Source: Enterobacter sp. RIT418 (GTDB taxonomy: Bacteria > Pseudomonadota > Gammaproteobacteria > Enterobacterales > Enterobacteriaceae). From it: a DNA stretch of 64,000 nucleotides. Positions within the stretch are counted from its first letter, which is position 1; the number at the start of each line of letters is the position of its first letter. The translations under genes were made by a program, and so were the position numbers. Below are positions 1 through 64,000 of the stretch, piece by piece. The stretch lies in assembly GCF_003057745.1 (NCBI RefSeq), contig NZ_QBJD02000013.1, positions 62,001 through 126,000 on the forward strand. Reading direction: 5' to 3'. The notes under the pieces were generated by a model. The model made no database searches. It was not told where the DNA came from and saw nothing but the letters and a program-made list of their open reading frames with translations.

Positions 1-614
1 CCGTCGTTCTGACGGGTAAAGAGCACCTGCTGCCCATTTCCCGTGTCGATGGTGAGGCCCGTGACCACGCCGCTGGCGTTCTGGCGAATTTGCACCATCT
101 GGCCGTTTTGCAGATTGCTGAGCGGCTTTCCTGCTCCCTCAACCTGCGCCATAGCATAAACATCTGTTGGGGGAAGGTTATGATCGCGGAACAGCTGGGC
201 AAGGGTTTTGCCCGGCTCTACGCGATAGGAACGCCACTGCTGCTCAATGCCCGTAGCCTGCGGTTCAGCTGTCGTCGCGGCCTGCTCCTGTGGCTGCTCT
301 TCCTGAACCGGTTCCGGCTCCACCGGGGCTACCTGTCCAGGGTCGTTAGAGGGCGTCACCAGCTGCGTCTGCATCGGCTGCGCGTCAGGCTGCGGCTGTG
401 ATTGCGACTGGATATTCAGCTCCGCGTTGCGGGTTACCGGTGCCGTCTCGACGTCATCGCCGCCGGAAGGAAGCAGGAAGCCGAGGATCACCAGCAGCGC
501 GCCAATGATAATCCCTTTGCGGTGCAATGGAGGCAGCGGGTCCATGATGCGAAAATTGTCCGGCGCATGCCAGATTTTCGCCAGGGTAGGTTTCAGTTCA
601 AATCGCCCGGGCAT
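1..614 (-). CDS. ytfB: YtfB/OapA-family cell-envelope protein, partial (C-terminus beyond window)
   Basis: Reading the minus strand from the ATG at 614 gives an uninterrupted frame to the window edge, about 204 residues, beginning MPGRFELKPTLAKIW. A single hydrophobic segment lies at about residues 34-49, preceded by a basic patch (HRK), as in a type II membrane anchor. A proline/glutamine/glutamate-rich linker follows at about residues 55-120. A LysM-like OapA domain begins near residue 125 (motif WRSYRVEPGKTLAQLFR). This is the layout of YtfB, a peptidoglycan-associated inner-membrane protein linked to cell division and adhesion in E. coli. It is divergent from fklB, as in E. coli. The C-terminal part of the OapA domain is cut off by the window. 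The assignment is strong; the precise role is known only from the family. Confidence 0.9.
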   Translation of the reverse strand, partial: MPGRFELKPTLAKIWHAPDNFRIMDPLPPLHRKGIIIGALLVILGFLLPSGGDDVETAPVTRNAELNIQSQSQPQPDAQPMQTQLVTPSNDPGQVAPVEPEPVQEEQPQEQAATTAEPQATGIEQQWRSYRVEPGKTLAQLFRDHNLPPTDVYAMAQVEGAGKPLSNLQNGQMVQIRQNASGVVTGLTIDTGNGQQVLFTRQND

Positions 615-847
615 GGCTCTCCTCCTGCTCCGCGTCTTTTTTATCCTGTGTTTCGAAGTATAGTTGGCTAACTGCCTGAACGGCGTAGCAAACCCGACAT
701 CCGTGACATCAGTTCGGGATTAATCCTGATCCCGCCTATTGTTTCTGTTTCACCGCAATTTGTCACCTTAACTTAAGACAAAGTTTTACCCATAAAGGCA
801 TGGCTGCTATGCTGCCCGCTACTTTAAATGTGATGGAAGGAAAACCC

Positions 848-1468
848 ATGACCACCCCGACTTTTGACACTATCGAAGCGCAGGCAAGCTACGGTATCGG
901 CTTGCAGGTAGGCCAGCAGCTGAGCGAATCCGGCCTGGAAGGTCTGCTACCAGAAGCGCTGGTGGCGGGTATTGCGGACGCGCTGGAAGGTAACCATCCG
1001 GCCGTTCCGGTTGACGTTGTTCATCGTGCGCTGCGCGAAATCCACGAACGTGCTGACGCGGTACGTCGCGCGCGCTTCGAAGAGATGGCGGCCGACGGCG
1101 TGAAGTACCTGGAAGAGAACCGCGAGCGTGAAGGCGTGAGCAGCACCGAATCCGGCCTGCAGTTCCGCGTGATTAAGCAGGGCGATGGCGCTATCCCGGC
1201 GCGCACCGACCACGTTCGCGTGCATTACACCGGTAAGCTGATTGACGGCACCGTCTTTGACAGCTCCGTACAGCGCGGCGAACCGGCTGAGTTCCCGGTC
1301 AACGGCGTGATCGCAGGCTGGATCGAAGCGCTGACCCTGATGCCGGTAGGCTCTAAATGGGAACTGACCATTCCTCATAACCTGGCCTACGGCGAGCGCG
1401 GCGCGGGCGCATCCATCCCGCCGTTCAGCACCCTGGTGTTTGAAGTCGAGCTGCTGGAAATCCTGTAA
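848..1468 (+). CDS. fklB: FKBP-type peptidyl-prolyl isomerase FklB (FKBP22)
   Basis: The product is 206 residues when started at the ATG at 848, which has a GGAAGGA Shine-Dalgarno just upstream. An in-frame ATG at 800 would add 16 residues without a family counterpart. The N-terminal helical dimerisation domain (about residues 1-90, [18 protein letters not shown]) is followed by a C-terminal FKBP domain (about 115-206). That domain has the typical [16 protein letters not shown] and [16 protein letters not shown] segments and the [18 protein letters not shown] active-site region. It catalyses cis-trans isomerisation of proline peptide bonds and acts as a dimeric folding catalyst, probably cytoplasmic because no signal peptide is visible. 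It is monocistronic and divergent from ytfB. Confidence 0.96.
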
Positions 1469-1775
1469 TCGACATACGTTTTTCCTCTCCCCGCGCGGGA
1501 GGGGAAAATAGCGAGAAAACCTATAGTTACGCCGGAATCAACATTTTATCTTGCAAATGTACACGTTGCGTGTATTTTTGTGAGCTGTTTCGCGTTGTAT
1601 GAGTGATATGACACTCACTTTAAACATATAATTAACATTATATTCAAATCATAGTATTCATCCCGCCGATTCTTACCTACTATCGATGAGTCCTTAACCG
1701 GGACCGTCACTTCTTGACGCAATTAAAGGCCAGAAGAGCCTTAACAACACAGACAGGCACAAACAGGAAAATCAC
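1469..1775. promoter_or_regulatory. fklB-cycA intergenic region with cycA control signals
   Basis: This gap must hold the cycA promoter and leader. Three dyads are visible. A stem at 1480-1508 has CCTCTCCC/GGGAGGGG arms but is preceded by T and followed by A on the + strand, so it is not a standard terminator. TACACG-TTG-CGTGTA lies at 1560-1574. TGAGTG-N6-CACTCA lies at 1600-1617. The two inverted repeats are of operator size, but I cannot assign a regulator. AT-rich DNA at 1618-1665 could carry the -10. In E. coli cycA is controlled post-transcriptionally by GcvB sRNA and by nitrogen regulators; I did not identify those sites with confidence here. Confidence 0.4.
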
Positions 1776-3185
1776 ATGGTAGATCAGGTCAAAGTCGCCG
1801 CCGCAGAAGAGGCGGAGTCTGAACAGTCGCTACGGCGAAATCTCACAAACCGTCATATTCAGCTTATCGCCATCGGCGGTGCCATTGGCACTGGGCTGTT
1901 TATGGGATCGGGCAAAACCATCAGCCTTGCCGGGCCGTCGATCATTTTCGTGTATATGATCATCGGCTTTATGCTCTTTTTCGTGATGCGGGCAATGGGC
2001 GAGCTGCTGCTCTCGAATCTCGAATACAAATCCTTCAGCGACTTCGCGTCCGATCTGCTTGGCCCGTGGGCGGGCTATTTTACGGGCTGGACCTACTGGT
2101 TCTGCTGGGTGGTCACCGGGATGGCGGACGTCGTTGCGATAACGGCCTATGCGCAGTTCTGGTTCCCCGGCCTGTCGGACTGGGTGGCCTCGCTGGCGGT
2201 CATCGTTCTGCTGCTGAGCCTTAACCTCGCCACCGTGAAAATGTTCGGCGAAATGGAGTTCTGGTTCGCGATGATCAAGATTGTCGCCATTGTGGGGCTT
2301 ATCGTCGTCGGCCTGGTGATGGTGCTGACGCACTTCCAGTCGCCAACGGGCGTTCAGGCCTCGTTTACCCATCTGTGGGACGACGGCGGCTGGTTCCCTA
2401 AAGGCATTAGCGGCTTCTTTGCGGGCTTCCAGATTGCGGTGTTCGCGTTTGTCGGCATTGAGCTGGTGGGCACCACGGCAGCGGAAACCAAAGATCCGGA
2501 GAAATCCCTGCCGCGCGCCATCAACTCGATTCCGATTCGCATCATCATGTTCTACGTCTTCGCGCTGATCGTGATTATGTCCGTAACGCCGTGGAGCTCG
2601 GTCGTGCCGACCAAGAGCCCGTTCGTTGAACTGTTCGTGCTGGTCGGGCTGCCTGCTGCGGCGAGCCTGATTAACTTCGTGGTGCTGACCTCAGCGGCTT
2701 CCTCCGCGAACAGCGGCGTGTTCTCCACCAGCCGCATGCTGTTCGGCCTGGCGCAGGAGGGCGTGGCGCCGAGCGCGTTCGCTAAGCTCTCTAAGCGCGC
2801 GGTACCGGCGAAAGGGCTGACCTTCTCCTGCATCTGCCTTCTGGGCGGCGTGGTGATGCTCTACGTGAACCCGAGCGTGATTGGGGCGTTCACCATGATC
2901 ACCACGGTCTCCGCGATCCTGTTCATGTTCGTCTGGACCATTATCCTGTGCTCATACCTCGTGTACCGCAAAAAGCGTCCACAGCTGCATGAGAAGTCGA
3001 TCTACAAGATGCCGCTGGGCAAGCTGATGTGCTGGGTGTGCATGGCGTTCTTCGTTTTCGTGCTGGTGTTGCTCACGCTGGAAGACGATACCCGTCAGGC
3101 GCTGATTGTTACGCCGCTGTGGTTCATCGCGCTGGGGCTGGGCTGGCTGTTTATCGGTAAGAAACGTATGGCGGGCATAAGGTAA
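1776..3185 (+). CDS. cycA: D-serine/D-alanine/glycine:H+ symporter CycA
   Basis: The product is 469 residues, matching CycA almost throughout. It is an APC-superfamily amino acid permease with about 12 transmembrane helices in the inner membrane. The N-terminal family motif NRHIQLIAIGGAIGTGLFMG lies at about residues 25-44. The conserved cytoplasmic loop ETKDPEKSLPRAINSIPIR lies near residues 237-255. It imports glycine, D-alanine, D-serine and beta-alanine, and is the usual entry route of D-cycloserine. The gene is monocistronic, with a strong terminator directly downstream. Nothing unusual was seen. Confidence 0.97.
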   Translation: MVDQVKVAAAEEAESEQSLRRNLTNRHIQLIAIGGAIGTGLFMGSGKTISLAGPSIIFVYMIIGFMLFFVMRAMGELLLSNLEYKSFSDFASDLLGPWAGYFTGWTYWFCWVVTGMADVVAITAYAQFWFPGLSDWVASLAVIVLLLSLNLATVKMFGEMEFWFAMIKIVAIVGLIVVGLVMVLTHFQSPTGVQASFTHLWDDGGWFPKGISGFFAGFQIAVFAFVGIELVGTTAAETKDPEKSLPRAINSIPIRIIMFYVFALIVIMSVTPWSSVVPTKSPFVELFVLVGLPAAASLINFVVLTSAASSANSGVFSTSRMLFGLAQEGVAPSAFAKLSKRAVPAKGLTFSCICLLGGVVMLYVNPSVIGAFTMITTVSAILFMFVWTIILCSYLVYRKKRPQLHEKSIYKMPLGKLMCWVCMAFFVFVLVLLTLEDDTRQALIVTPLWFIALGLGWLFIGKKRMAGIR

Positions 3186-3189
3186 AAGC

Positions 3190-3223
3190 AAAACGGCAAC
3201 TTCGGTTGCCGTTTTCAGTTTTT
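3190..3223 (+). terminator. rho-independent terminator of cycA
   Basis: Perfect 11-bp stem AAAACGGCAAC / GTTGCCGTTTT with a TTCG tetraloop (3201-3204), followed by CAGTTTTT. It lies five bases after the cycA stop codon. Confidence 0.92.
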
Positions 3224-3262
3224 GCACCCCCTACCCGTGGGAGAGGGCCGGTGTGAGGGCAT
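3224..3262. repeat. Partial copy of an intergenic CCCTCACCC/CCCTCTCCC palindromic repeat
   Basis: The sequence CACCCCCTACCCGTGGGAGA continuing into GGGCCGGTGTGAGGGC is a degenerate copy of the inverted-repeat element seen more fully at 9190-9298, 50032-50146 and 57918-57995. It sits between the convergent cycA and ytfE genes, a typical place for REP-like elements. Confidence 0.6.
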
Positions 3263-3282
3263 CAGGCTGTAGCGGCCTTTTT

Positions 3283-3945
3283 TTATTCCCCGGACAGGGC
3301 GCGCGGGAACAGCACGTTATTCTCAAGGCTGATGTGTTCCATCAGGTCGTCGATCGTTTCGTTAATGCCGTTATACATCGCTTTCCACGTGGTGCACGCT
3401 TCCGGCGGCGGCGTCACGTTGTTGGTGGTGTGTTTAATCACTTCCAGCAGCTCGCCCGCGTCATCATGTTCGCTCTCCATCACGCTGATGGGCCCCATCG
3501 CCTGGCTGCCCATGCCCTGCTTAATCATCGGGAACAGGATCTGCTCCTCTTTCATCATGTGGCTGGAAAGCTCTTCGTGCAGCATGGTCAGGTATTTCGC
3601 CAGGCCGCGCGGAACGGAAGGTTTATCGGCGTGAACGCGCTCCACTTTGGTTGCCTGCATAATCAGCTCCGGCAGCTGCTCGCGGTGGCGGTCGTGGTAA
3701 CGCACAATGATGTGATCGATGATTTCCGCAAGCGGTGCGGCACGCCAGTCTTTCTCTATCGGCTGTTCGGCCAGCTTTGCCAGCTCGGCTTCAATAACCT
3801 CAACGTCCAGCTCCTTGCGCGAGGCGGCGCGCGCCAGCGTCTGCTTACCGCCGCAGCAGTAGTCCATGTCGTATTTACGGAACAGCGCGGAAGCGCGGGG
3901 GATGGAGAGCGCCAGCTCGCCCAGGGGTTGGTCGCGGAAGGCCAT
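3283..3945 (-). CDS. ytfE: Iron-sulfur cluster repair di-iron protein YtfE (RIC)
   Basis: The product is 220 residues, the exact family length. The N-terminal ScdA_N domain carries the CysCys pair (C30, C31 in DYCCGG). The hemerythrin-like four-helix bundle carries all di-iron ligands at the positions known for E. coli RIC: H84, H129, E133, H160, H204 and E208. The protein repairs iron-sulfur clusters damaged by nitric oxide or oxidative stress in the cytoplasm. A dyad matching the NsrR operator lies 27 bp upstream of the start (3972-3994), so induction by NO is expected. The gene is monocistronic and convergent with cycA. Confidence 0.97.
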
Positions 3946-3971
3946 AGCAGTTACCTCGTTATCAAGAATAT

Positions 3972-3994
3972 AAGATGCATATTAAATGCATCTT
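3972..3994 (-). promoter_or_regulatory. NsrR operator upstream of ytfE
   Basis: A 23-bp dyad with perfect 9-bp arms AAGATGCAT / ATGCATCTT separated by ATTAA. This agrees with the enterobacterial NsrR consensus (AAGATGCYTTT half-sites). NsrR is an iron-sulfur repressor released by nitric oxide. The placement just upstream of ytfE matches the known E. coli regulon. Confidence 0.88.
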
Positions 3995-4124
3995 TAAGCC
4001 GAGGCTATAACCCTTTAGAGGCAAGGGTGAAAATGTTATGCCGATCACAAAAAAATCTTATTCATTAACCTGCTGAATGAACGCGGGAATTTCCTTTCGA
4101 AAGTTTTTAAAGGCGCAGAGGCCG

Positions 4125-4151
4125 TAAACAACCCGCTTCGCCTGCCGATAG
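4125..4151 (+). promoter_or_regulatory. Sigma-28 (FliA) promoter of the first chemoreceptor gene
   Basis: TAAA (4125-4128), exactly 15 bp, then GCCGATAG (4144-4151). The flagellar sigma-28 consensus is TAAA-N15-GCCGATAA, so only the last base differs. The start codon lies 42 bp downstream. This places the receptor in the class 3 flagellar regulon. Confidence 0.85.
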
Positions 4152-4192
4152 ATACAGGTCTGACAATATATCCTGCACATACAAGGCCAAGC

Positions 4193-5842
4193 ATGTTTAA
4201 ACGTATAAAAGTGATAACCCTTCTGATCTCGGTGCTGCTCGTCCTCGGCGTCATGCAGCTGATCTCCGCCGGCATTTTTATTAATGCGCTCAATAACGAT
4301 AAGCACAATTTCACGGTGTCCCAGCTTTCCAGCCAGAACGTTGCTGAATTTACCGACGCGTGGATCAGCCTGAACCAGGCGCGCGTGACCCTGAACCGCG
4401 GCATGCTGCGCCTGCAAAGCAGCATGGCGAACCAAATTAACGGCGGACAGCTGAACGAGCTGGTCACCACCGCGAAAAACCTGCTGGCCGACGCGCAGGC
4501 GCATTACGACAAATACTACGCGCTGCCGGAAACGCCGGGCATGGACGAGAGCCTCGCGGATCGCCTGGAGGCGGAATACCGCAACTACTCCTCGACGCTG
4601 GCACAAATGAACACCCTGCTGGCGCAGGGCAACCTGGAAGATATGTTCAAGCAGAATGCCGAACAAAAGCAGGTGGCGATGCAGCGCGTCTACGGGGAAT
4701 GGCGCGAGGCGCAGGCAAAGCTCACAAACGCCGGCATTAAGGATAATGAGAGCGACTACAAGCGCATTATGTGGACGCTTTCCGCGGTCATGATCCTGGT
4801 CATTGCCGTCATTATTACCAGCTGGATCGCGATGCGTCGGGTGCTGCTGCTGCCGCTGCAGGACGTCATCAGCCATATCCGCGCGATTGCCGCAGGCGAT
4901 TTAACCCAGCCGATTCAGGCGGAGGGAAAAAATGAGATGGCCATCCTTGCGCGCAACGTGCAGGAGATGCAAACGTCGCTGGCGAACACGGTCGGCGCGG
5001 TGCGTGAAGGCGCAGATACCATTTACACCGGGGCCGGCGAGATTTCGGCGGGCAGCAACGATCTCTCCTCCCGCACCGAGCAGCAGGCGGCGTCTCTGGA
5101 AGAGACGGCTGCCAGCATGGAACAGCTGACCGCGACGGTGAAGCAAAACGCCGACAACGCCCGTCAGGCCTCTCGTCTGGCGCTTGACGCGTCATCCACG
5201 GCGAAGAAGGGCGGCAGCGTGGTCGAAGGCGTGGTGCGCACGATGGATGAGATCGCCACCAGCTCCAGCAAAATTGCCCAGATCACCAACGTGATCGACG
5301 GCATTGCCTTCCAGACCAACATTCTGGCGCTGAACGCGGCGGTGGAAGCGGCGCGGGCGGGCGAGCAGGGGCGCGGCTTTGCGGTCGTGGCGGGCGAAGT
5401 GCGTACCCTCGCCCAGCGCAGCGCGCAGGCGGCGAAAGAGATCAAGGCGCTGATCGATGATTCCGGCGAACGCGTCAGCGCGGGATCCCAGCTGGTGAAT
5501 GAAGCCGGGTCAACCATGGCGGAGATTGTGAATGCAGTCACCCGCGTCACCGACATCATGGGCGAAATTGCGTCGGCCTCCGACGAGCAGAGCCGCGGTA
5601 TCGATCAGGTGGGTCAGGCGGTTGCCGAGATGGATCGCGTGACGCAGCAAAACGCCTCGCTGGTGGAAGAATCTGCCGCGGCGGCAGCCGCGCTGGAAGA
5701 TCAGGCGGCGCGCCTGAACGAGGCCGTCGCGGTGTTTAAAATTACCCGCAGCCAGGCGGTAAAAGCCGCACCGGTGAAAACCTATGCCCCAAAAGCGCAG
5801 CCGGTAGCAGCGGCGCCTGAAGCGAACTGGGAAACGTTTTAA
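4193..5842 (+). CDS. Methyl-accepting chemotaxis protein, Tsr/Tar type with NWETF tail
   Basis: The product is 549 residues and is an inner-membrane chemoreceptor. TM1 is at about residues 7-31, a periplasmic four-helix ligand domain follows, TM2 is at about 191-213, then HAMP and the cytoplasmic methylation/signalling domain. The hairpin tip ([20 protein letters not shown]) lies near residues 367-386. The periplasmic helix has R64, N68, R69 and R73, the positions used by Tsr and Tar to bind amino acid carboxylate and amino groups, so an amino-acid-like attractant is likely. The last five residues, NWETF, are the CheR/CheB docking pentapeptide of high-abundance receptors. A FliA promoter precedes it. 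No receptor occupies this place in E. coli, so it is an accessory insertion between ytfE and ytfF. The exact ligand is unknown. Confidence 0.92.
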
Positions 5843-5847
5843 CAACA

Positions 5848-5917
5848 TGCCGGGTGGCGCTGACGCTTACCCGGCCTACGGTTTTATAGGCCCTGCAAGC
5901 GAAGCGCCGCCGGGCAA
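5848..5917. repeat. BIME: two inverted REP sequences
   Basis: TGCCGGGTGGCGCTGACGCT continuing to ACCCGGCCTACG (5848-5880), then an inverted partner ending GCGCCGCCGGGCA (5887-5917). This is the classic enterobacterial REP pair, with GCCGG..CCGGC arms, in a 3' region between convergent genes (chemoreceptor and ytfF). REP units stabilise upstream RNA and bind gyrase and IHF in E. coli. Confidence 0.82.
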
Positions 5918-5920
5918 TGC

Positions 5921-6886
5921 TCACACATCCGACGCCGGAACCACCGTTGGTTTTTCCGGCTTTGCCCTCACCGCTATCACCACGCCCACCACCAGCAGCG
6001 CGATCCCGCAGGCCGTCAGCAGCGGCGGCACGCTCTGGCGCATCAGGAACGTATACAGCAGCCCGGCCAGCGTTTCGAAGACGATCAGCGGCCCGAGGAT
6101 CACCGTCGGCAGCTTCTGGCTGGCAATGTTCCAGCACAGCGCGCCGACCCAGGAGCACAGCACGGCGATGACGATCATCAGCCCGACGAACACCCACGGG
6201 CGCGGCCCCAGCGGCAAAGCAAACTCTGGCTGCTGGCTCCCCAGCCACAGGCAGGCGCCCGCGTAGCCTACCAGCGAGACGGGAAGCGTCACCAGCGCCT
6301 GTGCCGTGGCCCACATCATCGGGTGTTTGTCCGGGTTCTCGCGCAGCCAGCGGGCGTTGCGCAGGGCATACCACGCCCAGCACACCACGGACACACAGGC
6401 CAGCAGAATGCCGGAGACGTAGCGCCACGGGCTAAAATCGGCCAGGCCGTGGCTCAGCTCGGCAATATTCACGCACGCCAGCCCGACGGCAATGCACGCC
6501 AGCGCTGGCACCATCTTTACCCACGCCAGCTTGCCGTCCCGCTGGCTATACAGCAGGTTGGCAAAGACGGGGATCACCACCGGCAGCGTGCCGATAATCA
6601 TGGTAGATACCGGCGCGCCCGTGCGCTGAATGGCGCTCGCCAGGCAGAAGTAGTAGATGAGGTTGCCCATCATGGTTAGCGCCAGCGCGGTGAGCCAGTC
6701 CTTGCGGCTCAGCTGGCGCAGCCTCGCGCGGCCAAGCCAGGCGAGAGGAAGGGCAATCAGCCCCAGCGCCAGATAGCGCCCCATGGACTGCAATACCGCC
6801 GGGTATTCCGGCACGATCAGAGGGCCGACAAATATCAGCCCCCACATCAGACCTGCAAGCAGGGCATACAACACGCCGCTAATCAT
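5921..6886 (-). CDS. ytfF: EamA/DMT-family inner-membrane transporter YtfF
   Basis: The product is 321 residues with about ten hydrophobic helices in two EamA repeats. It starts MISGVLYALLAGLMWGLIFV and has the characteristic RTGAPVSTMIIGTLPVVIPV segment, with length and sequence as in YtfF. The family exports small metabolites by a drug/metabolite transporter fold; I do not know the substrate with confidence. It lies 75 bp downstream of the AraC-type gene on the same strand, so the two may be co-transcribed. In E. coli ytfF directly follows ytfE; here the chemoreceptor intervenes. Confidence 0.93.
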   Translation of the reverse strand: MISGVLYALLAGLMWGLIFVGPLIVPEYPAVLQSMGRYLALGLIALPLAWLGRARLRQLSRKDWLTALALTMMGNLIYYFCLASAIQRTGAPVSTMIIGTLPVVIPVFANLLYSQRDGKLAWVKMVPALACIAVGLACVNIAELSHGLADFSPWRYVSGILLACVSVVCWAWYALRNARWLRENPDKHPMMWATAQALVTLPVSLVGYAGACLWLGSQQPEFALPLGPRPWVFVGLMIVIAVLCSWVGALCWNIASQKLPTVILGPLIVFETLAGLLYTFLMRQSVPPLLTACGIALLVVGVVIAVRAKPEKPTVVPASDV

Positions 6887-6961
6887 CTTTCTTTCCCAAT
6901 CACTTAACCCGGCATGCAGTCTAGGCAGGAAAACCGCATCCGTATTGTATGAGGTTGCGCA

Positions 6962-7801
6962 TTAGCGCTGAACGACCTGCTTCTGGTAGCGCACGGGCGT
7001 AATGCCGTAGCGGCGGGTAAACGCGCGGGTCAGATGCGACTGATCGGTCAGCCCGGCTGCGGCGGCGACGTCGGCGGCGGGCATGCCGCGGGTGAGGAAC
7101 GCCTTGGCGCGCCAAAGGCGGATGGCCATCAGCATCTGGTGCGGCGTCACGTGGAAATGGGCCTTAAACTGGCGCTGGAAGTGGTACGGGCTAAGCGACA
7201 CCACGCTCGCCAGCTCGTCCAGCGTCAGGGAATGCATATAGTTATCGTGCAGGTATTCCCGCACGCGCTCGAAGCGATGCACTCCTTCCCGAATAACGGG
7301 CGCGTGGCGGGCCAGCGGCTGAAACGTCTCGATCAGATCCAGCAGCAGCCCCTTCTGCGCAAGCGGATCGTCCGTATGCCACAGGCCGTAAATCAGCCGG
7401 CCAATCTGGACGGAGCGCAGGGGATCGTACCGCGTGACGTCGCTAAACCACCAGTGGCGGAGGCCGGTCACCTCCTCCAGCAGGTCGGGTTCGATGTAAA
7501 CCATCCGATAGCGCCAGCCGTCGTCGGTCGCAGACTCCCCGGTATGGATCTCATCCGGGTTCATGGTGACAACGGATTTTTCCGGCGCAAGGTGCTGCGT
7601 GCCGCGATAGCGAAAGCGCTCGGCGCCGGTTTCAATCGTGCCGATGCCGAACGCTTCGTGGGTGTGAGGCTCAAAGGCATAGCCGGAGATATGCGCGTGA
7701 TACAGTTCGATGCCCGGCACCTGCGCCAGGTGGCGAAAGCGCGCGCTGTCTCTCTCATCAATGAACTGGTCCGGTACGCCTTGCACGGTGAGCCTCCTCA
7801 T
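6962..7801 (-). CDS. AraC-family transcriptional regulator with cupin-like sensor domain
   Basis: The product is 279 residues. The N-terminal cupin/AraC-binding region (about residues 15-110) has the YHAHISGYAFEPHTHEAFGI segment, in which the histidines resemble a cupin metal or ligand pocket. The C-terminal double helix-turn-helix (about 180-279) has LTLDELASVVSLSPYHFQRQ and a second helix pair ending in the AraC signature HLTRAFTRRYGITPVRYQ. It is a cytoplasmic DNA-binding protein. E. coli has no such gene between ytfF and qorB, so this is accessory here. The same-strand neighbour ytfF, 75 bp downstream, is the obvious candidate target. The ligand is unknown. Confidence 0.9.
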   Translation of the reverse strand: MRRLTVQGVPDQFIDERDSARFRHLAQVPGIELYHAHISGYAFEPHTHEAFGIGTIETGAERFRYRGTQHLAPEKSVVTMNPDEIHTGESATDDGWRYRMVYIEPDLLEEVTGLRHWWFSDVTRYDPLRSVQIGRLIYGLWHTDDPLAQKGLLLDLIETFQPLARHAPVIREGVHRFERVREYLHDNYMHSLTLDELASVVSLSPYHFQRQFKAHFHVTPHQMLMAIRLWRAKAFLTRGMPAADVAAAAGLTDQSHLTRAFTRRYGITPVRYQKQVVQR

Positions 7802-7867
7802 AGGTCATCTCTCCATTATCAGAGATGACCCGAGGGGATGCCACAAAAAATAACCAGTTTGTAACAT

Positions 7868-8716
7868 TTACAGGATGGCTTTAATGCTCTCCGAAAGCGG
7901 CGTGGTTGGGCGGCCGATCAGCGCGCTCAGGGTGCGGCTGTCGTCGAACAGGCCGCCTTTGGATGCGCCGGTGTCGGAATCCGCCAGCATCTCCGCCAGC
8001 CCGGCAGGCAGCCCAACGCCCTTCAGCGCGGCGGCAAAATCGGCCTCGCTCAGGTTCTGGTACGCCACCGGCTTGCCGCTCTGTTTGCTCAGCTCGGCCG
8101 CCAGCTCGCTCAGCGTCCACGCGTTATCGCCCGCCAGCTCATAGACCTTGCCCGCGTGGCCATCCTCGGAAATCACCTTCGCGGCCGCTGCGGCGTAGTC
8201 CGCACGGGTCGCGGAGGCAATCTTGCCTTCGCCTGCGGCACCGATAAAAACGCCGTGTTCCAGGGCCGGTGGCGCGCTCGCCAGGTAGTTTTCGGTATAC
8301 CAGCCGTTGCGCAGCAGGGCATAAGGAATGCCCGATTCCGCCAGCGCCTTCTCGGTTTCGACGTGCTCAACGTGCAGACCCAGCGGGGATGTATCCGCGT
8401 GCAGCAGGCTGGTGTAGGCAATAAACGTCACGCCAGCCGCTTTGGCGGCGTTAATCACGTTCTGATGCTGCGCGGCGCGCTGGCCCACTTCGCTGGAGGA
8501 GACCAGCAGCAGCTTATCCACGCCGCCCAGCGCGGCGGTGAATGCGGCCTGGTCGGCGTAGTCCGCCTGACGAACGATAATTCCCCGCTGGCTCAGCGCG
8601 TCGGCTTTCGCCGGGTTACGCACGATGGCCACAATCTGGCCTGCCGGAACGGTTTTCAACAGCTCTTCAATAACGTGCTGGCCCAGCTGGCCGGTAGCGC
8701 CGGTAATCGCGATCAT
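7868..8716 (-). CDS. qorB: NAD(P)H:quinone oxidoreductase QorB (YtfG)
   Basis: The product is 282 residues from the ATG at 8716, which has the strong Shine-Dalgarno AAGGAGA; the open frame extends further upstream, but that part has no family counterpart. The N-terminal Rossmann motif ITGATGQLG (about residues 4-12) is that of NmrA-like atypical short-chain dehydrogenases that bind NADPH. The family member in E. coli reduces quinones by two electrons. It is divergent from ytfH, an HxlR-type regulator, as in E. coli. That pairing recalls the redox-sensing QorR/qor pair of actinobacteria, suggesting quinone or electrophile induction. Confidence 0.95.
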   Translation of the reverse strand: MIAITGATGQLGQHVIEELLKTVPAGQIVAIVRNPAKADALSQRGIIVRQADYADQAAFTAALGGVDKLLLVSSSEVGQRAAQHQNVINAAKAAGVTFIAYTSLLHADTSPLGLHVEHVETEKALAESGIPYALLRNGWYTENYLASAPPALEHGVFIGAAGEGKIASATRADYAAAAAKVISEDGHAGKVYELAGDNAWTLSELAAELSKQSGKPVAYQNLSEADFAAALKGVGLPAGLAEMLADSDTGASKGGLFDDSRTLSALIGRPTTPLSESIKAIL

Positions 8717-8769
8717 GGTAAATCTCCTTCGTGTTTGTCTGGTGTTGTGGCACACTATCACCATAGCTA

Positions 8770-8782
8770 ACTTAAAGTAAGT
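8770..8782. promoter_or_regulatory. Candidate YtfH operator between qorB and ytfH
   Basis: Inverted repeat ACTTA-AAG-TAAGT lies in the 84-bp divergent spacer, 18 bp before the ytfH start. HxlR-family proteins bind short A/T-rich dyads of this size overlapping divergent promoters. The assignment to YtfH is inference from position. Confidence 0.5.
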
Positions 8783-8800
8783 ACGCACAAAAAGGTAAGT

Positions 8801-9187
8801 ATGAAAACAACGAATCCCACGCTCAGCGAACAAATGCGCGACGGCAACCTGTTTGCCGAGCAGTGCCCCTCGCGCGAGGTGCTCAAGCACGTCACCAGCC
8901 GCTGGGGCGTGCTTATCCTGGTGGCGCTGCGCGAAGGTACGCACCGCTTCAGCGATTTGCGCCGCAGGATGGGTGGCGTCAGCGAGAAGATGCTGTCCCA
9001 GTCTTTACAGGCGCTGGAGCAGGACGGGTTTGTCGATCGCGTGTCGTATCCGGTCGTGCCGCCGCACGTGGAATATAGCCTGACGCCGATGGGCGTTGAG
9101 GTCAGCGAGAAAGTCGCCGCGCTGGCGGACTGGATTGAGGTGAATACGCCAAAGGTGATGGAGAATCGGGACGATCGCGCGGCGTGA
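8801..9187 (+). CDS. ytfH: HxlR-family redox-type transcriptional regulator YtfH
   Basis: The product is 128 residues, a single winged-helix HxlR domain (about residues 15-110). It has the family segment CPSREVLKHVTSRWGVLILV and the wing motif PVVPPHVEYSLTPMG. Cys22 at the start of the domain matches the place of the redox-active cysteine in related quinone sensors such as YodB and QorR. It is expected to be a dimeric cytoplasmic regulator, probably of the divergent qorB. Synteny with E. coli is exact. The stop codon is followed by a palindromic repeat that fills the gap to cpdB. Confidence 0.93.
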   Translation: MKTTNPTLSEQMRDGNLFAEQCPSREVLKHVTSRWGVLILVALREGTHRFSDLRRRMGGVSEKMLSQSLQALEQDGFVDRVSYPVVPPHVEYSLTPMGVEVSEKVAALADWIEVNTPKVMENRDDRAA

Positions 9188-9189
9188 TG

Positions 9190-9298
9190 CCTTACCTTAA
9201 CCCACTCCCCGTGGGCCGAGGGCTCCCCACACATTTCAGCCAGTCACAGAACACGCCCTCTCCCTTGAGGGAGAGGGCTGCGGTGAGGGGGAGCATAG
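9190..9298. repeat. Palindromic CCCTCTCCC-type repeat pair between ytfH and cpdB
   Basis: ACCCACTCCCCGTGGGCCGA at 9199 onward is a degenerate arm. A better copy, CCCTCTCCC-TTGA-GGGAGAGGG followed by CTGCGGTGAGGGGG, lies at 9256-9291. The element fills the whole gap between two convergent genes and could act as a bidirectional 3' hairpin. It is the same family as the elements at 50032-50146 and 57918-57995. Confidence 0.7.
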
Positions 9299-9303
9299 GG
9301 CTG

Positions 9304-11247
9304 CTACCTGCTCAAATCCACCTGATAAATGGCAAACCCAATATCATCCGTCGCCACCTTTTTCATCGGATACTGCGCCTTATCCTTAATGAACGCGGCG
9401 GCCTTATCGGACGGTGACGTTTCAAAGCGGATATCCAGCGGCGTATCGCTGTGAATTGGCGCGAGACGCCAGTTGTTATCCACTGCCGGATGGATTTCGC
9501 CCGCCTTTTTTGACTCCGCGCTAATCCACGCCGCCAGCACCGAGCGGTTCTCGTCCGGTGAGGCAAAGGCGATGTGGCCGTCGCCGGTTCCGGCAAACTT
9601 GCCGCCGTAGGCGCGGTAATTGTTGGTGACGACCAGGAACGTGGCGTTCGGATCGATCGGCTTATCGTTAAAGGTCAGGTTTTTGACGCGCTCCGCCTGC
9701 GGATTTACCGTCTGGCACTCGCCGTCGTATTTTGCGGGCTGCGTCACGTCGATCTGATACTTCACGCCGTCGATCACGTCGAAGTTGTAGGTGCGGAACC
9801 CGTCCCAGTTGATCAGCGACTGCGGTTTACTGCTCTTCGGATCGATCTGGTTAAACTGCCCGGCGGAGCACTCGAGCCACTCCTTCACCTCTTTACCCGT
9901 CGCTTTTACTACCACCAGCGTGTTCGGATAGAGGTACAGATCCGCGGCGTTGCGGAAGGTGAGCTGGCCTTTTTCAACCTCAACGTAGCTGGCCGGATCG
10001 TTCTTGCGACCGCCCACCTTGAACGGCGCGGCGGCGGAAAGCACCGGCAGCGTTGCCAGGTCCGGATCGCCCTGAATGAAGTGCTCGGCGTAGGCCTTCT
10101 GCGCCATGTTGACCACCTGCACGGTCGGGTCATCCTGGACAAGCGCGAGGAAGCTGTACATGTTGTCGGCGGATTTGCCGATCGGCTTGCTGACGAACGC
10201 GCGCGTGGCGTCGTGGTCGTGCTTCAGCACCTCGGCCAGCTTTTTATCTTCAGCCGCCAGCGATTTTTTCGCCGCCGCGTCGTAGATTGGCCGCGCTTCG
10301 GCTGTAGACTGGGTGACCTTCCAGCTGCCGCTGTCGTTGTTCAACACCAAATCCACCACGCCAAGATGATCGCCCCACATGCCTGGCATCACGGACGGCA
10401 CGCCGTTCAGCGTCCCCTTTTCGATATCCGCGCCCTTAATGCTGGCGAAATCCTTGCCCGGGAACACCGCGTGGGCGTGGCCAAACAGGATCGCATCCAC
10501 GCCCGGCACTTCGCTGAGGTAATACACCGAGTTTTCCGCCATCGCCTGATACGGATCGGCTGACAGGCCAGAGTGAGCGACAACGACAACCAGATCGGCG
10601 CCTTTTTCGCGCATCTCCGGCACGTATTTGCGTGCGGTTTCGGTGATGTCATTAACGGTCACTTTCCCGTCCAGATTTGCCTTATCCCACGTCATGATCT
10701 GCGGCGGCACGAAGCCGATGTAGCCGATTTTCAGCGTCTGTTTTTTACCGTCCTTATCCACGACCTCGGTCTCTTTAATCAGGTACGGGGTAAAAAGCGG
10801 CTTTTGGGTCTTAACGTCGATGATATTGGCGTTAACGTACGGGAATTTCGCACCGGCCAGCGCGTCGTGCAGATATTTCAGGCCGTAGTTAAACTCGTGG
10901 TTGCCGAGGTTGCCCACGGTATAGTCCAGGGTATTCATCGCCTTGTAGACGGGATGGATCTCGCCTTTTTTCAGCCCCTTCGCCGCCATATAGTCGCCGA
11001 GCGGGCTGCCCTGAATTAAATCCCCGTTGTCGACCAGCACGCTGTTTTTCACCTCACCGCGCGCGGCGTTGATCAAACTTGCGGTGCGCACCAGTCCGAA
11101 TTTTTCAGTAGGGGTATCTTTGTAGTAATCGAAGTCCATCATGTTGCTGTGCAGATCGGTCGTTTCCAGTATGCGGAGATCGACCGTCGCCGCCTGAACG
11201 CTGGCCGCAACCAGCGTTGCCAGGAGCGTTGCGCTAAACTTAATCAT
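9304..11247 (-). CDS. cpdB: Bifunctional 2',3'-cyclic-nucleotide 2'-phosphodiesterase/3'-nucleotidase (periplasmic)
   Basis: The product is 647 residues when started at the ATG at 11247, which gives the typical signal peptide [19 protein letters not shown]. The in-frame ATG at 11277 would place ten polar residues before it. The metallophosphatase domain (about 20-350) shows the metal-binding motifs [23 protein letters not shown] and GHAHAVFPG. The 5'-nucleotidase C-terminal domain follows, with [15 protein letters not shown] near residue 560. It hydrolyses 2',3'-cyclic nucleotides and 3'-nucleotides in the periplasm so that nucleosides can be imported. It is divergent from cysQ, as in E. coli. 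Confidence 0.97.
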
Positions 11248-11437
11248 CTGAGGAGTCCTTTTTCCGATCCAGGCCACAAAAGAATATGTATCTACATTGA
11301 GTTACTTACAGAAGTGTGAATCCTGCCAGAAAAAGAAGCGTGTAAACCGGAATTGCTTCACAGATAGCGGAATTGTTCACAATACGATATAAATAAAACA
11401 ACGAGTTATACCCACTGCGTTAACGAAGAGGTGGAGA

Positions 11438-12178
11438 ATGCTAGATAAAATTTGTCAGCTCGCACGGGATGCGGGTGATGCCATTATGCAGGTGTACGAC
11501 GGCGCGAAGCCGATGGACGTGGTCAGCAAGGCGGATGACTCGCCGGTGACGGCGGCGGATATCGCGGCGCACGGCGTGATCCTGAGGGGCCTGCAGGCGC
11601 TCACGCCGGACATCCCCGTGCTTTCAGAAGAAGCGCCGCAGGGCTGGGACGAGCGCCAGCACTGGCAGCGCTACTGGCTGGTCGACCCGCTGGACGGTAC
11701 TAAAGAGTTCATCAAGCGCAACGGCGAGTTCACCGTGAACATCGCGCTGATTGAAAAAGGAAAAGCGGTGCTCGGCGTGGTCTACGCCCCGGCGATGAAG
11801 GTTATGTACAGCGCCGCGGACGGCAAAGCCTGGAAGGAAGAGTGCGGCGTGCGCAAGCAGATTCAGGTGCGCGACGCGCGTCCGCCGCTGGTGGTGATCA
11901 GCCGCTCCCACAGCGACAGCGAGCTGGAGGAGTACCTGCAGCAGCTGGGTGAGCACCAGACAACCTCGATCGGTTCCTCGCTCAAGTTCTGCCTGGTGGC
12001 GGAAGGGCAGGCGCAGCTCTATCCGCGCTTTGGGCCCACCAACGTTTGGGATACGGCGGCAGGGCACGCGGTGGCTGCGGCAGCCGGTGCGCACGTCCAT
12101 GACTGGCAGGGCAAGCCGCTGGACTACACCCCGCGCGAGTCATTCCTCAACCCCGGCTTCCGCGTGTCTCTTTACTGA
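11438..12178 (+). CDS. cysQ: 3'(2'),5'-bisphosphate nucleotidase CysQ
   Basis: The product is 246 residues, the exact family length. It belongs to the lithium-sensitive inositol-monophosphatase-like superfamily, with metal ligands visible as E64/E65 (LSEEAP) and the [12 protein letters not shown] motif (D83, D86). The C-terminal [17 protein letters not shown] segment completes the site. It converts 3'-phosphoadenosine 5'-phosphate to AMP, removing an inhibitory by-product of sulfate assimilation; it is cytoplasmic or membrane-associated. Its stop codon overlaps the 3' end of the convergent ytfJ by seven bases. Confidence 0.97.
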
Positions 12179-12729
12179 GCCAGCAGCTTGTGCAGCAGGG
12201 CAACCACCTGCTGCACCTCGTCCTGCGTCAATGCGCCGTCTTTTACCCACTGGACGCGGCCCTCTTTATCAAGCACCACAATCGCCGAGCTTTCCTCTTC
12301 CAGCTGCCAGGCCTTGCGCGTCACGCCGTTGCTGTCGACGATAAACTGCGACCACGGGTAGAGCTTTTTATTGCTCTCAAGGCTTGAGCGAACAAACATG
12401 CCGGAGCCGGGAATGGCGTCATCGGTATTCACAATCGTGGTGGTCTGGTAGCGATCGTGCGGGAATTTCGCGGACTTGATCGCCTCCACCAGCGTGGCGT
12501 TTTTCTCTTTTGCAGATGTACGCCCGGCAATATGTTGTACAACTCTCACTTTCCCCGCGAGCTGCGCGCTATTCCACGGTTTGTAGCTAAACTTATCATT
12601 GTCGAGAATCAATTCTCCCCGGTCTGCAATACCGACAGGGGGCACGCGTTGTCCTTTCTCAATAGTGTGCGCGCAAGCCCACAGGGGCAGAAGCAGGAGT
12701 GCGGCTGCCAGGATGTTACGTAGGGTCAT
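12172..12729 (-). CDS. ytfJ: YtfJ-family periplasmic thioredoxin-fold protein
   Basis: The product is 185 residues with an N-terminal signal peptide ([20 protein letters not shown], cleavage near residue 21). The rest matches YtfJ/PF09695, which adopts a thioredoxin-like fold but has no CxxC pair in the mature part, so disulfide exchange is unlikely. Recognisable segments are [18 protein letters not shown] and [12 protein letters not shown]. The function in E. coli is not established. It is convergent with cysQ, with a short overlap at the 3' ends. Confidence 0.92.
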
Positions 12730-13052
12730 GGTGTTTCCTTATTGTTAGCAGGTGATCCGACCACTTGGTCATGCACTTTTAATCATAAGTGCGATCAATG
12801 TGGTTTTCCCGCAATCCCAATGCCAGTTTGCGGGTGAACGCACATATCCATGAAAAAACGACGGCTTATACTGCCCCGGCTCACTGTTTGCAAAGATTAT
12901 TCTGATTAATTGTAATCAAACGGTAAATAAACTTATGCATACTGGGTATCAATGGTTTTCTGGTCTATAGTCAATGGGCATTAAATTTGCGCTCAGGACA
13001 GTCGGGCCGATTGTGGCACCGCAAGAGCGTATGATTCGCAGGAGAGACAAGA
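12730..13052. promoter_or_regulatory. ytfJ-ytfK divergent intergenic region
   Basis: The 323-bp gap carries both divergent promoters and has no ORF of interest. A TATAGT hexamer at 12966-12971 is the best -10 candidate for ytfK, but no good -35 was found at the usual spacing, so an activator is plausible. The ytfK Shine-Dalgarno GGAGAG lies at 13041-13046. Confidence 0.3.
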
Positions 13053-13259
13053 ATGAAAATTTTCCAACGCTACAACCCGCTTCAGGTGGCGAAGTACGTG
13101 AAGATCCTGTTCCGAGGACGGTTGTATATCAAGGATGTTGGCGCTTTTGAGTTCGATAAGGGCAAAATCCTTATCCCAAAAGTGAAGGACAAACAGCACC
13201 TGTCTGTGATGTCCGAAGTCAACCGTCAGGTTATGCGTCTGCAAACTGAGATGGCTTAA
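13053..13259 (+). CDS. ytfK: YtfK, stringent-response modulator (SpoT-interacting protein)
   Basis: The product is 68 residues, almost invariant compared with the E. coli protein ([20 protein letters not shown]). It is a small soluble cytoplasmic protein of the DUF1107 family. In E. coli YtfK binds SpoT and shifts it toward (p)ppGpp synthesis under phosphate or fatty-acid limitation. A good Shine-Dalgarno precedes the start. It is monocistronic, with the shared hairpin at 13284-13311 downstream. Confidence 0.96.
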
Positions 13260-13283
13260 CCAACGTGCTATGCAGTAAGTTGT

Positions 13284-13311
13284 AAAAAAAAACGGCTCCC
13301 CGATGGGAGCC
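13284..13311 (-). terminator. Terminator of ytfL (also 3' hairpin for ytfK)
   Basis: AACGGCTCCC-CGAT-GGGAGCCGTT stem flanked on the + strand by a run of A. On the minus strand the stem is followed by a T run, so it is a standard intrinsic terminator for ytfL. The + strand side has only weak T content, so its use by ytfK is less certain. Confidence 0.85.
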
Positions 13312-13335
13312 GTTGATGTTTGTGGGGCAGGCACC

Positions 13336-14673
13336 TTACGCCGACACTTTCTCTTCCGCGTCAGGCATCCGTGGCACCAGCACGGTCGGCTTGTTATCGA
13401 TGCGCGTCACCAGCAGCTGGTCAATGCGGTAGTTATCAATATCCACCACTTCGAACTTATAGCCGGAGAACTTCACCGAGTCGGTGCGTTTCGGGATTTT
13501 ACGCAGCATAAACATCATAAAGCCGCCGATGGTCTCGTAATTGCCGGACTGCGGGAACTCGTCGATATCCAGCACGCGCATCACGTCCTCGATCGGCGTA
13601 CCGCCGTCAATCAGCCATGAGTTATCGTCACGCTGAACAATCTGCTCTTCCAGCCCCTGGCCGACCAGGTCGCCCATCAGGGTGGTCATGACGTCGTTCA
13701 GGGTGATAATGCCCACCACCAGCGCGTACTCGTTCATGATCACCGCGAAGTCTTCCCCGGCGGTTTTAAAGCTTTCCAGCGCTTCCGAAAGCGTCAGCGT
13801 ATCCGGCACAATCAGCGTATTGCGGATCTGCACGCCGCTGTTCAGCGCCAGGCTCTGGTTCGCCAGCACGCGGTTCAGCAGGTCCTTTGAATCCACGTAG
13901 CCGATGATGTGGTCAATATCTTCATTACAGACCAGGAACTTAGAGTGTGGATGCTCGGCCACCTTCTGCTTCAGGCTCTGCTCGTCTTCGTGCAGATCGA
14001 ACCAAATCACGTTTTCGCGCCCGGTCATGGACGACGGTACGGTACGGGACTCCAGCTCAAACACGTTCTCAATCAGCTCGTGCTCCTGCTTGCGCAGCAC
14101 GCCCGCCAGGGCGCCCGCTTCGAACACCGCATAAATATCATCAGAGGTAATGTCGTCTTTTCGCACCATCGGAATTTTAAACAGGCGGAAAATGCTGTTA
14201 GCCAGGCCGTTGAAGAACCACACCAGCGGGCGGAACAGGAACAGGCAGAAGCGCATCGGGTTGATGATGCGCAAAGCCACGGCTTCTGGCGCAATCATAC
14301 CGATGCGTTTCGGGGTCAGGTCAGCGAAGAGGATGAACAGGCCCGTCACCAGCGAGAAGGAGAGGATAAAGCTCAGCTGCTCGGAAAGTTCAGGCGAAAA
14401 GTAGCGTGAGAAGAGGCCGTGAAACACCGGCGAAAACGCCGCATCGCCGACGATACCGCCGAGGATGGCGACCGCGTTCAGGCCAATCTGCACCACGGTA
14501 AAGAACATGCCGGGGTTCTCCTGCATCTTCAGAATGCGGGAGGCATTGACGTTGCCTTCATCGGCAAGCAACTTGAGTTTGATTTTACGAGAGGCGGCCA
14601 GCGAGATCTCCGATATCGAGAAAAATGCGCTGACGGCAATAAGGCAAAGTATTACTAAAATACTGTTTAACAT
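13336..14673 (-). CDS. ytfL: Polyamine exporter PaeA (YtfL), CNNM/CBS-domain membrane protein
   Basis: The product is 445 residues. The N-terminal CNNM (DUF21) transmembrane region spans about residues 1-200, starting MLNSILVILCLIAVSAFFSI, with a tandem CBS pair at about 210-340 and a C-terminal CorC/HlyC-type domain at about 355-435. The E. coli orthologue has been implicated in export of cadaverine and putrescine across the inner membrane. In E. coli msrA lies directly upstream on the same strand; here a 26.7-kb island separates the two. Confidence 0.93.
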   Translation of the reverse strand: MLNSILVILCLIAVSAFFSISEISLAASRKIKLKLLADEGNVNASRILKMQENPGMFFTVVQIGLNAVAILGGIVGDAAFSPVFHGLFSRYFSPELSEQLSFILSFSLVTGLFILFADLTPKRIGMIAPEAVALRIINPMRFCLFLFRPLVWFFNGLANSIFRLFKIPMVRKDDITSDDIYAVFEAGALAGVLRKQEHELIENVFELESRTVPSSMTGRENVIWFDLHEDEQSLKQKVAEHPHSKFLVCNEDIDHIIGYVDSKDLLNRVLANQSLALNSGVQIRNTLIVPDTLTLSEALESFKTAGEDFAVIMNEYALVVGIITLNDVMTTLMGDLVGQGLEEQIVQRDDNSWLIDGGTPIEDVMRVLDIDEFPQSGNYETIGGFMMFMLRKIPKRTDSVKFSGYKFEVVDIDNYRIDQLLVTRIDNKPTVLVPRMPDAEEKVSA

Positions 14674-15463
14674 AGTTTATCTGACTTCTGTCAGATCCTC
14701 GGAAGGGAAGTTGATCTTAGTTGTGTGAAAACACATTGAACACCGGTTCGTAGCGTTGAGCCGATTATTTCAGCGGTAGTATAGCGTAAAGACATGTAAA
14801 TCTGCCAGAGGTCACGTTTTAGCCGACACGCCCGATTTGCCCAGCTGCGGCGTGGCGATTGCTGAAAGATGCAAGCTGCCAGCTACGGCGGTGCGCGCGA
14901 CGCATTCCGATGACGGTCTGCCGAAAATTAACATTCAATAGATTAATCTTAACGCCAGAGACTTTAAATGTTAATAATCTGATATTTTATTAACTTATGG
15001 AGCTTGTCGTTATAATGCATGAATTTTGTAGATTAATATTCTGTCATCGCTGAAAATAGGACAATTCCCGATATTTTTATCGGCATCGTAAGGCATGAGG
15101 GTAATAAAAGGCGTGCGAAGCCGTAAAATTGACACTTCTTTGAAAATCTTTGTGTTATATAACTAATGAAATTAACGCAAAAATGTACATCCCGCATATT
15201 ACAATATTTTCTTAAATAACAATGCGCTTAACATCGCGCAAAAAAGTCGCCATTTCTTCCATTTGTCTAGAAACCACAGGAATTGTCTTATTGTTAACAC
15301 CTCGTTAACATTGTGGGTATAGTTCTCACTGAAGCGTTTTGTTATGCTTCAGACAAATCTTAAGTTTAACTAATCTAATTCCTGTTTTTTTAATGGGACG
15401 ACTATCTACACCCTAAATTCAGGTATCGCGAAATCAGGCCCGGATAAATAAGGAGGGTAACCA
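14674..15463. promoter_or_regulatory. Long AT-rich region upstream of the type I secretion operon
   Basis: The 790-bp gap holds the ytfL promoter at its left and the control region of the adhesin operon at its right. No coding region is convincing. After about 14940 the DNA becomes AT-rich, as expected of H-NS-bound acquired DNA. Visible elements are a perfect hairpin CCGATA-TTTT-TATCGG at 15068-15083, a repeated GTTAAC at 15293 and 15304, and a 7-bp stem CTGAAGC/GCTTCAG at 15329-15352. A TATAAT at 15011-15016 lacks a clear -35. Confidence 0.5.
15294..15323 (+). promoter_or_regulatory. Candidate sigma-70 promoter of the adhesin secretion operon
   Basis: TTAACA (15294-15299) and TATAGT (15318-15323) with an 18-bp spacer, 140 bp before the first gene. 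The hairpin at 15329-15352 would lie at the 5' end of the transcript. This is the best match in the region but was not tested. Confidence 0.4.
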
Positions 15464-16792
15464 TTGCGGTCGTTATTAATATTTCAGATGGCTACAGCCT
15501 GTATTTTATTTATGGGCTTAACCTCAGGGGCCATTTCCAGTAATGGATTACCCGGTGCGGCAACGGTAGAGAAAACCTCGCTGAAGGAGAGCATTTTATT
15601 TGCTTTCGATCGCGACCCCTCTATTAACCAACAGGCTGCACAGCTGGGTATCGGGCAGGCGCGCATCGACGAAGCGCGCAGCGGCTGGATGCCGCAAATC
15701 TCCCTGACGGGCAGTACGGGACATAGCCAGACGACCGACTCCAGCGGCTCGCTGAAAAACTCTGCGGCCTATGGATTAAGCTTGACCCAGCTGGTGTACG
15801 ACTTTGGTAAAACCAACAGCGCCATCGACCAGGCTTCCGCCCAGCGCGATAGCTACCGCTATCAGCTGATGGGCACGCTGTCTGACGTGGCGGAGAAGAC
15901 CGCGCTGAGCTACGTCGAAGTGCTGCGCTATACCGCGCTGACCCAGGCGGCGCAGGAGAACATCGTTGCGCTGCAGAACGTGCAGCGGCTGGCGACGCTT
16001 CGCTCTCAGGCCGGGCTCAGCTCTACGTCCGACGAGCTGCAGACAGAAACGCGCATCGCGGGCATGCGGGCAACGGTTGAGCAGTACAAAGCCGCGCTGA
16101 ACAGCGCCCGCGCGCGCCTGAGCGTGCTGACGGGAATCAACGCCAAAACGCTTGCCCCGCTGCCCGCCTCGCTGGAGGTGGAGGAAGGCGCGCTGGACAG
16201 CATTGATTATTCGCTGATCCCGGCGGTGCTTGCCGCGCAAACCATGGAAACGGCGGCACAGCACGGCGTTTCACAGGCCCGCGCCCAGCACTGGCCGACC
16301 GTCAGCCTTCAGGGCGGCAGGACGCGCTACGAATCCACCAACCGCGCCTACTGGGACGACCAGATCCAGCTCAACGTGAACGCGCCAATTTACCAGGGCG
16401 GAGCCGTTTCAGCCCGCGTCCAGCAGGCCCAGGGCGCACGCGCGATGGCCGCCTCGCAGGTCGATCAGGCCCGTTTCGACGTGCTGCAGAAAGCCTCCGT
16501 CGCCCAGGCCGACTGGGCGGGGGCGCGCGGACGCATGCAGGCCGGCATACAGCAGCTGAATAATGCCCTGCGCACGCGCGACGTTTATAAAAATGAATAC
16601 ACCCTGAGCAAAAGAAGTATCAACGATTTACTCAGCGTTGAGCAGGACGTCTGGCAGTCAACGCTGTCGAAAATCTCAGCAGAATATGACGGCTGGAGCG
16701 CAGCAATTAATTACGCTTCCGCTATCGATAATTTAATGCCAATCACCGGCATTGAAAAAAACGCTGAAGCAAAACTACCTAGTTTGAGTTAG
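15464..16792 (+). CDS. TolC-family outer membrane channel of the type I secretion system
   Basis: The product is 442 residues from a TTG start at 15464, chosen because a full AGGAGG lies seven bases upstream and no in-frame ATG fits as well. A signal peptide is present (about residues 1-24, hydrophobic LIFQMATACILFMGL). Two outer-membrane-efflux repeats follow, with the typical LTQLVYDFGKTNS and LNVNAPIYQGGAVSARVQQA segments. Such proteins form trimeric periplasm-spanning channels. It is the first gene of the secretion cluster and would pair with the ABC exporter and HlyD-like protein at 35-38.5 kb, functionally like BapB or LapE. A 123-bp spacer separates it from the adhesin gene. Confidence 0.92.
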   Translation: MRSLLIFQMATACILFMGLTSGAISSNGLPGAATVEKTSLKESILFAFDRDPSINQQAAQLGIGQARIDEARSGWMPQISLTGSTGHSQTTDSSGSLKNSAAYGLSLTQLVYDFGKTNSAIDQASAQRDSYRYQLMGTLSDVAEKTALSYVEVLRYTALTQAAQENIVALQNVQRLATLRSQAGLSSTSDELQTETRIAGMRATVEQYKAALNSARARLSVLTGINAKTLAPLPASLEVEEGALDSIDYSLIPAVLAAQTMETAAQHGVSQARAQHWPTVSLQGGRTRYESTNRAYWDDQIQLNVNAPIYQGGAVSARVQQAQGARAMAASQVDQARFDVLQKASVAQADWAGARGRMQAGIQQLNNALRTRDVYKNEYTLSKRSINDLLSVEQDVWQSTLSKISAEYDGWSAAINYASAIDNLMPITGIEKNAEAKLPSLS

Positions 16793-16915
16793 GTGAACGC
16801 GGAGTCATCCGCAGAAAAAATAAAACCGTATCGTATGGGATTATTTCCCAGGGACGACAATATCCGTCGGTCGGAAATATCTGCCTGACGCGTACGCCTG
16901 CAAGGAGTCTAAAAA

Positions 16916-19900
16916 ATGAGTCACGTTAAGATTGTTGATGTCATCATTCGTAAAACGGCTGAAAAAACGGTACTGACGGGAGAGGGAAATCTTTCCGTAT
17001 CCGTGGCCTCACCGAGCGTTATTGAAATTCACGGTTCTGCCCAGGACGTGGCGCGCTATATGCGCCAGGGTAAGGACCTGCTGATTTATATGAAAGATGG
17101 CAGCGTTATTCGATGCAATAACTATATTCTTGACGATCCTGAGGGTAAAAACCACTCCGAACTGGTGTTTAACGACCAGCAGGAACTGACGCATATCTCC
17201 TTCGCGGATACGGGCGAAGCCAGCGGCCTGGCGATGACCGAACTCACCGCGCAGGCAACGCCAATCAGCAGTATTGAGCCGTTCCTCGCACAGGAGAGCG
17301 TGCTCGGCGATGCGCCGTGGGGCTGGCTTGCCGGTGCGGCGCTCGGCGGCGGCGCGATTGGCGCGCTTCTCGCGCACGGCGGCGACGGCGACACCAAAAC
17401 CGAAGTGATCGACAACACGAAGGAAGTTGAAAGCGCGAAGCCAACCTTCCTGGTGACGGACAAAGCGGGTGATAAGCAGGGCGTGCTGACGGCGAAAGAG
17501 ATCACCGACGATAATACCCCAACCTTTAGCGGAACCGGGCAGCCGGGCGCAACCATCCAGATTAAAGACGCCAGCGGCAGCACCATCGCCAGCACCATGG
17601 TGGGCTCAAACGGCGCGTGGACGGTAAAACTGCCGACCCAGACCGACGGCGAGCACACCTGGTCCGTGGTGCAGATCGACGGCAGCAAAACCACCCAGGC
17701 GGGCAGCATTACCGTGACCGTTTCCACCGCCGACGCCACCGTCACGCTGGCGACAACGGCAGGGGATAACGTCATTAACTCCAGCGAGCAGTCGGCGGGC
17801 TTTACCCTGTCCGGCGCGAGCAAAAACCTGGCCGCGGGCACCGCCCTGACCGTAACCCTGAACGGCAAAACCTACGCCGCGGAAGTGGGCGCAAACGGCG
17901 CGTGGAGCGTGAAGGTGCCGGCCGCCGACGCGGCCGCGCTGGGCGACGGCACCTGGACCGCCACCGTGAGCGGCAAAGACGCGGCGGGGAACACCGTCAC
18001 CGGCAGCCAGACGCTCACCGTCGATACCGCCGCGCCAACGATCTCCGTCGACGCCATCGCACAGGACAATATTGTTAACGCCGCCGAACACGGCCAGCCG
18101 CTGACGATCGCCGGGAAAACCAACGCCGAAGCCGGGCAGATCGTCACCGTAACCCTCAACGGCAAAAATCACACCGCCACCGTGGGCAGCGACGGCAAAT
18201 GGTCCGTCACCCTGAGCGCCAGCGACGTTAAGGCGCTGGCCGACGGCGATCACACCCTGACGGTGAACGTCAGCGACAAGGCGGGGAACGGCACGTCCAC
18301 CTCCGCGGAGTTCAGCGTGGACACCGCCGCGCCGGTGGTGACCATTAACAGCGTGGCGGGCGACGACATCCTCAACGCCACCGAGCAGGGCCACGCACAA
18401 ATCATTACCGGCCACGCCAGCGGCGCGGCGGCGGGCGACGTGGTGACGTTGACGCTCGGCGGTAAAACCTATACCGGCGTCGTGCAGGCAGACGGCAGCT
18501 GGAGCGTTGGCGTTCCGGCATCCGGCATCAGCGCCCTGGGCGAAGGTGGACACACCTTCTCCGTGACCGTCACCGACGCGGCGGGCAACACGGGCAGCGC
18601 CACGCACGGCGTGACCCTGAGCGGCAACCCGCCGGAATTCACCATCGACGCCCTGAGCCAGGACAACGTGCTGAACGCCCAGGAGGCGATGCAGCCGCTG
18701 GCCTTAAGCGGCACCAGCAATCTGCCGGACGGCAGCGCGATTACCGTCACCCTGAACGGTGTGGGCTATCCGGCAACCGTGACGAACGGCGTCTGGTCGG
18801 TTAACGTGCCGGTCACGGACGTGATTAACCTGGCGAACACGCTGTACACCGTGAGCGTCAGCGGCACCGACAGCGTCGGCAATACCGGCTCCGCCGAAGC
18901 GAACCTGCTGGTCGATACCGCGCTTCCGCAGGTGATTATTAACACCTTCGCGGGCGATAACCTGGTCAACAGCAGCGAAGTGAGCGTCGACCAGGTCCTG
19001 AGCGGGCGCGTCACCGGCGCGGCGGCGGGCGATACCGTCACCATCAGCGCGGGCGGCAAAACCTACACCGCGAAGGTCGGCAGCGATCTGACCTGGAGCG
19101 TCACCGTTCCGTCCGCGGACCTGACCCAGTTCGGCGACGGCGATCTCACCTTCACGGCCTCGGTCACTAACGCCCACGGCAACACCGGCACCGGCGAGCG
19201 CGATATCAACATCAACGCCAACCAGCCGGGCCTGCGGGTGAACACCATTTCCGGCGATGACGTGATCAACGCCATCGAACAGCAGCAGGATTTAACCGTC
19301 ACCGGCACCAGCAGCCATTTGGCCGCAGGCGCGCAGGTCACCGTCACCATCAACGGCATTGACTACCCGGCGGTCATTACGGCCAGCGGCAGCTGGCAGA
19401 TCGGCGTTCCGGCGGCGGATCTGCAGAACTGGGCGGCGGGCGATGTTGACGTAAAAATTTACGCCAAAGACACGTGGGGCAACGAAGCCTCTGCCGACCA
19501 CCACATCGCGCTGGATCTTAACGCCGTGGCGGTGACCGTGGACACGGTGAGCGCGGACGACATGATCAACGCCGCCGAGAAGGGGGCCGACCTGACGCTC
19601 TCCGGCAAAACGCAGTGCGTGGAGGCGGGCCAGACCGTGGTGGTGAAATTCGCCGACCAGACCTTCACCGCGCAGGTCCAGCAGGACGGAAGCTGGAGCC
19701 TGATCGTTCCCGCGGCCGCGATGGACGGCCTGAGCGACGGCCGCGCGCAGATTAGCGTGAGCGTCACCAACGTTAGCGGCAACAGCGCCGACGCCTCGCG
19801 CGTGGTTGTGGTAGATACCCAGCCGCCGGCCATCACCCTCGACAACCTGACGTCCGACAACATCATTAACGCCGCCGAAGCGCAGCAGCCGCTCACGGTG

Positions 19901-22900
19901 AGCGGAACCACCACTGCCGAAGTGGGCCAGACCGTCACCGTGACCCTCAACGGCAAGCAGTACACGACGACGGTGCAAAGCGGCGGAACCTGGCAGCTGG
20001 ACGTGCCGGCGGCCGACGTGGGCGCGCTGGCCGACGGCAAGGTAACGGTGACCGCCAGCGTTAGCGACGTGGCGGGCAACGGCAGCAGCGTCGACCGCAT
20101 CGGGCTGGTGGACGCCACCGTGCCGCAGGTGACGATCGATGATTTCGTCACCAGCACCAACACCATCAACCACATCGCCCATTCGCAGGCGCAGATCCTG
20201 AGCGGCTCCGTCACCGGCGCGGACGCGGGCGATCGCGTCACGATTACCATCAATAACGTGGACTACACCACGGTGGTCGACGCGGCGGGCCGCTGGAGCC
20301 TGGGCCTGCCTGCGTCCGTCGTGCAGGGGCTGGCGGACGGCACCTGGCCGGTCAGCGTCACCGTGACGGATAAATCGGGCAACACCGGCAGCGGCTCGCT
20401 GGACGTGGTGGTGAACACCTCTACGCCAGTCATTGCTATCGACACGCTGGCCGCGGATGACGTGATTAACGCCAGCGAAAAAGGGGCCGATCTGCGCCTC
20501 TCCGGCACCAGCAACCAGCCGCAGGGCACGACCATTACGCTCACCCTCAACGGCATCCACTACACCGCCACCACGGCGGCTGACGGCAGCTGGAGCGTCA
20601 ACGTGCCGGCCTCCGCCGTGGGCGCGCTGGGCGAAGCGAGCTATACCGTTACCGCCAGCGTCACGGACAGCGTCGGCAATACCGCCTCTGCCAGCCACGA
20701 CGTGCTGGTGGACAGCTCCCTGCCGGTAGTGACCATTAACACCCTGGCGGGCGACAACATCGTCAACGCGGCGGAAGTGGCCGCGGGCCAGGCGCTGACC
20801 GGGAAGGTCAGCAACGCGGCGGCGGGCGATACGGTCACCGTGACGCTCGGCGGCAAAACCTACACCGCCGTGGTGCAGAGCGATCTCACCTGGAGCCTGC
20901 CGCTGACTCAAGCACAGCTTACCGCGCTGGGCAACGGCGAGCTGACCGTGACGGCGAGCGTCACCAACGCCCACGGCAATACCGGTTCCTCCACGCTGGA
21001 TATCACCATTGACGCCCAGCTGCCGGGCCTGCGCTTCGACACCGTGGCGGGCGATGACGTGATCAACATCATCGAGCACGGCCAGAACCTGATTATCTCC
21101 GGTTCCAGCACCGATCTGGCGGCGGGCAGCATCGTCACCGTCAACGTGAACGGCAAAGGCTACCCGGCCACCGTGCTGGCGGACGGCACCTGGCAGGCGG
21201 CAATTCCGGCGGCGGACGTGGGCCAGTGGGCCGACGGCAAGCTGACGATTACCGCCAGCGCCCAGGACAGCGCCCAGAACCCGGTGAACATCGGTACCAT
21301 CGTCGACGTCGACCTGGCGCCGGTCGCGATTAGCATTGACGCCATCGCCACCGACGACGCGATCAACGCGGCGGAAAAAGGCCAGAATCTGGTGCTGTCC
21401 GGCACCACGGCGAACGTGGAAGCGGGGCAGACCGTAAGCGTGACCTTCGGCGGGAAAACCTACACCGCGAAGGTGGACGCGGAAGGCAAGTGGACGACTA
21501 CCGTGCCGTCGGCGGATCTGGCGGGGCTGAAGGACGGCGACGCCAGCGTGCAGGTGAGCGTGAGCAACGTGAACGGCAACGGCGCATCCGCGGGCCGCGA
21601 GTACAGCGTGGACGCGACCGCGCCAGCGGTTACCATTGATACCGTCAGCGGCGACAACATGCTGAACGCCGCGGAGGCCGGGGCCGATCTGACCCTGAGC
21701 GGCACCTCCAGCGCGCAGGCGGGACAAACCGTCACCGTTGCCTTCAACGGCAAGCAGTACACCGCGCAGGTGCAGGCGGACGGCACCTGGTCGCTGAACG
21801 TTCCGGCGGCGGATATGGCGGGCATCGCCGACGGCAATGCGGCCATTACCGCCTCCGTGAGCGACAAGGCGGGCAACCCGGCCAGCGCCAATGCCTCGGT
21901 GCTGGTGGACATCACCGTGCCGAAAATCACCTTCGACACCCTCGCGGACGACGTGATTAACCTTGCCGAGCACGGCCAGGCGCTGATCGTTTCCGGGAAG
22001 GTGACGGGCGCGCAGGCGGGCGACGTGGTGACCGTGAACCTGAACGGTAAAGACTACACCGCCATTCTCGACGCGGCGGGCAGCTGGAGCGTGGGCGTTC
22101 CGGCCGCGGACGTCGGGGCGCTGGCCAATACCAACTACACCCTGACCGCGACGGTGACGGACAGGGCGGGCAACAGCGGCAGCGCACAGCACGATCTCGG
22201 CGTCGCCCTGACCGCGCCGACGCTCGCCATCAACACCATCGCCGGTGATGACGTGATTAACGCCCTCGAGAAAGGGGCCGACCTGGTGCTTTCCGGCACC
22301 AGCAACCAGCCGCAGGGCATCACCGTGACGGTAACCCTGAACGGCATCAGCTACTCCGCCACCACGGCGGCCGACGGCAGCTGGAGCGTGACCGTTCCGG
22401 CCTCCGCCGTCGGCGGGCTTGGCGAAGCGAACTACACCGTGAGCGCCTCCGTGACCGACGAGGCGGGCAACAGCACCAGCGCCGCGCATCATGTGCAGGT
22501 GGACAGCGCCCTGCCGGTCGTCACCATCAACGCCATTGCTACCGACGACGTAATTAACGCCCAGGAGCTGGCGGCGGGTCAGACCATCAGCGGCAGGGTA
22601 GCAAACGCCGAAGCGGGCAACACCGTGACGGTCACCCTTGGCGGCAACACCTACACCACCACCGTGCAGAGCGATCTGACCTGGAAGGTTGACGTCTCCG
22701 CGGACGACCTCAAGGCGCTGGGCAACGGCGACCTGTCCGTCACCGCGAGCGTGACCAACGGCCACGGCAACGCCGGCAGCGGCGATCGCGATATCACCAT
22801 CGACGCTAACCTGCCGGGCCTGCGCGTGGATACCGTGGCAGGCGACGACGTGATCAACAGCATCGAGCACGGGCAGAACCTGATTATCACCGGCAGCAGC

Positions 22901-25900
22901 GACGGCCTGACGGCGGGCACGGCGCTGACCGTCACCGTCAACGGCAAAACCTACCCGGCCGTGGTGCTGGCGGACGGCACCTGGGTCGCGGCGGTTCCGG
23001 CTGCGGACGTGGGCGCGCTGGCGGCGGGCAAGCTGGTCATTACCGTTGAAGGCCAGAGCAGCGCGGGCAATCCGGTCTCTATCGGCCACGGCGTGACCGT
23101 CGATCTGGCCGACGTGGCCATCAGCGTGAACGCCATCGCAACCGACGACGTAATCAACGCGGCGGAGAAAGGCGCGGACCTGGTGCTTTCGGGCCTCACC
23201 GCCAACGTGGAAGAAAACCAGACCGTCACCATCACCTTCGGCGGGAAAACCTACACCGCGAAGGTGGACGCGGAAGGCAAGTGGACGACTACCGTGCCGT
23301 CGGCGGATCTGGCGGGTCTGAAGGACGGCGACGCCAGCGTGCAGGTGAGCGTGAGCAACGTGAACGGCAACAGCGCCTCGGCGGGCCGCGAGTACAGCGT
23401 GGACGCCACCGCGCCGTCCGTGGTGATTGATATCGTCAGCGATAACAATATTGTCAACGCGCAGGAAGCGCAGTCCGATCTCACCATTCACGGCACCAGC
23501 AATGCCGAAGCGGGCCAGACGGTGACCGTCACCCTTGGCAGCAAATCCTGGACCACGACCGTGGGCGCGGACGGCAGCTGGACGCTGGACGTCCCGGCGG
23601 CGGACGTCGGCGCGCTGGCGGACGGCAGCTACACCATCGGGGCATCGGTGGCGGACAAGGCGGGCAACCCGGCCTCCACCGCGCGCGACGTGCTGGTGGA
23701 CACTACCGTGCCGCAGCTCACCATCAACCGCGTCTCCGACGATGACGTGATCAACAGCGTTGAGCACGGCCAGGCGCTGACCGTTAGCGGCAGCGCCACC
23801 GGCGCACAGGCGGGCGACGTGGTGACCGTGACCCTCAACAATAAATCCTACACCGCGACGCTGGACGCGGCGGGCAACTGGACCATCGGGGTACCGGCTG
23901 CCGACGTTGGCGCGCTGGTCGCCGGGGATTACACCATCACCGCCACCGTCACCGACAGGGCGGGGAACAGCGACAGCGAAACGCACGACATCAACGTGAA
24001 CCTGACCGCCCCGGTGCTGACCATCGACACCGTCTCCGGCGACGACGTGATCAACAGCGTTGAGAAGACGCAGAATCTGGTCATTAGCGGCACGGCGACC
24101 GGCCTTGCGTCGGGCGCCGTCGTCACGGTGATGCTGAACGGCAAAGCCTACAGCGCGACGGTGGACGGCAGCGGCAAGTGGACCACCACCGTACCGGCCG
24201 ACCAGGTTTCCGGCCTGGGCGAAGCGCTCTACGCGATTACCGCCACGGCGACCGACGCGGTGGGCAACAGCGGCAGCGCGTCGCATACCGTGACCGTGGA
24301 GTCCGTGCTGCCTGGCGTGACCATCAACGCCATCGCCACGGACGACGTGATCAACGCGGGCGAAGTGGGCGCGGGCCAGACCATCAGCGGCAAGGTCATC
24401 AACGCCGAAGCGGGCAACACCGTAACGGTGACCGTGGGCGGCAAAACCTATACCACCACCGTGCAGAGCGATCTGACCTGGAAGGTGGACGTCTCCGCGG
24501 ACGATCTCAAGGCGCTGGGCGACGGCGATCTGACCGTCACCGCGAGCGTCACCAACGGCGTGAACAACACCGGCTCGGCGGATCGTGACATTACCATTGA
24601 CGCCAACCTGCCGGGCCTGCGCGTGGACGTGGTGGCGGGCGACGACGTGATCAACAGCATCGAGCACGGCCAGAACCTGATCGTTACCGGCAGCAGCGAC
24701 GGCCTGACGGCGGGCACCGCCCTGACCGTGACCGTCAACGGCAAAACCTATGCGGCGACCGTGCTGGCGGACGGTACCTGGCGCGCGGCGGTTCCGTCTG
24801 CGGACGTGGGCGCGCTGGCGGCGGGCAGCGTGACGATTACCGTGGCGGGCCAGAGCACCGCGGGCAACCCGGTCACCATCAGCCACGACGTGACGGTGGA
24901 TCTGGCGGCGGTTGCCATCAGCATCGACGCCATCACCTCTGACGACGTGATCAACGCCGCGGAGAAAGGAACCGATCTGGTCCTCTCCGGCACCACCGCG
25001 CAGGTGGAAGAGAATCAGACCGTCACCATTACCTTCGGCGGCAAAACCTACACCGCCAAGGTCGACGCGGACGGCAAGTGGACCACCACCGTGCCGTCGG
25101 CGGACCTGGCGGGGCTGAAGGACGGCGACGCCAGCGTGCAGGTCAGCGTGAGCAACGTGAACGGCAACGGTGCGTCCGCAGGCCGTGAATACAGCGTGGA
25201 CGCCACCGCGCCGTCCGTCACCATCGGCACGATTGCCGGAGACGACGTGCTCAACGCGGCGGAAGCGAAAGCGGATCTGACCATCAGCGGCACCAGCACG
25301 GCCGAAGCGGGCCAGACGGTGACCGTGACCCTGAACGGCAAAACCTACACCGCGAAGGTGGGCGCGGACGGCGGCTGGACGCTGGACGTACCGGCGGCGG
25401 ACGTCGGCGCGCTGGCGGACGGCACGGCGACGATCACCGCCTCCGTGAGCGACAAGGCGGGCAACCCGGCCTCGGCTAACCACAACGTCACGGTGGACGT
25501 GACCGTTCCGGTGGTGACCATCAACACCATCGCGGAAGACGACGTGATCAACGCCACCGAGCACGGCCAGGCGCAGATTATCAGCGGCTCGGCGACCGGC
25601 GCGGCGGCGGGTGATAAGGTCACCGTGAGCATTGGCGGCAAGGACTACACCACCGTGCTGGACGCGGCGGGTAACTGGAGCGTCGGCGTGCCGGCGAGCG
25701 TGATTTCCGCACTCTCCGACGGCAAGGTGACGGTCAGCGTCAGCGTAACCGACGCGGCGGGCAACACCGGCAGCGGCACCCACGACGTGACCGTGGAGAC
25801 CGGCCTGCCGTCGCTGAACTTTGACGCGATTTCCGGCGATAACGTGCTGAACGCGGTGGAAAAAGGTCAGGATCTGAGCGTGAGCGGCACCAGCGCCAAC

Positions 25901-28900
25901 CTGAGCGCGGGCACCACCGTCACCGTGACCCTGAACGGCAAGCACTACACCGCCACCACGGCGGCGGACGGCAGCTGGAGCCTGACGGTGCCGGCGGCGG
26001 ATCTGGCGGCGCTGGGCGAGGCGAACTACACCCTGAGCGCGGCGGCGACCAACGGCGTCGGCAACGGCATCAGCAGCACCGCGAACCTGCAGGTGGATAC
26101 CGCCCTGCCGACCGTGACCATCAGCACCGTGGCGGGCGATAACGTGATCAACGCCGCCGAAGTGGCGGTGGATCAGACCGTCAGCGGCAGGGTTGCCCAC
26201 GCGGAAGCGGGCAACACCGTGACCGTGAAGATCGGCGGCAATACCTACACCACCACCGTGCAGAGCGATCTGACCTGGAAGGTTGACGTCTCCGCGGACG
26301 ATCTTAAGGCGCTGGGCAACGGCAGCCTGTCGATCGTTGCGACGGTCACCAACGGCCACGGCAACACCGGCAGCGGCGAGCGCGACATCACCATCGACGC
26401 CAACCTGCCGGGCCTGCGCGTGGACACCGTGGCGGGCGACGACGTGATCAACAGCATCGAGCACGGTCAGAACCTGATCGTTACCGGCAGCAGCGACGGC
26501 CTGACGGCGGGCACCGCCCTGACCGTGACCGTCAACGGCAAAACCTATCCGGCGACCGTCCTCGCGGACGGCACCTGGCGCGCGGCGGTTCCGTCTGCGG
26601 ACGTGGGCGCGTGGGCTGAAGGCACGGTAAAAATCACCGTCTCCGGCGACAGCGCGGCGGGTAACCCTGTCACCATCACCCACGACGTGACCGTGGATCT
26701 GGCGACGGTCGCCATCAGCATCGACGCCATCGCCACCGACGACGCGATCAACGCCGCGGAAAAAGGCGCGGATCTGGTGCTGTCCGGCACGACGCTTAAC
26801 GTCGAGGCGGGCCAGACCGTGACCGTGAGCATGGGCGGTAAGATTTATACCGCGAAGGTCGACGCGAACGACAGGTGGACGGTCACCGTGCCGTCGGCGG
26901 ATCTGGCGGGGCTGAAGGACGGCGACGCCAGCGTGCAGGTGAGCGTGACCAACGTGAACGGCAACGGCGCCTCCGCAGGACGCGAGTACAGCGTGGATGC
27001 GACCGCACCCGTTGTGACAATCCACACCGTTGCCGGAGACGACGTGCTCAACGCGGCGGAAGCGAAAGCGGATCTGACCATCAGCGGCACCAGCACGGCC
27101 GAAGCGGGCCAGACGGTGACCGTCAGCCTGAACGGCAAAACCTATACCGCGAAGGTGGGTGCGGACGGCGGCTGGACGCTGGATGTTCCGGCGGCGGACG
27201 TCGGCGCGCTGGCGGACGGCACGGCGACGATTACCGCCTCCGTTTCTGACAAGGCGGGCAACCCGGCCTCGGCTAACCATAACGTCACGGTGGACGTGAC
27301 CGTTCCGGTGGTGACCATCAACGCCATCGCGGAAGACGACGTGATCAACGCCACCGAGCACGGCCAGGCGCAGATTATCAGCGGCTCGGCGACCGGCGCG
27401 GCGGCGGGTGATAAGGTCACCGTGAGCATTGGCGGCAAGGACTACACCACCGTGCTGGACGCGGCGGGGAACTGGAGCGTCGGCGTGCCGGCGAGCGTGA
27501 TTTCCGCGCTCTCCGACGGCAAGGTGACGGTCAGCGTCAGCGTGACCGACGCGGCGGGCAACACCGGCAGCGGCACCCACGACGTGACCGTGGAGACCGG
27601 CCTGCCGTCGCTGAACGTCGACGCGATTTCCGGCGATAACGTGCTGAACGCGGTGGAAAAAGGCCAGGATCTGAGCGTGAGCGGCACCAGCGCCAACCTG
27701 AGCGCGGGCACCACCGTCACCGTGACCCTGAACGGCAAGCACTACACCGCCACCACGGCGGCGGACGGCAGCTGGAGCCTGACGGTGCCGGCGGCGGATC
27801 TGGCGGCGCTGGGCGAGGCGAACTACACCCTGAGCGCGGCGGCGACTAACGGCGTGGGCAACGGCATCAGCAGCACCGCGAACCTGCAGGTGGATACCGC
27901 CCTGCCGACCGTGACGATCAATGCCATCGCCACGGATAACATCATCAACGCCGCCGAGGTGGCGGTGGATCAAAGCATCAGCGGCAGGGTTGCCCACGCG
28001 GAAGCGGGCAACACCGTGACCGTGAAGATCGGCGGCAACACCTACACCGCCGTTGTGCAGAGCGATCTGACCTGGACGGTGAACGTTCCGGCTGACGTGC
28101 TGAAGGCGCTCGGCAACGGCGATCTGACCGTGACCGCGAGCGTGACTAACGGCCACGGCAACACCGGCAGCGGCGAGCGCGACATCACCATCGACGCCAA
28201 CCTGCCGGGCCTGCGCGTGGACGTGGTTGCGGGCGACGACGTGATCAACAGCATCGAGCACGGGCAGAACCTGATCGTTACCGGCAGCAGCGACGGCCTG
28301 ACGGCGGGCACCGCCCTGACCGTGACCGTCAACGGCAAAACCTATGCGGCGACCGTGCTGGCGAACGGCACCTGGAGCGCGGCGGTTCCGTCTGCGGACG
28401 TGGGCGCGCTGGCGGCGGGCAACCTGACGATTACCGTGGCGGGCCAGAGCACCGCGGGCAACCCGGTCACCATCAGCCACGACGTGACGGTGGATCTGGC
28501 GGCGGTCGCCATCAGCATTAACGCCATCGCCACCGACGACGTGATTAACGCGGCGGAAAAAGGCGCGGATCTGGTGCTGTCCGGTCTCACCACCAACGTG
28601 GAAGAGGATCAGACCGTTACCATTACCTTCGGCGGCAAGACCTACACCGCGAAGGTCGACGCGGACGGCAAGTGGACGGCCACCGTGCCGTCGGCGGATC
28701 TGGCGGGGCTGAAGGACGGCGACGCCAGCGTGCAGGTGAGCGTGACCAACGTCAACGGCAACGGTGCGTCCGCAGGCCGCGAGTACAGCGTGGACGCGAC
28801 GGCGCCAACGGTGACGATTGACGCTATTGCGGCGGACAACACCATCAACCGCGACGAAGCGGCGGCGGGCGTAGCGATCGCCGGTACCACCACCGCGGAA

Positions 28901-31900
28901 GTGGGCCAGACGGTCACCGTGACCCTGGGCGGCAAATCGTACACCGCGCAGGTCGGGCAGGGCGGCGCGTGGCGCGTTGACGTTCCGGCGGACGACCTGG
29001 CGGCGCTGGCCGACAGCGGCTACACCGTGCAGGTGAGCGTCAGCGACGCGGCGGGCAACCCGGGCAGCGCCAGTAAGGCCATTACCCTTGACACCACGCC
29101 GCCAACCATCAGCTTCAACGCCGTGGCGGGTGACGACGTGATCAACGGCGTGGAGCACGGGCAGGCGCAGATCGTGAGCGGCACCGCCACCGGCGCATCC
29201 GCGGGCGATAAGCTGGTCGTTACGATTGGCGGCAAGCAGTACACCACCACCGTTGACGCCAGCGGCAGCTGGAGCGTGGGCGTTCCGGCCAGCGTCATCT
29301 CGGCCCTGGCGGACGGTAAAGTGACCATCAGCGCGACCATCACCGACGGCGCGGGCAACAGCAGCACCCAGACCCACGACGTGATGGTCAATACCGCCGC
29401 GGTTGCGCTGACCGTTAACACCATTAGCGGCGACGACGTGATTAACGCCGCCGAAGCGGGCAGCTCGCTGGTCATCAGCGGTTCCAGCGCCCAGTTCGCC
29501 AGCGGCACGAAGGTGACGGTGATGCTGAACGGCAAGTCCTACACGGCGACGGTGCAGAGCGACGGTTCCTGGAGCACGACGGTTCCGGCAGCGGACGTGG
29601 GTGCCCTGGCGGACGGCTCAAGCTATCAGGTCACCGCGTCGGCGCAGGACAGCGCGGGCAACAGCGCGTCGGCGACGCACGGCGTCAGCGTGGACGCCAC
29701 CCCGCCGGTGGTCAGCATCGCGGCGATCTCCGGCGACGATATGCTCAACGCGGCGGAAGCACAGCAGCCGCTGACCGTGCACGGTTCGAGCAGCGCGGAG
29801 GCCGGGCAGACGGTCACCGTCACCCTCGGCGGCAAAACCTACACCGCGCTGGTGAAGGCCGACGGCACCTGGACGCTGGACGTTCCGGCGGCCGATCTCG
29901 CCTCTCTGAGCCAGGGCGCGCTCACCGTAACCGCCTCGGTTAACGACAGGGCGGGCAACGGCGGCAGCGCCTCGCACACCCTGACGGTAGATACCGTCGC
30001 GCCAACCGTCACCATCAATACGGTGGCGGACGACAACATCGTCAACAACGCGGAACAGCAGGCGGGACAAACCGTCAGCGGGACCACTACCGCCGAGCAG
30101 GGGCAAACGGTGATCGTGACCTTTAACGGCCACAGCTACCAGGCCACCGTTGGCGCGGACGGCACGTGGTCGGTCTTCGTGGAAGGGCACGATCTGGTGG
30201 GGCTGACCGACGGTAAATACACGATTACCGCATCGGTGGCCGATAAGGCAGGCAACCCGGGCAGCGCGACGCACGACGTCACGCTGAGCGGCGACGTGCC
30301 GACGATTGCTATCAATACCTTTGCGCAGGACGACATCGTGAATGCCGCGGAGCACGGCACGCCGCTGGTCGTCAGCGGTACGACCAGCGCGCCAGCGGGC
30401 CAGACGGTGACCATTACGCTGAACGGCAAAACCTACACCACGACCGTACAGAGCGACGGCAGCTGGAGCTATACCGTTGGCAGCGCGGACGTGACGGCGC
30501 TCGCGGACGGCGGCGCTTACGTGATTAACGCCCAGGTCAGCAACGCGATCGGCAACGGCGCGAGCGCGGACCATACGGTCACGGTCGATTTGACCCCGCC
30601 GTCGATGGGCATCAGCATCGACTCGCTGCAAAACGACACCGGCCTGAGCGCGAGCGATTTCATCACCGGCGACAAAAACGTGGTGATTAACGGCTCGCTG
30701 ACGGCGCAGCTCGGCAACAACGAGAAGGCGCAGATCAGCCTCGACGGCGGCGCGACCTGGATTGACCTGACGGTGACTGGCACCACCTGGCGTTACGCCG
30801 ACGGCCGCACCTTAACCGACGGTACGTACCAGTATCAGGTCCGCGTGATTGATAACGCGGGCAACGTTGGCGCGACCGACAGCCAGGACGTGGTGCTCGA
30901 TCTGACCGCGCCTGCGGCAACCACCATCACCGTGGATGCCGTCACGCAGGATACCGGGCTGTCCGGCAGCGACTTCATCACCAGCGATAACCAGATCACG
31001 CTGAACGGCACGCTCGGCGCGGCGCTGGGGCGCGGCGATCACGCGCAGATCAGCATTGACGGCGGGACGACCTGGATTGACGTCAACGTCAGCGGGCTGA
31101 CCTGGACCTACGTCGATGGCCGGACGCTGGCCGACGGCGACTACAACTACCAGCTGCGCGTGATCGACGACGCGGGCAACGTCAGCGCCACCGCTAATCA
31201 GGTGGTGACCATCGATACCGTTGCGCCGGACGCCAGCAAAACCGTCTCTATCGACAGCATCAGCGACGATACGGGCCTGAGCAACAGCGACTTCGTGACC
31301 AACGACACCTCGCTGACGCTGCACGGCTCCCTCGGCGCGACGCTGGCCGACGGCGAAGGCGTGCAGATCAGCCTTGACGGCGGCAGCACCTGGCAGAACG
31401 TCATCGTGGTCGGCAAGACCTGGTACTACGTCGATGGTCGTACGCTGGGCAACCAGACCTACGACTACTGGGTGCGCGTGATTGATGCGGCCGGCAACGT
31501 GGGCGAATCTGCTCACCAGCAGGTGACGGTGGATACCGTTGCGCCGGACGCGGCGATCACCGTGACCGTGGATAACATCACCGTTGATACCGGTTTTGAC
31601 GACAACGACTTCCTGACCAGCCAAACCTCGTACACGCTGAACGGCACGCTCGGCGCGGCGCTGGGCAACAACGAGTACGTGCAGGTTAGCCTCGACGGCG
31701 GCGCGACCTGGGTTTATGCGAAGGTGAACGGCACGAGCTGGAGCTACACCGACACGCGCACGCTTGCCGACGGGGAGCACGACTATCAGGTTCGCGTGGT
31801 GGATCAGGCGGGCAACGTCGGGGCTACCACCTCGCAGACGGTCACCGTGGACACCAGGGCGCCGCAGTACGGCATCACCATTGACGCCATCAGCGACGAT

Positions 31901-34900
31901 ACCGGGCAGTCCGGCAGCGACTTCATTACTAACGATACCTCGCTGACCGTGCGCGGCACGCTCGGTAACGAGCTGGCGGGCGACGAGCGGGTGCAGATCA
32001 GCCTGGACGGCGGCGCGACGTGGATTGACGTCACGGTGAACCATACCCAGTGGACCTACACCGATACCCGCACGCTGACCGACAATGATTACACCTATCA
32101 GGTACGCATCATCGACCAGGCGGGCAACGTCGGCTCCACCGCGCAGCAGGTGGTGACGGTAGACACCACCCCGCCGGTGACGAAGGGCACGATCGTCAGC
32201 TATACCGATAACGACGGCGAGCGTACCGGGGTCTTTGGTGAAAACGTCTCGACGGACGACACCACGCCGCTCATCAGCGGCACCCTGAACCAGGGGCTGG
32301 CGACCGGTGAGATTGCGCAGCTTTATCGCGACGGCGTCCTGCTGGGCCAGGTCACCATGAACGGCGCGACCAGCTGGTACTTCCAGGACAGCGGCCTGCA
32401 CGACGGTAACCACACCTACGTGCTGCGTATTACCGACGTGGCGGGGAACTACACCGACTCGGACGATTTTGTTCTGAAGGTCGATACCAGCATCCCAACC
32501 ACCACGGCGACCATTGCCACCCTGACGACGCCGGACACGACGCCAATTCTGAACGGCACCGTGTCGGCAGCGCTGACCAACGGGGAATATCTGGTCGTTA
32601 CCGTTAACGGTAAAACCTACACCTCCGAAGCGGGCGGCGCGGTGGTGGTCGACCCGGACCACAACACCTGGTATCTGCAAATCCCGGACGGCGACGCGCT
32701 GACCGTGAAGAGCTATGACGTAACGGCGCAGGTGAAGAGCAGCGCGGGCAACGGCAATACGACCGGCACCACCACGGGCAGCATCGTGATTGGTAACGAG
32801 GAGTCGGTCACGGTGGGCTTTACAACGACCAGCGCGACCACGGCGAACGCCGCGGGCTATATGCTGGATTCGGACGGCCTGTGGACGGTGACGGCGAACC
32901 AGCAGATTGCTTCGGCAAATGCCGACAGCCGCAGCTCGTGGACGGTGGGCAGCAACTTTACGATGACGGGGAACTATACCTCCGGCACGTACGCGGATAT
33001 CAACCGCGACGGCCTGAACGATATCCTGGCCGAAAGCACCAACTACAACTATATGCAGCAGCTGATTAACAACGGCGACGGCACCTATACCTCGACGGCG
33101 CTCAGCGGCTTTGGCGCGCTGGTCTGGTACGGCGCGGTGGTGGCGATTGATATTCAGGGTGACGGCTACACGGACTTTGTGGTGGGCGATGCGGGCGGCC
33201 CGGACTCCAGCACCTTTATGCTGAACAACAACGGCACGCTGGTCGGCAGCTCGAAGGCCGGAACCTACGGCACCTTTGTGTCCGGCTCGAAGGTGGGGAA
33301 CTACAACAGCCTGATTGAAGTCTCCGGCGTCGACTTAAACAACGACGGTAAGGTGGATATTGCCCAGCACACCACCAACGGCGGCAACAACTTCGCGCTG
33401 TCGACGATGTTCAACCAGGGGGACGGCTCGTTTACCTGGGGGCAGAACTTCATCAACACCATGTACAGCGCCACCGGCTCAGGCGCGGCGAGCAACGCCG
33501 TCAGCATGACCTGGGGCGACTTCAACGGCGACGGCTACATGGATCTGTATATGAGCATGTACCGCACCTCCAGCGGCACCAACACTGGCGGCGTGCTGAT
33601 GCTGAACGACGGCACCGGCAACCTGCTGGCGGGCACCGCGGTGGGTACGGCGACCACGGACAAGTTCGTCGGCAACGTCAGCGTGGCGGTGGACTGGAAC
33701 ATGGACGGCAACATGGACATCATCAAGCTGGCCAACGGCGGGCAGTCCTGGCTCTACACCAACGATGGCATCGCGGGCTCGGCGACCTTCACGGCCTCGA
33801 AGTTCAGCACCGCCACCTCCACGCAGGTGTCCGGCGCGGCGCGGCTCGACTACGACTGGGACGGCGCGCAGGATCTGCTGATCTTCCGCCAGAACGGCAG
33901 CGTGATCCTGGAGCGCAACACCAACACCGTTAAGCCGGGTACGGCGATGCACCTGAAGATTGTCGACAGCGAAGGGATCAACGCCTTCTTTGGCAACACC
34001 GTTCAGCTGTACAACTCCGCGGGCAAGCTGGTGGCCAGCCAGATCCTTAACGCGCAGTCGGGGATGGGCATCAACGACTCCTCGTCGCTGATCAGCTTCT
34101 ACGGCCTGGATGCCAACGAGACCTACCACGCGGTGCTGGTGCGCGCGACCAACGGCGTCGCGAGCAACGTCACCTGGGACGGGCTGGAAGCGGGCAACGG
34201 TAAGGAAGGCTACGTGCTGACCGCCGAAGCCGCCACCGGCGGCCACAGCGGGACGATCGTCGGGACCGGCTATAACGACACCTTCGTCGCGGAAGCAGGC
34301 ACCTATACCTACAGCGGCTCCGGCGGCTGGACGACGACCTCGGAGCACGACACCTGGAGCAGCACCGGCGGTATGGACGTAGTGGATTACATTAACGCCG
34401 GAACGGGCGTGACGGTGAACCTGGGGCTGACGACGGCGCAAAACACCGGCTTCAACACCGCGACGCTGGTGAATATTGAAGGGGTGGCAGGCTCAAACCA
34501 CGACGACGTAATTACCGGCAACAGCGGGGATAACCAGTTCGAGGGGCGCGGCGGCAACGACATCTTCAACATCGGCAGCGGCGGCCACGACACGCTGCTC
34601 TACAAGCTGATCGATGCTTCCGACGCCACCGGCGGCAACGGCAGCGACGTGGTCAATGGCTTTACCGTCGGCACCTGGGAAGGGACCGCGGATACCGACC
34701 GCATTGACCTGCGCGATCTGCTGACGGGCAGCGGCTATACCGGTAACGGGTCGGCCAGCTACGTCAACGGGGTGGCTACGCTGGACAGCGGCGCGGGCAA
34801 TCTCAGCGACTATATCCGCGTGGTGCAAAACGGCAGTAACACCGAGATTCAGATTGACCGCGACGGAACGGGCAGCAGCTTTGACCCAACCACCGTGGTC

Positions 34901-34966
34901 ACGCTGAACGGGGTGCAAACGGATCTGGCAACGCTGCTGGCTAACCATCAGCTGCTGGTGGTCTAG
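16916..34966 (+). CDS. Giant Bap/BapA-type type I-secreted adhesin, 6016 residues
   Basis: Layout by residue: 1-130, BapA-prefix-like domain (MSHVKIVDVIIRKTAEKTVL); about 135-155, Gly/Ala-rich hydrophobic stretch (WGWLAGAALGGGAIGALLAH); 165-273, one divergent Ig-like module; 274-4559, 43 Ig-like modules of about 100 residues; 4560-5085, five longer Ig-like modules with SLDGGATW; 5085-5295, two variant modules; about 5340-5670, six FG-GAP/VCBS calcium-loop repeats (DxNxDGxxD); about 5674-5760, ASPIC/UnbV-like segment; about 5850-6016, RTX-like motifs (GNSGDN, GRGGND) and a VC_A0849-type secretion target. No N-terminal signal peptide is present, as expected for type I export. It should mediate surface adhesion and biofilm formation. 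There is a good Shine-Dalgarno (AAGGAG). Cysteine is nearly absent, typical of such stalks. The receptor is unknown. Confidence 0.95.
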   Translation: MSHVKIVDVIIRKTAEKTVLTGEGNLSVSVASPSVIEIHGSAQDVARYMRQGKDLLIYMKDGSVIRCNNYILDDPEGKNHSELVFNDQQELTHISFADTGEASGLAMTELTAQATPISSIEPFLAQESVLGDAPWGWLAGAALGGGAIGALLAHGGDGDTKTEVIDNTKEVESAKPTFLVTDKAGDKQGVLTAKEITDDNTPTFSGTGQPGATIQIKDASGSTIASTMVGSNGAWTVKLPTQTDGEHTWSVVQIDGSKTTQAGSITVTVSTADATVTLATTAGDNVINSSEQSAGFTLSGASKNLAAGTALTVTLNGKTYAAEVGANGAWSVKVPAADAAALGDGTWTATVSGKDAAGNTVTGSQTLTVDTAAPTISVDAIAQDNIVNAAEHGQPLTIAGKTNAEAGQIVTVTLNGKNHTATVGSDGKWSVTLSASDVKALADGDHTLTVNVSDKAGNGTSTSAEFSVDTAAPVVTINSVAGDDILNATEQGHAQIITGHASGAAAGDVVTLTLGGKTYTGVVQADGSWSVGVPASGISALGEGGHTFSVTVTDAAGNTGSATHGVTLSGNPPEFTIDALSQDNVLNAQEAMQPLALSGTSNLPDGSAITVTLNGVGYPATVTNGVWSVNVPVTDVINLANTLYTVSVSGTDSVGNTGSAEANLLVDTALPQVIINTFAGDNLVNSSEVSVDQVLSGRVTGAAAGDTVTISAGGKTYTAKVGSDLTWSVTVPSADLTQFGDGDLTFTASVTNAHGNTGTGERDININANQPGLRVNTISGDDVINAIEQQQDLTVTGTSSHLAAGAQVTVTINGIDYPAVITASGSWQIGVPAADLQNWAAGDVDVKIYAKDTWGNEASADHHIALDLNAVAVTVDTVSADDMINAAEKGADLTLSGKTQCVEAGQTVVVKFADQTFTAQVQQDGSWSLIVPAAAMDGLSDGRAQISVSVTNVSGNSADASRVVVVDTQPPAITLDNLTSDNIINAAEAQQPLTVSGTTTAEVGQTVTVTLNGKQYTTTVQSGGTWQLDVPAADVGALADGKVTVTASVSDVAGNGSSVDRIGLVDATVPQVTIDDFVTSTNTINHIAHSQAQILSGSVTGADAGDRVTITINNVDYTTVVDAAGRWSLGLPASVVQGLADGTWPVSVTVTDKSGNTGSGSLDVVVNTSTPVIAIDTLAADDVINASEKGADLRLSGTSNQPQGTTITLTLNGIHYTATTAADGSWSVNVPASAVGALGEASYTVTASVTDSVGNTASASHDVLVDSSLPVVTINTLAGDNIVNAAEVAAGQALTGKVSNAAAGDTVTVTLGGKTYTAVVQSDLTWSLPLTQAQLTALGNGELTVTASVTNAHGNTGSSTLDITIDAQLPGLRFDTVAGDDVINIIEHGQNLIISGSSTDLAAGSIVTVNVNGKGYPATVLADGTWQAAIPAADVGQWADGKLTITASAQDSAQNPVNIGTIVDVDLAPVAISIDAIATDDAINAAEKGQNLVLSGTTANVEAGQTVSVTFGGKTYTAKVDAEGKWTTTVPSADLAGLKDGDASVQVSVSNVNGNGASAGREYSVDATAPAVTIDTVSGDNMLNAAEAGADLTLSGTSSAQAGQTVTVAFNGKQYTAQVQADGTWSLNVPAADMAGIADGNAAITASVSDKAGNPASANASVLVDITVPKITFDTLADDVINLAEHGQALIVSGKVTGAQAGDVVTVNLNGKDYTAILDAAGSWSVGVPAADVGALANTNYTLTATVTDRAGNSGSAQHDLGVALTAPTLAINTIAGDDVINALEKGADLVLSGTSNQPQGITVTVTLNGISYSATTAADGSWSVTVPASAVGGLGEANYTVSASVTDEAGNSTSAAHHVQVDSALPVVTINAIATDDVINAQELAAGQTISGRVANAEAGNTVTVTLGGNTYTTTVQSDLTWKVDVSADDLKALGNGDLSVTASVTNGHGNAGSGDRDITIDANLPGLRVDTVAGDDVINSIEHGQNLIITGSSDGLTAGTALTVTVNGKTYPAVVLADGTWVAAVPAADVGALAAGKLVITVEGQSSAGNPVSIGHGVTVDLADVAISVNAIATDDVINAAEKGADLVLSGLTANVEENQTVTITFGGKTYTAKVDAEGKWTTTVPSADLAGLKDGDASVQVSVSNVNGNSASAGREYSVDATAPSVVIDIVSDNNIVNAQEAQSDLTIHGTSNAEAGQTVTVTLGSKSWTTTVGADGSWTLDVPAADVGALADGSYTIGASVADKAGNPASTARDVLVDTTVPQLTINRVSDDDVINSVEHGQALTVSGSATGAQAGDVVTVTLNNKSYTATLDAAGNWTIGVPAADVGALVAGDYTITATVTDRAGNSDSETHDINVNLTAPVLTIDTVSGDDVINSVEKTQNLVISGTATGLASGAVVTVMLNGKAYSATVDGSGKWTTTVPADQVSGLGEALYAITATATDAVGNSGSASHTVTVESVLPGVTINAIATDDVINAGEVGAGQTISGKVINAEAGNTVTVTVGGKTYTTTVQSDLTWKVDVSADDLKALGDGDLTVTASVTNGVNNTGSADRDITIDANLPGLRVDVVAGDDVINSIEHGQNLIVTGSSDGLTAGTALTVTVNGKTYAATVLADGTWRAAVPSADVGALAAGSVTITVAGQSTAGNPVTISHDVTVDLAAVAISIDAITSDDVINAAEKGTDLVLSGTTAQVEENQTVTITFGGKTYTAKVDADGKWTTTVPSADLAGLKDGDASVQVSVSNVNGNGASAGREYSVDATAPSVTIGTIAGDDVLNAAEAKADLTISGTSTAEAGQTVTVTLNGKTYTAKVGADGGWTLDVPAADVGALADGTATITASVSDKAGNPASANHNVTVDVTVPVVTINTIAEDDVINATEHGQAQIISGSATGAAAGDKVTVSIGGKDYTTVLDAAGNWSVGVPASVISALSDGKVTVSVSVTDAAGNTGSGTHDVTVETGLPSLNFDAISGDNVLNAVEKGQDLSVSGTSANLSAGTTVTVTLNGKHYTATTAADGSWSLTVPAADLAALGEANYTLSAAATNGVGNGISSTANLQVDTALPTVTISTVAGDNVINAAEVAVDQTVSGRVAHAEAGNTVTVKIGGNTYTTTVQSDLTWKVDVSADDLKALGNGSLSIVATVTNGHGNTGSGERDITIDANLPGLRVDTVAGDDVINSIEHGQNLIVTGSSDGLTAGTALTVTVNGKTYPATVLADGTWRAAVPSADVGAWAEGTVKITVSGDSAAGNPVTITHDVTVDLATVAISIDAIATDDAINAAEKGADLVLSGTTLNVEAGQTVTVSMGGKIYTAKVDANDRWTVTVPSADLAGLKDGDASVQVSVTNVNGNGASAGREYSVDATAPVVTIHTVAGDDVLNAAEAKADLTISGTSTAEAGQTVTVSLNGKTYTAKVGADGGWTLDVPAADVGALADGTATITASVSDKAGNPASANHNVTVDVTVPVVTINAIAEDDVINATEHGQAQIISGSATGAAAGDKVTVSIGGKDYTTVLDAAGNWSVGVPASVISALSDGKVTVSVSVTDAAGNTGSGTHDVTVETGLPSLNVDAISGDNVLNAVEKGQDLSVSGTSANLSAGTTVTVTLNGKHYTATTAADGSWSLTVPAADLAALGEANYTLSAAATNGVGNGISSTANLQVDTALPTVTINAIATDNIINAAEVAVDQSISGRVAHAEAGNTVTVKIGGNTYTAVVQSDLTWTVNVPADVLKALGNGDLTVTASVTNGHGNTGSGERDITIDANLPGLRVDVVAGDDVINSIEHGQNLIVTGSSDGLTAGTALTVTVNGKTYAATVLANGTWSAAVPSADVGALAAGNLTITVAGQSTAGNPVTISHDVTVDLAAVAISINAIATDDVINAAEKGADLVLSGLTTNVEEDQTVTITFGGKTYTAKVDADGKWTATVPSADLAGLKDGDASVQVSVTNVNGNGASAGREYSVDATAPTVTIDAIAADNTINRDEAAAGVAIAGTTTAEVGQTVTVTLGGKSYTAQVGQGGAWRVDVPADDLAALADSGYTVQVSVSDAAGNPGSASKAITLDTTPPTISFNAVAGDDVINGVEHGQAQIVSGTATGASAGDKLVVTIGGKQYTTTVDASGSWSVGVPASVISALADGKVTISATITDGAGNSSTQTHDVMVNTAAVALTVNTISGDDVINAAEAGSSLVISGSSAQFASGTKVTVMLNGKSYTATVQSDGSWSTTVPAADVGALADGSSYQVTASAQDSAGNSASATHGVSVDATPPVVSIAAISGDDMLNAAEAQQPLTVHGSSSAEAGQTVTVTLGGKTYTALVKADGTWTLDVPAADLASLSQGALTVTASVNDRAGNGGSASHTLTVDTVAPTVTINTVADDNIVNNAEQQAGQTVSGTTTAEQGQTVIVTFNGHSYQATVGADGTWSVFVEGHDLVGLTDGKYTITASVADKAGNPGSATHDVTLSGDVPTIAINTFAQDDIVNAAEHGTPLVVSGTTSAPAGQTVTITLNGKTYTTTVQSDGSWSYTVGSADVTALADGGAYVINAQVSNAIGNGASADHTVTVDLTPPSMGISIDSLQNDTGLSASDFITGDKNVVINGSLTAQLGNNEKAQISLDGGATWIDLTVTGTTWRYADGRTLTDGTYQYQVRVIDNAGNVGATDSQDVVLDLTAPAATTITVDAVTQDTGLSGSDFITSDNQITLNGTLGAALGRGDHAQISIDGGTTWIDVNVSGLTWTYVDGRTLADGDYNYQLRVIDDAGNVSATANQVVTIDTVAPDASKTVSIDSISDDTGLSNSDFVTNDTSLTLHGSLGATLADGEGVQISLDGGSTWQNVIVVGKTWYYVDGRTLGNQTYDYWVRVIDAAGNVGESAHQQVTVDTVAPDAAITVTVDNITVDTGFDDNDFLTSQTSYTLNGTLGAALGNNEYVQVSLDGGATWVYAKVNGTSWSYTDTRTLADGEHDYQVRVVDQAGNVGATTSQTVTVDTRAPQYGITIDAISDDTGQSGSDFITNDTSLTVRGTLGNELAGDERVQISLDGGATWIDVTVNHTQWTYTDTRTLTDNDYTYQVRIIDQAGNVGSTAQQVVTVDTTPPVTKGTIVSYTDNDGERTGVFGENVSTDDTTPLISGTLNQGLATGEIAQLYRDGVLLGQVTMNGATSWYFQDSGLHDGNHTYVLRITDVAGNYTDSDDFVLKVDTSIPTTTATIATLTTPDTTPILNGTVSAALTNGEYLVVTVNGKTYTSEAGGAVVVDPDHNTWYLQIPDGDALTVKSYDVTAQVKSSAGNGNTTGTTTGSIVIGNEESVTVGFTTTSATTANAAGYMLDSDGLWTVTANQQIASANADSRSSWTVGSNFTMTGNYTSGTYADINRDGLNDILAESTNYNYMQQLINNGDGTYTSTALSGFGALVWYGAVVAIDIQGDGYTDFVVGDAGGPDSSTFMLNNNGTLVGSSKAGTYGTFVSGSKVGNYNSLIEVSGVDLNNDGKVDIAQHTTNGGNNFALSTMFNQGDGSFTWGQNFINTMYSATGSGAASNAVSMTWGDFNGDGYMDLYMSMYRTSSGTNTGGVLMLNDGTGNLLAGTAVGTATTDKFVGNVSVAVDWNMDGNMDIIKLANGGQSWLYTNDGIAGSATFTASKFSTATSTQVSGAARLDYDWDGAQDLLIFRQNGSVILERNTNTVKPGTAMHLKIVDSEGINAFFGNTVQLYNSAGKLVASQILNAQSGMGINDSSSLISFYGLDANETYHAVLVRATNGVASNVTWDGLEAGNGKEGYVLTAEAATGGHSGTIVGTGYNDTFVAEAGTYTYSGSGGWTTTSEHDTWSSTGGMDVVDYINAGTGVTVNLGLTTAQNTGFNTATLVNIEGVAGSNHDDVITGNSGDNQFEGRGGNDIFNIGSGGHDTLLYKLIDASDATGGNGSDVVNGFTVGTWEGTADTDRIDLRDLLTGSGYTGNGSASYVNGVATLDSGAGNLSDYIRVVQNGSNTEIQIDRDGTGSSFDPTTVVTLNGVQTDLATLLANHQLLVV
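17735..30592 (+). repeat. Array of 43 tandem Ig-like module repeats (~300 bp each)
   Basis: Each unit encodes about 100 residues beginning with a variant of TIxxIAxDDVINAxE and ending with AGNxxSxxHxVTVD. Counting the DDVINAxE-type starts gives 43 units over 4286 residues. Units fall into six recurring classes in fixed order, giving a higher-order period of about 1797 bp. Confidence 0.9.
19223..29998 (+). repeat. Higher-order six-module superrepeat, period 1797 bp
   Basis: The class beginning with the codons for LPGLRVD (QPGLRVN in the first copy) starts at 19223, 21020, 22811, 24608, 26405 and 28202. Spacings are 1797, 1791, 1797, 1797 and 1797 bp, about 599 residues or six modules. The last unit is less regular in its second half. 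Near-identical segments occur between units, for example about 25240-26110 and 27037-27907. Confidence 0.9.
30593..32175 (+). repeat. Five tandem Ig-like modules of a second type (~316 bp each)
   Basis: Five units of about 105 residues share DTGxSxSDFITxD, GTLGxxLGxxE, QISLDGGxTW and a closing AGNVGxT..VTVDT. They form the membrane-distal end of the stalk just before the FG-GAP region. Confidence 0.88.
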
Positions 34967-34974
34967 TCCACAGG

Positions 34975-34996
34975 CCGCGGAGGGCAACCTCCGCGG
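34975..34996 (+). promoter_or_regulatory. Perfect GNRA-capped hairpin after the adhesin gene
   Basis: CCGCGGAGG-GCAA-CCTCCGCGG, a 9-bp stem with a GCAA tetraloop, nine bases after the adhesin stop codon. No T run follows, so it is more likely an RNA-stabilising or partial processing element than a full terminator. It would separate expression of the adhesin from that of the exporter genes. Confidence 0.6.
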
Positions 34997-35009
34997 CACT
35001 TTGCCGTTC

Positions 35010-35037
35010 TTTACAACACTTACAGTAACCCTATAAA
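35010..35037 (+). promoter_or_regulatory. Candidate internal promoter for the exporter genes
   Basis: TTTACA (35010-35015), 16 bp, TATAAA (35032-35037), about 107 bp before the ABC exporter start. It would allow the ABC and HlyD genes to be transcribed apart from the 18-kb adhesin message. Confidence 0.4.
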
Positions 35038-35143
35038 CAATATGGTAAATTTTCGGTTGCGTTAAGGAACTGTTCAGTTTCTAACCATTCGAAAAGGATA
35101 TCATTTCAGCGCGTGAATAACGCGCTGGACAGGACGTAGCATT

Positions 35144-37318
35144 ATGAAAACTCATCCGCTCTATGAGCCGTGGCTTCAGGCCATGATCATCGTCGCACGG
35201 CACTATCGTCTGGACTTCTCCACGGAGCACGTCCGGGTGACGATCAATCACGAAAGCCACTCCCCGCGCCTGCAGGTGCTGGAGGATATGGCGCGCCAGC
35301 TTGGGCTGGGCATGCGGCTGGCTCCGGCGGACTCCACGCTTCTCGACCCGTGGCGGCTGCCGCTGGTGGCCGAATTTACCGGCGGACAAATCGCGGTGAT
35401 CAACCGCATGGATAACGACGGCAACGTCAGCCTGCAGTTCAGCGGCGACGGCGGGCTTGAAACGGTGCTTACGCGCGAAGAGCTGGGCACGCGCCTGAAG
35501 GCGCTGCTGGTGCTCCGTCCGCTGGAGTCCACGCCGGACGCGCGCGTGGACGATTACATCAAACCTTACGAGAAAAACTGGTTCTGGCAGCTGGCGCTCA
35601 AGGACTGGCGGCGCTATAGCGACATCATGCTGGTGGCGCTGGTCGCCAACGTGCTGGCGCTTTCCGGAATGATTTTCTCCATGCAGGTATATGACCGCGT
35701 GGTGCCCTCGCAGTCCGAGGCGACGCTGTGGGTGCTGTTCGGCGGCGTAATGGTGGCGATCCTGTTTGAGTTCATCATGCGCATGCTGCGGGTACACATC
35801 TCCGACGTCATCGGCAAGCGCGCCGACCTGCGCATCTCCGAGCGCGTGTTTGCCCACGCGTTACGCATTAAAAACGGCGCGCGCTCGAAGTCGACCGGGT
35901 CGTTTATCGCCCAGATCCGCGAGCTGGAGTCGGTGCGCGAGCTGATCACCTCCACCACCATCGCGGCGATTTCCGACGTGCCGTTCTTCCTGCTGTTCGT
36001 CTTTATCCTGTGGATGATCGGCGGCCCGCTGGTGCTGGTAGTGCTGCTGGCGGTGCCGCTGCTGCTGATCCCCGGCCTGCTGGTGCAGCGCCCGCTCGGA
36101 CGGCTCTCCAGCGAAGGGATGCGCGAGTCCGCCATCCGCAACGCCACGCTGGTGGAAGCGGTGCAGGGCATCGAGGACATCAAGCTGATGCGCGCGGAGC
36201 AGCGTTTTCAGAACCAGTGGAACAACACCAACGACGTGGCGGCAAGCGTGGGGATGAAGCAGCGCTGGCTGACCGGCATGCTGCTGACCTGGACCCAGGA
36301 AGTGCAGTCCATCGTCTACGCGGTGGTGCTGCTGGTCGGCTGCTATCTGGTCATCAGCGGCGACATGACCACCGGCGCGCTGGTGGGAACCTCGATTCTG
36401 GCCTCGCGCACCATCGCGCCGCTGGCGCAAATCTCCGGCGTGCTGTCGCGCTGGCAGTCGGCGAAGGTGGCGCGCAAGGGGCTGGACGATCTGATGCAGC
36501 GCCCGATTGACGACCCGCAGCACGGCAAAAAGGTGCATAAATCGCACCTGTACGGCCGCTACGCGCTGGAGGACGTCGGGTTTTACTACGATGACGAAGA
36601 GAAGCTGAACGTGCTCAATATTGCCCGCCTGAATATCAAAGCCGGGGAGCGCATCGCGGTGCTGGGGCGTAACGGCTCCGGCAAAAGCACCCTGCTGCAG
36701 CTGTTGGCCGGCATGCAGGAGCCGCAGCAGGGATCGATCCTGCTCGACGATATCGCCCTGAACCATCTTGACCCGGCCGATCTGCGCCGCGATATGCAGC
36801 TCCTGAGCCAGCAGGCGCGGCTCTTCTTTGGCTCGGTGCGCGACAATATCGTGATGGGCAACCCGCTGGCGACCGATGAGGAGATCCACCAGGCGCTGAC
36901 GGTGAGCGGTGCGCTGGACTTTGTGCGCAAGCAGAAGATGGGCCTCAACTATACGATCAGCGAAGGCGGCGCCGGGCTGTCCGGCGGGCAGCGTCAGGCG
37001 CTGCTGCTGGCGCGCGCGCTGATGACCTCGCCTAACATCCTGCTGCTGGATGAGCCGACGGCGTGGCTCGACGAGGTGAGCGAGAAGCAGTTTATCCAGC
37101 AGATGAAGGGCTGGCTCGGCAAAAACCGCACGCTGGTGGTGGCAACCCATCGCCTGCCGATCCTTGAGCTGGTGGACCGCATCATCGTGCTGGATAACGG
37201 CAAAATCGTGATGGACGGCCCGCGCGACGTCATTCTTCGCGACCACGGCATGGCGCCGATGAAGGCCGCGCCGCAGCGCACGGTGACCATGAAGCCAAAA
37301 CAGGAGGCCACGGCATGA
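35144..37318 (+). CDS. Type I secretion ABC permease/ATPase (LapB-like, C39-like N-domain)
   Basis: The product is 724 residues. The N-terminal C39-peptidase-like domain (about residues 1-125) has no catalytic cysteine, as in RTX and adhesin exporters that do not cleave a leader. A six-helix ABC membrane domain spans about 150-450 (QVYDRVVPSQSEATLW near residue 182). The nucleotide-binding domain has Walker A GRNGSGKST (about 508-516), signature LSGGQRQ (about 612-618), Walker B ILLLDEPTAWLDE (about 632) and H-loop ATHR. It energises one-step export of the adhesin at the inner membrane. Its stop overlaps the HlyD-like start (ATGA), so the two are translationally coupled. Confidence 0.95.
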   Translation: MKTHPLYEPWLQAMIIVARHYRLDFSTEHVRVTINHESHSPRLQVLEDMARQLGLGMRLAPADSTLLDPWRLPLVAEFTGGQIAVINRMDNDGNVSLQFSGDGGLETVLTREELGTRLKALLVLRPLESTPDARVDDYIKPYEKNWFWQLALKDWRRYSDIMLVALVANVLALSGMIFSMQVYDRVVPSQSEATLWVLFGGVMVAILFEFIMRMLRVHISDVIGKRADLRISERVFAHALRIKNGARSKSTGSFIAQIRELESVRELITSTTIAAISDVPFFLLFVFILWMIGGPLVLVVLLAVPLLLIPGLLVQRPLGRLSSEGMRESAIRNATLVEAVQGIEDIKLMRAEQRFQNQWNNTNDVAASVGMKQRWLTGMLLTWTQEVQSIVYAVVLLVGCYLVISGDMTTGALVGTSILASRTIAPLAQISGVLSRWQSAKVARKGLDDLMQRPIDDPQHGKKVHKSHLYGRYALEDVGFYYDDEEKLNVLNIARLNIKAGERIAVLGRNGSGKSTLLQLLAGMQEPQQGSILLDDIALNHLDPADLRRDMQLLSQQARLFFGSVRDNIVMGNPLATDEEIHQALTVSGALDFVRKQKMGLNYTISEGGAGLSGGQRQALLLARALMTSPNILLLDEPTAWLDEVSEKQFIQQMKGWLGKNRTLVVATHRLPILELVDRIIVLDNGKIVMDGPRDVILRDHGMAPMKAAPQRTVTMKPKQEATA

Positions 37319-38490
37319 GCGACTTAACCCGCTACAACAGCCGCCTTCAGGAGCCTAAGCTGCCGCGTTCGACGCTGGTGGCGTGGAGCCTGTTTGCCCT
37401 GCTGGCGGTCTTTATCGCCTGGGCGAGCCTGTTCCACCTGGACGAAGTGACCACCGGCAGCGGCAAGGTGGTGCCCTCCTCGCACGAGCAGGTGATCCAG
37501 TCTCTTGAGGGCGGCATCATCCACAAGCTGCTGGTCCACGAAGGGGATATCGTCGAGCGCGGGCAGCAGCTGGCCCAGCTGGATCGCACCAAGACGGAGT
37601 CCAGCGTGCTGGAGAGCGAATCGCGCCTCAACGCGGCGATGGCCACGGCGGCACGGCTGAGTGCCGAAGTGAACGACACGCCGCTGGTATTTCCCGCCGA
37701 GCTGGACGACGACGTAGAGCTAGTGAAACAGGAAACGGCGCTGTATAACTCTCGCCGCGACAGCCTCGAAAAAGGGATGGCCGGGCTTCGTCAGGGGGCG
37801 GCGCTGGTTCAGCGCGAGCTCTCTCTGACCCAGCCGCTGGTGAAGCAGGGAGCCGCCAGCAGCGTCGAGGTGCTGCGTCTTCAGCGTCAAAAAAACGAGC
37901 TGGAGAACAAAATGACCGAGATGCAAAACCAGTACTACGTCCGCGCCCGGGAAGAGCTGGCGAAAGCCAACGCGGAAATTGAGGCGCAGCGTTCGGTGAT
38001 GAAGGGGCGCGAAGATTCGCTGACCCGCCTGACCTTCAACGCGCCGGTCCGCGGCATCGTTAAGGATATCGACGTGACCACCGTTGGCGGCGTCATTCCG
38101 CCAAACGGCAAGCTGATGACCCTGGTGCCGCTGGACGATCAGATGGTCATTGAAGCGAAAATCTCGCCGCGCGACGTCGCCTTTATCCATCCGGGCCAGC
38201 GGGCGCTGGTGAAAATTACCGCCTATGACTACTCCATCTACGGCGGGCTGGACGGCGAAGTGACCCTGATCTCGCCGGATACGATTCAGGACGAGGTCAA
38301 GCGCGATATTTATTATTACCGCGTGTATATCCGCACCAGCGACAACCACCTGACCAACAAGCAGGGCAAAACGTTCCCTATTTTCCCGGGGATGATTGCC
38401 ACGGTGGATATCAAAACCGGTAATAAAACGATTCTCGACTATTTGCTGAAACCGCTTAACAAAGCGAAAGAAGCGCTGCGCGAAAGATAA
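37315..38490 (+). CDS. HlyD-family periplasmic adaptor of the type I secretion system
   Basis: The product is 391 residues. One N-terminal transmembrane helix lies at about residues 22-41 after a short cytoplasmic tail. A lipoyl/barrel-sandwich segment follows (GSGKVVPSSHEQVIQSLEGG), then a long coiled-coil hairpin (about 95-250), and the second lipoyl half with APVRGIVKDIDVTTVGGVIP. The C-terminal beta-barrel includes IYGGLDGEVTLISPDT, the hallmark of HlyD-type adaptors. It bridges the ABC exporter and the TolC-like channel. It starts by ATGA overlap with the ABC gene and is followed by a clear terminator, marking the end of the secretion operon. Confidence 0.95.
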   Translation: MSDLTRYNSRLQEPKLPRSTLVAWSLFALLAVFIAWASLFHLDEVTTGSGKVVPSSHEQVIQSLEGGIIHKLLVHEGDIVERGQQLAQLDRTKTESSVLESESRLNAAMATAARLSAEVNDTPLVFPAELDDDVELVKQETALYNSRRDSLEKGMAGLRQGAALVQRELSLTQPLVKQGAASSVEVLRLQRQKNELENKMTEMQNQYYVRAREELAKANAEIEAQRSVMKGREDSLTRLTFNAPVRGIVKDIDVTTVGGVIPPNGKLMTLVPLDDQMVIEAKISPRDVAFIHPGQRALVKITAYDYSIYGGLDGEVTLISPDTIQDEVKRDIYYYRVYIRTSDNHLTNKQGKTFPIFPGMIATVDIKTGNKTILDYLLKPLNKAKEALRER

Positions 38491-38495
38491 GCCAG

Positions 38496-38530
38496 TGGCG
38501 ATCGGTCTCCCGATCGCTATTGTTATTTTT
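38496..38530 (+). terminator. Terminator of the secretion operon
   Basis: Stem GCGATCGG-TCTC-CCGATCGC (38498-38517) followed by TATTGTTATTTTT. It lies directly after the HlyD-like stop codon. It overlaps the 3' end of the convergent regulator gene. Confidence 0.85.
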
Positions 38531-39407
38531 GAAGCACGGCCTGCTGAGGCTGTCGTCTTTCTACCGGATGAATATTGAGGTAGTGGGTGACGTAGGCAAA
38601 ATAGAGCGCCGCGTAATTTTCAACCAGCTCGATAAAGCACTGGCGAACGTCAAGCGTACCGTCACCGCGATCTTTAAGGTAGCCAGCCTCTTCTGCGGAT
38701 TTAATGATGCGATGAACGTGAATGCGCGAAACAAAAAATTCTTTTGCCAGCACGCTTGCTGAATACTCAATAATGGCCCCGCGCGCATTGAGATGCCGTC
38801 TCGCCTGGAGATAGAGATACAGCATAATCATTCTTCCGCCGTCCTTTTCGATGAATAACCCGACCTCCGGGAATATCTTCTTGAACGTTACGCCGCGGAA
38901 AAGATATTCCGCCGCGCGGCGGAAGAAATTATTCCGCAGGGTGTCATTATCGAGAAGGTCAACGTTAATATTATTGTCCGGGAAAAGATGCTTAACGGGT
39001 AAAAACGCGCCGGCCATGTAGCGCTTGAGTTCATCGAGACCCTTTTGCGTGGGCTCGATTAACACTTTTCGTCGGTCGTCTTCGCTGCGCCAGGTTTTTA
39101 TACGGTGCGTCGTTTTCAATAATGTGATGATGGCGATAACGCTGTTAGGGCTGGCAATACCGTAGCGTGAGCACAGCGTCTTGATCTCTGACACGGATGA
39201 CGCCTGGTTACCAAACACGAAACAGCACATTGAAAGGACAATATTAAAACGCGATTCCTGGAGCATGACTTTATAAAAAAGAGGCTGTTTCTTATAGATG
39301 GCATCGTTGATGTCATAGTGTTCTTTTATCGCTTCATGGAAGCGGAGGTTCTTTTTTATAAAGTTTCTACGATGCAGGAGTGCATCAATGGAAACATGTA
39401 TATCCAT
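38523..39407 (-). CDS. Putative transcriptional regulator with two winged-helix domains
   Basis: The product is 294 residues; I do not recognise a named family. An N-terminal MarR-like winged helix spans about residues 75-140: helix SVSEIKTLCSRYGIASPNSV, then the wing-like WRSEDDRRKVLIEPTQKG. A middle helical region follows. A second helix-turn-helix lies at about 225-262 (SASVLAKEFFVSRIHVHRII, then EEAGYLKDRGDGT). This suggests a cytoplasmic DNA-binding protein. The gene is clearly more AT-rich than the adhesin and backbone, a sign of transfer. It is convergent with the secretion operon and divergent from the HTH-EAL gene, so it is a candidate regulator of either. Confidence 0.72.
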   Translation of the reverse strand: MDIHVSIDALLHRRNFIKKNLRFHEAIKEHYDINDAIYKKQPLFYKVMLQESRFNIVLSMCCFVFGNQASSVSEIKTLCSRYGIASPNSVIAIITLLKTTHRIKTWRSEDDRRKVLIEPTQKGLDELKRYMAGAFLPVKHLFPDNNINVDLLDNDTLRNNFFRRAAEYLFRGVTFKKIFPEVGLFIEKDGGRMIMLYLYLQARRHLNARGAIIEYSASVLAKEFFVSRIHVHRIIKSAEEAGYLKDRGDGTLDVRQCFIELVENYAALYFAYVTHYLNIHPVERRQPQQAVLQK

Positions 39408-39894
39408 AAATGGCCTTATTAAAAAGAAGTGTTTTGTGTATTTTCTCTACTTATAAATCTAGATTATATTATACACGGAATAAATGAAACTTACGCTCGA
39501 CTTTACCGAAACATAAGCTTTATGCCGCATTTGCGCATTTTGTTACACCTTTGTGCTCGTCTTAACCTGCATCTCTTAACAGCCAGATAAAATTGCGTTA
39601 ACCACAGAGGGAAATAAGCGCAAATTTGTACAGGCTTTGCCCTGCGGATTATGTGGTTTTATATTTCTTTTTATTATAAAGAAGAGAATAAATGTTGTGT
39701 ATTAGCGCTTTTTGTTTAGTGAGATATGGTGCAATGGTAGTTGTTTTGCTACCATTTTGTTAGCCGGATGGAGTAAGCGCGCGACATCCCGATTATAAAA
39801 AAATCTATGAAATACCCCTTTATGGGTATTATTTATATTGTTTGATGACATTCAACATTATTGCTTTAGTACGCATGCATGACAGGAAATAGTT
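39408..39894. promoter_or_regulatory. AT-rich divergent regulatory region with two strong hairpins
   Basis: The 487-bp gap between divergent regulator genes has no convincing ORF. AATGGTAG-TTGTTTTG-CTACCATT at 39733-39756 is followed by TTGTTAG and would form a terminator-like stem on the + strand. AATACCC-CTTTAT-GGGTATT at 39811-39830 lies 64 bp before the HTH-EAL start. Both could be operators or attenuator-like leader hairpins. The very low GC content suggests H-NS silencing. Confidence 0.5.
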
Positions 39895-41352
39895 ATGGAC
39901 AGGATTTCAACGCATAATACGGTATCCGTTATTTCTGGCTGCAATTTTGCTTTTGCAGGTCTGGCCGGATTACTAAAACAAGAGAATATCGCGATCAAAA
40001 GAGTGTCTTACGATGTAGAAGAGGCCAGTAACGATGAGTGTATATTATCGCAGACGGCTTCCGCATCCAGACTCTTTGTTTTCTTTCACAGCGGTGTGGG
40101 AAATGTTCTGGAAGCATTAAAAAAGACCGTTGATATTATCAATAATAGCGAAGCAAATGTAGAGGTTATTGCTTTCGGTCAGGGGTCAGCAAGCTGGTTA
40201 TACAGAATGTTTGCCTCTCTCGTAATTGATAAGAAAAAATTAAAGCAGATTCACGTCATGCCCTGTAAAAACAGGAAAGAGAGTATTTCCTCTGATGATT
40301 TCGTTCTGCTTGAGCCGGTGGCCATTCAGGAAGAATTGCATCAAGGATATATTTTTGAGGGGCTAACCGAGAGAGAGCTTGATGCGGCAATCTATTTCTT
40401 CCGCGGGCTAACCGTTAAGCAGCAATCCCTGCGCGACGGCATCTCGATCAAAACAATCTATATTCACAGGCAAAAGGCGCTGCAGAAGCTGCAGCCCGCC
40501 ATGCACTGCGTCAACGGCGCGCCGGGCAAGCAGAACGCACCGCTCGCGGTGCAGACGTCCGTCAATCACGAGCTGATTTTTACGGATGAGAACGTCGCGA
40601 AAGCGATTGAAAAAAATGAAATCTTTCCCGTTTATCAGGCGATTGTCGATCGCCAGATACGCGCCGTAGGATTTGAAATTTTGCTGCGCTGGCAGCGTGA
40701 CAATACGCTGCTGATGCCGTGCGATTTTCTGCACAATTTACGCAGCCGCTATATTTGGCTGAAGCTGACGGCTATTGTCATCAACGCCGCGGTGCGCGCG
40801 GTCAATAAATATAAAGGGGCATATTACTTTGCCGTTAATATTCCGGCGGTGCTTGCTTCAGGCAATGCGCTGCCGGGGATGGCCAAAAAGGCGCTCGAGC
40901 TGTTGCATAATCCCGCGTGGGCCGACAGGCTGGTTTTTGAATTTGCGGAAAATATCGATATCACGCAGGACAAAGATATTGTTAATACCATGGCAAGGGT
41001 GAAAGAAACCGGCTGCAAGCTGTATCTTGATGATTGCTTCTCACGGGATCACGTGATGTTCCCGGTAAGACAAATACATTTCGACGGCCTGAAGCTGGAT
41101 AAAGATCTGATCGACACCTTCGCCGCGAGCGAAACCGACTCTAGCCTGATAAAAGCGCTTATCTATTTCAGCCAGATGACGGGGTGCGACTGCGTGGCCG
41201 AAGGCGTAGATAGTCAGGAAAAATTCGCCGCGCTGGCTGAAATGGGGGTCCCCCGCTTTCAGGGCTTCCTTTTCTCGCCGCCGGTAAAGGAAGCGGGGCT
41301 GGACGATACGCTATACCGGTTAAACGCGATTACGCCTGATGCGGTGAGCTAG
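39895..41352 (+). CDS. LuxR-type HTH / EAL-domain fusion regulator (PdeL-like)
   Basis: The product is 485 residues. Residues 1-150 form a receiver-like domain without a clear phospho-acceptor pattern, as in RcsA or CsgD. Residues 156-201 are a LuxR/NarL HTH (GLTERELDAAIYFFRGLTVK, then ISIKTIYIHRQKALQKL). Residues about 225-470 are an EAL domain. Catalytic-type residues are mostly kept: E261 in FEILLRW (ExLxR), N in YFAVNIP, E in FEFAEN, DD in YLDDCF, K in LKLDKD, E in VAEGVD and Q in FQGFLF. Loop 6 after DD reads CFSRD instead of FGTG, so activity may be weak or altered. The architecture resembles E. coli PdeL, a c-di-GMP phosphodiesterase and transcription factor, plus an extra N-terminal domain. 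It probably links cyclic-di-GMP to expression of the adhesin cluster. It ends 24 bp from the convergent msrA. Confidence 0.85.
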   Translation: MDRISTHNTVSVISGCNFAFAGLAGLLKQENIAIKRVSYDVEEASNDECILSQTASASRLFVFFHSGVGNVLEALKKTVDIINNSEANVEVIAFGQGSASWLYRMFASLVIDKKKLKQIHVMPCKNRKESISSDDFVLLEPVAIQEELHQGYIFEGLTERELDAAIYFFRGLTVKQQSLRDGISIKTIYIHRQKALQKLQPAMHCVNGAPGKQNAPLAVQTSVNHELIFTDENVAKAIEKNEIFPVYQAIVDRQIRAVGFEILLRWQRDNTLLMPCDFLHNLRSRYIWLKLTAIVINAAVRAVNKYKGAYYFAVNIPAVLASGNALPGMAKKALELLHNPAWADRLVFEFAENIDITQDKDIVNTMARVKETGCKLYLDDCFSRDHVMFPVRQIHFDGLKLDKDLIDTFAASETDSSLIKALIYFSQMTGCDCVAEGVDSQEKFAALAEMGVPRFQGFLFSPPVKEAGLDDTLYRLNAITPDAVS

Positions 41353-41376
41353 CGGGTCATCCCTGACCCTGCCGTT

Positions 41377-42018
41377 TTACGCCAGCTGCGGCGGCAGGCA
41401 GACGCCAATCCCGCCGATGCCGCAATAGCCGTACGGGTTTTTATGCAGATACTGCTGATGATCATCTTCTGCATAGTAAAACGGTTTTGCGGTGGCGATC
41501 TCCGTCGTCACCTGGCGCGAGTCGCCTGCGTCATGCATGGCTTGCTGGAAGCGTTCCAGGCTGGCGCGGGCGGCGCTGTCCTGCTCGGGCGTGAGCGGGT
41601 AGATTGCGGAGCGATACTGCGTGCCGCTGTCGTTGCCCTGGCGCATCCCCTGGGCCGGGTCATGATTTTCCCAAAAGACCTGCAGCAGCTGCTCGTAGCG
41701 AATCACGTTCGGGTCATAGACCACGCGCACGGCTTCCGCATGGCCGGTATCGCCGGAGCACACTTCACGGTAGGTTGGGTTCGGCGTGTATCCGCCGGTA
41801 TAGCCCGCCGCGGTGCTGTAGACGCCGGGCAATTGCCAGAACAGGCGTTCAACGCCCCAGAAGCAGCCCATAGCGAACAATGCGATTTCCATTCCATCAG
41901 GAACATTTGTCATTGAATGACCGTTTACAGCGTGTAAAGTCGCTACGGGCATAGGGGTGTTTCGTCCCGGTAATGCATCGGCCTGAGAAACAAGATGCTG
42001 TTTGTTGAATAAACTCAC
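41377..42018 (-). CDS. msrA: Peptide-methionine (S)-S-oxide reductase MsrA
   Basis: The product is 213 residues. The catalytic motif GCFWG has the nucleophile at C52; resolving cysteines are C199 and C207 in the C-terminal [13 protein letters not shown], as in the E. coli enzyme. It reduces S-methionine sulfoxide in proteins and free methionine using thioredoxin, in the cytoplasm. It is divergent from tamA, as in E. coli. Its 3' side, next to ytfL in E. coli, is the right junction of the inserted island. Confidence 0.97.
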
Positions 42019-42242
42019 GGTGGGGCCTCCCGGGGAGCGATGTTTCGGTTAAGGTTGTCACGGCGCGTTTAATTGAACACAATAAACGCGCTGAATGAGT
42101 CTAGATTTAATCATAAGAAATATTTGGGTGTTATACCCTTTTTCAACCCTTGAATGGGGTTTTGGGCTAATTAGCCGTCAAGGCCGCGGAGCGGCACTTC
42201 ATTTGCTTCCAGGGGTGGACACAAGGATATTCAGGAGAAAAC

Positions 42243-43976
42243 GTGCCAAAAATCCGCCAGTTATGTTTAGTCAGTCTTTTGCTGACAAGCGGAGTCGCCA
42301 GTGCGGCGAATGTTCGTTTGCAGGTTGAGGGGTTGTCCGGGGCGCTGGAAAAAAACGTACGCGCGCAGCTGTCTACCATTGAGAGTGACGAAGTCACCCC
42401 GGACCGCCGCTTTCGCGCGCGCGTTGATGATGCCATCCGCGAGGGGCTAAAAGCGCTGGGCTATTATGAGCCGACGATTGACTTCGATCTGCGTCCGCCG
42501 CCGGCCAAAGGGCGGCAGGTGCTGATTGCCCGCGTCTCGCCGGGCGAGCCGGTCAAAATAGGCGGCACCAACGTCATCCTGCGCGGCGGCGCGCGTACCG
42601 ATCGCGATTTTCTCGACCTGTTAAGCACGCGCCCGAAGGTGGGCACCGTGCTTAACCACGGCGATTACGACCACTTTAAAAAGTCACTGACCAGCGTCTC
42701 GCTGCGCAAGGGCTATTTCGATAGCCAGTTTGATAAAAGCCAGCTGGGCGTTGCGCTGGACCGCCATCAGGCGTTCTGGGATATCGATTACGACAGCGGC
42801 GAGCGCTACCGCTTCGGCGAGGTGACGTTCGAAGGCTCGCAAATCCGCGAAGAGTATTTGCAAAACCTGGTGCCGTTTAAGCAAGGCGATTATTACCAGT
42901 CGAAAGACCTGGCCGAACTCAACCGCCGCCTGTCGGCGACCGGCTGGTTTAACTCTGTCGTCGTTGCGCCGGAGTTTGAAAAATCCCGCAAGACCAAGGT
43001 GTTGCCGCTGCACGGCGTGGTATCGCCGCGCACCGAGAACACGATTGAAACCGGCGTGGGCTACTCCACCGACGTGGGGCCGCGCGTTAAGGCGACGTGG
43101 AAAAAGCCGTGGATGAACTCTTACGGCCACAGTCTGACGACCAGCGCCAGCATCTCGGCGCCCGAGCAGCAGCTCGATTTCAGCTACAAAATGCCGCTGC
43201 TGAAAAACCCGCTCGAGCAATATTACCTGGTGCAGGGCGGCTTCAAGCGTACCGATCTCAACGATACCGAGGCGGACTCCACCACGCTTGCGGTCTCCCG
43301 CTACTGGGACTTGTCCAGCGGCTGGCAGCGCGCCATTAACCTGCGCTGGAGCCTCGACCACTTTACCCAGGCCAACGTCACCAACACCACCATGCTGCTT
43401 TACCCGGGCGTGATGATCAGCCGGACCCGCTCGCGCGGCGGCCTGATGCCGACCTGGGGCGATTCCCAGCGCTACTCCATTGATTACTCCAATACCATGT
43501 GGGGTTCCGATGTGGATTTCTCGGTGATTCAGGCGCAAAACGTCTGGATCCGCACGCTGTATGACAAGCACCGCTTCGTGGTGCGCGGCAACCTCGGCTG
43601 GATCGAGACCGGCGATTTCGACAAAGTCCCGCCGGACCTGCGCTTCTTCGCCGGGGGCGACCGCAGCATTCGCGGGTACAAATACAAATCCATCGCGCCT
43701 AAAGACGACGACGGCAAGCTAATCGGTGCGTCCAAGCTGGCGACCGGCTCGCTGGAGTACCAGTACAACGTCAGCGGCAAATGGTGGGGCGCCATGTTCG
43801 TCGACGGCGGCGAGGCAGTGAGCGATATCCGCCAGAGCGATTTCAAAACCGGCGCGGGCGTGGGCGTGCGCTGGCAGTCCCCGGTCGGGCCGATCAAGCT
43901 CGACTTCGCCGTTCCGGTCGGCGACAAAGAAGAACACGGTTTACAGTTTTACATCGGTCTGGGGCCTGAATTATGA
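42243..43976 (+). CDS. tamA: Translocation and assembly module protein TamA (Omp85)
   Basis: The product is 577 residues from a GTG start at 42243 with an AGGAG ribosome site upstream. The signal peptide is cleaved near residue 21 ([10 protein letters not shown]). Three POTRA domains lie at about 22-265 and an Omp85 16-strand barrel fills the rest. The barrel includes the conserved [10 protein letters not shown] loop-6 motif (RGY) at about residue 476 and a terminal aromatic-rich strand ([11 protein letters not shown]). TamA sits in the outer membrane and works with TamB in outer-membrane protein insertion and phospholipid transport. It overlaps tamB by four bases (ATGA). Confidence 0.97.
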
Positions 43977-46900
43977 GTTTATGGAAGAAGATAAGCCTCG
44001 GGGTGCTGATTTTTATCGTGCTGCTGCTCGGTACGGTGGCGTTCCTGGTGGGCACCACCACCGGCCTGCATCTGCTGTTTAACGCCGCGAACCGCTGGGT
44101 GCCGGGGCTGGAAATTGGCCAGGTGACGGGCGGCTGGCGCGATCTGCGCGTGAAGAACCTGCGCTATGAGCAGCCTGGCGTGGCGGTTAACGCCGGCGAG
44201 TTTCATCTGGCGGTGAAGCTCGGCTGCCTGCGGGACAGCAAGCTCTGCGTTAACGATCTGTCGCTAAAAGATGTTAACGTGGCGATAGATTCGAAGAAAA
44301 TGCCGAAGTCTGCGCCGGTTGAAGAGGAGGACAGCGGCCCGCTGAACCTCTCCACGCCGTACCCGATTGCGCTTTATCGGGTCGCGCTGGATAACGTCAA
44401 TATCAAGATCGACGACACCACGGTGTCGGTGATGGATTTCACCTCCGGCCTGCGCTGGCAGGAGAAAAACCTCACCCTGACGCCTACCTCGCTGCAGGGG
44501 CTGCTGATTGCCCTGCCGAAAGTGGCGGACGTGGCGCAGGAGGAGATCGTCGAGCCGAAGATCCAGAATCCGCAGCCGGAAGAGAAGCCGCTGGGCGAAA
44601 CCCTGAAGGACCTCTTCTCCAAACCGGTGCTGCCGGAAATGACCGACGTCCATCTGCCGCTTAACCTCAATATTGAAGAGTTTAAGGGCGAGCAGCTGCG
44701 CCTGACGGGCGATACCGATCTCACGGTGTACAACCTGCTCCTCAAAGTCAGCAGCATCGACGGCAATATGAAGCTGGACGCGCTGGATATCGACACCAAT
44801 CAGGGATCGGTTAACGCGTCAGGGCATGCCCTCCTGCGCGACAGCTGGCCGGTGGATATCACGCTCAACAGCGCGCTCAACGTCGACCCGCTGAAGGGCG
44901 AGAAGGTGAAGCTGAAGGTCGGCGGCGCGCTGCGCGAGAAGCTGGATGTCGGCGTGAATCTCTCCGGCCCGGTGGATATGGTCCTGCGCGCGCAAGCGCA
45001 GCTGGCGGAAGCCGGGCTGCCGATCAACCTTGAGGTTGTCAGCAAGCAGCTGTACTGGCCGTTTACCGGTGAAAAACAGTTCCAGGCCGACGACCTGAAG
45101 CTGAAGCTGAGCGGCAAGATGACCGATTACACGCTCTCCTTCCGCACCGCGGTGAAGGGGCAGGGCGTGCCGCCTGCAAACATCACCCTGGATGCAAAAG
45201 GCAACGAGCAGCAGGTCAATCTCGACAAGCTGACCGTGGCGGCGCTGGAAGGCAAAACCGAGCTGACCGCGCTGCTGGACTGGCAGCAGGCGATCAGCTG
45301 GCGCGGCGAGCTGAAGCTGACGGGCATCAACACGGCGAAAGAGGTCCCGGAGTGGCCGTCAAAACTCGACGGGCTGATCAAAACCCGCGGCAGCCTCTAC
45401 GGCGGCACCTGGCAGATGGACGTGCCGGAGATCAAGCTCTCCGGCAACGTGAAGCAGAATAAGGTTAACGTCGATGGCTCCCTGAAGGGAAACAGCTATC
45501 TGCAGTGGGTCATTCCCGGCCTGCACGTGGCGCTGGGGCGTAACACCGCGGATATTAAAGGCGAGCTGGGGGTGAAGGATCTTGATCTGGACGCCACCAT
45601 CGACGCGCCGAATCTGGACAACGCTCTGCCGGGCCTCGGCGGCACGGCAAAAGGGCTGGTCAAGGTGCGCGGCACGGTGGATGCGCCGCAGCTGCTGGCC
45701 GATATCACCGCCAATAACCTGCGCTGGCAGGCGCTCTCCGTCGCGCGCGTTCGCGTGGAAGGTGACGTGAAATCCACCGACCAGATCGGCGGCAACCTGA
45801 ACCTGCGCGTGGAGCGTATCTCCCAGCCGGACGTCAATATTGGCCTTGTGACGCTGGACGCCAAAGGCAACGAGAAGCAGCACGACCTCCAGCTGCGGGT
45901 GCAGGGCGAGCCGGTCTCCGGGCAGCTGCATCTGACCGGGAGCTTTGACCGCAAGGAAGAGCGCTGGAAGGGCACGCTGGATAATACTCGCTTCAGCACG
46001 CCGGTCGGGCCGCTGGCGCTGTCGCGGTCCATCGCGCTGGACTACCGCAACGCCGAGCAGAAAATCAGCATAGGGCCGCACTGCTGGACCAACCCGAACG
46101 CCGAGCTGTGCGTGCCGCAGACTATTGATGCCGGTGCGGAAGGGCGCGCGCAGATCACCCTCAACCGCTTCGATCTGGCGATGCTGAAACCGTTTATGCC
46201 GGACACCACTCAGGCGAGCGGCGTCTTCAGCGGCAAGGCAGACGTGGCGTGGGACACCACCAAAGAGGGGCTGCCGCAGGGCAGCGTGACGCTCTCCGGG
46301 CGTAACGTGAAGGTGACGCAGGTGGTCAACGACGCCTCGCTGCCGGTGGCGTTCGACACGCTCAACCTGAATGCGGATCTGCACAACAACCGCGCCGAGC
46401 TCGGCTGGACGATCCGCCTGACCAACAACGGCCAGTTCGACGGGAAAGTGCAGATTACCGATCCTCAGGGGCGGCGCAATCTGGGCGGCAACGTCAACAT
46501 TCGCAACTTCAACCTGGCGATGGTAAACCCGATCTTCTCGCGCGGCGAAAAAGCGGCGGGCATGCTGAACGCTAACCTGCGCCTGGCGGGGGATGCGCAG
46601 AACCCGCAGCTGTTCGGGCAGATGGGGCTTAACGGCGTCGACATCGACGGCAACTTTATGCCGTTCGATATGCAGCCGAGCCAGATCGCCATGAACTTCA
46701 ACGGCAGAAGCTCGACGCTTGCCGGGGTGGTGCGCACGCAGCAGGGCGAAATTAACCTCAGCGGCGACGCCGACTGGAGCCAGCTGGAAAACTGGCGCGC
46801 CCGCATCGCGGCGAAGGGGAGCCGGGTGCGCATTACGGTGCCGCCGATGGTACGCCTCGACGTATCGCCTGACGTGGTCTTTGAAGCGACGCCGAGCCTC

Positions 46901-47749
46901 TTCACGCTGGACGGCAGCGTGGACGTGCCGTGGGCGCGAATCGTGGTTCACGACGTGCCGGAAAGCGCGGTCGGCGTCTCCAGTGATGAAGTTATGCTCA
47001 ATGAAAATCTGAAACCTGTCGAAGAGAAGAGCGCGGGCATACCGATCAATAGTAATCTTATCGTACACGTGGGGAACAACGTGCGGTTGGATGCGTTTGG
47101 GCTGAAGGCGAGACTCACCGGCGACCTGAAGGTTGCGCAGGATAAACAGGGGCTTGGTCTGAACGGGCAAATCAATATTCCTCAGGGGCGCTTCCACGCC
47201 TATGGGCAGGATTTGATTGTGCGTAAAGGCGAGCTGCTGTTCTCCGGACCACCGGATCAGCCGCTGCTGAACATCGAGGCGATCCGTAACCCAGACGCCA
47301 CGGAGAACGACGTGATTGCCGGGGTGCGCGTGACCGGCTCGGCGGATGAACCGAAAGCGGAGATCTTCTCCGACCCGGCGATGTCGCAGCAGGAAGCGCT
47401 CTCTTATCTGCTTCGCGGGCAGGGCCTGGAGAGCGGGCAAAGCGACAGCGCGGCGATGACCTCAATGTTAGTTGGCCTGGGGGTTGCACAAAGTGGTCAG
47501 GTTGTGGGTAAAATCGGCGAGACGTTTGGCGTAAGCAATCTGGCGCTGGACACCCAGGGCGTAGGTGACTCGTCGCAGGTGGTGGTCAGCGGCTATGTAC
47601 TGCCGGGTCTGCAGGTGAAATACGGCGTGGGGATCTTTGACTCGCTGGCCACACTCACGCTACGCTATCGCCTGATGCCTAAGCTATATCTGGAAGCAGT
47701 GTCTGGCGTAGATCAGGCACTTGATCTGCTCTATCAGTTTGAGTTTTAG
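43973..47749 (+). CDS. tamB: Translocation and assembly module subunit TamB (AsmA-like bridge)
   Basis: The product is 1258 residues, the usual length. An N-terminal signal-anchor helix (about residues 6-28, [20 protein letters not shown]) is followed by a long beta-taco region and the C-terminal DUF490 domain (about 900-1258). That domain ends with [20 protein letters not shown] and a final YQFEF. TamB spans the periplasm from the inner membrane and docks to TamA POTRA1. It belongs to the bridge-like lipid-transfer family (with YhdP and YdbH). It is co-transcribed with tamA; ytfP follows after two bases. Confidence 0.97.
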
Positions 47750-47751
47750 CA

Positions 47752-48096
47752 ATGCGAATATTTGTTTACGGCAGTTTACGCACCAGGCAGGGCAACAGTC
47801 ACTGGATGACTAACGCCCTGCTGCTGGGAAATTACAATATCGAAAACTACCAGTTGTACAGTCTGGGCCACTATCCAGGCGCGGTTCCCGGAAACGGAAC
47901 GGTACAGGGTGAGGTTTATCGTATTGATAATGCCACGCTTGCCGAACTTGATGCCTTGCGCACCAGGGGCGGTGAGTACGCACGTCAGTTGATCCAGACT
48001 CCTTATGGGAGTGCCTGGATGTATGTCTATCAGCGTCCCGTCGAGGGACTGAAGCTGATAGAAAGCGGTAACTGGTTGGACAGAGACCAGTACTGA
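47752..48096 (+). CDS. ytfP: YtfP, gamma-glutamylcyclotransferase-fold protein
   Basis: The product is 114 residues. The N-terminal FVYGSLRTRQGNSHWM motif is the conserved YGSL phosphate-like loop of the GGCT/AIG2 fold. A conserved acidic residue lies in LDALRTRGGEYAR. The family includes gamma-glutamylamine cyclotransferases, but the activity of YtfP is not established. It starts two bases after tamB and so is the last gene of the tamAB operon, which ends at the terminator at 48103. Confidence 0.93.
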   Translation: MRIFVYGSLRTRQGNSHWMTNALLLGNYNIENYQLYSLGHYPGAVPGNGTVQGEVYRIDNATLAELDALRTRGGEYARQLIQTPYGSAWMYVYQRPVEGLKLIESGNWLDRDQY

Positions 48097-48102
48097 TAAA
48101 CG

Positions 48103-48133
48103 ACAACGCCACCGAAAGGTGGCGTTGTTTTTT
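48103..48133 (+). terminator. Terminator of the tamA-tamB-ytfP operon
   Basis: ACAACGCCACC-GAAA-GGTGGCGTTGT stem, 11 bp with a GNRA loop, followed by six T. It is a strong intrinsic terminator. Confidence 0.95.
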
Positions 48134-48138
48134 GCGCC

Positions 48139-48172
48139 TCTTGTCGGGTAAGCGCAGCGCGCCGGGCAATAC
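48139..48172. repeat. REP-like element between ytfP and ppa
   Basis: TTGTCGGGTAAGCGCAGCGC continuing GCCGGGCAA is a single REP-type unit in the 3' region of two convergent genes. Confidence 0.65.
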
Positions 48173-48183
48173 TCTCCAGACAC

Positions 48184-48210
48184 AAAAAAGCCCCGACTCG
48201 CGGGGCTTAA
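48184..48210 (-). terminator. Terminator of ppa
   Basis: On the minus strand AAGCCCCG/CGGGGCTT forms an 8-bp stem followed by TTTTT. It lies about 16 bases after the ppa stop codon. Confidence 0.9.
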
Positions 48211-48225
48211 TAACAGCAGTGAGAA

Positions 48226-48756
48226 TTACTTCTTCGCCGCGCGCTCGAAAGACGCCACGATCTCAGCTTTCGCTGCTTCCGCGTTGTCCCAGCCGTCGAC
48301 TTTAACCCACTTGCCTTTTTCGAGGTCTTTATAGTGCTCGAAGAAGTGAGTGATCTGCGCTTTCAGCAGCTCTGGCAGGTCGTTCACATCTTTGATGTGA
48401 TCGTATTCTTTGCTCAGCTTGGTGTGCGGAACGGCAACCAGCTTCGCATCTTCACCGGATTCGTCGGTCATTTTCAGCACGCCAACCGGGCGGCAGCGAA
48501 TAACGGAGCCTGGCTCCAGCGGGTATGGCGTTGGGACCAGCACGTCAACCGGGTCACCGTCCAGAGACAGGGTGTGGTTGATGTAGCCGTAGTTGCACGG
48601 ATAGAACATCGCGGTAGACATGAAACGGTCTACGAACAGGGCGCCGCTCTCTTTGTCCACTTCGTATTTGATAGGATCTGCGTTTGCCGGGATTTCGATA
48701 ACAACGTAGATGTCTTCTGGCAGTTCTTTACCCGCAGGGACGTTGAGTAAGCTCAT
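48226..48756 (-). CDS. ppa: Inorganic pyrophosphatase Ppa
   Basis: The product is 176 residues when started at the ATG at 48756 ([20 protein letters not shown]), which is the family N-terminus; the longer open frame upstream has no counterpart. The family I signature DGDPVDVLV carries the metal-binding aspartates (D65, D67, D70). It hydrolyses pyrophosphate in the cytoplasm as a Mg-dependent hexamer, pulling biosynthetic reactions forward. It is divergent from ytfQ across a 309-bp gap and convergent with ytfP. Confidence 0.97.
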
Positions 48757-49065
48757 GTCGGTGTCCTTAAAAATGGATGGTAAATAAGTGGCAGGTATTA
48801 TAGCCAACTGGCGCTGAAAGTCTTCGCCTGTTTTCACCTTCTCTCCTCGTCTGGCCCACTTTTCAGACCGATTCCATGACAGGAAAATCCATAAACGCAG
48901 CCACATTTTTCATGCGGAAATGAAAGCGATTACAAACTTGTGATTAACGTTTTATTCACTTTTCCGAAGTGTGATGTAACGCAATTCGTTACATATATCA
49001 TCGGCTATAGTCATTTCGCAGAACACCTTTTAACCAACAATAATTCACCCTACGAGGACGTTCAT
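48757..49065. promoter_or_regulatory. ppa-ytfQ divergent intergenic region
   Basis: The 309-bp gap holds the divergent promoters. The clearest element is the GalR/GalS-like operator at 48921-48934 (separate entry). A TTGTGATTAACG segment at 48938-48949 carries a CRP-like half-site. AT-rich DNA around 48960-49040 is suitable for the ytfQ promoter. The ytfQ Shine-Dalgarno (CGAGGA) lies at 49053-49058. Confidence 0.4.
48921..48934 (+). promoter_or_regulatory. GalR/GalS-type operator upstream of ytfQ
   Basis: TGAAAGCGATTACA matches the LacI-family galactose operator TGTAANCGNTTACA at all but one specified position. It lies 131 bp upstream of ytfQ. Control of a galactose/galactofuranose transporter by GalR or GalS is biologically sensible. 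Confidence 0.55.
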
Positions 49066-50022
49066 ATGTGGAAGCGCTTACTTCTTGTTACAGCAGTTTC
49101 GGCAGCCATGTCGTCTATGGCGATCGCCGCCCCTCTGACCGTAGGTTTTTCGCAGGTTGGATCGGAATCCGGCTGGCGCGCGGCAGAGACCAGCGTTGCG
49201 AAAAGCGAGGCCGAAAAGCGCGGTATTACGCTGAAAATCGCTGATGGTCAGCAAAAACAAGAGAACCAAATCAAAGCGGTACGTTCATTCATCGCCCAGG
49301 GCGTGGATGCCATTTTCATTGCGCCCGTGGTTGCAACGGGCTGGGAGCCGGTGCTGAAGGAAGCGAAAGACGCTGAAATTCCGGTCTTCCTGCTCGATCG
49401 TTCCATCGACGTAAAAGACAAATCTCTCTATATGACCACCGTCACCGCCAACAACGTGCTGGAAGGGCAGCTGATCGGCGACTGGCTGGTGAAGCAGGTC
49501 GACGGCAAGCCGTGCAACGTGGTTGAACTGCAGGGCACGGTCGGCGCGAGCGTGGCGATTGACCGTAAAAAAGGCTTTGCGGAGGCGATTGCCAAAGCGC
49601 CAAACATCAAGATTATCCGCTCCCAGTCCGGCGACTTTACCCGCAGCAAGGGTAAAGAGGTGATGGAAAGCTTTATCAAGGCGGAAAACAACGGCAAGAA
49701 CATCTGCATGGTTTACGCCCACAACGATGACATGGTGATTGGTGCCATTCAGGCCATCAAGGAAGCGGGCCTGAAGCCGGGTAAAGATATCCTCACCGGC
49801 TCCATTGACGGCGTGCCTGATATCTACAAGGCAATGATTGACGGCGAGGCTAACGCCAGCGTCGAGCTGACGCCAAACATGGCCGGTCCGGCCTTCGACG
49901 CGCTCGAGAAATTCAAAAAAGACGGCACGATGCCGGAAAAAGTGACCGTCACCAAATCCACGCTCTACCTGCCTGACACGGCGAAAGAAGAGTTAGAGAA
50001 GAAGAAAAATATGGGCTATTAA
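49066..50022 (+). CDS. ytfQ: Galactofuranose-binding periplasmic protein YtfQ
   Basis: The product is 318 residues from the ATG at 49066; the frame is open further upstream, but the signal peptide MWKRLLLVTAVSAAMSSMAI starts here. It is a sugar-binding protein of the periplasmic-binding-protein type I (LacI-like) fold, with the typical LTVGFSQVGSESGWRAAE start, LLDRSID and YAHNDDMVIGAI segments, and a C-terminal lobe. The E. coli protein binds galactofuranose and galactopyranose. It is the first gene of the ytfQRT-yjfF operon. A large inverted repeat separates it from ytfR, which would help keep the binding protein in excess. Confidence 0.96.
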   Translation: MWKRLLLVTAVSAAMSSMAIAAPLTVGFSQVGSESGWRAAETSVAKSEAEKRGITLKIADGQQKQENQIKAVRSFIAQGVDAIFIAPVVATGWEPVLKEAKDAEIPVFLLDRSIDVKDKSLYMTTVTANNVLEGQLIGDWLVKQVDGKPCNVVELQGTVGASVAIDRKKGFAEAIAKAPNIKIIRSQSGDFTRSKGKEVMESFIKAENNGKNICMVYAHNDDMVIGAIQAIKEAGLKPGKDILTGSIDGVPDIYKAMIDGEANASVELTPNMAGPAFDALEKFKKDGTMPEKVTVTKSTLYLPDTAKEELEKKKNMGY

Positions 50023-50031
50023 AACCCGCGC

Positions 50032-50146
50032 CCCTCACCCCAGCCCTCTCCCCGGAGGGGAGAGGGAGAAAGGCGAGTTGGGCAGAAAATTAAAGGCTGG
50101 CACGAACAGTTCCCTCTCCCCTCCGGGGAGAGGGTCAGGGTGAGGG
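50032..50146. repeat. Large inverted repeat in the ytfQ-ytfR gap
   Basis: Two 35-nt arms, 50032-50066 and 50112-50146, are reverse complements with only about three mismatches. Each contains CCCTCACCC, CCCTCTCCCC and GGGGAGAGGG. They are separated by 45 nt. Each arm is itself partly palindromic, so a cruciform or long RNA stem can form. The ytfR Shine-Dalgarno GAGGGGG (50142-50148) lies mostly inside the second arm. Confidence 0.85.
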
Positions 50147-50153
50147 GGAAAAT

Positions 50154-51656
50154 ATGACCACTGAACAACACCAGGAAATCCTCCGCACAGAGGGCTTAAG
50201 CAAATTCTTCCCCGGCGTAAAGGCGCTGGATAACGTCGATTTCAGCCTGCGGCGCGGCGAGATCATGGCGCTCCTCGGGGAAAACGGCGCGGGGAAATCG
50301 ACGCTAATTAAAGCGCTGACCGGCGTCTACCACGCCGATCGCGGCACCATCTGGCTGGAAGGTAACGCCATTTCGCCAAAAAATACCGCCCACGCGCAGC
50401 AGCTGGGCATCGGGACGGTGTACCAGGAGGTAAACCTGCTGCCCAATATGTCGGTGGCGGATAACCTGTTTATCGGACGCGAGCCAAGGCGCTTCGGCCT
50501 GCTGCGGCGTAAGGAGATGGAAGCGCGCGCCACGGCGCTGATGGAATCTTACGGCTTCTCGCTCGACGTGCGCGAGCCGCTGAACCGCTTTTCGGTGGCG
50601 ATGCAGCAGATTGTCGCTATCTGTCGCGCCATCGATCTCTCGGCGAAGGTGCTGATCCTCGATGAACCCACCGCCAGCCTCGATACCCAGGAAGTGGAAA
50701 TGCTCTTTACCCTGATGCGCCGGCTGCGCGATCGGGGCGTTAGCCTGATCTTCGTCACCCATTTCCTCGATCAGGTCTACGCGGTGAGCGATCGCATTAC
50801 GGTGCTGCGCAACGGCTGCTTCGTCGGCTGCCGCGAAACCCGCGAGCTGCCGCAGATCGAGCTGGTCAAAATGATGCTCGGCCGCGAGCTGGAAACCAAC
50901 GCGCTCCAGCGCGCGGGCCGCACGCTGCTGAGCGATAAGCCGGTCGCCGCGTTCAGCGGCTACGGCAAAAAAGGAACGATCGCGCCGTTCGATCTGGCGG
51001 TCCGCCCCGGCGAAATCGTCGGCCTGGCGGGCCTGCTGGGATCGGGCCGGACCGAAACCGCCGAGGTGATCTTCGGGATCAAGCCTGCCGACAGCGGCAG
51101 CGCGCTGATCAAAGGCAAACCGCAAACCCTGCGATCGCCGCATCAGGCGTCGTGCCTGGGCGTCGGCTTCTGCCCGGAGGATCGCAAAACGGACGGCATT
51201 ATCGCCGCCGCCTCGGTGCGGGAAAATATCATTCTGGCGCTGCAGGCCCAGCGCGGCTGGCTGCGCCCGATCCCCAGACGCGAGCAAAACGCCATCGCCG
51301 AGCGCTTTATCCGCCAGCTCGGCATTCGCACGCCGAGCGCGGAGCAGCCGATTGAGTTTCTCTCCGGCGGGAATCAGCAGAAGGTGCTGCTTTCCCGCTG
51401 GCTGCTCACCAAACCGCAGTTCCTGATCCTCGACGAGCCGACGCGCGGCATCGACGTGGGGGCGCACGCGGAGATTATCCGCCTGATCGAAACGCTCTGC
51501 GCGGACGGGCTGGCGCTGCTGGTGATCTCGTCCGAGCTGGAGGAGCTGGTGGGTTATGCCGATCGCGTCATCATCATGCGCGATCGCAAACAGGTGGCAG
51601 AGATCCCGCTGGATAAGCTGTCGGTTCCGGCGATCATGAATGCCATCGCGGCATAA
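50154..51656 (+). CDS. ytfR: Galactofuranose ABC transporter ATPase YtfR
   Basis: The product is 500 residues, a double-ATPase sugar importer subunit. The N-terminal domain has Walker A GENGAGKST (about residues 43-51), a signature loop near FSVAMQQ and Walker B VLILDEPTASLD. The second domain has the degenerate Walker A GLLGSGRTE typical of the rbsA/mglA family, then FLSGGNQQKVLLSRWL and ILDEPTRGIDVG. It is a peripheral inner-membrane protein that powers YtfT/YjfF. The ribosome site is provided by the edge of the upstream palindromic repeat. Confidence 0.96.
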   Translation: MTTEQHQEILRTEGLSKFFPGVKALDNVDFSLRRGEIMALLGENGAGKSTLIKALTGVYHADRGTIWLEGNAISPKNTAHAQQLGIGTVYQEVNLLPNMSVADNLFIGREPRRFGLLRRKEMEARATALMESYGFSLDVREPLNRFSVAMQQIVAICRAIDLSAKVLILDEPTASLDTQEVEMLFTLMRRLRDRGVSLIFVTHFLDQVYAVSDRITVLRNGCFVGCRETRELPQIELVKMMLGRELETNALQRAGRTLLSDKPVAAFSGYGKKGTIAPFDLAVRPGEIVGLAGLLGSGRTETAEVIFGIKPADSGSALIKGKPQTLRSPHQASCLGVGFCPEDRKTDGIIAAASVRENIILALQAQRGWLRPIPRREQNAIAERFIRQLGIRTPSAEQPIEFLSGGNQQKVLLSRWLLTKPQFLILDEPTRGIDVGAHAEIIRLIETLCADGLALLVISSELEELVGYADRVIIMRDRKQVAEIPLDKLSVPAIMNAIAA

Positions 51657-51666
51657 GGAGTTAATG

Positions 51667-52692
51667 GTGATGCCCCGATCCCTTTCGCAAACCGGCGAGG
51701 CAAAGCGTCGCTTCCGCTGGCCAACCGGCACGCCGCAGCTCGCGGCGCTGCTGCTGGTGCTGCTTGTCGATAGCCTCGTTGCGCCGCACTTTTTCCAGAT
51801 TGTGGTTCAGGACGGGCGTCTGTTCGGCAGCCCGATCGATATCTTAAACCGCGCGGCTCCCGTCGCGCTGCTGGCGATCGGCATGACGCTGGTGATTGCC
51901 ACCGGTGGGATCGACCTCTCCGTGGGGGCGATCATGGCGATTGCCGGTGCGACCGCCGCCTCGATGACCGTCGCCGGGCATAGCCTGCCGATGGTGCTGC
52001 TGGCGGCGCTTGGAACGGGCGTGCTGGCCGGATTATGGAACGGCATTCTGGTGGCGGTGCTTAAGATCCAGCCGTTCGTCGCCACCCTGATATTAATGGT
52101 CGCCGGGCGCGGCGTCGCGCAGCTGATCACCTCCGGGCAGATCGTCACCTTCAACTCGCCGAGCCTGGCGTGGATCGGCAGCGGCAGGCTGTTCTTCTTC
52201 CCTACGCCGGTAATCATTGCCCTGGCCACGCTGGTGGTCTTCTGGCTGTTCACCCGCAAAACGGCGCTGGGCATGTTTATCGAAGCGGTGGGGATCAACA
52301 TTCGGGCGGCGAAAAACGCCGGGGTCAACACGCGGCTGATGGTCATGCTCACCTACGTGCTGAGCGGCGTCTGCGCCGCCATCGCGGGGGTGATTGTGGC
52401 GGCCGACATTCGCGGCGCGGACGCCAACAACGCCGGGCTGTGGCTTGAGCTGGACGCTATTCTGGCGGTGGTGATCGGCGGCGGCTCGCTGATGGGCGGA
52501 CGCTTTAACCTGCTGCTGTCGGTGGTGGGCGCGCTGATTATCCAGGGCATGAACACCGGGATCTTGCTCTCCGGCTTCCAGCCGGAGCTTAATCAGGTGG
52601 TAAAAGCGGTGGTCGTGCTCTGCGTGCTGATCGTGCAATCGCCGCGCTTTGTCAGCATCATCAAGGGGATACGCGCTCATGATAAAACGTAA
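51667..52692 (+). CDS. ytfT: Galactofuranose ABC transporter permease YtfT
   Basis: The product is 341 residues from a GTG at 51667 (GTG-ATG, giving MMPRSLS), six bases after AAGGAG. An ATG at 51664 is too close to that site, and an ATG at 51670 is also possible. It is a BPD_transp_2 family permease with about eight to ten helices, including the conserved AIGMTLVIATGGIDLSVGAI segment and the ADANNAGLWLELDAILAVVI loop. It overlaps yjfF by 14 bases, implying coupled translation of the two permeases. Confidence 0.95.
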   Translation: MMPRSLSQTGEAKRRFRWPTGTPQLAALLLVLLVDSLVAPHFFQIVVQDGRLFGSPIDILNRAAPVALLAIGMTLVIATGGIDLSVGAIMAIAGATAASMTVAGHSLPMVLLAALGTGVLAGLWNGILVAVLKIQPFVATLILMVAGRGVAQLITSGQIVTFNSPSLAWIGSGRLFFFPTPVIIALATLVVFWLFTRKTALGMFIEAVGINIRAAKNAGVNTRLMVMLTYVLSGVCAAIAGVIVAADIRGADANNAGLWLELDAILAVVIGGGSLMGGRFNLLLSVVGALIIQGMNTGILLSGFQPELNQVVKAVVVLCVLIVQSPRFVSIIKGIRAHDKT

Positions 52693-53659
52693 TTTACCGT
52701 TAACCATCACGCTGGGCGTGTTTGTGCTGGGCTATCTGTACTGTTTAACCCACTTCCCCGGCTTCGCCTCTACGCGCGTGATCTGCAACATTCTGACGGA
52801 CAACGCCTTTCTCGGCATCATCGCCGTCGGCATGACCTTCGTGATCCTCTCCGGCGGAATCGATCTCTCGGTTGGCTCGGTTATCGCGTTTACCGGCGTG
52901 TTCCTCGCCAAGGCGATTGGCTTCTGGGGCATTTCGCCGCTGCTGGCCTTCCCGCTGGTGCTGGTGATGGGCTGCGCCTTTGGCGCCTTTATGGGGCTGC
53001 TGATCGACGCGCTCAAAATCCCGGCGTTTATCATTACCCTCGCGGGGATGTTCTTCCTGCGCGGCGTGAGCTATCTGGTGTCGGAGGAGTCGATCCCCAT
53101 TAACCACCCGGTCTACGACACGCTCTCCAGCCTGGCGTGGAAAATTCCCGGCGGCGGGCGCCTCAGTGCGATGGGCCTGCTGATGCTCGGGGTGGTGGTG
53201 ATCGGCATTTTCCTCGCCCACCGCACCCGCTTTGGCAACCAGGTGTACGCCATCGGCGGCAGCGCGACGTCGGCGAACCTGATGGGGATCTCGACCCGCA
53301 GCACGACGATCCGCATCTACATGCTCTCGACCGGCCTGGCGACGCTGGCGGGGATTGTCTTCTCCATTTATACCCAGGCGGGCTACGCGCTGGCGGGCGT
53401 CGGCGTGGAGCTGGATGCGATCGCCTCCGTGGTGATTGGCGGCACGCTGCTCAGCGGCGGGGTGGGCACGGTGCTTGGCACGCTGTTCGGCGTGGCGATC
53501 CAGGGGCTGATCCAGACCTACATCAACTTCGACGGGACGCTCAGCTCGTGGTGGACAAAAATCGCCATCGGTATCCTGCTGTTTATTTTCATCGCGCTGC
53601 AGCGCGGCCTGACCGTGCTTTGGGAGAATCGGCAGAGCTCGCCCGTCACGCGCGTATAA
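52679..53659 (+). CDS. yjfF: Galactofuranose ABC transporter permease YjfF
   Basis: The product is 326 residues from the ATG at 52679 (MIKRNLPLTITLGVFVLGYL), inside the end of ytfT. It is the second BPD_transp_2 permease, with AVGMTFVILSGGIDLSVGSV and the YALAGVGVELDAIASVVIGG loop. It forms the membrane channel with YtfT. Its stop codon TAA is part of the -35 element of the downstream FliA promoter. Confidence 0.95.
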   Translation: MIKRNLPLTITLGVFVLGYLYCLTHFPGFASTRVICNILTDNAFLGIIAVGMTFVILSGGIDLSVGSVIAFTGVFLAKAIGFWGISPLLAFPLVLVMGCAFGAFMGLLIDALKIPAFIITLAGMFFLRGVSYLVSEESIPINHPVYDTLSSLAWKIPGGGRLSAMGLLMLGVVVIGIFLAHRTRFGNQVYAIGGSATSANLMGISTRSTTIRIYMLSTGLATLAGIVFSIYTQAGYALAGVGVELDAIASVVIGGTLLSGGVGTVLGTLFGVAIQGLIQTYINFDGTLSSWWTKIAIGILLFIFIALQRGLTVLWENRQSSPVTRV

Positions 53660-53683
53660 ATATTCTCCGGTAGCGGCCGATAC
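53657..53683 (+). promoter_or_regulatory. Sigma-28 (FliA) promoter of the second chemoreceptor gene
   Basis: TAAA (53657-53660), exactly 15 bp, GCCGATAC (53676-53683), a strong match to TAAA-N15-GCCGATAA. The -35 shares the yjfF stop codon. The start codon lies 45 bp downstream, nearly the same distance as at the first receptor gene. Confidence 0.85.
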
Positions 53684-53727
53684 TCTTTCTTTATGCCCAG
53701 AAATATCTCGCTACCGGAAATAACATC

Positions 53728-55296
53728 ATGCTTAAAACGCTATCGATTCGTACCGGCTTGCTTTCGTTACTGGCCGTTATGACCCTTCTGCTGCTGATCG
53801 TCAGCGGCATCGGCATTTATGCCCTCACCCAGAGTTCCGCTTCGCTCCAGCGCATCAACCACCTCCAGGGTGAGCAAATGGTGCAGCTGAATTCAGGCTA
53901 CACGCTTCTCCTGCGCGCCCGCAACGAGGCCGGACAGGCCGTTCGCATGATGGAGATCGGCCTGCTGGACGATGCCACCCGATCGGTGAAGAACATCAAT
54001 CAGGAGGTTGGCCAGGCGCAGAAAACGCTTAAGCGCGTGATCGACGGCGGCGTGGCGGACGAGCAGGGGCAAGCGCTGCTCGATAAGGTGGCGGCGAGCC
54101 TCGCGGCCTATAGCCAGCAGGGGATTAACCCGATGCTGAAGGCCCTTAACGAGCAGAGCGCGGACGGTTACTACGACCTGCTGGAGAATATGCTGATCCC
54201 GGTGGCCAGGCAGTTTGACAACGACATGCAGGCGTTTCAGGCCTGGAGCGAGGCGCGCGGCAGGGCGGAAGTAAGCGCCGTGCAGTCGAGTAAAACCCGG
54301 GTGCTGATCCTCATCGTGGTGGCGGCGCTGCTCACGGCGGGCATCATCGTGCTGGCCTGGCTGGCGCTGCGCCATATGCTGCTCAGGCCGCTGTCGGCCT
54401 CTATTACGCAGCTCGAACATGTGGCCGCGGGGGATTTGACCCAGACGCTCAACGCCCCGGCAAGCCAGGAGTTTAACCGCCTGAACGCGGCGATAGAGGA
54501 GATGCGTCAGTCGCTGATGGGGTCGGTTCTGCGCGTTCGCGACGCCAGCTCGCAGATTGATACCGGCAGCCGCGAACTCACGGCGGGGAATGTGCATCTG
54601 GCCCAGCGCACGGAGTCTACCGCCACCTCGCTTGAGCAGACGGCGGCCAGCATGGAGGAGATCACCGCCACGGTGAAGCTCAACGCGGACAACGCCGAGC
54701 AGGCGCACAAGCTGGCGAAGTCGGTCTCCGATACCGCCGACCACGGCAGCGAGATGGTCTGCTACGTGATTGAGAAGATGCGCGATATCTCCGGCAGTTC
54801 GGCGCGCATCGCCGACATCCTGAGCGTGATTGACGGAATCGCCTTCCAGACCAACATTCTGGCGCTGAACGCCTCCGTCGAAGCGGCGCGCGCGGGCGAG
54901 CAGGGGCGCGGCTTCGCCGTCGTCGCGGGCGAAGTGCGAAACCTTGCCAGCCGCAGCGCCGATGCCGCAAAAGAGATCCGCGCGCTGATTAGCGATTCGC
55001 AAACCCACGTCACCGAGGGCAGCGAGCTGGCCCAGCAGGCGGGTGAGACGATGGATGAAATTGCCACCGAAGTGCTGCGCATGACCAAACTGATGCGCGA
55101 AATTGCCACCGCTTCCCAGGAGCAGAGCCGCGGCATTGAGCAGGTGAACATCGCGGTGAATCAGATGGACGAAACCGCCCAGCAAAACGCGGCGCTGGTT
55201 CAGCAATCCTCCGCGGCAACGCGCTCGCTGGAAGCGCAGTCGCGCGAGCTGATGGAGGCCATGGCTTCGTTTAAGCTGACGGCGCAAACCGCCTGA
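53728..55296 (+). CDS. Methyl-accepting chemotaxis protein without pentapeptide tail
   Basis: The product is 522 residues. TM1 is at about residues 12-32, a periplasmic four-helix (TarH-like) domain spans about 33-192, TM2 is at about 193-214, then HAMP and the signalling domain. The hairpin tip [20 protein letters not shown] lies near 367-386. It ends LTAQTA, with no NWETF-type tail, so it is probably a low-abundance receptor that depends on others for methylation, like Trg. The R64/N68 amino-acid pattern of the first receptor is not seen. It lies directly after the sugar transporter operon and may sense that binding protein or its sugar. It is absent from this locus in E. coli. Confidence 0.92.
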   Translation: MLKTLSIRTGLLSLLAVMTLLLLIVSGIGIYALTQSSASLQRINHLQGEQMVQLNSGYTLLLRARNEAGQAVRMMEIGLLDDATRSVKNINQEVGQAQKTLKRVIDGGVADEQGQALLDKVAASLAAYSQQGINPMLKALNEQSADGYYDLLENMLIPVARQFDNDMQAFQAWSEARGRAEVSAVQSSKTRVLILIVVAALLTAGIIVLAWLALRHMLLRPLSASITQLEHVAAGDLTQTLNAPASQEFNRLNAAIEEMRQSLMGSVLRVRDASSQIDTGSRELTAGNVHLAQRTESTATSLEQTAASMEEITATVKLNADNAEQAHKLAKSVSDTADHGSEMVCYVIEKMRDISGSSARIADILSVIDGIAFQTNILALNASVEAARAGEQGRGFAVVAGEVRNLASRSADAAKEIRALISDSQTHVTEGSELAQQAGETMDEIATEVLRMTKLMREIATASQEQSRGIEQVNIAVNQMDETAQQNAALVQQSSAATRSLEAQSRELMEAMASFKLTAQTA

Positions 55297-55300
55297 TGGA

Positions 55301-55328
55301 AAAGAAAAGGGGAGCCGGGCGGCTCCCC
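55301..55328 (-). terminator. Terminator of fbp
   Basis: GGGGAGCC-GGGC-GGCTCCCC; on the minus strand the stem is followed by TTTTCTTT. It also forms a 3' hairpin for the convergent chemoreceptor message. Confidence 0.88.
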
Positions 55329-55340
55329 TGAGGAACTGCG

Positions 55341-56339
55341 TTACGCGTCAGGGTATTCGCGGATCATGCGCTCAACGTCTTCGACCATGTGGTCATTGCC
55401 GACGAAGAACGAGCGGCGCTGGTGCAGGCTTTCCGGCACGATGTCCAGAATGCGCTGCTTGCCGTCGCTCGCCTTGCCGCCCGCCTGCTCGGCGAGGAAT
55501 GCCATCGGGTTGCATTCGTACAGCAGGCGCAGCTTGCCTTCCGGGTGGCTGGCGGTGCTTGGATAGAGGTAGATACCGCCCTTCAGCAGGTTGCGGTGGA
55601 AATCCGCGACCAGCGAGCCAATGTAGCGGGAGGTGTACGGACGCTGGGTGGCCTTATCTTCTTCCTGGCAGAACTTGATGTACTTCTTCACGCCGTTCGG
55701 GAAGCGGATGTAGTTGCCTTCGTTAATGGAGTAGGTATTGCCTTTCTGCGGGAAGCGCATGCGTTCCTGGCTGAGGCAGAACACGCCCAGCGACGGGTCG
55801 TAGGTAAAGGCGTGAACGCCGCAGCCGGTGGTGTACACCAGCATGGTGGACGAACCGTATACCACGTAGCCTGCGGCAACCTGCTTGCTGCCCGGCTGGA
55901 GGAAATCTTCTTCCGTGACCGGCGTGCCGACCGGGGTCACGCGGCGGTAGATAGAGAAAATGGTCCCGACGGAGACGTTAACGTCGATGTTGGAAGAACC
56001 ATCCAGTGGGTCCATCAGCACGACATATTTTGCGTGCTCACACCCTTCGAATACGACGATTTCGTCTTCTTCTTCAGAGGCGATGCCCGCCACGATGTCG
56101 CGCGCGCGCAGTGCAGCTTTGAGTTTTTCATTGGCGAACAGGTCGAGTTTCTGCTGAACCTCGCCCTGCACGTTTTCGGCACCGCTGGCACCCAGGATAT
56201 CGACCAGCCCGGCCTTGTTGATATCGCGGTGGATGATCTTAGCGCCCAGCTTTATTGCCGACAGCAAAGCAGTGAGCTCACCGGTAGCATGAGAGAACTC
56301 GTGCTGCTTTTCGACAATAAATTCACCTAACGTTTTCAT
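55341..56339 (-). CDS. fbp: Fructose-1,6-bisphosphatase class I
   Basis: The product is 332 residues, the exact family length. The class I FBPase metal site is visible as [20 protein letters not shown] (about residues 106-125). It starts [20 protein letters not shown]. It removes the 1-phosphate of fructose 1,6-bisphosphate in gluconeogenesis, in the cytoplasm, and is AMP-inhibited in E. coli. It is divergent from mpl, as in E. coli. Confidence 0.97.
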
Positions 56340-56537
56340 AACACTTTCCCTGCATCTTATGTGAGTAGAGCGATCGTATGTTCACTAAAACGACTGAAGC
56401 CCAACAATCTTAACAAATATTCAAATAGTAGCGCAGAGGTGAATCGCGCCAGCAAAATACGGATTTACCTGAAATGCGTTTCACACCCGCGAACATGTGA
56501 GTAAAATGTGCGCCACATTAAAGAAGGATAGTGACGT

Positions 56538-57911
56538 ATGCGCATTCATATATTGGGGATTTGTGGCACGTTTATGGGCGGACTGGCACTGCTGGCGCGT
56601 TCTTTGGGCCACGAGGTGACAGGTTCGGACGCCAATGTGTATCCGCCAATGAGCACGCTGCTGGAGAAAGAGGGGATCTCCCTGATTCAGGGTTACGATG
56701 CCGGCCAGCTGGACCCGCAGCCGGACCTGGTCATCATTGGCAACGCCATGACCCGCGGTAACCCGTGCGTTGAGGCGGTGCTGGAGCGCAACATTCCGTA
56801 CATGTCCGGCCCGCAGTGGCTGCATGATTTTGTGCTGCGCGACCGCTGGGTGCTGGCCGTGGCCGGTACGCACGGCAAAACGACGACCGCCGGCATGGCG
56901 ACCTGGATCCTGGAAGCCTGCGGCTATAAGCCTGGCTTCGTGATTGGCGGCGTGCCGGGCAACTTCGACGTCTCTGCGCGGCTTGGCGATAGCCCGTTCT
57001 TCGTGATCGAAGCGGACGAATACGACTGCGCGTTCTTCGACAAGCGCTCCAAGTTCGTGCATTACTGCCCGCGCACGCTGATCCTCAACAACCTTGAGTT
57101 CGATCACGCGGACATCTTTGACGACCTGAAAGCCATTCAGAAGCAGTTCCACCACCTGGTGCGCATCGTGCCGGGGCAGGGGCGCATCATCTACCCGGAA
57201 AACGACATCAACCTGAAGCAAACCCTGGCGATGGGCTGCTGGAGCGAGCAGGAGCTGGTGGGCGAGCAGGGCCACTGGCAGGCGAAAAAGCTGAATGCGG
57301 ACGCCTCCGAGTGGGAAGTGCTGCTCGACGGTGAAAAAGTGGGTGAGGTGAAGTGGGCGCTGGTCGGCGAACACAACATGCATAACGGCCTGATGGCGAT
57401 TGCCGCCGCGCGTCACGTGGGGGTTCTTCCTGCGGATGCCGCCAGCGCGCTGGGCTCGTTCATCAACGCCCGCCGCCGCCTGGAGCTGCGCGGTGAAGCC
57501 AACGGCGTGACGGTGTATGACGATTTTGCGCACCACCCGACGGCGATCCTCGCGACGCTTGCCGCGCTGCGCGGAAAGGTCGGCGGAACGGCGCGGATTC
57601 TGGCCGTGCTGGAGCCGCGTTCCAACACCATGAAGATGGGCATCTGCAAAGACGATCTTGCGCCGTCGTTAGGGCGTGCGGATGAGGTCTTCCTGCTGCA
57701 GCCGCAGCATATTCCGTGGCAGGTGGCGGAAGTGGCCGACGCCTGCGTACAGCCTGCGCACTGGAGTGCGGACGTGGATGTCTTAGCGGATATGGTGGTG
57801 AAAGCCGCGCAGCCGGGTGATCACATTCTGGTGATGAGCAACGGCGGCTTTGGTGGGATCCATCAGAAGCTGCTGGACGGCCTGGCGAAGAAGGCGGCAG
57901 CGGCAGCGTAG
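56538..57911 (+). CDS. mpl: UDP-N-acetylmuramate:L-alanyl-gamma-D-glutamyl-meso-diaminopimelate ligase Mpl
   Basis: The product is 457 residues, the exact family length. It has a Mur ligase N-domain (about 1-100), a central ATP-binding domain with AGTHGKTTTAGM (about residues 109-120) and EADEYDCAFFDKRSKF, and a C-domain with YDDFAHHPTAILATL (about 331-345). It recycles murein tripeptide by joining it to UDP-MurNAc in the cytoplasm. It is followed by a paired palindromic repeat before the convergent yjgA. Confidence 0.97.
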   Translation: MRIHILGICGTFMGGLALLARSLGHEVTGSDANVYPPMSTLLEKEGISLIQGYDAGQLDPQPDLVIIGNAMTRGNPCVEAVLERNIPYMSGPQWLHDFVLRDRWVLAVAGTHGKTTTAGMATWILEACGYKPGFVIGGVPGNFDVSARLGDSPFFVIEADEYDCAFFDKRSKFVHYCPRTLILNNLEFDHADIFDDLKAIQKQFHHLVRIVPGQGRIIYPENDINLKQTLAMGCWSEQELVGEQGHWQAKKLNADASEWEVLLDGEKVGEVKWALVGEHNMHNGLMAIAAARHVGVLPADAASALGSFINARRRLELRGEANGVTVYDDFAHHPTAILATLAALRGKVGGTARILAVLEPRSNTMKMGICKDDLAPSLGRADEVFLLQPQHIPWQVAEVADACVQPAHWSADVDVLADMVVKAAQPGDHILVMSNGGFGGIHQKLLDGLAKKAAAAA

Positions 57912-57917
57912 TTTTTT

Positions 57918-57995
57918 CCCCTCACCCTAACCCTCTCCCAAAGGGAGAGGGGATTTTATCCTCCCTCTCCCTTTGGGAGAGGGCCGGGGTGAGGG
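57918..57995. repeat. Paired palindromic CCCTCACCC/CCCTCTCCC repeat between mpl and yjgA
   Basis: Arm 1, 57918-57952, contains CCCTCACCCTAACCCTCTCC; arm 2, 57963-57995, is its reverse complement with few mismatches. The 10-nt spacer allows a very long hairpin. A run of T precedes it and A follows, so it could serve both convergent genes as a 3' element. Confidence 0.85.
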
Positions 57996-58007
57996 AAACC
58001 GACGAGA

Positions 58008-58559
58008 TTACTCTTCGTTCTCCGCCAGCTCGCGCAGGTACTGGAAAATCAGACGCGCGGATTTCGGCGGCTTATTCCCTTCTTTCTCTTTCTTCGCGTT
58101 GCGGATCAGCGAACGCAGCTGCTGGCGGTCTGCGTCTGGCCACAGGTTCAGCACTTCCGGCACGGCATCATCACCCTGTTCAATCAGGCGATCGCGAATT
58201 TGCTCCAGCTTGTGGAACAGCGCAACCTGCTGGTTGTGGCGGTTTTTCAGCTTGTCCAGCGCCTGGCGGATCGGCTCAACGTCGCGCTGACGCAGCATTT
58301 TCCCGATAAGCTGAAGCTGGCGACGACGGCCTTCTTTTTTGATTTTCTGTGCCAGTTCAATGGCATCACGCAGATCCTGGTCGAGCGGGATCTTATCCAG
58401 CGCGTTTTTACCCAGTTCTACCATTTCCGCGCCAAGCTGTTTTAACTCTTCGGCGTCACGTTTAATTTCACTTTTACTGACCCAGATGATCTCATCATCT
58501 TCGTCTTCGATGTCATCACCGGGAACGTCGTCGAGCCAGTCTTCGGGCTGCTTAGTCAT
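58008..58559 (-). CDS. yjgA: Ribosome-associated protein YjgA (DarP), 50S maturation factor
   Basis: The product is 183 residues, the exact family length (DUF615). It is highly charged and helical, with an acidic N-terminus ([20 protein letters not shown]) and basic helical segments, as expected of an RNA-binding protein. The E. coli protein binds late 50S assembly intermediates and influences peptidyl-transferase-centre maturation. It is divergent from pmbA with a short spacer. Confidence 0.95.
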
Positions 58560-58654
58560 GTCAGGCTCCTTAAAAAAAGAGGCTAATGTTACCAGTTAAG
58601 ACGCGCACTGAAAAACGGTTCTCTGTTAGACTTCAGATAACTCTCTCTTACAGT

Positions 58655-60007
58655 ATGGCATTTGCGATGAAAGTAACCTCCCAAGTTGAAGCGCAGCGTA
58701 AGATCCTTGAAGAAGCTGTCTCCACCGCGCTGACGCTCGCTTCAGGCAAATCAGATGGCGCCGAAGTGGCGGTCAGCAAAACCACCGGCATTAGCGTGAG
58801 CACCCGCTATGGCGAAGTGGAAAACGTCGAATTTAACAGCGACGGCGCGCTGGGGATTACCGTCTATCACCAGAACCGCAAAGGCAGCGCGTCATCAACC
58901 GATCTCAGCCCGGATGCGATTGCCCGTACGGTACAGGCCGCGCTGGATATCGCCCGCTACACCTCGCCCGACCCTTACGCGGGCGTGGCGGACAAAGATC
59001 TGCTGGCCTTTGACGCCCCGGATCTCGATCTTTTCCATCCGGCGGAAGTGACCCCGGATGAAGCCATTGAAATGGCCGCGCGCGCCGAGCAGGCTTCCCT
59101 GCAGGCCGACAAGCGCATCACCAATACCGAAGGCGGCAGCTTTAATAGCCACTACGGCATCAAGGTATTTGGCAATAGCCACGGCATGCTGCAGGGCTAC
59201 TGCTCTACGCGCCACTCGCTCTCCAGCTGCGTGATTGCGGAAGAAAATGGCGATATGGAGCGTGATTACGCCTACACCATTGGCCGCGCGCTGGGCGATT
59301 TGCAGTCTCCGGAGTGGGTCGGTAAAGAGTGTGCCGAACGCACGCTGTCGCGCCTTTCTCCGCGCAAGCTCTCCACCATGAAGGCGCCGGTCATTTTTGC
59401 CAATGAGGTGGCGACCGGCCTGTTCGGTCACCTGGTCGGCGCCATCGCGGGCGGCTCGGTTTACCGTAAATCGACCTTCCTCCTCGACTCGCTGGGTAAG
59501 CAGATCCTGCCGGAATGGCTGACCATTGAAGAACATCCGCACCTGCTGAAAGGCCTGGCCTCCACGCCGTTCGACAGCGAAGGCGTGCGCACGGAGCGTC
59601 GCGATATCATCAAAGACGGCATCCTGACGCAGTGGCTGCTCACCAACTACTCCGCGCGCAAGCTGGGACTGAAAAGCACCGGCCATGCGGGCGGTATCCA
59701 CAACTGGCGCATCGCCGGGCAGGGCCTCAACTTTGAGCAGATGCTGAAGGAGATGGGCACCGGGCTGGTGGTCACCGAGCTGATGGGCCAGGGCGTAAGC
59801 GGCATTACCGGGGACTACTCGCGCGGCGCGGCGGGCTTCTGGGTGGAAAACGGTGAAATTCAGTATCCGGTGAGCGAAATAACCATCGCCGGCAACCTGA
59901 AGGACATGTGGCGCAACATCGTTACGGTCGGTAACGATATTGAAACACGTAGCAATATACAGTGTGGTTCTGTACTTCTGCCCGAAATGAAAATTGCGGG
60001 TCAATAG
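58655..60007 (+). CDS. pmbA: Metalloprotease PmbA (TldE subunit)
   Basis: The product is 450 residues from the ATG at 58655 ([20 protein letters not shown]), the family N-terminus; the open frame extends upstream to 58586 without similarity. An internal ATG at 58667 is also possible. PmbA/TldE forms a heterodimer with TldD, which carries the zinc site. The pair degrades the CcdA antitoxin and processes microcin B17 in E. coli. The conserved [20 protein letters not shown] region and C-terminal [20 protein letters not shown] are present. It is followed by cybC after 38 bases. Confidence 0.96.
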
Positions 60008-60045
60008 CGATAGCGTTTTGTTAATAATAAAAAAGGAAGTGAGCA

Positions 60046-60432
60046 ATGCGTAAACATCTGTTAGCGATCGTCGCAGCTTCAACGCTGGTTCTAGGCTCTA
60101 CTGCGTTTGCCGCCGATCTTGAAGACAACATGGACATCCTCAGTCAAAACCTGAAGGTGGTGCAGAAAACGGACAATGCGGCGGAAATGAAAGACGCATT
60201 GACCAAAATGCGTGAAGCGGCGCTGGACGCGCAAAAAGCGACGCCGCCGAAGCTGGAAAGCAAAGCGCCGGACAGCCCTGAAATGAAGGACTTCCGCCAC
60301 GGTTTTGACGTGCTGGTGGGCCAGATCGACGGCGCGCTGAAGCTGGCCAACGAAGGCAAAGTGAAGGAAGCCCAGGCGGCAGCCGACCAGTTTGTCGCCA
60401 CGCGCAATACCTACCACAAAAAGTATCGTTAA
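60046..60432 (+). CDS. cybC: Soluble cytochrome b562
   Basis: The product is 128 residues: a 22-residue signal peptide ([20 protein letters not shown]..) and a 106-residue mature four-helix bundle. Heme ligands are present at mature Met7 (ADLEDNM) and His102 (NTYHKKYR). It is a periplasmic b-type heme protein of unclear physiological role. Unlike many E. coli strains, the signal sequence is intact. A good AAGGAAG ribosome site precedes it. A terminator lies 27 bases downstream. Confidence 0.96.
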
Positions 60433-60459
60433 CAGATCGCGCATCTGATACACATCCAG

Positions 60460-60485
60460 CGGGAGCCAGCGGCTCCCGTTTTTTT
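60460..60485 (+). terminator. Terminator of cybC
   Basis: CGGGAGCC-AGC-GGCTCCCG stem followed by seven T. It is a textbook intrinsic terminator. Confidence 0.95.
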
Positions 60486-60578
60486 GCCTGGTGATAAGTA
60501 AACCCTATCGCCATCACATTTTTGCATTACCACGCCTGAACGTTTTCATTCGCATCCTGCGCGTTTCACCGCGTGAAT

Positions 60579-60596
60579 GCGTGATATTCATCACGC
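60579..60596 (+). promoter_or_regulatory. CRP-like operator
   Basis: GCGTGA-TATTCA-TCACGC, with the core GTGA-N6-TCAC of the CRP consensus in perfect symmetry. It lies about 190 bp before the operon start. It suggests catabolite control of the downstream genes. Confidence 0.6.
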
Positions 60597-60659
60597 AAAT
60601 ACAGCGTTTTATCCACATTCAACGTTTTTATGTGGCACAGATCACTACCGCGGCTCGCC

Positions 60660-60679
60660 TTTCCACTTCGAAGTGGAAA
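60660..60679. promoter_or_regulatory. Perfect 20-bp palindromic operator candidate
   Basis: TTTCCACTTC/GAAGTGGAAA without a spacer. The size and symmetry fit a dimeric repressor (for example GntR, LacI or RpiR type). No such regulator gene lies in the window; it may lie further downstream of the operon or elsewhere. The palindrome is 87 bp upstream of the first start codon. Confidence 0.6.
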
Positions 60680-60765
60680 ACAACTCGCTACAAACATTGC
60701 GCGCCCAACGTTAGTTTTATTCCAGAGCCATTAACGGGGTAAGACCAGTGATTAACGGAGCGGTA

Positions 60766-61086
60766 ATGAACGACGTTGGGGAACAGGCGGTGCAAACAGA
60801 ACAGCTCGCGACCACCATGCTGCAGCAGGTCTATGCCCTGCTGGCCGGGCATAACATCATCCCCAATGCGGTACAGGAACAAATGCTCACCTCTCACGTT
60901 CGCGCAATGGCGCACCGGTCCGTGACCGGCGAGCCGCTGCCGGAGGTTGAAGCGGATCTGTTCGACGAAATTTCACCTGATTCAATGCAACTCGCCCGTG
61001 AAGTGGTGGCGCAGTTTGGCAACCTTCCTGATGAAGAAGCCTGGCTGCTCTCCGTTCACTTTGAAGTCGCGAAAGACAACCTTTAA
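60766..61086 (+). CDS. Small PRD-domain protein
   Basis: The product is 106 residues from the ATG at 60766, which has GGAG six bases upstream; a GTG at 60748 would add six residues. It is a single PTS-regulation-domain-like helical module ending in LPDEEAWLLSVHFEVAKDNL, which matches the conserved HF-containing PRD helix. Unlike BglG or LevR there is no RNA- or DNA-binding domain, so it may act as a phosphorylation-responsive partner. The closest analogue I recall is YhfY of the E. coli yhf operon. It is the first gene of a tightly packed operon. Confidence 0.8.
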   Translation: MNDVGEQAVQTEQLATTMLQQVYALLAGHNIIPNAVQEQMLTSHVRAMAHRSVTGEPLPEVEADLFDEISPDSMQLAREVVAQFGNLPDEEAWLLSVHFEVAKDNL

Positions 61087-61096
61087 GGAGCAACAC

Positions 61097-61459
61097 ATGG
61101 AACAAATTACAGTCGTGATTGGCGATCGCCTGGGTAAAGGTCAGAAAGTGGCTGCCGGTGTCGAAAAAGCAGGTGGACGCGCGGTTGTCGTGCCGGGCGT
61201 GGCCGCGGATATGAAGCTTGGCGACGTGATGAAAGCGGAAAACGCCACCTTCGGCATCTCCTTCTGCGGCAGCGGCGGCGCGGGCGCAATCACGGCGCAA
61301 ACCAAGTATGGCTACAAGGCCAAATACGGCATGCGCTCCGTGGACGAGGGCGTCACCGCCATCAACGAAGGCTGCAACGTGCTGGGCTTCGGCTTTATGG
61401 ATAAAGAAGAGCTGGGCGAGCGTCTGGTGCAGGCGTGGCAGAAGAAGCACGGCGCGTAA
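61097..61459 (+). CDS. Glycine-rich SFCGS-family protein
   Basis: The product is 120 residues from the ATG at 61097 with an AAGGAG site. It is a soluble alpha/beta protein with the family signature ISFCGSGGAGAITAQTKYGY at about residues 53-72 and a second glycine-rich strand VLGFGFMDKEELGERL near the C-terminus. The single conserved cysteine inside a glycine loop recalls the phosphorylated cysteine loop of PTS IIB proteins and the GACNTGAG loop of YhfU, but no function is established. It lies ten bases after the PRD gene. Confidence 0.85.
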   Translation: MEQITVVIGDRLGKGQKVAAGVEKAGGRAVVVPGVAADMKLGDVMKAENATFGISFCGSGGAGAITAQTKYGYKAKYGMRSVDEGVTAINEGCNVLGFGFMDKEELGERLVQAWQKKHGA

Positions 61460-61461
61460 GC

Positions 61462-61761
61462 ATGAAAGAACAATTCACAACCACGGTGAGAGTGAAGGGG
61501 AAGGGCGACGCCAAAGCGCGCGCCTTTGCCGACGCGCTCAACCACGTTCAGGCCGCGGTGATGAAAGCCTCACCGCATATCTTACTGCGTATTGAGCCAC
61601 AGGATGTGCAGGTCGTTCAGGCGCAAGAAGCGGTGCGCAAAGAAGCCTTTCTGTTCTTCTTTTTGCGCCGGGAAAGACGCACCTACAGCGTGGAGCTGGA
61701 TGTGACCGTCAACGTGACCGCCATCAATCTCGACCGGGTGGATTTCGTCACGCAACGCTGA
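61462..61761 (+). CDS. DUF4312-family protein
   Basis: The product is 99 residues from the ATG at 61462, two bases after the SFCGS stop codon. It starts MKEQFTTTVRVKGKGDAKAR and has a ferredoxin-like alpha/beta pattern (strand, helix AFADALNHVQAAVMKA, strands ILLRIEPQDVQVVQ and YSVELDVTVNVTAINLDRVD). It has no signal peptide and is probably cytoplasmic. Function unknown; it always travels with DUF4311/DUF4310 in the clusters I know. Confidence 0.82.
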   Translation: MKEQFTTTVRVKGKGDAKARAFADALNHVQAAVMKASPHILLRIEPQDVQVVQAQEAVRKEAFLFFFLRRERRTYSVELDVTVNVTAINLDRVDFVTQR

Positions 61762-61784
61762 TTCTTACTACATAGGGCAGACTA

Positions 61785-62561
61785 ATGTTCCTGATAATAT
61801 TAATAAAATCGCTCATCATCGGCGGCCTGGTTGGCGTCGGCGTTGGGGCCGGGGCTGCACGCATGTTTCATGCGCCTACCACACAGGGTATGGGCGCGTT
61901 TCGTACGTTGGGGGAACTGAACTCCTGCGAAGGGGACCCGGCCTCTCACTTCTCCTTTGGGCTGGGCTTCTTCTTTAACGCCTGGGCGTCATCCGTGGCC
62001 GCGGGGGCGTTCACGCAGGACGTTGACCACCGCATCATCCCGAACTGGGGCGCCGCGGCGCTGATGATCAAGAACCGTAACGTCGGCGAAACGCTGCACG
62101 ACCCGCGCAAAATGGCGATTGCCTGCGGCATCATCGGCATGCTGGTTGTCACCTTCCTGAACCTTACCGCCTCCTCCGTGCCGGCCGCGCTTCAGGTCAC
62201 CGCCGTGAAGGTGCTGGTGCCCGCAGCAAACCTGCTGGTGAACACCGTGATGCCGGTGATCTTCTGGCTGGCGGCCATCGACGCGGGTAAAAAATCCGGC
62301 TTCTGGGCCACCGTGTTTGGCGGCGCGGCGCAGCTGATCATGGGTAACGCCGTACCGGGCCTGGTGCTGGGGATCCTGATTGGTAAAGGCGTGGAAGAGA
62401 GCGGCTGGAACCACGTGACCAAAGTGATGATGGCGGCGATTGTTCTGCTGTTCGTCCTGAGCGGCTTCTTCCGCGGCTTCGACATGAAGATGATCGAATC
62501 CTTCCATCTGACCGTGCCGAACTGGCTCGACATGATCCACAACTCGCTCAGCGGTAAATAA
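61785..62561 (+). CDS. DUF4311-family integral membrane protein
   Basis: The product is 258 residues with about seven hydrophobic helices. The N-terminal helix is glycine-rich (LIIGGLVGVGVGAGAARMFH). Conserved polar loops include ELNSCEGDPASHFSFGLGFF and AGAFTQDVDHRIIPNWGAAA, which suggest a substrate site facing the membrane interior. With DUF4310 it probably forms one inner-membrane transporter. The substrate is unknown. It lies 23 bases after the DUF4312 gene. Confidence 0.85.
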   Translation: MFLIILIKSLIIGGLVGVGVGAGAARMFHAPTTQGMGAFRTLGELNSCEGDPASHFSFGLGFFFNAWASSVAAGAFTQDVDHRIIPNWGAAALMIKNRNVGETLHDPRKMAIACGIIGMLVVTFLNLTASSVPAALQVTAVKVLVPAANLLVNTVMPVIFWLAAIDAGKKSGFWATVFGGAAQLIMGNAVPGLVLGILIGKGVEESGWNHVTKVMMAAIVLLFVLSGFFRGFDMKMIESFHLTVPNWLDMIHNSLSGK

Positions 62562-62574
62562 CAGGAGCCTCTAA

Positions 62575-63216
62575 ATGGAACAGAATAAAGGTTTTTGGTA
62601 TGCCGACTGGTCGTTCCCGATCTTCGTTGGCCTGCTCTCCTCCGGCGTGTTCGCCGGGACGCACATGTACTACCTGTACGGCATCGGCGCGTTTAACGAA
62701 GTGGCCTTCGTGGCGATGCTGAAAGCGGGGATGGATACCGGCGTGTACGGCGCGGTGGCGGCGTTCGGCGCGAGCTTCCTGTTCGCCCGCATCATCGAAG
62801 GCTCGCTGGTCGGTATTCTGGATATCGGCGGCGCGATCCAGACCGGCGTGGGCTTAGGCGTTCCGGCGCTGCTGCTGGGCGCGGGCATTATGTTCCCGGT
62901 GACCAACTTCATTGCCGCGCTGATTACCGGCCTGGTGATTGGCCTGGCGATTGGCTACGTCATCATCCTGGCGCGTAAGTTCACCATCAACCAGAGCAAC
63001 TCCACCTACGGCGCGGACGTGATGATGGGCGCGGGCAACGCCTCCGGCCGCTTCCTCGGGCCGCTGATTATCCTCAGCGCCATGACCGCCTCCATTCCGA
63101 TCGGCGTGGGGTCACTGCTGGGCGCGCTGCTGTTCTACATCTGGCAGAAGCCGATTACCGGCGGCGCGATCCTCGGCGCCATGCTGTTAGGCTGGCTGTT
63201 CCCGGTCGCCCTTTAA
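62575..63216 (+). CDS. DUF4310-family integral membrane protein
   Basis: The product is 213 residues with about six hydrophobic helices. It starts MEQNKGFWYADWSFPIFVGL. Glycine-rich helices and the loop NQSNSTYGADVMMGAGNASG are typical of the family. It has no ATPase or known energy domain. With DUF4311 it is predicted to form a two-subunit membrane channel or carrier. It lies 13 bases after the DUF4311 gene, which has an AGGAG site before the DUF4310 start. Confidence 0.85.
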   Translation: MEQNKGFWYADWSFPIFVGLLSSGVFAGTHMYYLYGIGAFNEVAFVAMLKAGMDTGVYGAVAAFGASFLFARIIEGSLVGILDIGGAIQTGVGLGVPALLLGAGIMFPVTNFIAALITGLVIGLAIGYVIILARKFTINQSNSTYGADVMMGAGNASGRFLGPLIILSAMTASIPIGVGSLLGALLFYIWQKPITGGAILGAMLLGWLFPVAL

Positions 63217-63258
63217 CACCTGCGGGCGCTGCGGCGCCCGCCTTACCAGGAGAACCCC

Positions 63259-64000
63259 ATGTTTGATTTACTCCTGCGCCGCGCGCGCCTCTCCGACGAT
63301 ACCCTGACCGATATCGCCATTCAGGACGGGAAAATCGCGGCGCTGGGCGAGATTAACGCACCCGCCCGTAAAACGGTTGAGCTAAACGGCGACGTGTTCG
63401 TCAGCGCAGGCTGGATCGACTCCCACGTTCACTGCTACCCGAACTCCCCGATTTACCACGACGAGCCGGACAGCGTCGGCATCGCTACCGGCGTCACCAC
63501 CGTAGTGGACGCGGGCAGCACGGGGGCTGACGACGTCGACGATTTCTACGCGATGACCCGCAAAGCCGCGACGGAGGTGTACGCGCTGCTGAACATCTCC
63601 CGCGTGGGGCTGATTGCCCAGAACGAGCTGGCCAACATGGTGAACGTCGATGCGGGCGCGGTGAAGCAGGCGGTGAAGCGCCACCCTGATTTTATCGTCG
63701 GCCTGAAGGCGCGCATGAGCAGCAGCGTGGTCGGCGAGAACGGCATTGCGCCGCTGGAACACGCGAAAGCCATTCAGAAAGAAAACGGCGATCTGCCGCT
63801 GATGGTGCACATCGGCAACAACCCGCCGAACCTCGACGAAATCGCCGAGCTGCTGAGCTCCGGCGACATCATCACCCACTGCTATAACGGCAAGCCGAAC
63901 CGCATCCTGACGCCGTCCGGCGAGCTGCGGGCGTCCATCACCTCCGCCCTGAAGCGCGGCGTGCGTCTGGACGTCGGCCACGGCACCGCGAGCTTCAGCT
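63259..64000 (+). CDS. Amidohydrolase/deacetylase-family metallohydrolase, partial (C-terminus beyond window)
   Basis: The frame starts at the ATG at 63259 (CCAGGAG ribosome site) and is open to the window end, about 247 residues. The amidohydrolase-superfamily metal motif is present: GWIDSHVHCYPN (HxH at about residues 59-61), a bridging-lysine candidate in IVGLKARMSSS, histidines in LMVHIGNNPP and IITHCYNGK, and DVGHGTASF at the end. Members of this subgroup act as deacetylases or esterases on small N- or O-acylated compounds, but the natural substrate is unknown. Related clusters are followed by a DgaE-like PLP lyase and an aldolase; those would lie beyond the window. It is cytoplasmic, probably acting on the substrate imported by DUF4311/4310. 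Confidence 0.9.
   Translation, partial: MFDLLLRRARLSDDTLTDIAIQDGKIAALGEINAPARKTVELNGDVFVSAGWIDSHVHCYPNSPIYHDEPDSVGIATGVTTVVDAGSTGADDVDDFYAMTRKAATEVYALLNISRVGLIAQNELANMVNVDAGAVKQAVKRHPDFIVGLKARMSSSVVGENGIAPLEHAKAIQKENGDLPLMVHIGNNPPNLDEIAELLSSGDIITHCYNGKPNRILTPSGELRASITSALKRGVRLDVGHGTASFS

What the first reader, a model, noticed from the sequence alone, without database searches (positions are those of the whole stretch)
60766..64000. Uncharacterised membrane system: PRD, SFCGS, DUF4312, DUF4311, DUF4310 and amidohydrolase operon
Six genes with gaps of 2-42 bases encode a small PRD protein, two small soluble proteins, two polytopic membrane proteins and an amidohydrolase. The set looks like a multi-component importer coupled to a deacetylase or esterase, but none of the transport components has a known function. 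The PRD module and a cysteine in a glycine loop hint at phosphotransfer, as in PTS, without recognisable PTS enzymes.
Basis: partly seen in the sequence, partly recalled or inferred. Interest (0 to 1): 0.75.

Follow-up and report, generated by a model that had tools for sequence, protein, structure and literature searches.

The report
Orphan amino-sugar-acid uptake operon
The six genes are real and belong to a widespread, so far untested gene set that probably imports and breaks down an acylated amino sugar acid, using a membrane transporter of unknown type that may also attach the phosphate the pathway needs.

Summary
Confirmed: PRD, SFCGS, DUF4312, DUF4311, DUF4310 and an amidohydrolase in tandem (gaps 2-42). 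Beyond 64000 follow the predicted DgaE-like lyase and KDGP aldolase, then a lactonase with a signal-peptide-like start and a PRD/EIIA regulator. The set is catalogued (EF_0829 to EF_0839 families), but my searches found no functional study.

Best explanation: PTS-linked uptake and catabolism of an N-acyl-2-amino-2-deoxyaldonate (N-acetyl-D-glucosaminate type). [quoted passage not shown] In a Bacillota sample the enzyme trio carries PfkB where the cassette is absent (4 of 4) and not where it is present (0 of 5). Three loci keep regulator, PRD, SFCGS, DUF4312, DUF4311 and DUF4310 without the enzymes: a separable module.

SFCGS resembles RpiB isomerases and E. coli YhfU, not EIIB; its invariant Cys aligns with RpiB's motif Cys. 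PRD also looks regulatory: one natural fusion to the regulator. A conserved operator (TTTCCACTT-NN-AAGTGGAAA) precedes the operon in most proteobacterial loci. The membrane proteins match no PTS family by sequence; fold searches were uninformative. Transport, substrate and phosphorylation remain inferred.

The parts
60631..60646 (+). CRP-like site TGTGG-N6-TCACT just upstream of the operator
   Evidence: TGTGG...GATCAC present in 5 of 6 aligned upstream regions; by count in the window such sites are at chance level (18 found, 18.4 expected), so suggestive only
60660..60679 (.). predicted operator of the operon: perfect 20-bp palindrome TTTCCACTTCGAAGTGGAAA
   Evidence: only match with up to 3 mismatches in the window, 0 in 100 shuffles; found with up to 4 mismatches upstream of the PRD gene in 14 of the 17 proteobacterial loci
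60766..61086 (+). PRD-domain protein (EF_0829 family), predicted PTS-phosphorylated regulatory subunit
   Evidence: TIGR03582 137.2 bits; H44 in 86 of 86 letters and H98 in 87 of 87
61097..61459 (+). SFCGS protein (EF_0830 family), RpiB-like small protein with invariant C57-GSGG loop
   Evidence: PF14272 201.4 bits, second-best Pfam family LacAB_rpiB; Cys in 88 of 88
61462..61761 (+). DUF4312 protein (EF_0831 family), small soluble subunit of the cassette
   Evidence: PF14189 117.6 bits; TIGR03578
61785..62561 (+). DUF4311 polytopic membrane protein (EF_0832 family), predicted permease subunit
   Evidence: PF14188 404.1 bits; helical model, mean pLDDT 74.2; 13 of 14 checked charged/polar residues identical in 91 of 91, the other (H105) in 90
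62575..63216 (+). DUF4310 polytopic membrane protein (EF_0833 family), predicted second permease subunit
   Evidence: PF14187 355.7 bits; helical model, mean pLDDT 73.8
63259..64000 (+). amidohydrolase/deacetylase (EF_0837 family), 5' part; the gene ends at the equivalent of 64392. After it, outside the window: DgaE-like lyase, KDGP aldolase, lactonase with signal-peptide-like start, PRD/EIIA regulator (L003 6377-11386)
   Evidence: TIGR03583 572.7 bits for the whole gene; six putative metal-site residues invariant in 83 of 83; downstream genes

Best explanation
An inducible catabolic operon for an N-acylated 2-amino-2-deoxy-aldonic acid, most likely N-acetyl-D-glucosaminate or a close relative. 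A lactonase with a signal-peptide-like start (in some enterobacteria) could open the aldonolactone outside the inner membrane (inferred). DUF4311 and DUF4310 form the membrane permease, with SFCGS and DUF4312 as soluble subunits (inferred from near-constant co-occurrence and a separable cassette). The cassette delivers the substrate as 6-phosphate (inferred from the lyase's conserved phosphate-binding arginines and the usual lack of a linked PfkB kinase). The amidohydrolase removes the acyl group (inferred), the DgaE-like enzyme eliminates ammonia to give 2-keto-3-deoxy-6-phosphogluconate, and the aldolase cleaves that to pyruvate and glyceraldehyde 3-phosphate (family-level inference, strong). 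The regulator with PRD and EIIA domains, probably assisted by the stand-alone PRD protein, reads PTS phosphorylation and acts at the conserved palindrome upstream (inferred).
For: Gene families and order. In 71 loci with long flanks around DUF4311: DUF4310 71 (one of them broken, L037), DUF4312 71, SFCGS 70, PRD 70 by the more sensitive search; amidohydrolase, lyase and aldolase 67 each and the regulator at least 61 by tblastn. Three loci (L046, L047, L049) hold regulator, PRD, SFCGS, DUF4312, DUF4311, DUF4310 without the catabolic genes (in L047 the PRD is fused to the regulator). Lyase residues placed around the 6-phosphate in the docked DGL model (Arg301, 332, 346; PMC9529869, passages) are Arg in 81 of 81, 80 of 80 and 80 of 80 letters (2, 3 and 3 gaps of 83), the two His in 82 and 83 of 83. 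PfkB kinase: 4 of 4 enzyme-trio loci without the cassette, 0 of 5 with it, in a sample of Bacillota genomes; 48 of 50 cassette loci with amidohydrolase and lyase but no EIIC have none. EI with HPr, or EI, beside the operon: two Bartonella plasmids, L216 and L050 Enterococcus ratti. Operator.
Against: No direct evidence of transport, substrate or phosphorylation. Only PfkB was searched as a linked kinase, and a kinase elsewhere in the genome is not excluded. 14 of 17 loci that carry EIIC as well as the cassette do carry PfkB. L209, which has a conventional EIIBC, also has PfkB, so a PTS permease does not by itself exclude the kinase. EI/HPr neighbours could serve the regulator only. One uncut locus (L063) has DUF4311 and DUF4310 but no detectable PRD or SFCGS. 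R226 (carboxylate contact in DGL) is Lys in 64 of 83, and the operon's lyase is below the D-glucosaminate-6-P lyase equivalog cut-off (381.6 against 600), so the exact sugar acid may differ. Fold searches gave no transporter match.
Confidence: 0.5

Rival explanations
1. The cassette is a secondary (ion-coupled) permease that imports the free sugar acid. A kinase encoded elsewhere phosphorylates it, or the substrate arrives already phosphorylated. SFCGS and PRD are regulatory subunits that gate the permease in response to PTS state and sugar-phosphate level.
For: SFCGS is RpiB-like, a fold that binds sugar phosphates (recalled); PRD modules are regulatory in known proteins (recalled) and one PRD is fused to the regulator; no PTS permease domain was found by sequence.
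Against: No PfkB gene is linked in 48 of 50 EIIC-free cassette loci with amidohydrolase and lyase, while the 4 cassette-free trio loci have one.
Confidence: 0.35
2. DUF4311/4310/SFCGS/DUF4312 is not a transporter but a membrane enzyme or sensor complex; the substrate enters by another route.
For: No fold match to transporters; SFCGS has an isomerase-like motif.
Against: EIIC is in only 17 of 71 loci (other transporter families were not searched systematically); a separable six-gene cassette exists; the lyase is found with ManXYZ-like genes (L214) and the enzyme trio with EIIC (L207) in other genomes.
Confidence: 0.1
3. The substrate is an acyl ester or acyl derivative of another 2-amino acid-like sugar acid rather than N-acetylglucosaminate.
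For: Lyase is a subfamily match, not the D-glucosaminate-6-P equivalog; Arg226 replaced by Lys in 64 of 83.
Against: Phosphate arginines, both His and the Schiff-base Lys are kept; aldolase passes the DgaF equivalog (393.5 against 300).
Confidence: 0.35

Closest known systems
Hypothetical equivalog set EF_0829 to EF_0839 (TIGR03582, 03577, 03578, 03580, 03579, 03583, 03581)
   Same: Every gene of the window set plus the aldolase belongs to it; E. faecalis has PRD to DUF4310 in the same order, then amidohydrolase and lyase
   Different: In E. faecalis the regulator lies before PRD and an EIIC-MupG block is inserted. The family entries name no function; this work adds pathway logic, a separable cassette, relatives of SFCGS and an operator
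Salmonella dga system: D-glucosaminate uptake by a mannose-family PTS permease with DgaE and DgaF (Miller et al. 2013, title seen in the reference list of PMC7396535; paper not held)
   Same: Last two enzymatic steps are of the same families
   Different: No mannose-type EII here; a different membrane pair and an added amidohydrolase
E. coli yhf operon (yhfY, yhfU, yhfT)
   Same: Stand-alone PRD plus an SFCGS-related small protein with an invariant Cys/Gly loop beside a polytopic membrane protein; same order PRD, small protein, membrane protein in Cetobacterium
   Different: YhfT shows no detectable sequence relation to DUF4311 or DUF4310; different catabolic genes
RpiB/LacAB sugar-phosphate isomerases
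   Same: SFCGS aligns over about 75 residues with the motif cysteine in register; two RpiB proteins have SFCGS as their second Pfam family
   Different: No His at the aligned position (RpiB ring-opening His, recalled); no similarity to the LacB-like profile I built (0.1%)
PEP:sugar phosphotransferase permeases
   Same: PRD, EIIA-bearing regulator, EI/HPr neighbours in some loci
   Different: No EIIA, EIIB, EIIC or EIID recognised by sequence in the five cassette proteins of the window

Membership tests
EF_0829 to EF_0837 gene set | each protein above the curated NCBIfam cut-off | tested here: met
   (amidohydrolase judged on the whole gene)
PEP:sugar PTS permease | recognisable EIIA and EIIB domains among the cassette proteins | tested here: not met
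   Pfam scan at E up to 1 lists none; profile comparison of SFCGS, DUF4312 and PRD with UlaB, GatB, ChbB, UlaC, GatA, ManX gave at most 5.0% (SFCGS with UlaC; single-sequence templates)
PEP:sugar PTS permease | membrane subunit of an EIIC/EIID fold | tested here: inconclusive
PEP:sugar PTS permease | PEP-dependent phosphorylation of the substrate on uptake | not testable with these tools
   needs biochemistry; indirect support only
RpiB/LacAB isomerase | family-level sequence match | tested here: not met
   PF02502 16.4 bits against cut-off 24.7, though second-best family; hhalign 40%
RpiB/LacAB isomerase | motif cysteine (catalytic in RpiB, recalled) | tested here: met
   aligned with C57, 88 of 88
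RpiB/LacAB isomerase | ring-opening histidine (recalled) | tested here: not met
   the RQHN of RpiB aligns with a position without His
[quoted passage not shown]
   606.3 against 385.3 bits
[quoted passage not shown]
   381.6 against 600 bits
[quoted passage not shown]
2-dehydro-3-deoxy-phosphogluconate aldolase DgaF | equivalog NF047796 | tested here: met
   393.5 against 300 bits
yhf-type system | PRD and DUF2620-type small protein | tested here: met
   profile comparison PRD 96.6%, DUF2620 against SFCGS 70.2%
yhf-type system | YhfT-type membrane protein | tested here: inconclusive
   0.1 and 0.8% in profile comparison with DUF4311 and DUF4310; folds not compared

The most novel reading that the evidence does not exclude
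DUF4311/DUF4310/SFCGS/DUF4312 is a new architecture of phosphorylating (group-translocating) permease: driven by EI and HPr, passing phosphate through the PRD histidines and/or the invariant cysteine of an RpiB-derived subunit, and unrelated to the known EII families. The E. coli yhf operon would be a second branch of the same class.
Probability: 0.3. Interest if true: 0.88.

Novelty: new variant of a known kind. Interest (0 to 1): 0.6.

Why it matters
Two membrane protein families shared from enterobacteria to enterococci at about 65-75% identity have no assigned function. The analysis gives a testable substrate class, shows which genes form the separable cassette, and links the small subunit to the E. 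coli YhfU family, so two orphan operons can be tackled together. If the phosphorylating reading is right, it would be a new way to couple uptake and phosphorylation.

Tried and rejected
Weak E. coli control hit of the DUF4311 model: in two related genomes weak hits cover positions 143-181. In G291 that hit lies at the start of an open frame that I recognise as a DjlA-like J-domain protein (identity recalled, no family scan), so a chance match of a membrane helix, not YhfT. G347 and the E. coli hit itself were not looked at.

YhfT as a fused DUF4311-DUF4310: profile comparison with 17 YhfT sequences gave 0.1 and 0.8%; not supported. A similar N-terminal spacing (FH at 28-29, then FGL) caught my eye but is unverified.

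SFCGS without DUF4310 (G518): a deletion remnant; PRD, SFCGS with a lengthened glycine loop, DUF4312 and the end of the regulator remain. L037 (Aeromonas) is a second remnant: DUF4310 stops matching after residue 39 and the aldolase match begins at residue 98, with amidohydrolase and lyase gone. DUF4310 is also short in L073 (116 aa). All read as they stand.

EI count: G780 has three EI genes over cut-off, so the one beside the operon is not its only EI. Whether the pair beside the operon in L050 is that genome's only one was not checked. CRP-like sites are at chance frequency in the window. No Rfam match in 60400-64000. The promoter scan found none there.

The RpiB comparison rose from 40% to 79% after adding two RpiB genes that the SFCGS model itself had found; the second figure is biased and the first is the one to use. 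In one search the rows named YhfX and YhfS are stale repeats of the ManX row, because no such profile file existed.

Paper searches without a functional study of the cassette. Searches were on the pathway and on PDB 8WZY. One search was irrelevant.
Full report
Observation. Pfam and NCBIfam confirm every name. Taking the genome beyond the window (L003; window position = L003 position + 57999), the amidohydrolase ends at the equivalent of 64392 and is followed by a DgaE-family lyase, a KDGP aldolase, a seven-bladed lactonase with a signal-peptide-like start, and a regulator with HTH, PRD and PTS_EIIA_2 domains; the next larger genes, on the opposite strand, look like nrdG and nrdD, as annotated at the same place in Klebsiella.

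How widespread. In 90 loci (those 80 plus 10 others) DUF4311 and DUF4310 were found in 90, DUF4312 in 89, SFCGS in 87, PRD in 86; DUF4310 is short in L037 and L073. Three of the four loci without a PRD hit are cut close to DUF4311 on that side; L063 is not, and it lacks PRD and SFCGS in an uncut flank without Ns. In draws of 149 genomes from the window's family, DUF4310 is in 69 and SFCGS in 70; the one extra genome carries a deletion remnant. Of 398 genomes spread over the phylum, DUF4311 passes the cut-off in 12, all in the window's own family.

A separable cassette. In 71 of 91 loci with at least 4.5 kb on the left and 7 kb on the right of DUF4311, the search finds DUF4310 and DUF4312 in 71, SFCGS and PRD in 70. 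By tblastn, which is less sensitive for the small proteins (PRD 64, DUF4312 66), amidohydrolase, lyase and aldolase are in 67 each and the regulator in 61. Four of the 71 lack amidohydrolase and lyase. L037 is a deletion remnant. The other three (L046 E. faecalis 13-SD-W-01, L047 and L049 Vagococcus) consist of regulator, PRD, SFCGS, DUF4312, DUF4311, DUF4310 and end there. So the two small proteins travel with the membrane pair and the regulator, not with the enzymes. In L047 the PRD is the C-terminal part of the regulator itself (residues 629-736 of 736, E 1e-43), which points to a regulatory role for PRD, in one genome. Gene order varies among Bacillota.

Pathway. The lyase is a DgaE-family enzyme (606.3 bits, cut-off 385.3) but below the D-glucosaminate-6-P equivalog (381.6, cut-off 600); the aldolase passes the DgaF equivalog. 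[quoted passage not shown] The alignment places all of them on identical residues of the window genome's lyase, and over 83 lyases the arginines are Arg in 81 of 81, 80 of 80 and 80 of 80 letters, and the two His in 82 and 83 of 83. The residue aligned with Arg226, near the carboxylate, is Arg in 14 and Lys in 64 of 83, so the pocket is not identical. (The paper names Lys217; the conserved Lys sits at 213 in the chain of the alignment.) The amidohydrolase keeps six putative metal-site residues in 83 of 83. Its closest PDB entries are filed as dihydroorotase (8wzy) and adenine deaminase (2ics). A study of the related cog3964 reports an incorrectly annotated dihydroorotase (title only; paper not held). 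From recall, that work found activity on (R)-alpha-acyl carboxylates, which would fit N-acetyl-D-glucosaminate.

Where does the phosphate come from? In 299 genomes of the phylum of G620 (Evansella, Bacillota), 10 lyases passed the cut-off; I fetched these and the 2 next below. Nine of the 12 have amidohydrolase, lyase and aldolase together. The five with the cassette (L211, L212, L213, L215, L216) have no PfkB hit; the four without it (L207-L210) all have PfkB next to the aldolase. L214 has the lyase with ManXYZ-like genes and no PfkB. L217 and L218 (below cut-off) have neither cassette nor PfkB. Among the 71 loci above, 50 carry amidohydrolase and lyase without EIIC, and 48 of these have no PfkB (the two others: L077, which keeps MupG, and L097, where PfkB is 9.6 kb away); of the 17 that also have EIIC, 14 do. 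So PfkB goes with other blocks, not with the cassette. L209 has a conventional EIIBC and yet PfkB, which weakens the rule. Other kinase families were not searched. In L. plantarum an EIIC, a DUF871 protein and a DgaE-family lyase bear neighbouring locus numbers (LP_RS01000, 01010, 01020 in a table of PMC9019972, passages).

PTS links. PRD keeps both His (86 of 86 letters, 87 of 87). Two Bartonella plasmids carry a fused HPr-EI gene directly after the regulator. In G780 an EI gene follows the aldolase and a HAD hydrolase on the same strand, though that genome has three EI genes over cut-off. In Enterococcus ratti (L050) HPr- and EI-like matches at 4747-6686 lie just before the regulator gene (7002-8894) on the same strand; L025 has an HPr-like match on the opposite strand. 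Among the 71 loci only L050 has such a match. All 11 genomes checked, with or without cassette, have an EI. These links could serve the regulator only.

What SFCGS is. LacAB_rpiB is its second-best Pfam family (E 0.0088), RpiB the best PDB match although not significant (E 0.33), and RpiB the best of 16 profiles compared (40%, next 6.4%), with the cysteines aligned; the LacB-like profile gave 0.1%. In the search of 149 genomes the only two matches outside the operon, both weak and below cut-off (E 4.1e-4 and 9.4e-4), are RpiB genes: their proteins score 190.5 and 199.8 bits for LacAB_rpiB, with SFCGS as the second family (E 1.4e-4 and 2.7e-4). Cetobacterium DUF2620 in turn finds SFCGS as its second Pfam family (E 0.09), and a 17-sequence DUF2620 profile matches SFCGS over 100 columns at 70%. 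DUF2620 has its own invariant Cys (17 of 17). Nothing similar was seen with EIIB.

The yhf parallel. In Cetobacterium the order is YhfZ, PRD, DUF2620, YhfT; a PRD hit accompanies DUF2620 and YhfT in 15 of 17 yhf loci (most of these loci are only about 4 kb long). The membrane protein is not detectably related to DUF4311/4310.

Regulation. A 20-bp perfect palindrome 86 bases before the PRD start is the only such site in the window. It occurs upstream of the operon with up to 4 mismatches in 14 of the 17 proteobacterial loci (not in L091, L100, L105) and in none of the 63 Bacillota loci of that call.

Models. DUF4310 (46 sequences, pLDDT 73.8) and DUF4311 (44 sequences, 74.2) are helical, with poorly modelled conserved loops, and no solved fold stood out.

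Verdict. The operon is real, conserved and catalogued, but I found no functional study of the cassette in the held library. The catabolic half is well supported at family level. That the cassette transports is likely; that it delivers a phosphorylated product is about even; that it is itself a PTS-driven group translocator is possible and not excluded.

Noticed in passing
L047 7030-9240: Natural fusion of the BglG-type regulator with the PRD protein in Vagococcus allomyrinae.
   Followed up: partly
L035 8047-10062; L159 15405-17420: HPr-EI fusion gene directly after the operon on two Bartonella plasmids (the domain scan was made on L035 only).
   Followed up: partly
L216 5583-7298: An EI gene beside the cassette operon in a Bacillota genome that has three EI genes.
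   Followed up: partly
L050 4747-6686: HPr- and EI-like matches just before the regulator of the cassette in Enterococcus ratti.
   Followed up: no
L176 10586-11883: Deletion remnant of the operon: the membrane pair and the enzymes are gone, and the SFCGS glycine loop is lengthened.
   Followed up: yes
L037 9729-10268: Second deletion remnant, in Aeromonas caviae: the DUF4310 match breaks off and runs into the aldolase match.
   Followed up: partly
L063 8366-10010: Lactococcus raffinolactis locus with DUF4311 and DUF4310 but no detectable PRD or SFCGS.
   Followed up: partly
L003 8284-9456: Lactonase with a signal-peptide-like start inside the operon; found in 4 of 91 loci (L003, L025, L029, L036).
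   Followed up: no
L034 13548-16283: EIIC of lactose/cellobiose type, a 99-aa protein without Pfam match and MupG inserted between cassette and enzymes; EIIC in 17 of 71 loci.
   Followed up: partly
L214 12888-16547: DgaE-family lyase beside ManXYZ-like genes in a Bacillota genome.
   Followed up: no
L033 4936-12345: E. coli yhf operon: YhfU is related to SFCGS and YhfY to the PRD protein.
   Followed up: yes
window 60580-60595: Second inverted repeat CGTGATATTCATCACG upstream of the operon, partly conserved.
   Followed up: no
L003 11452-11980: Small gene pair between the operon and the nrdG-like gene; genes at the same place in Klebsiella are annotated as RelB/RelE toxin-antitoxin.
   Followed up: no
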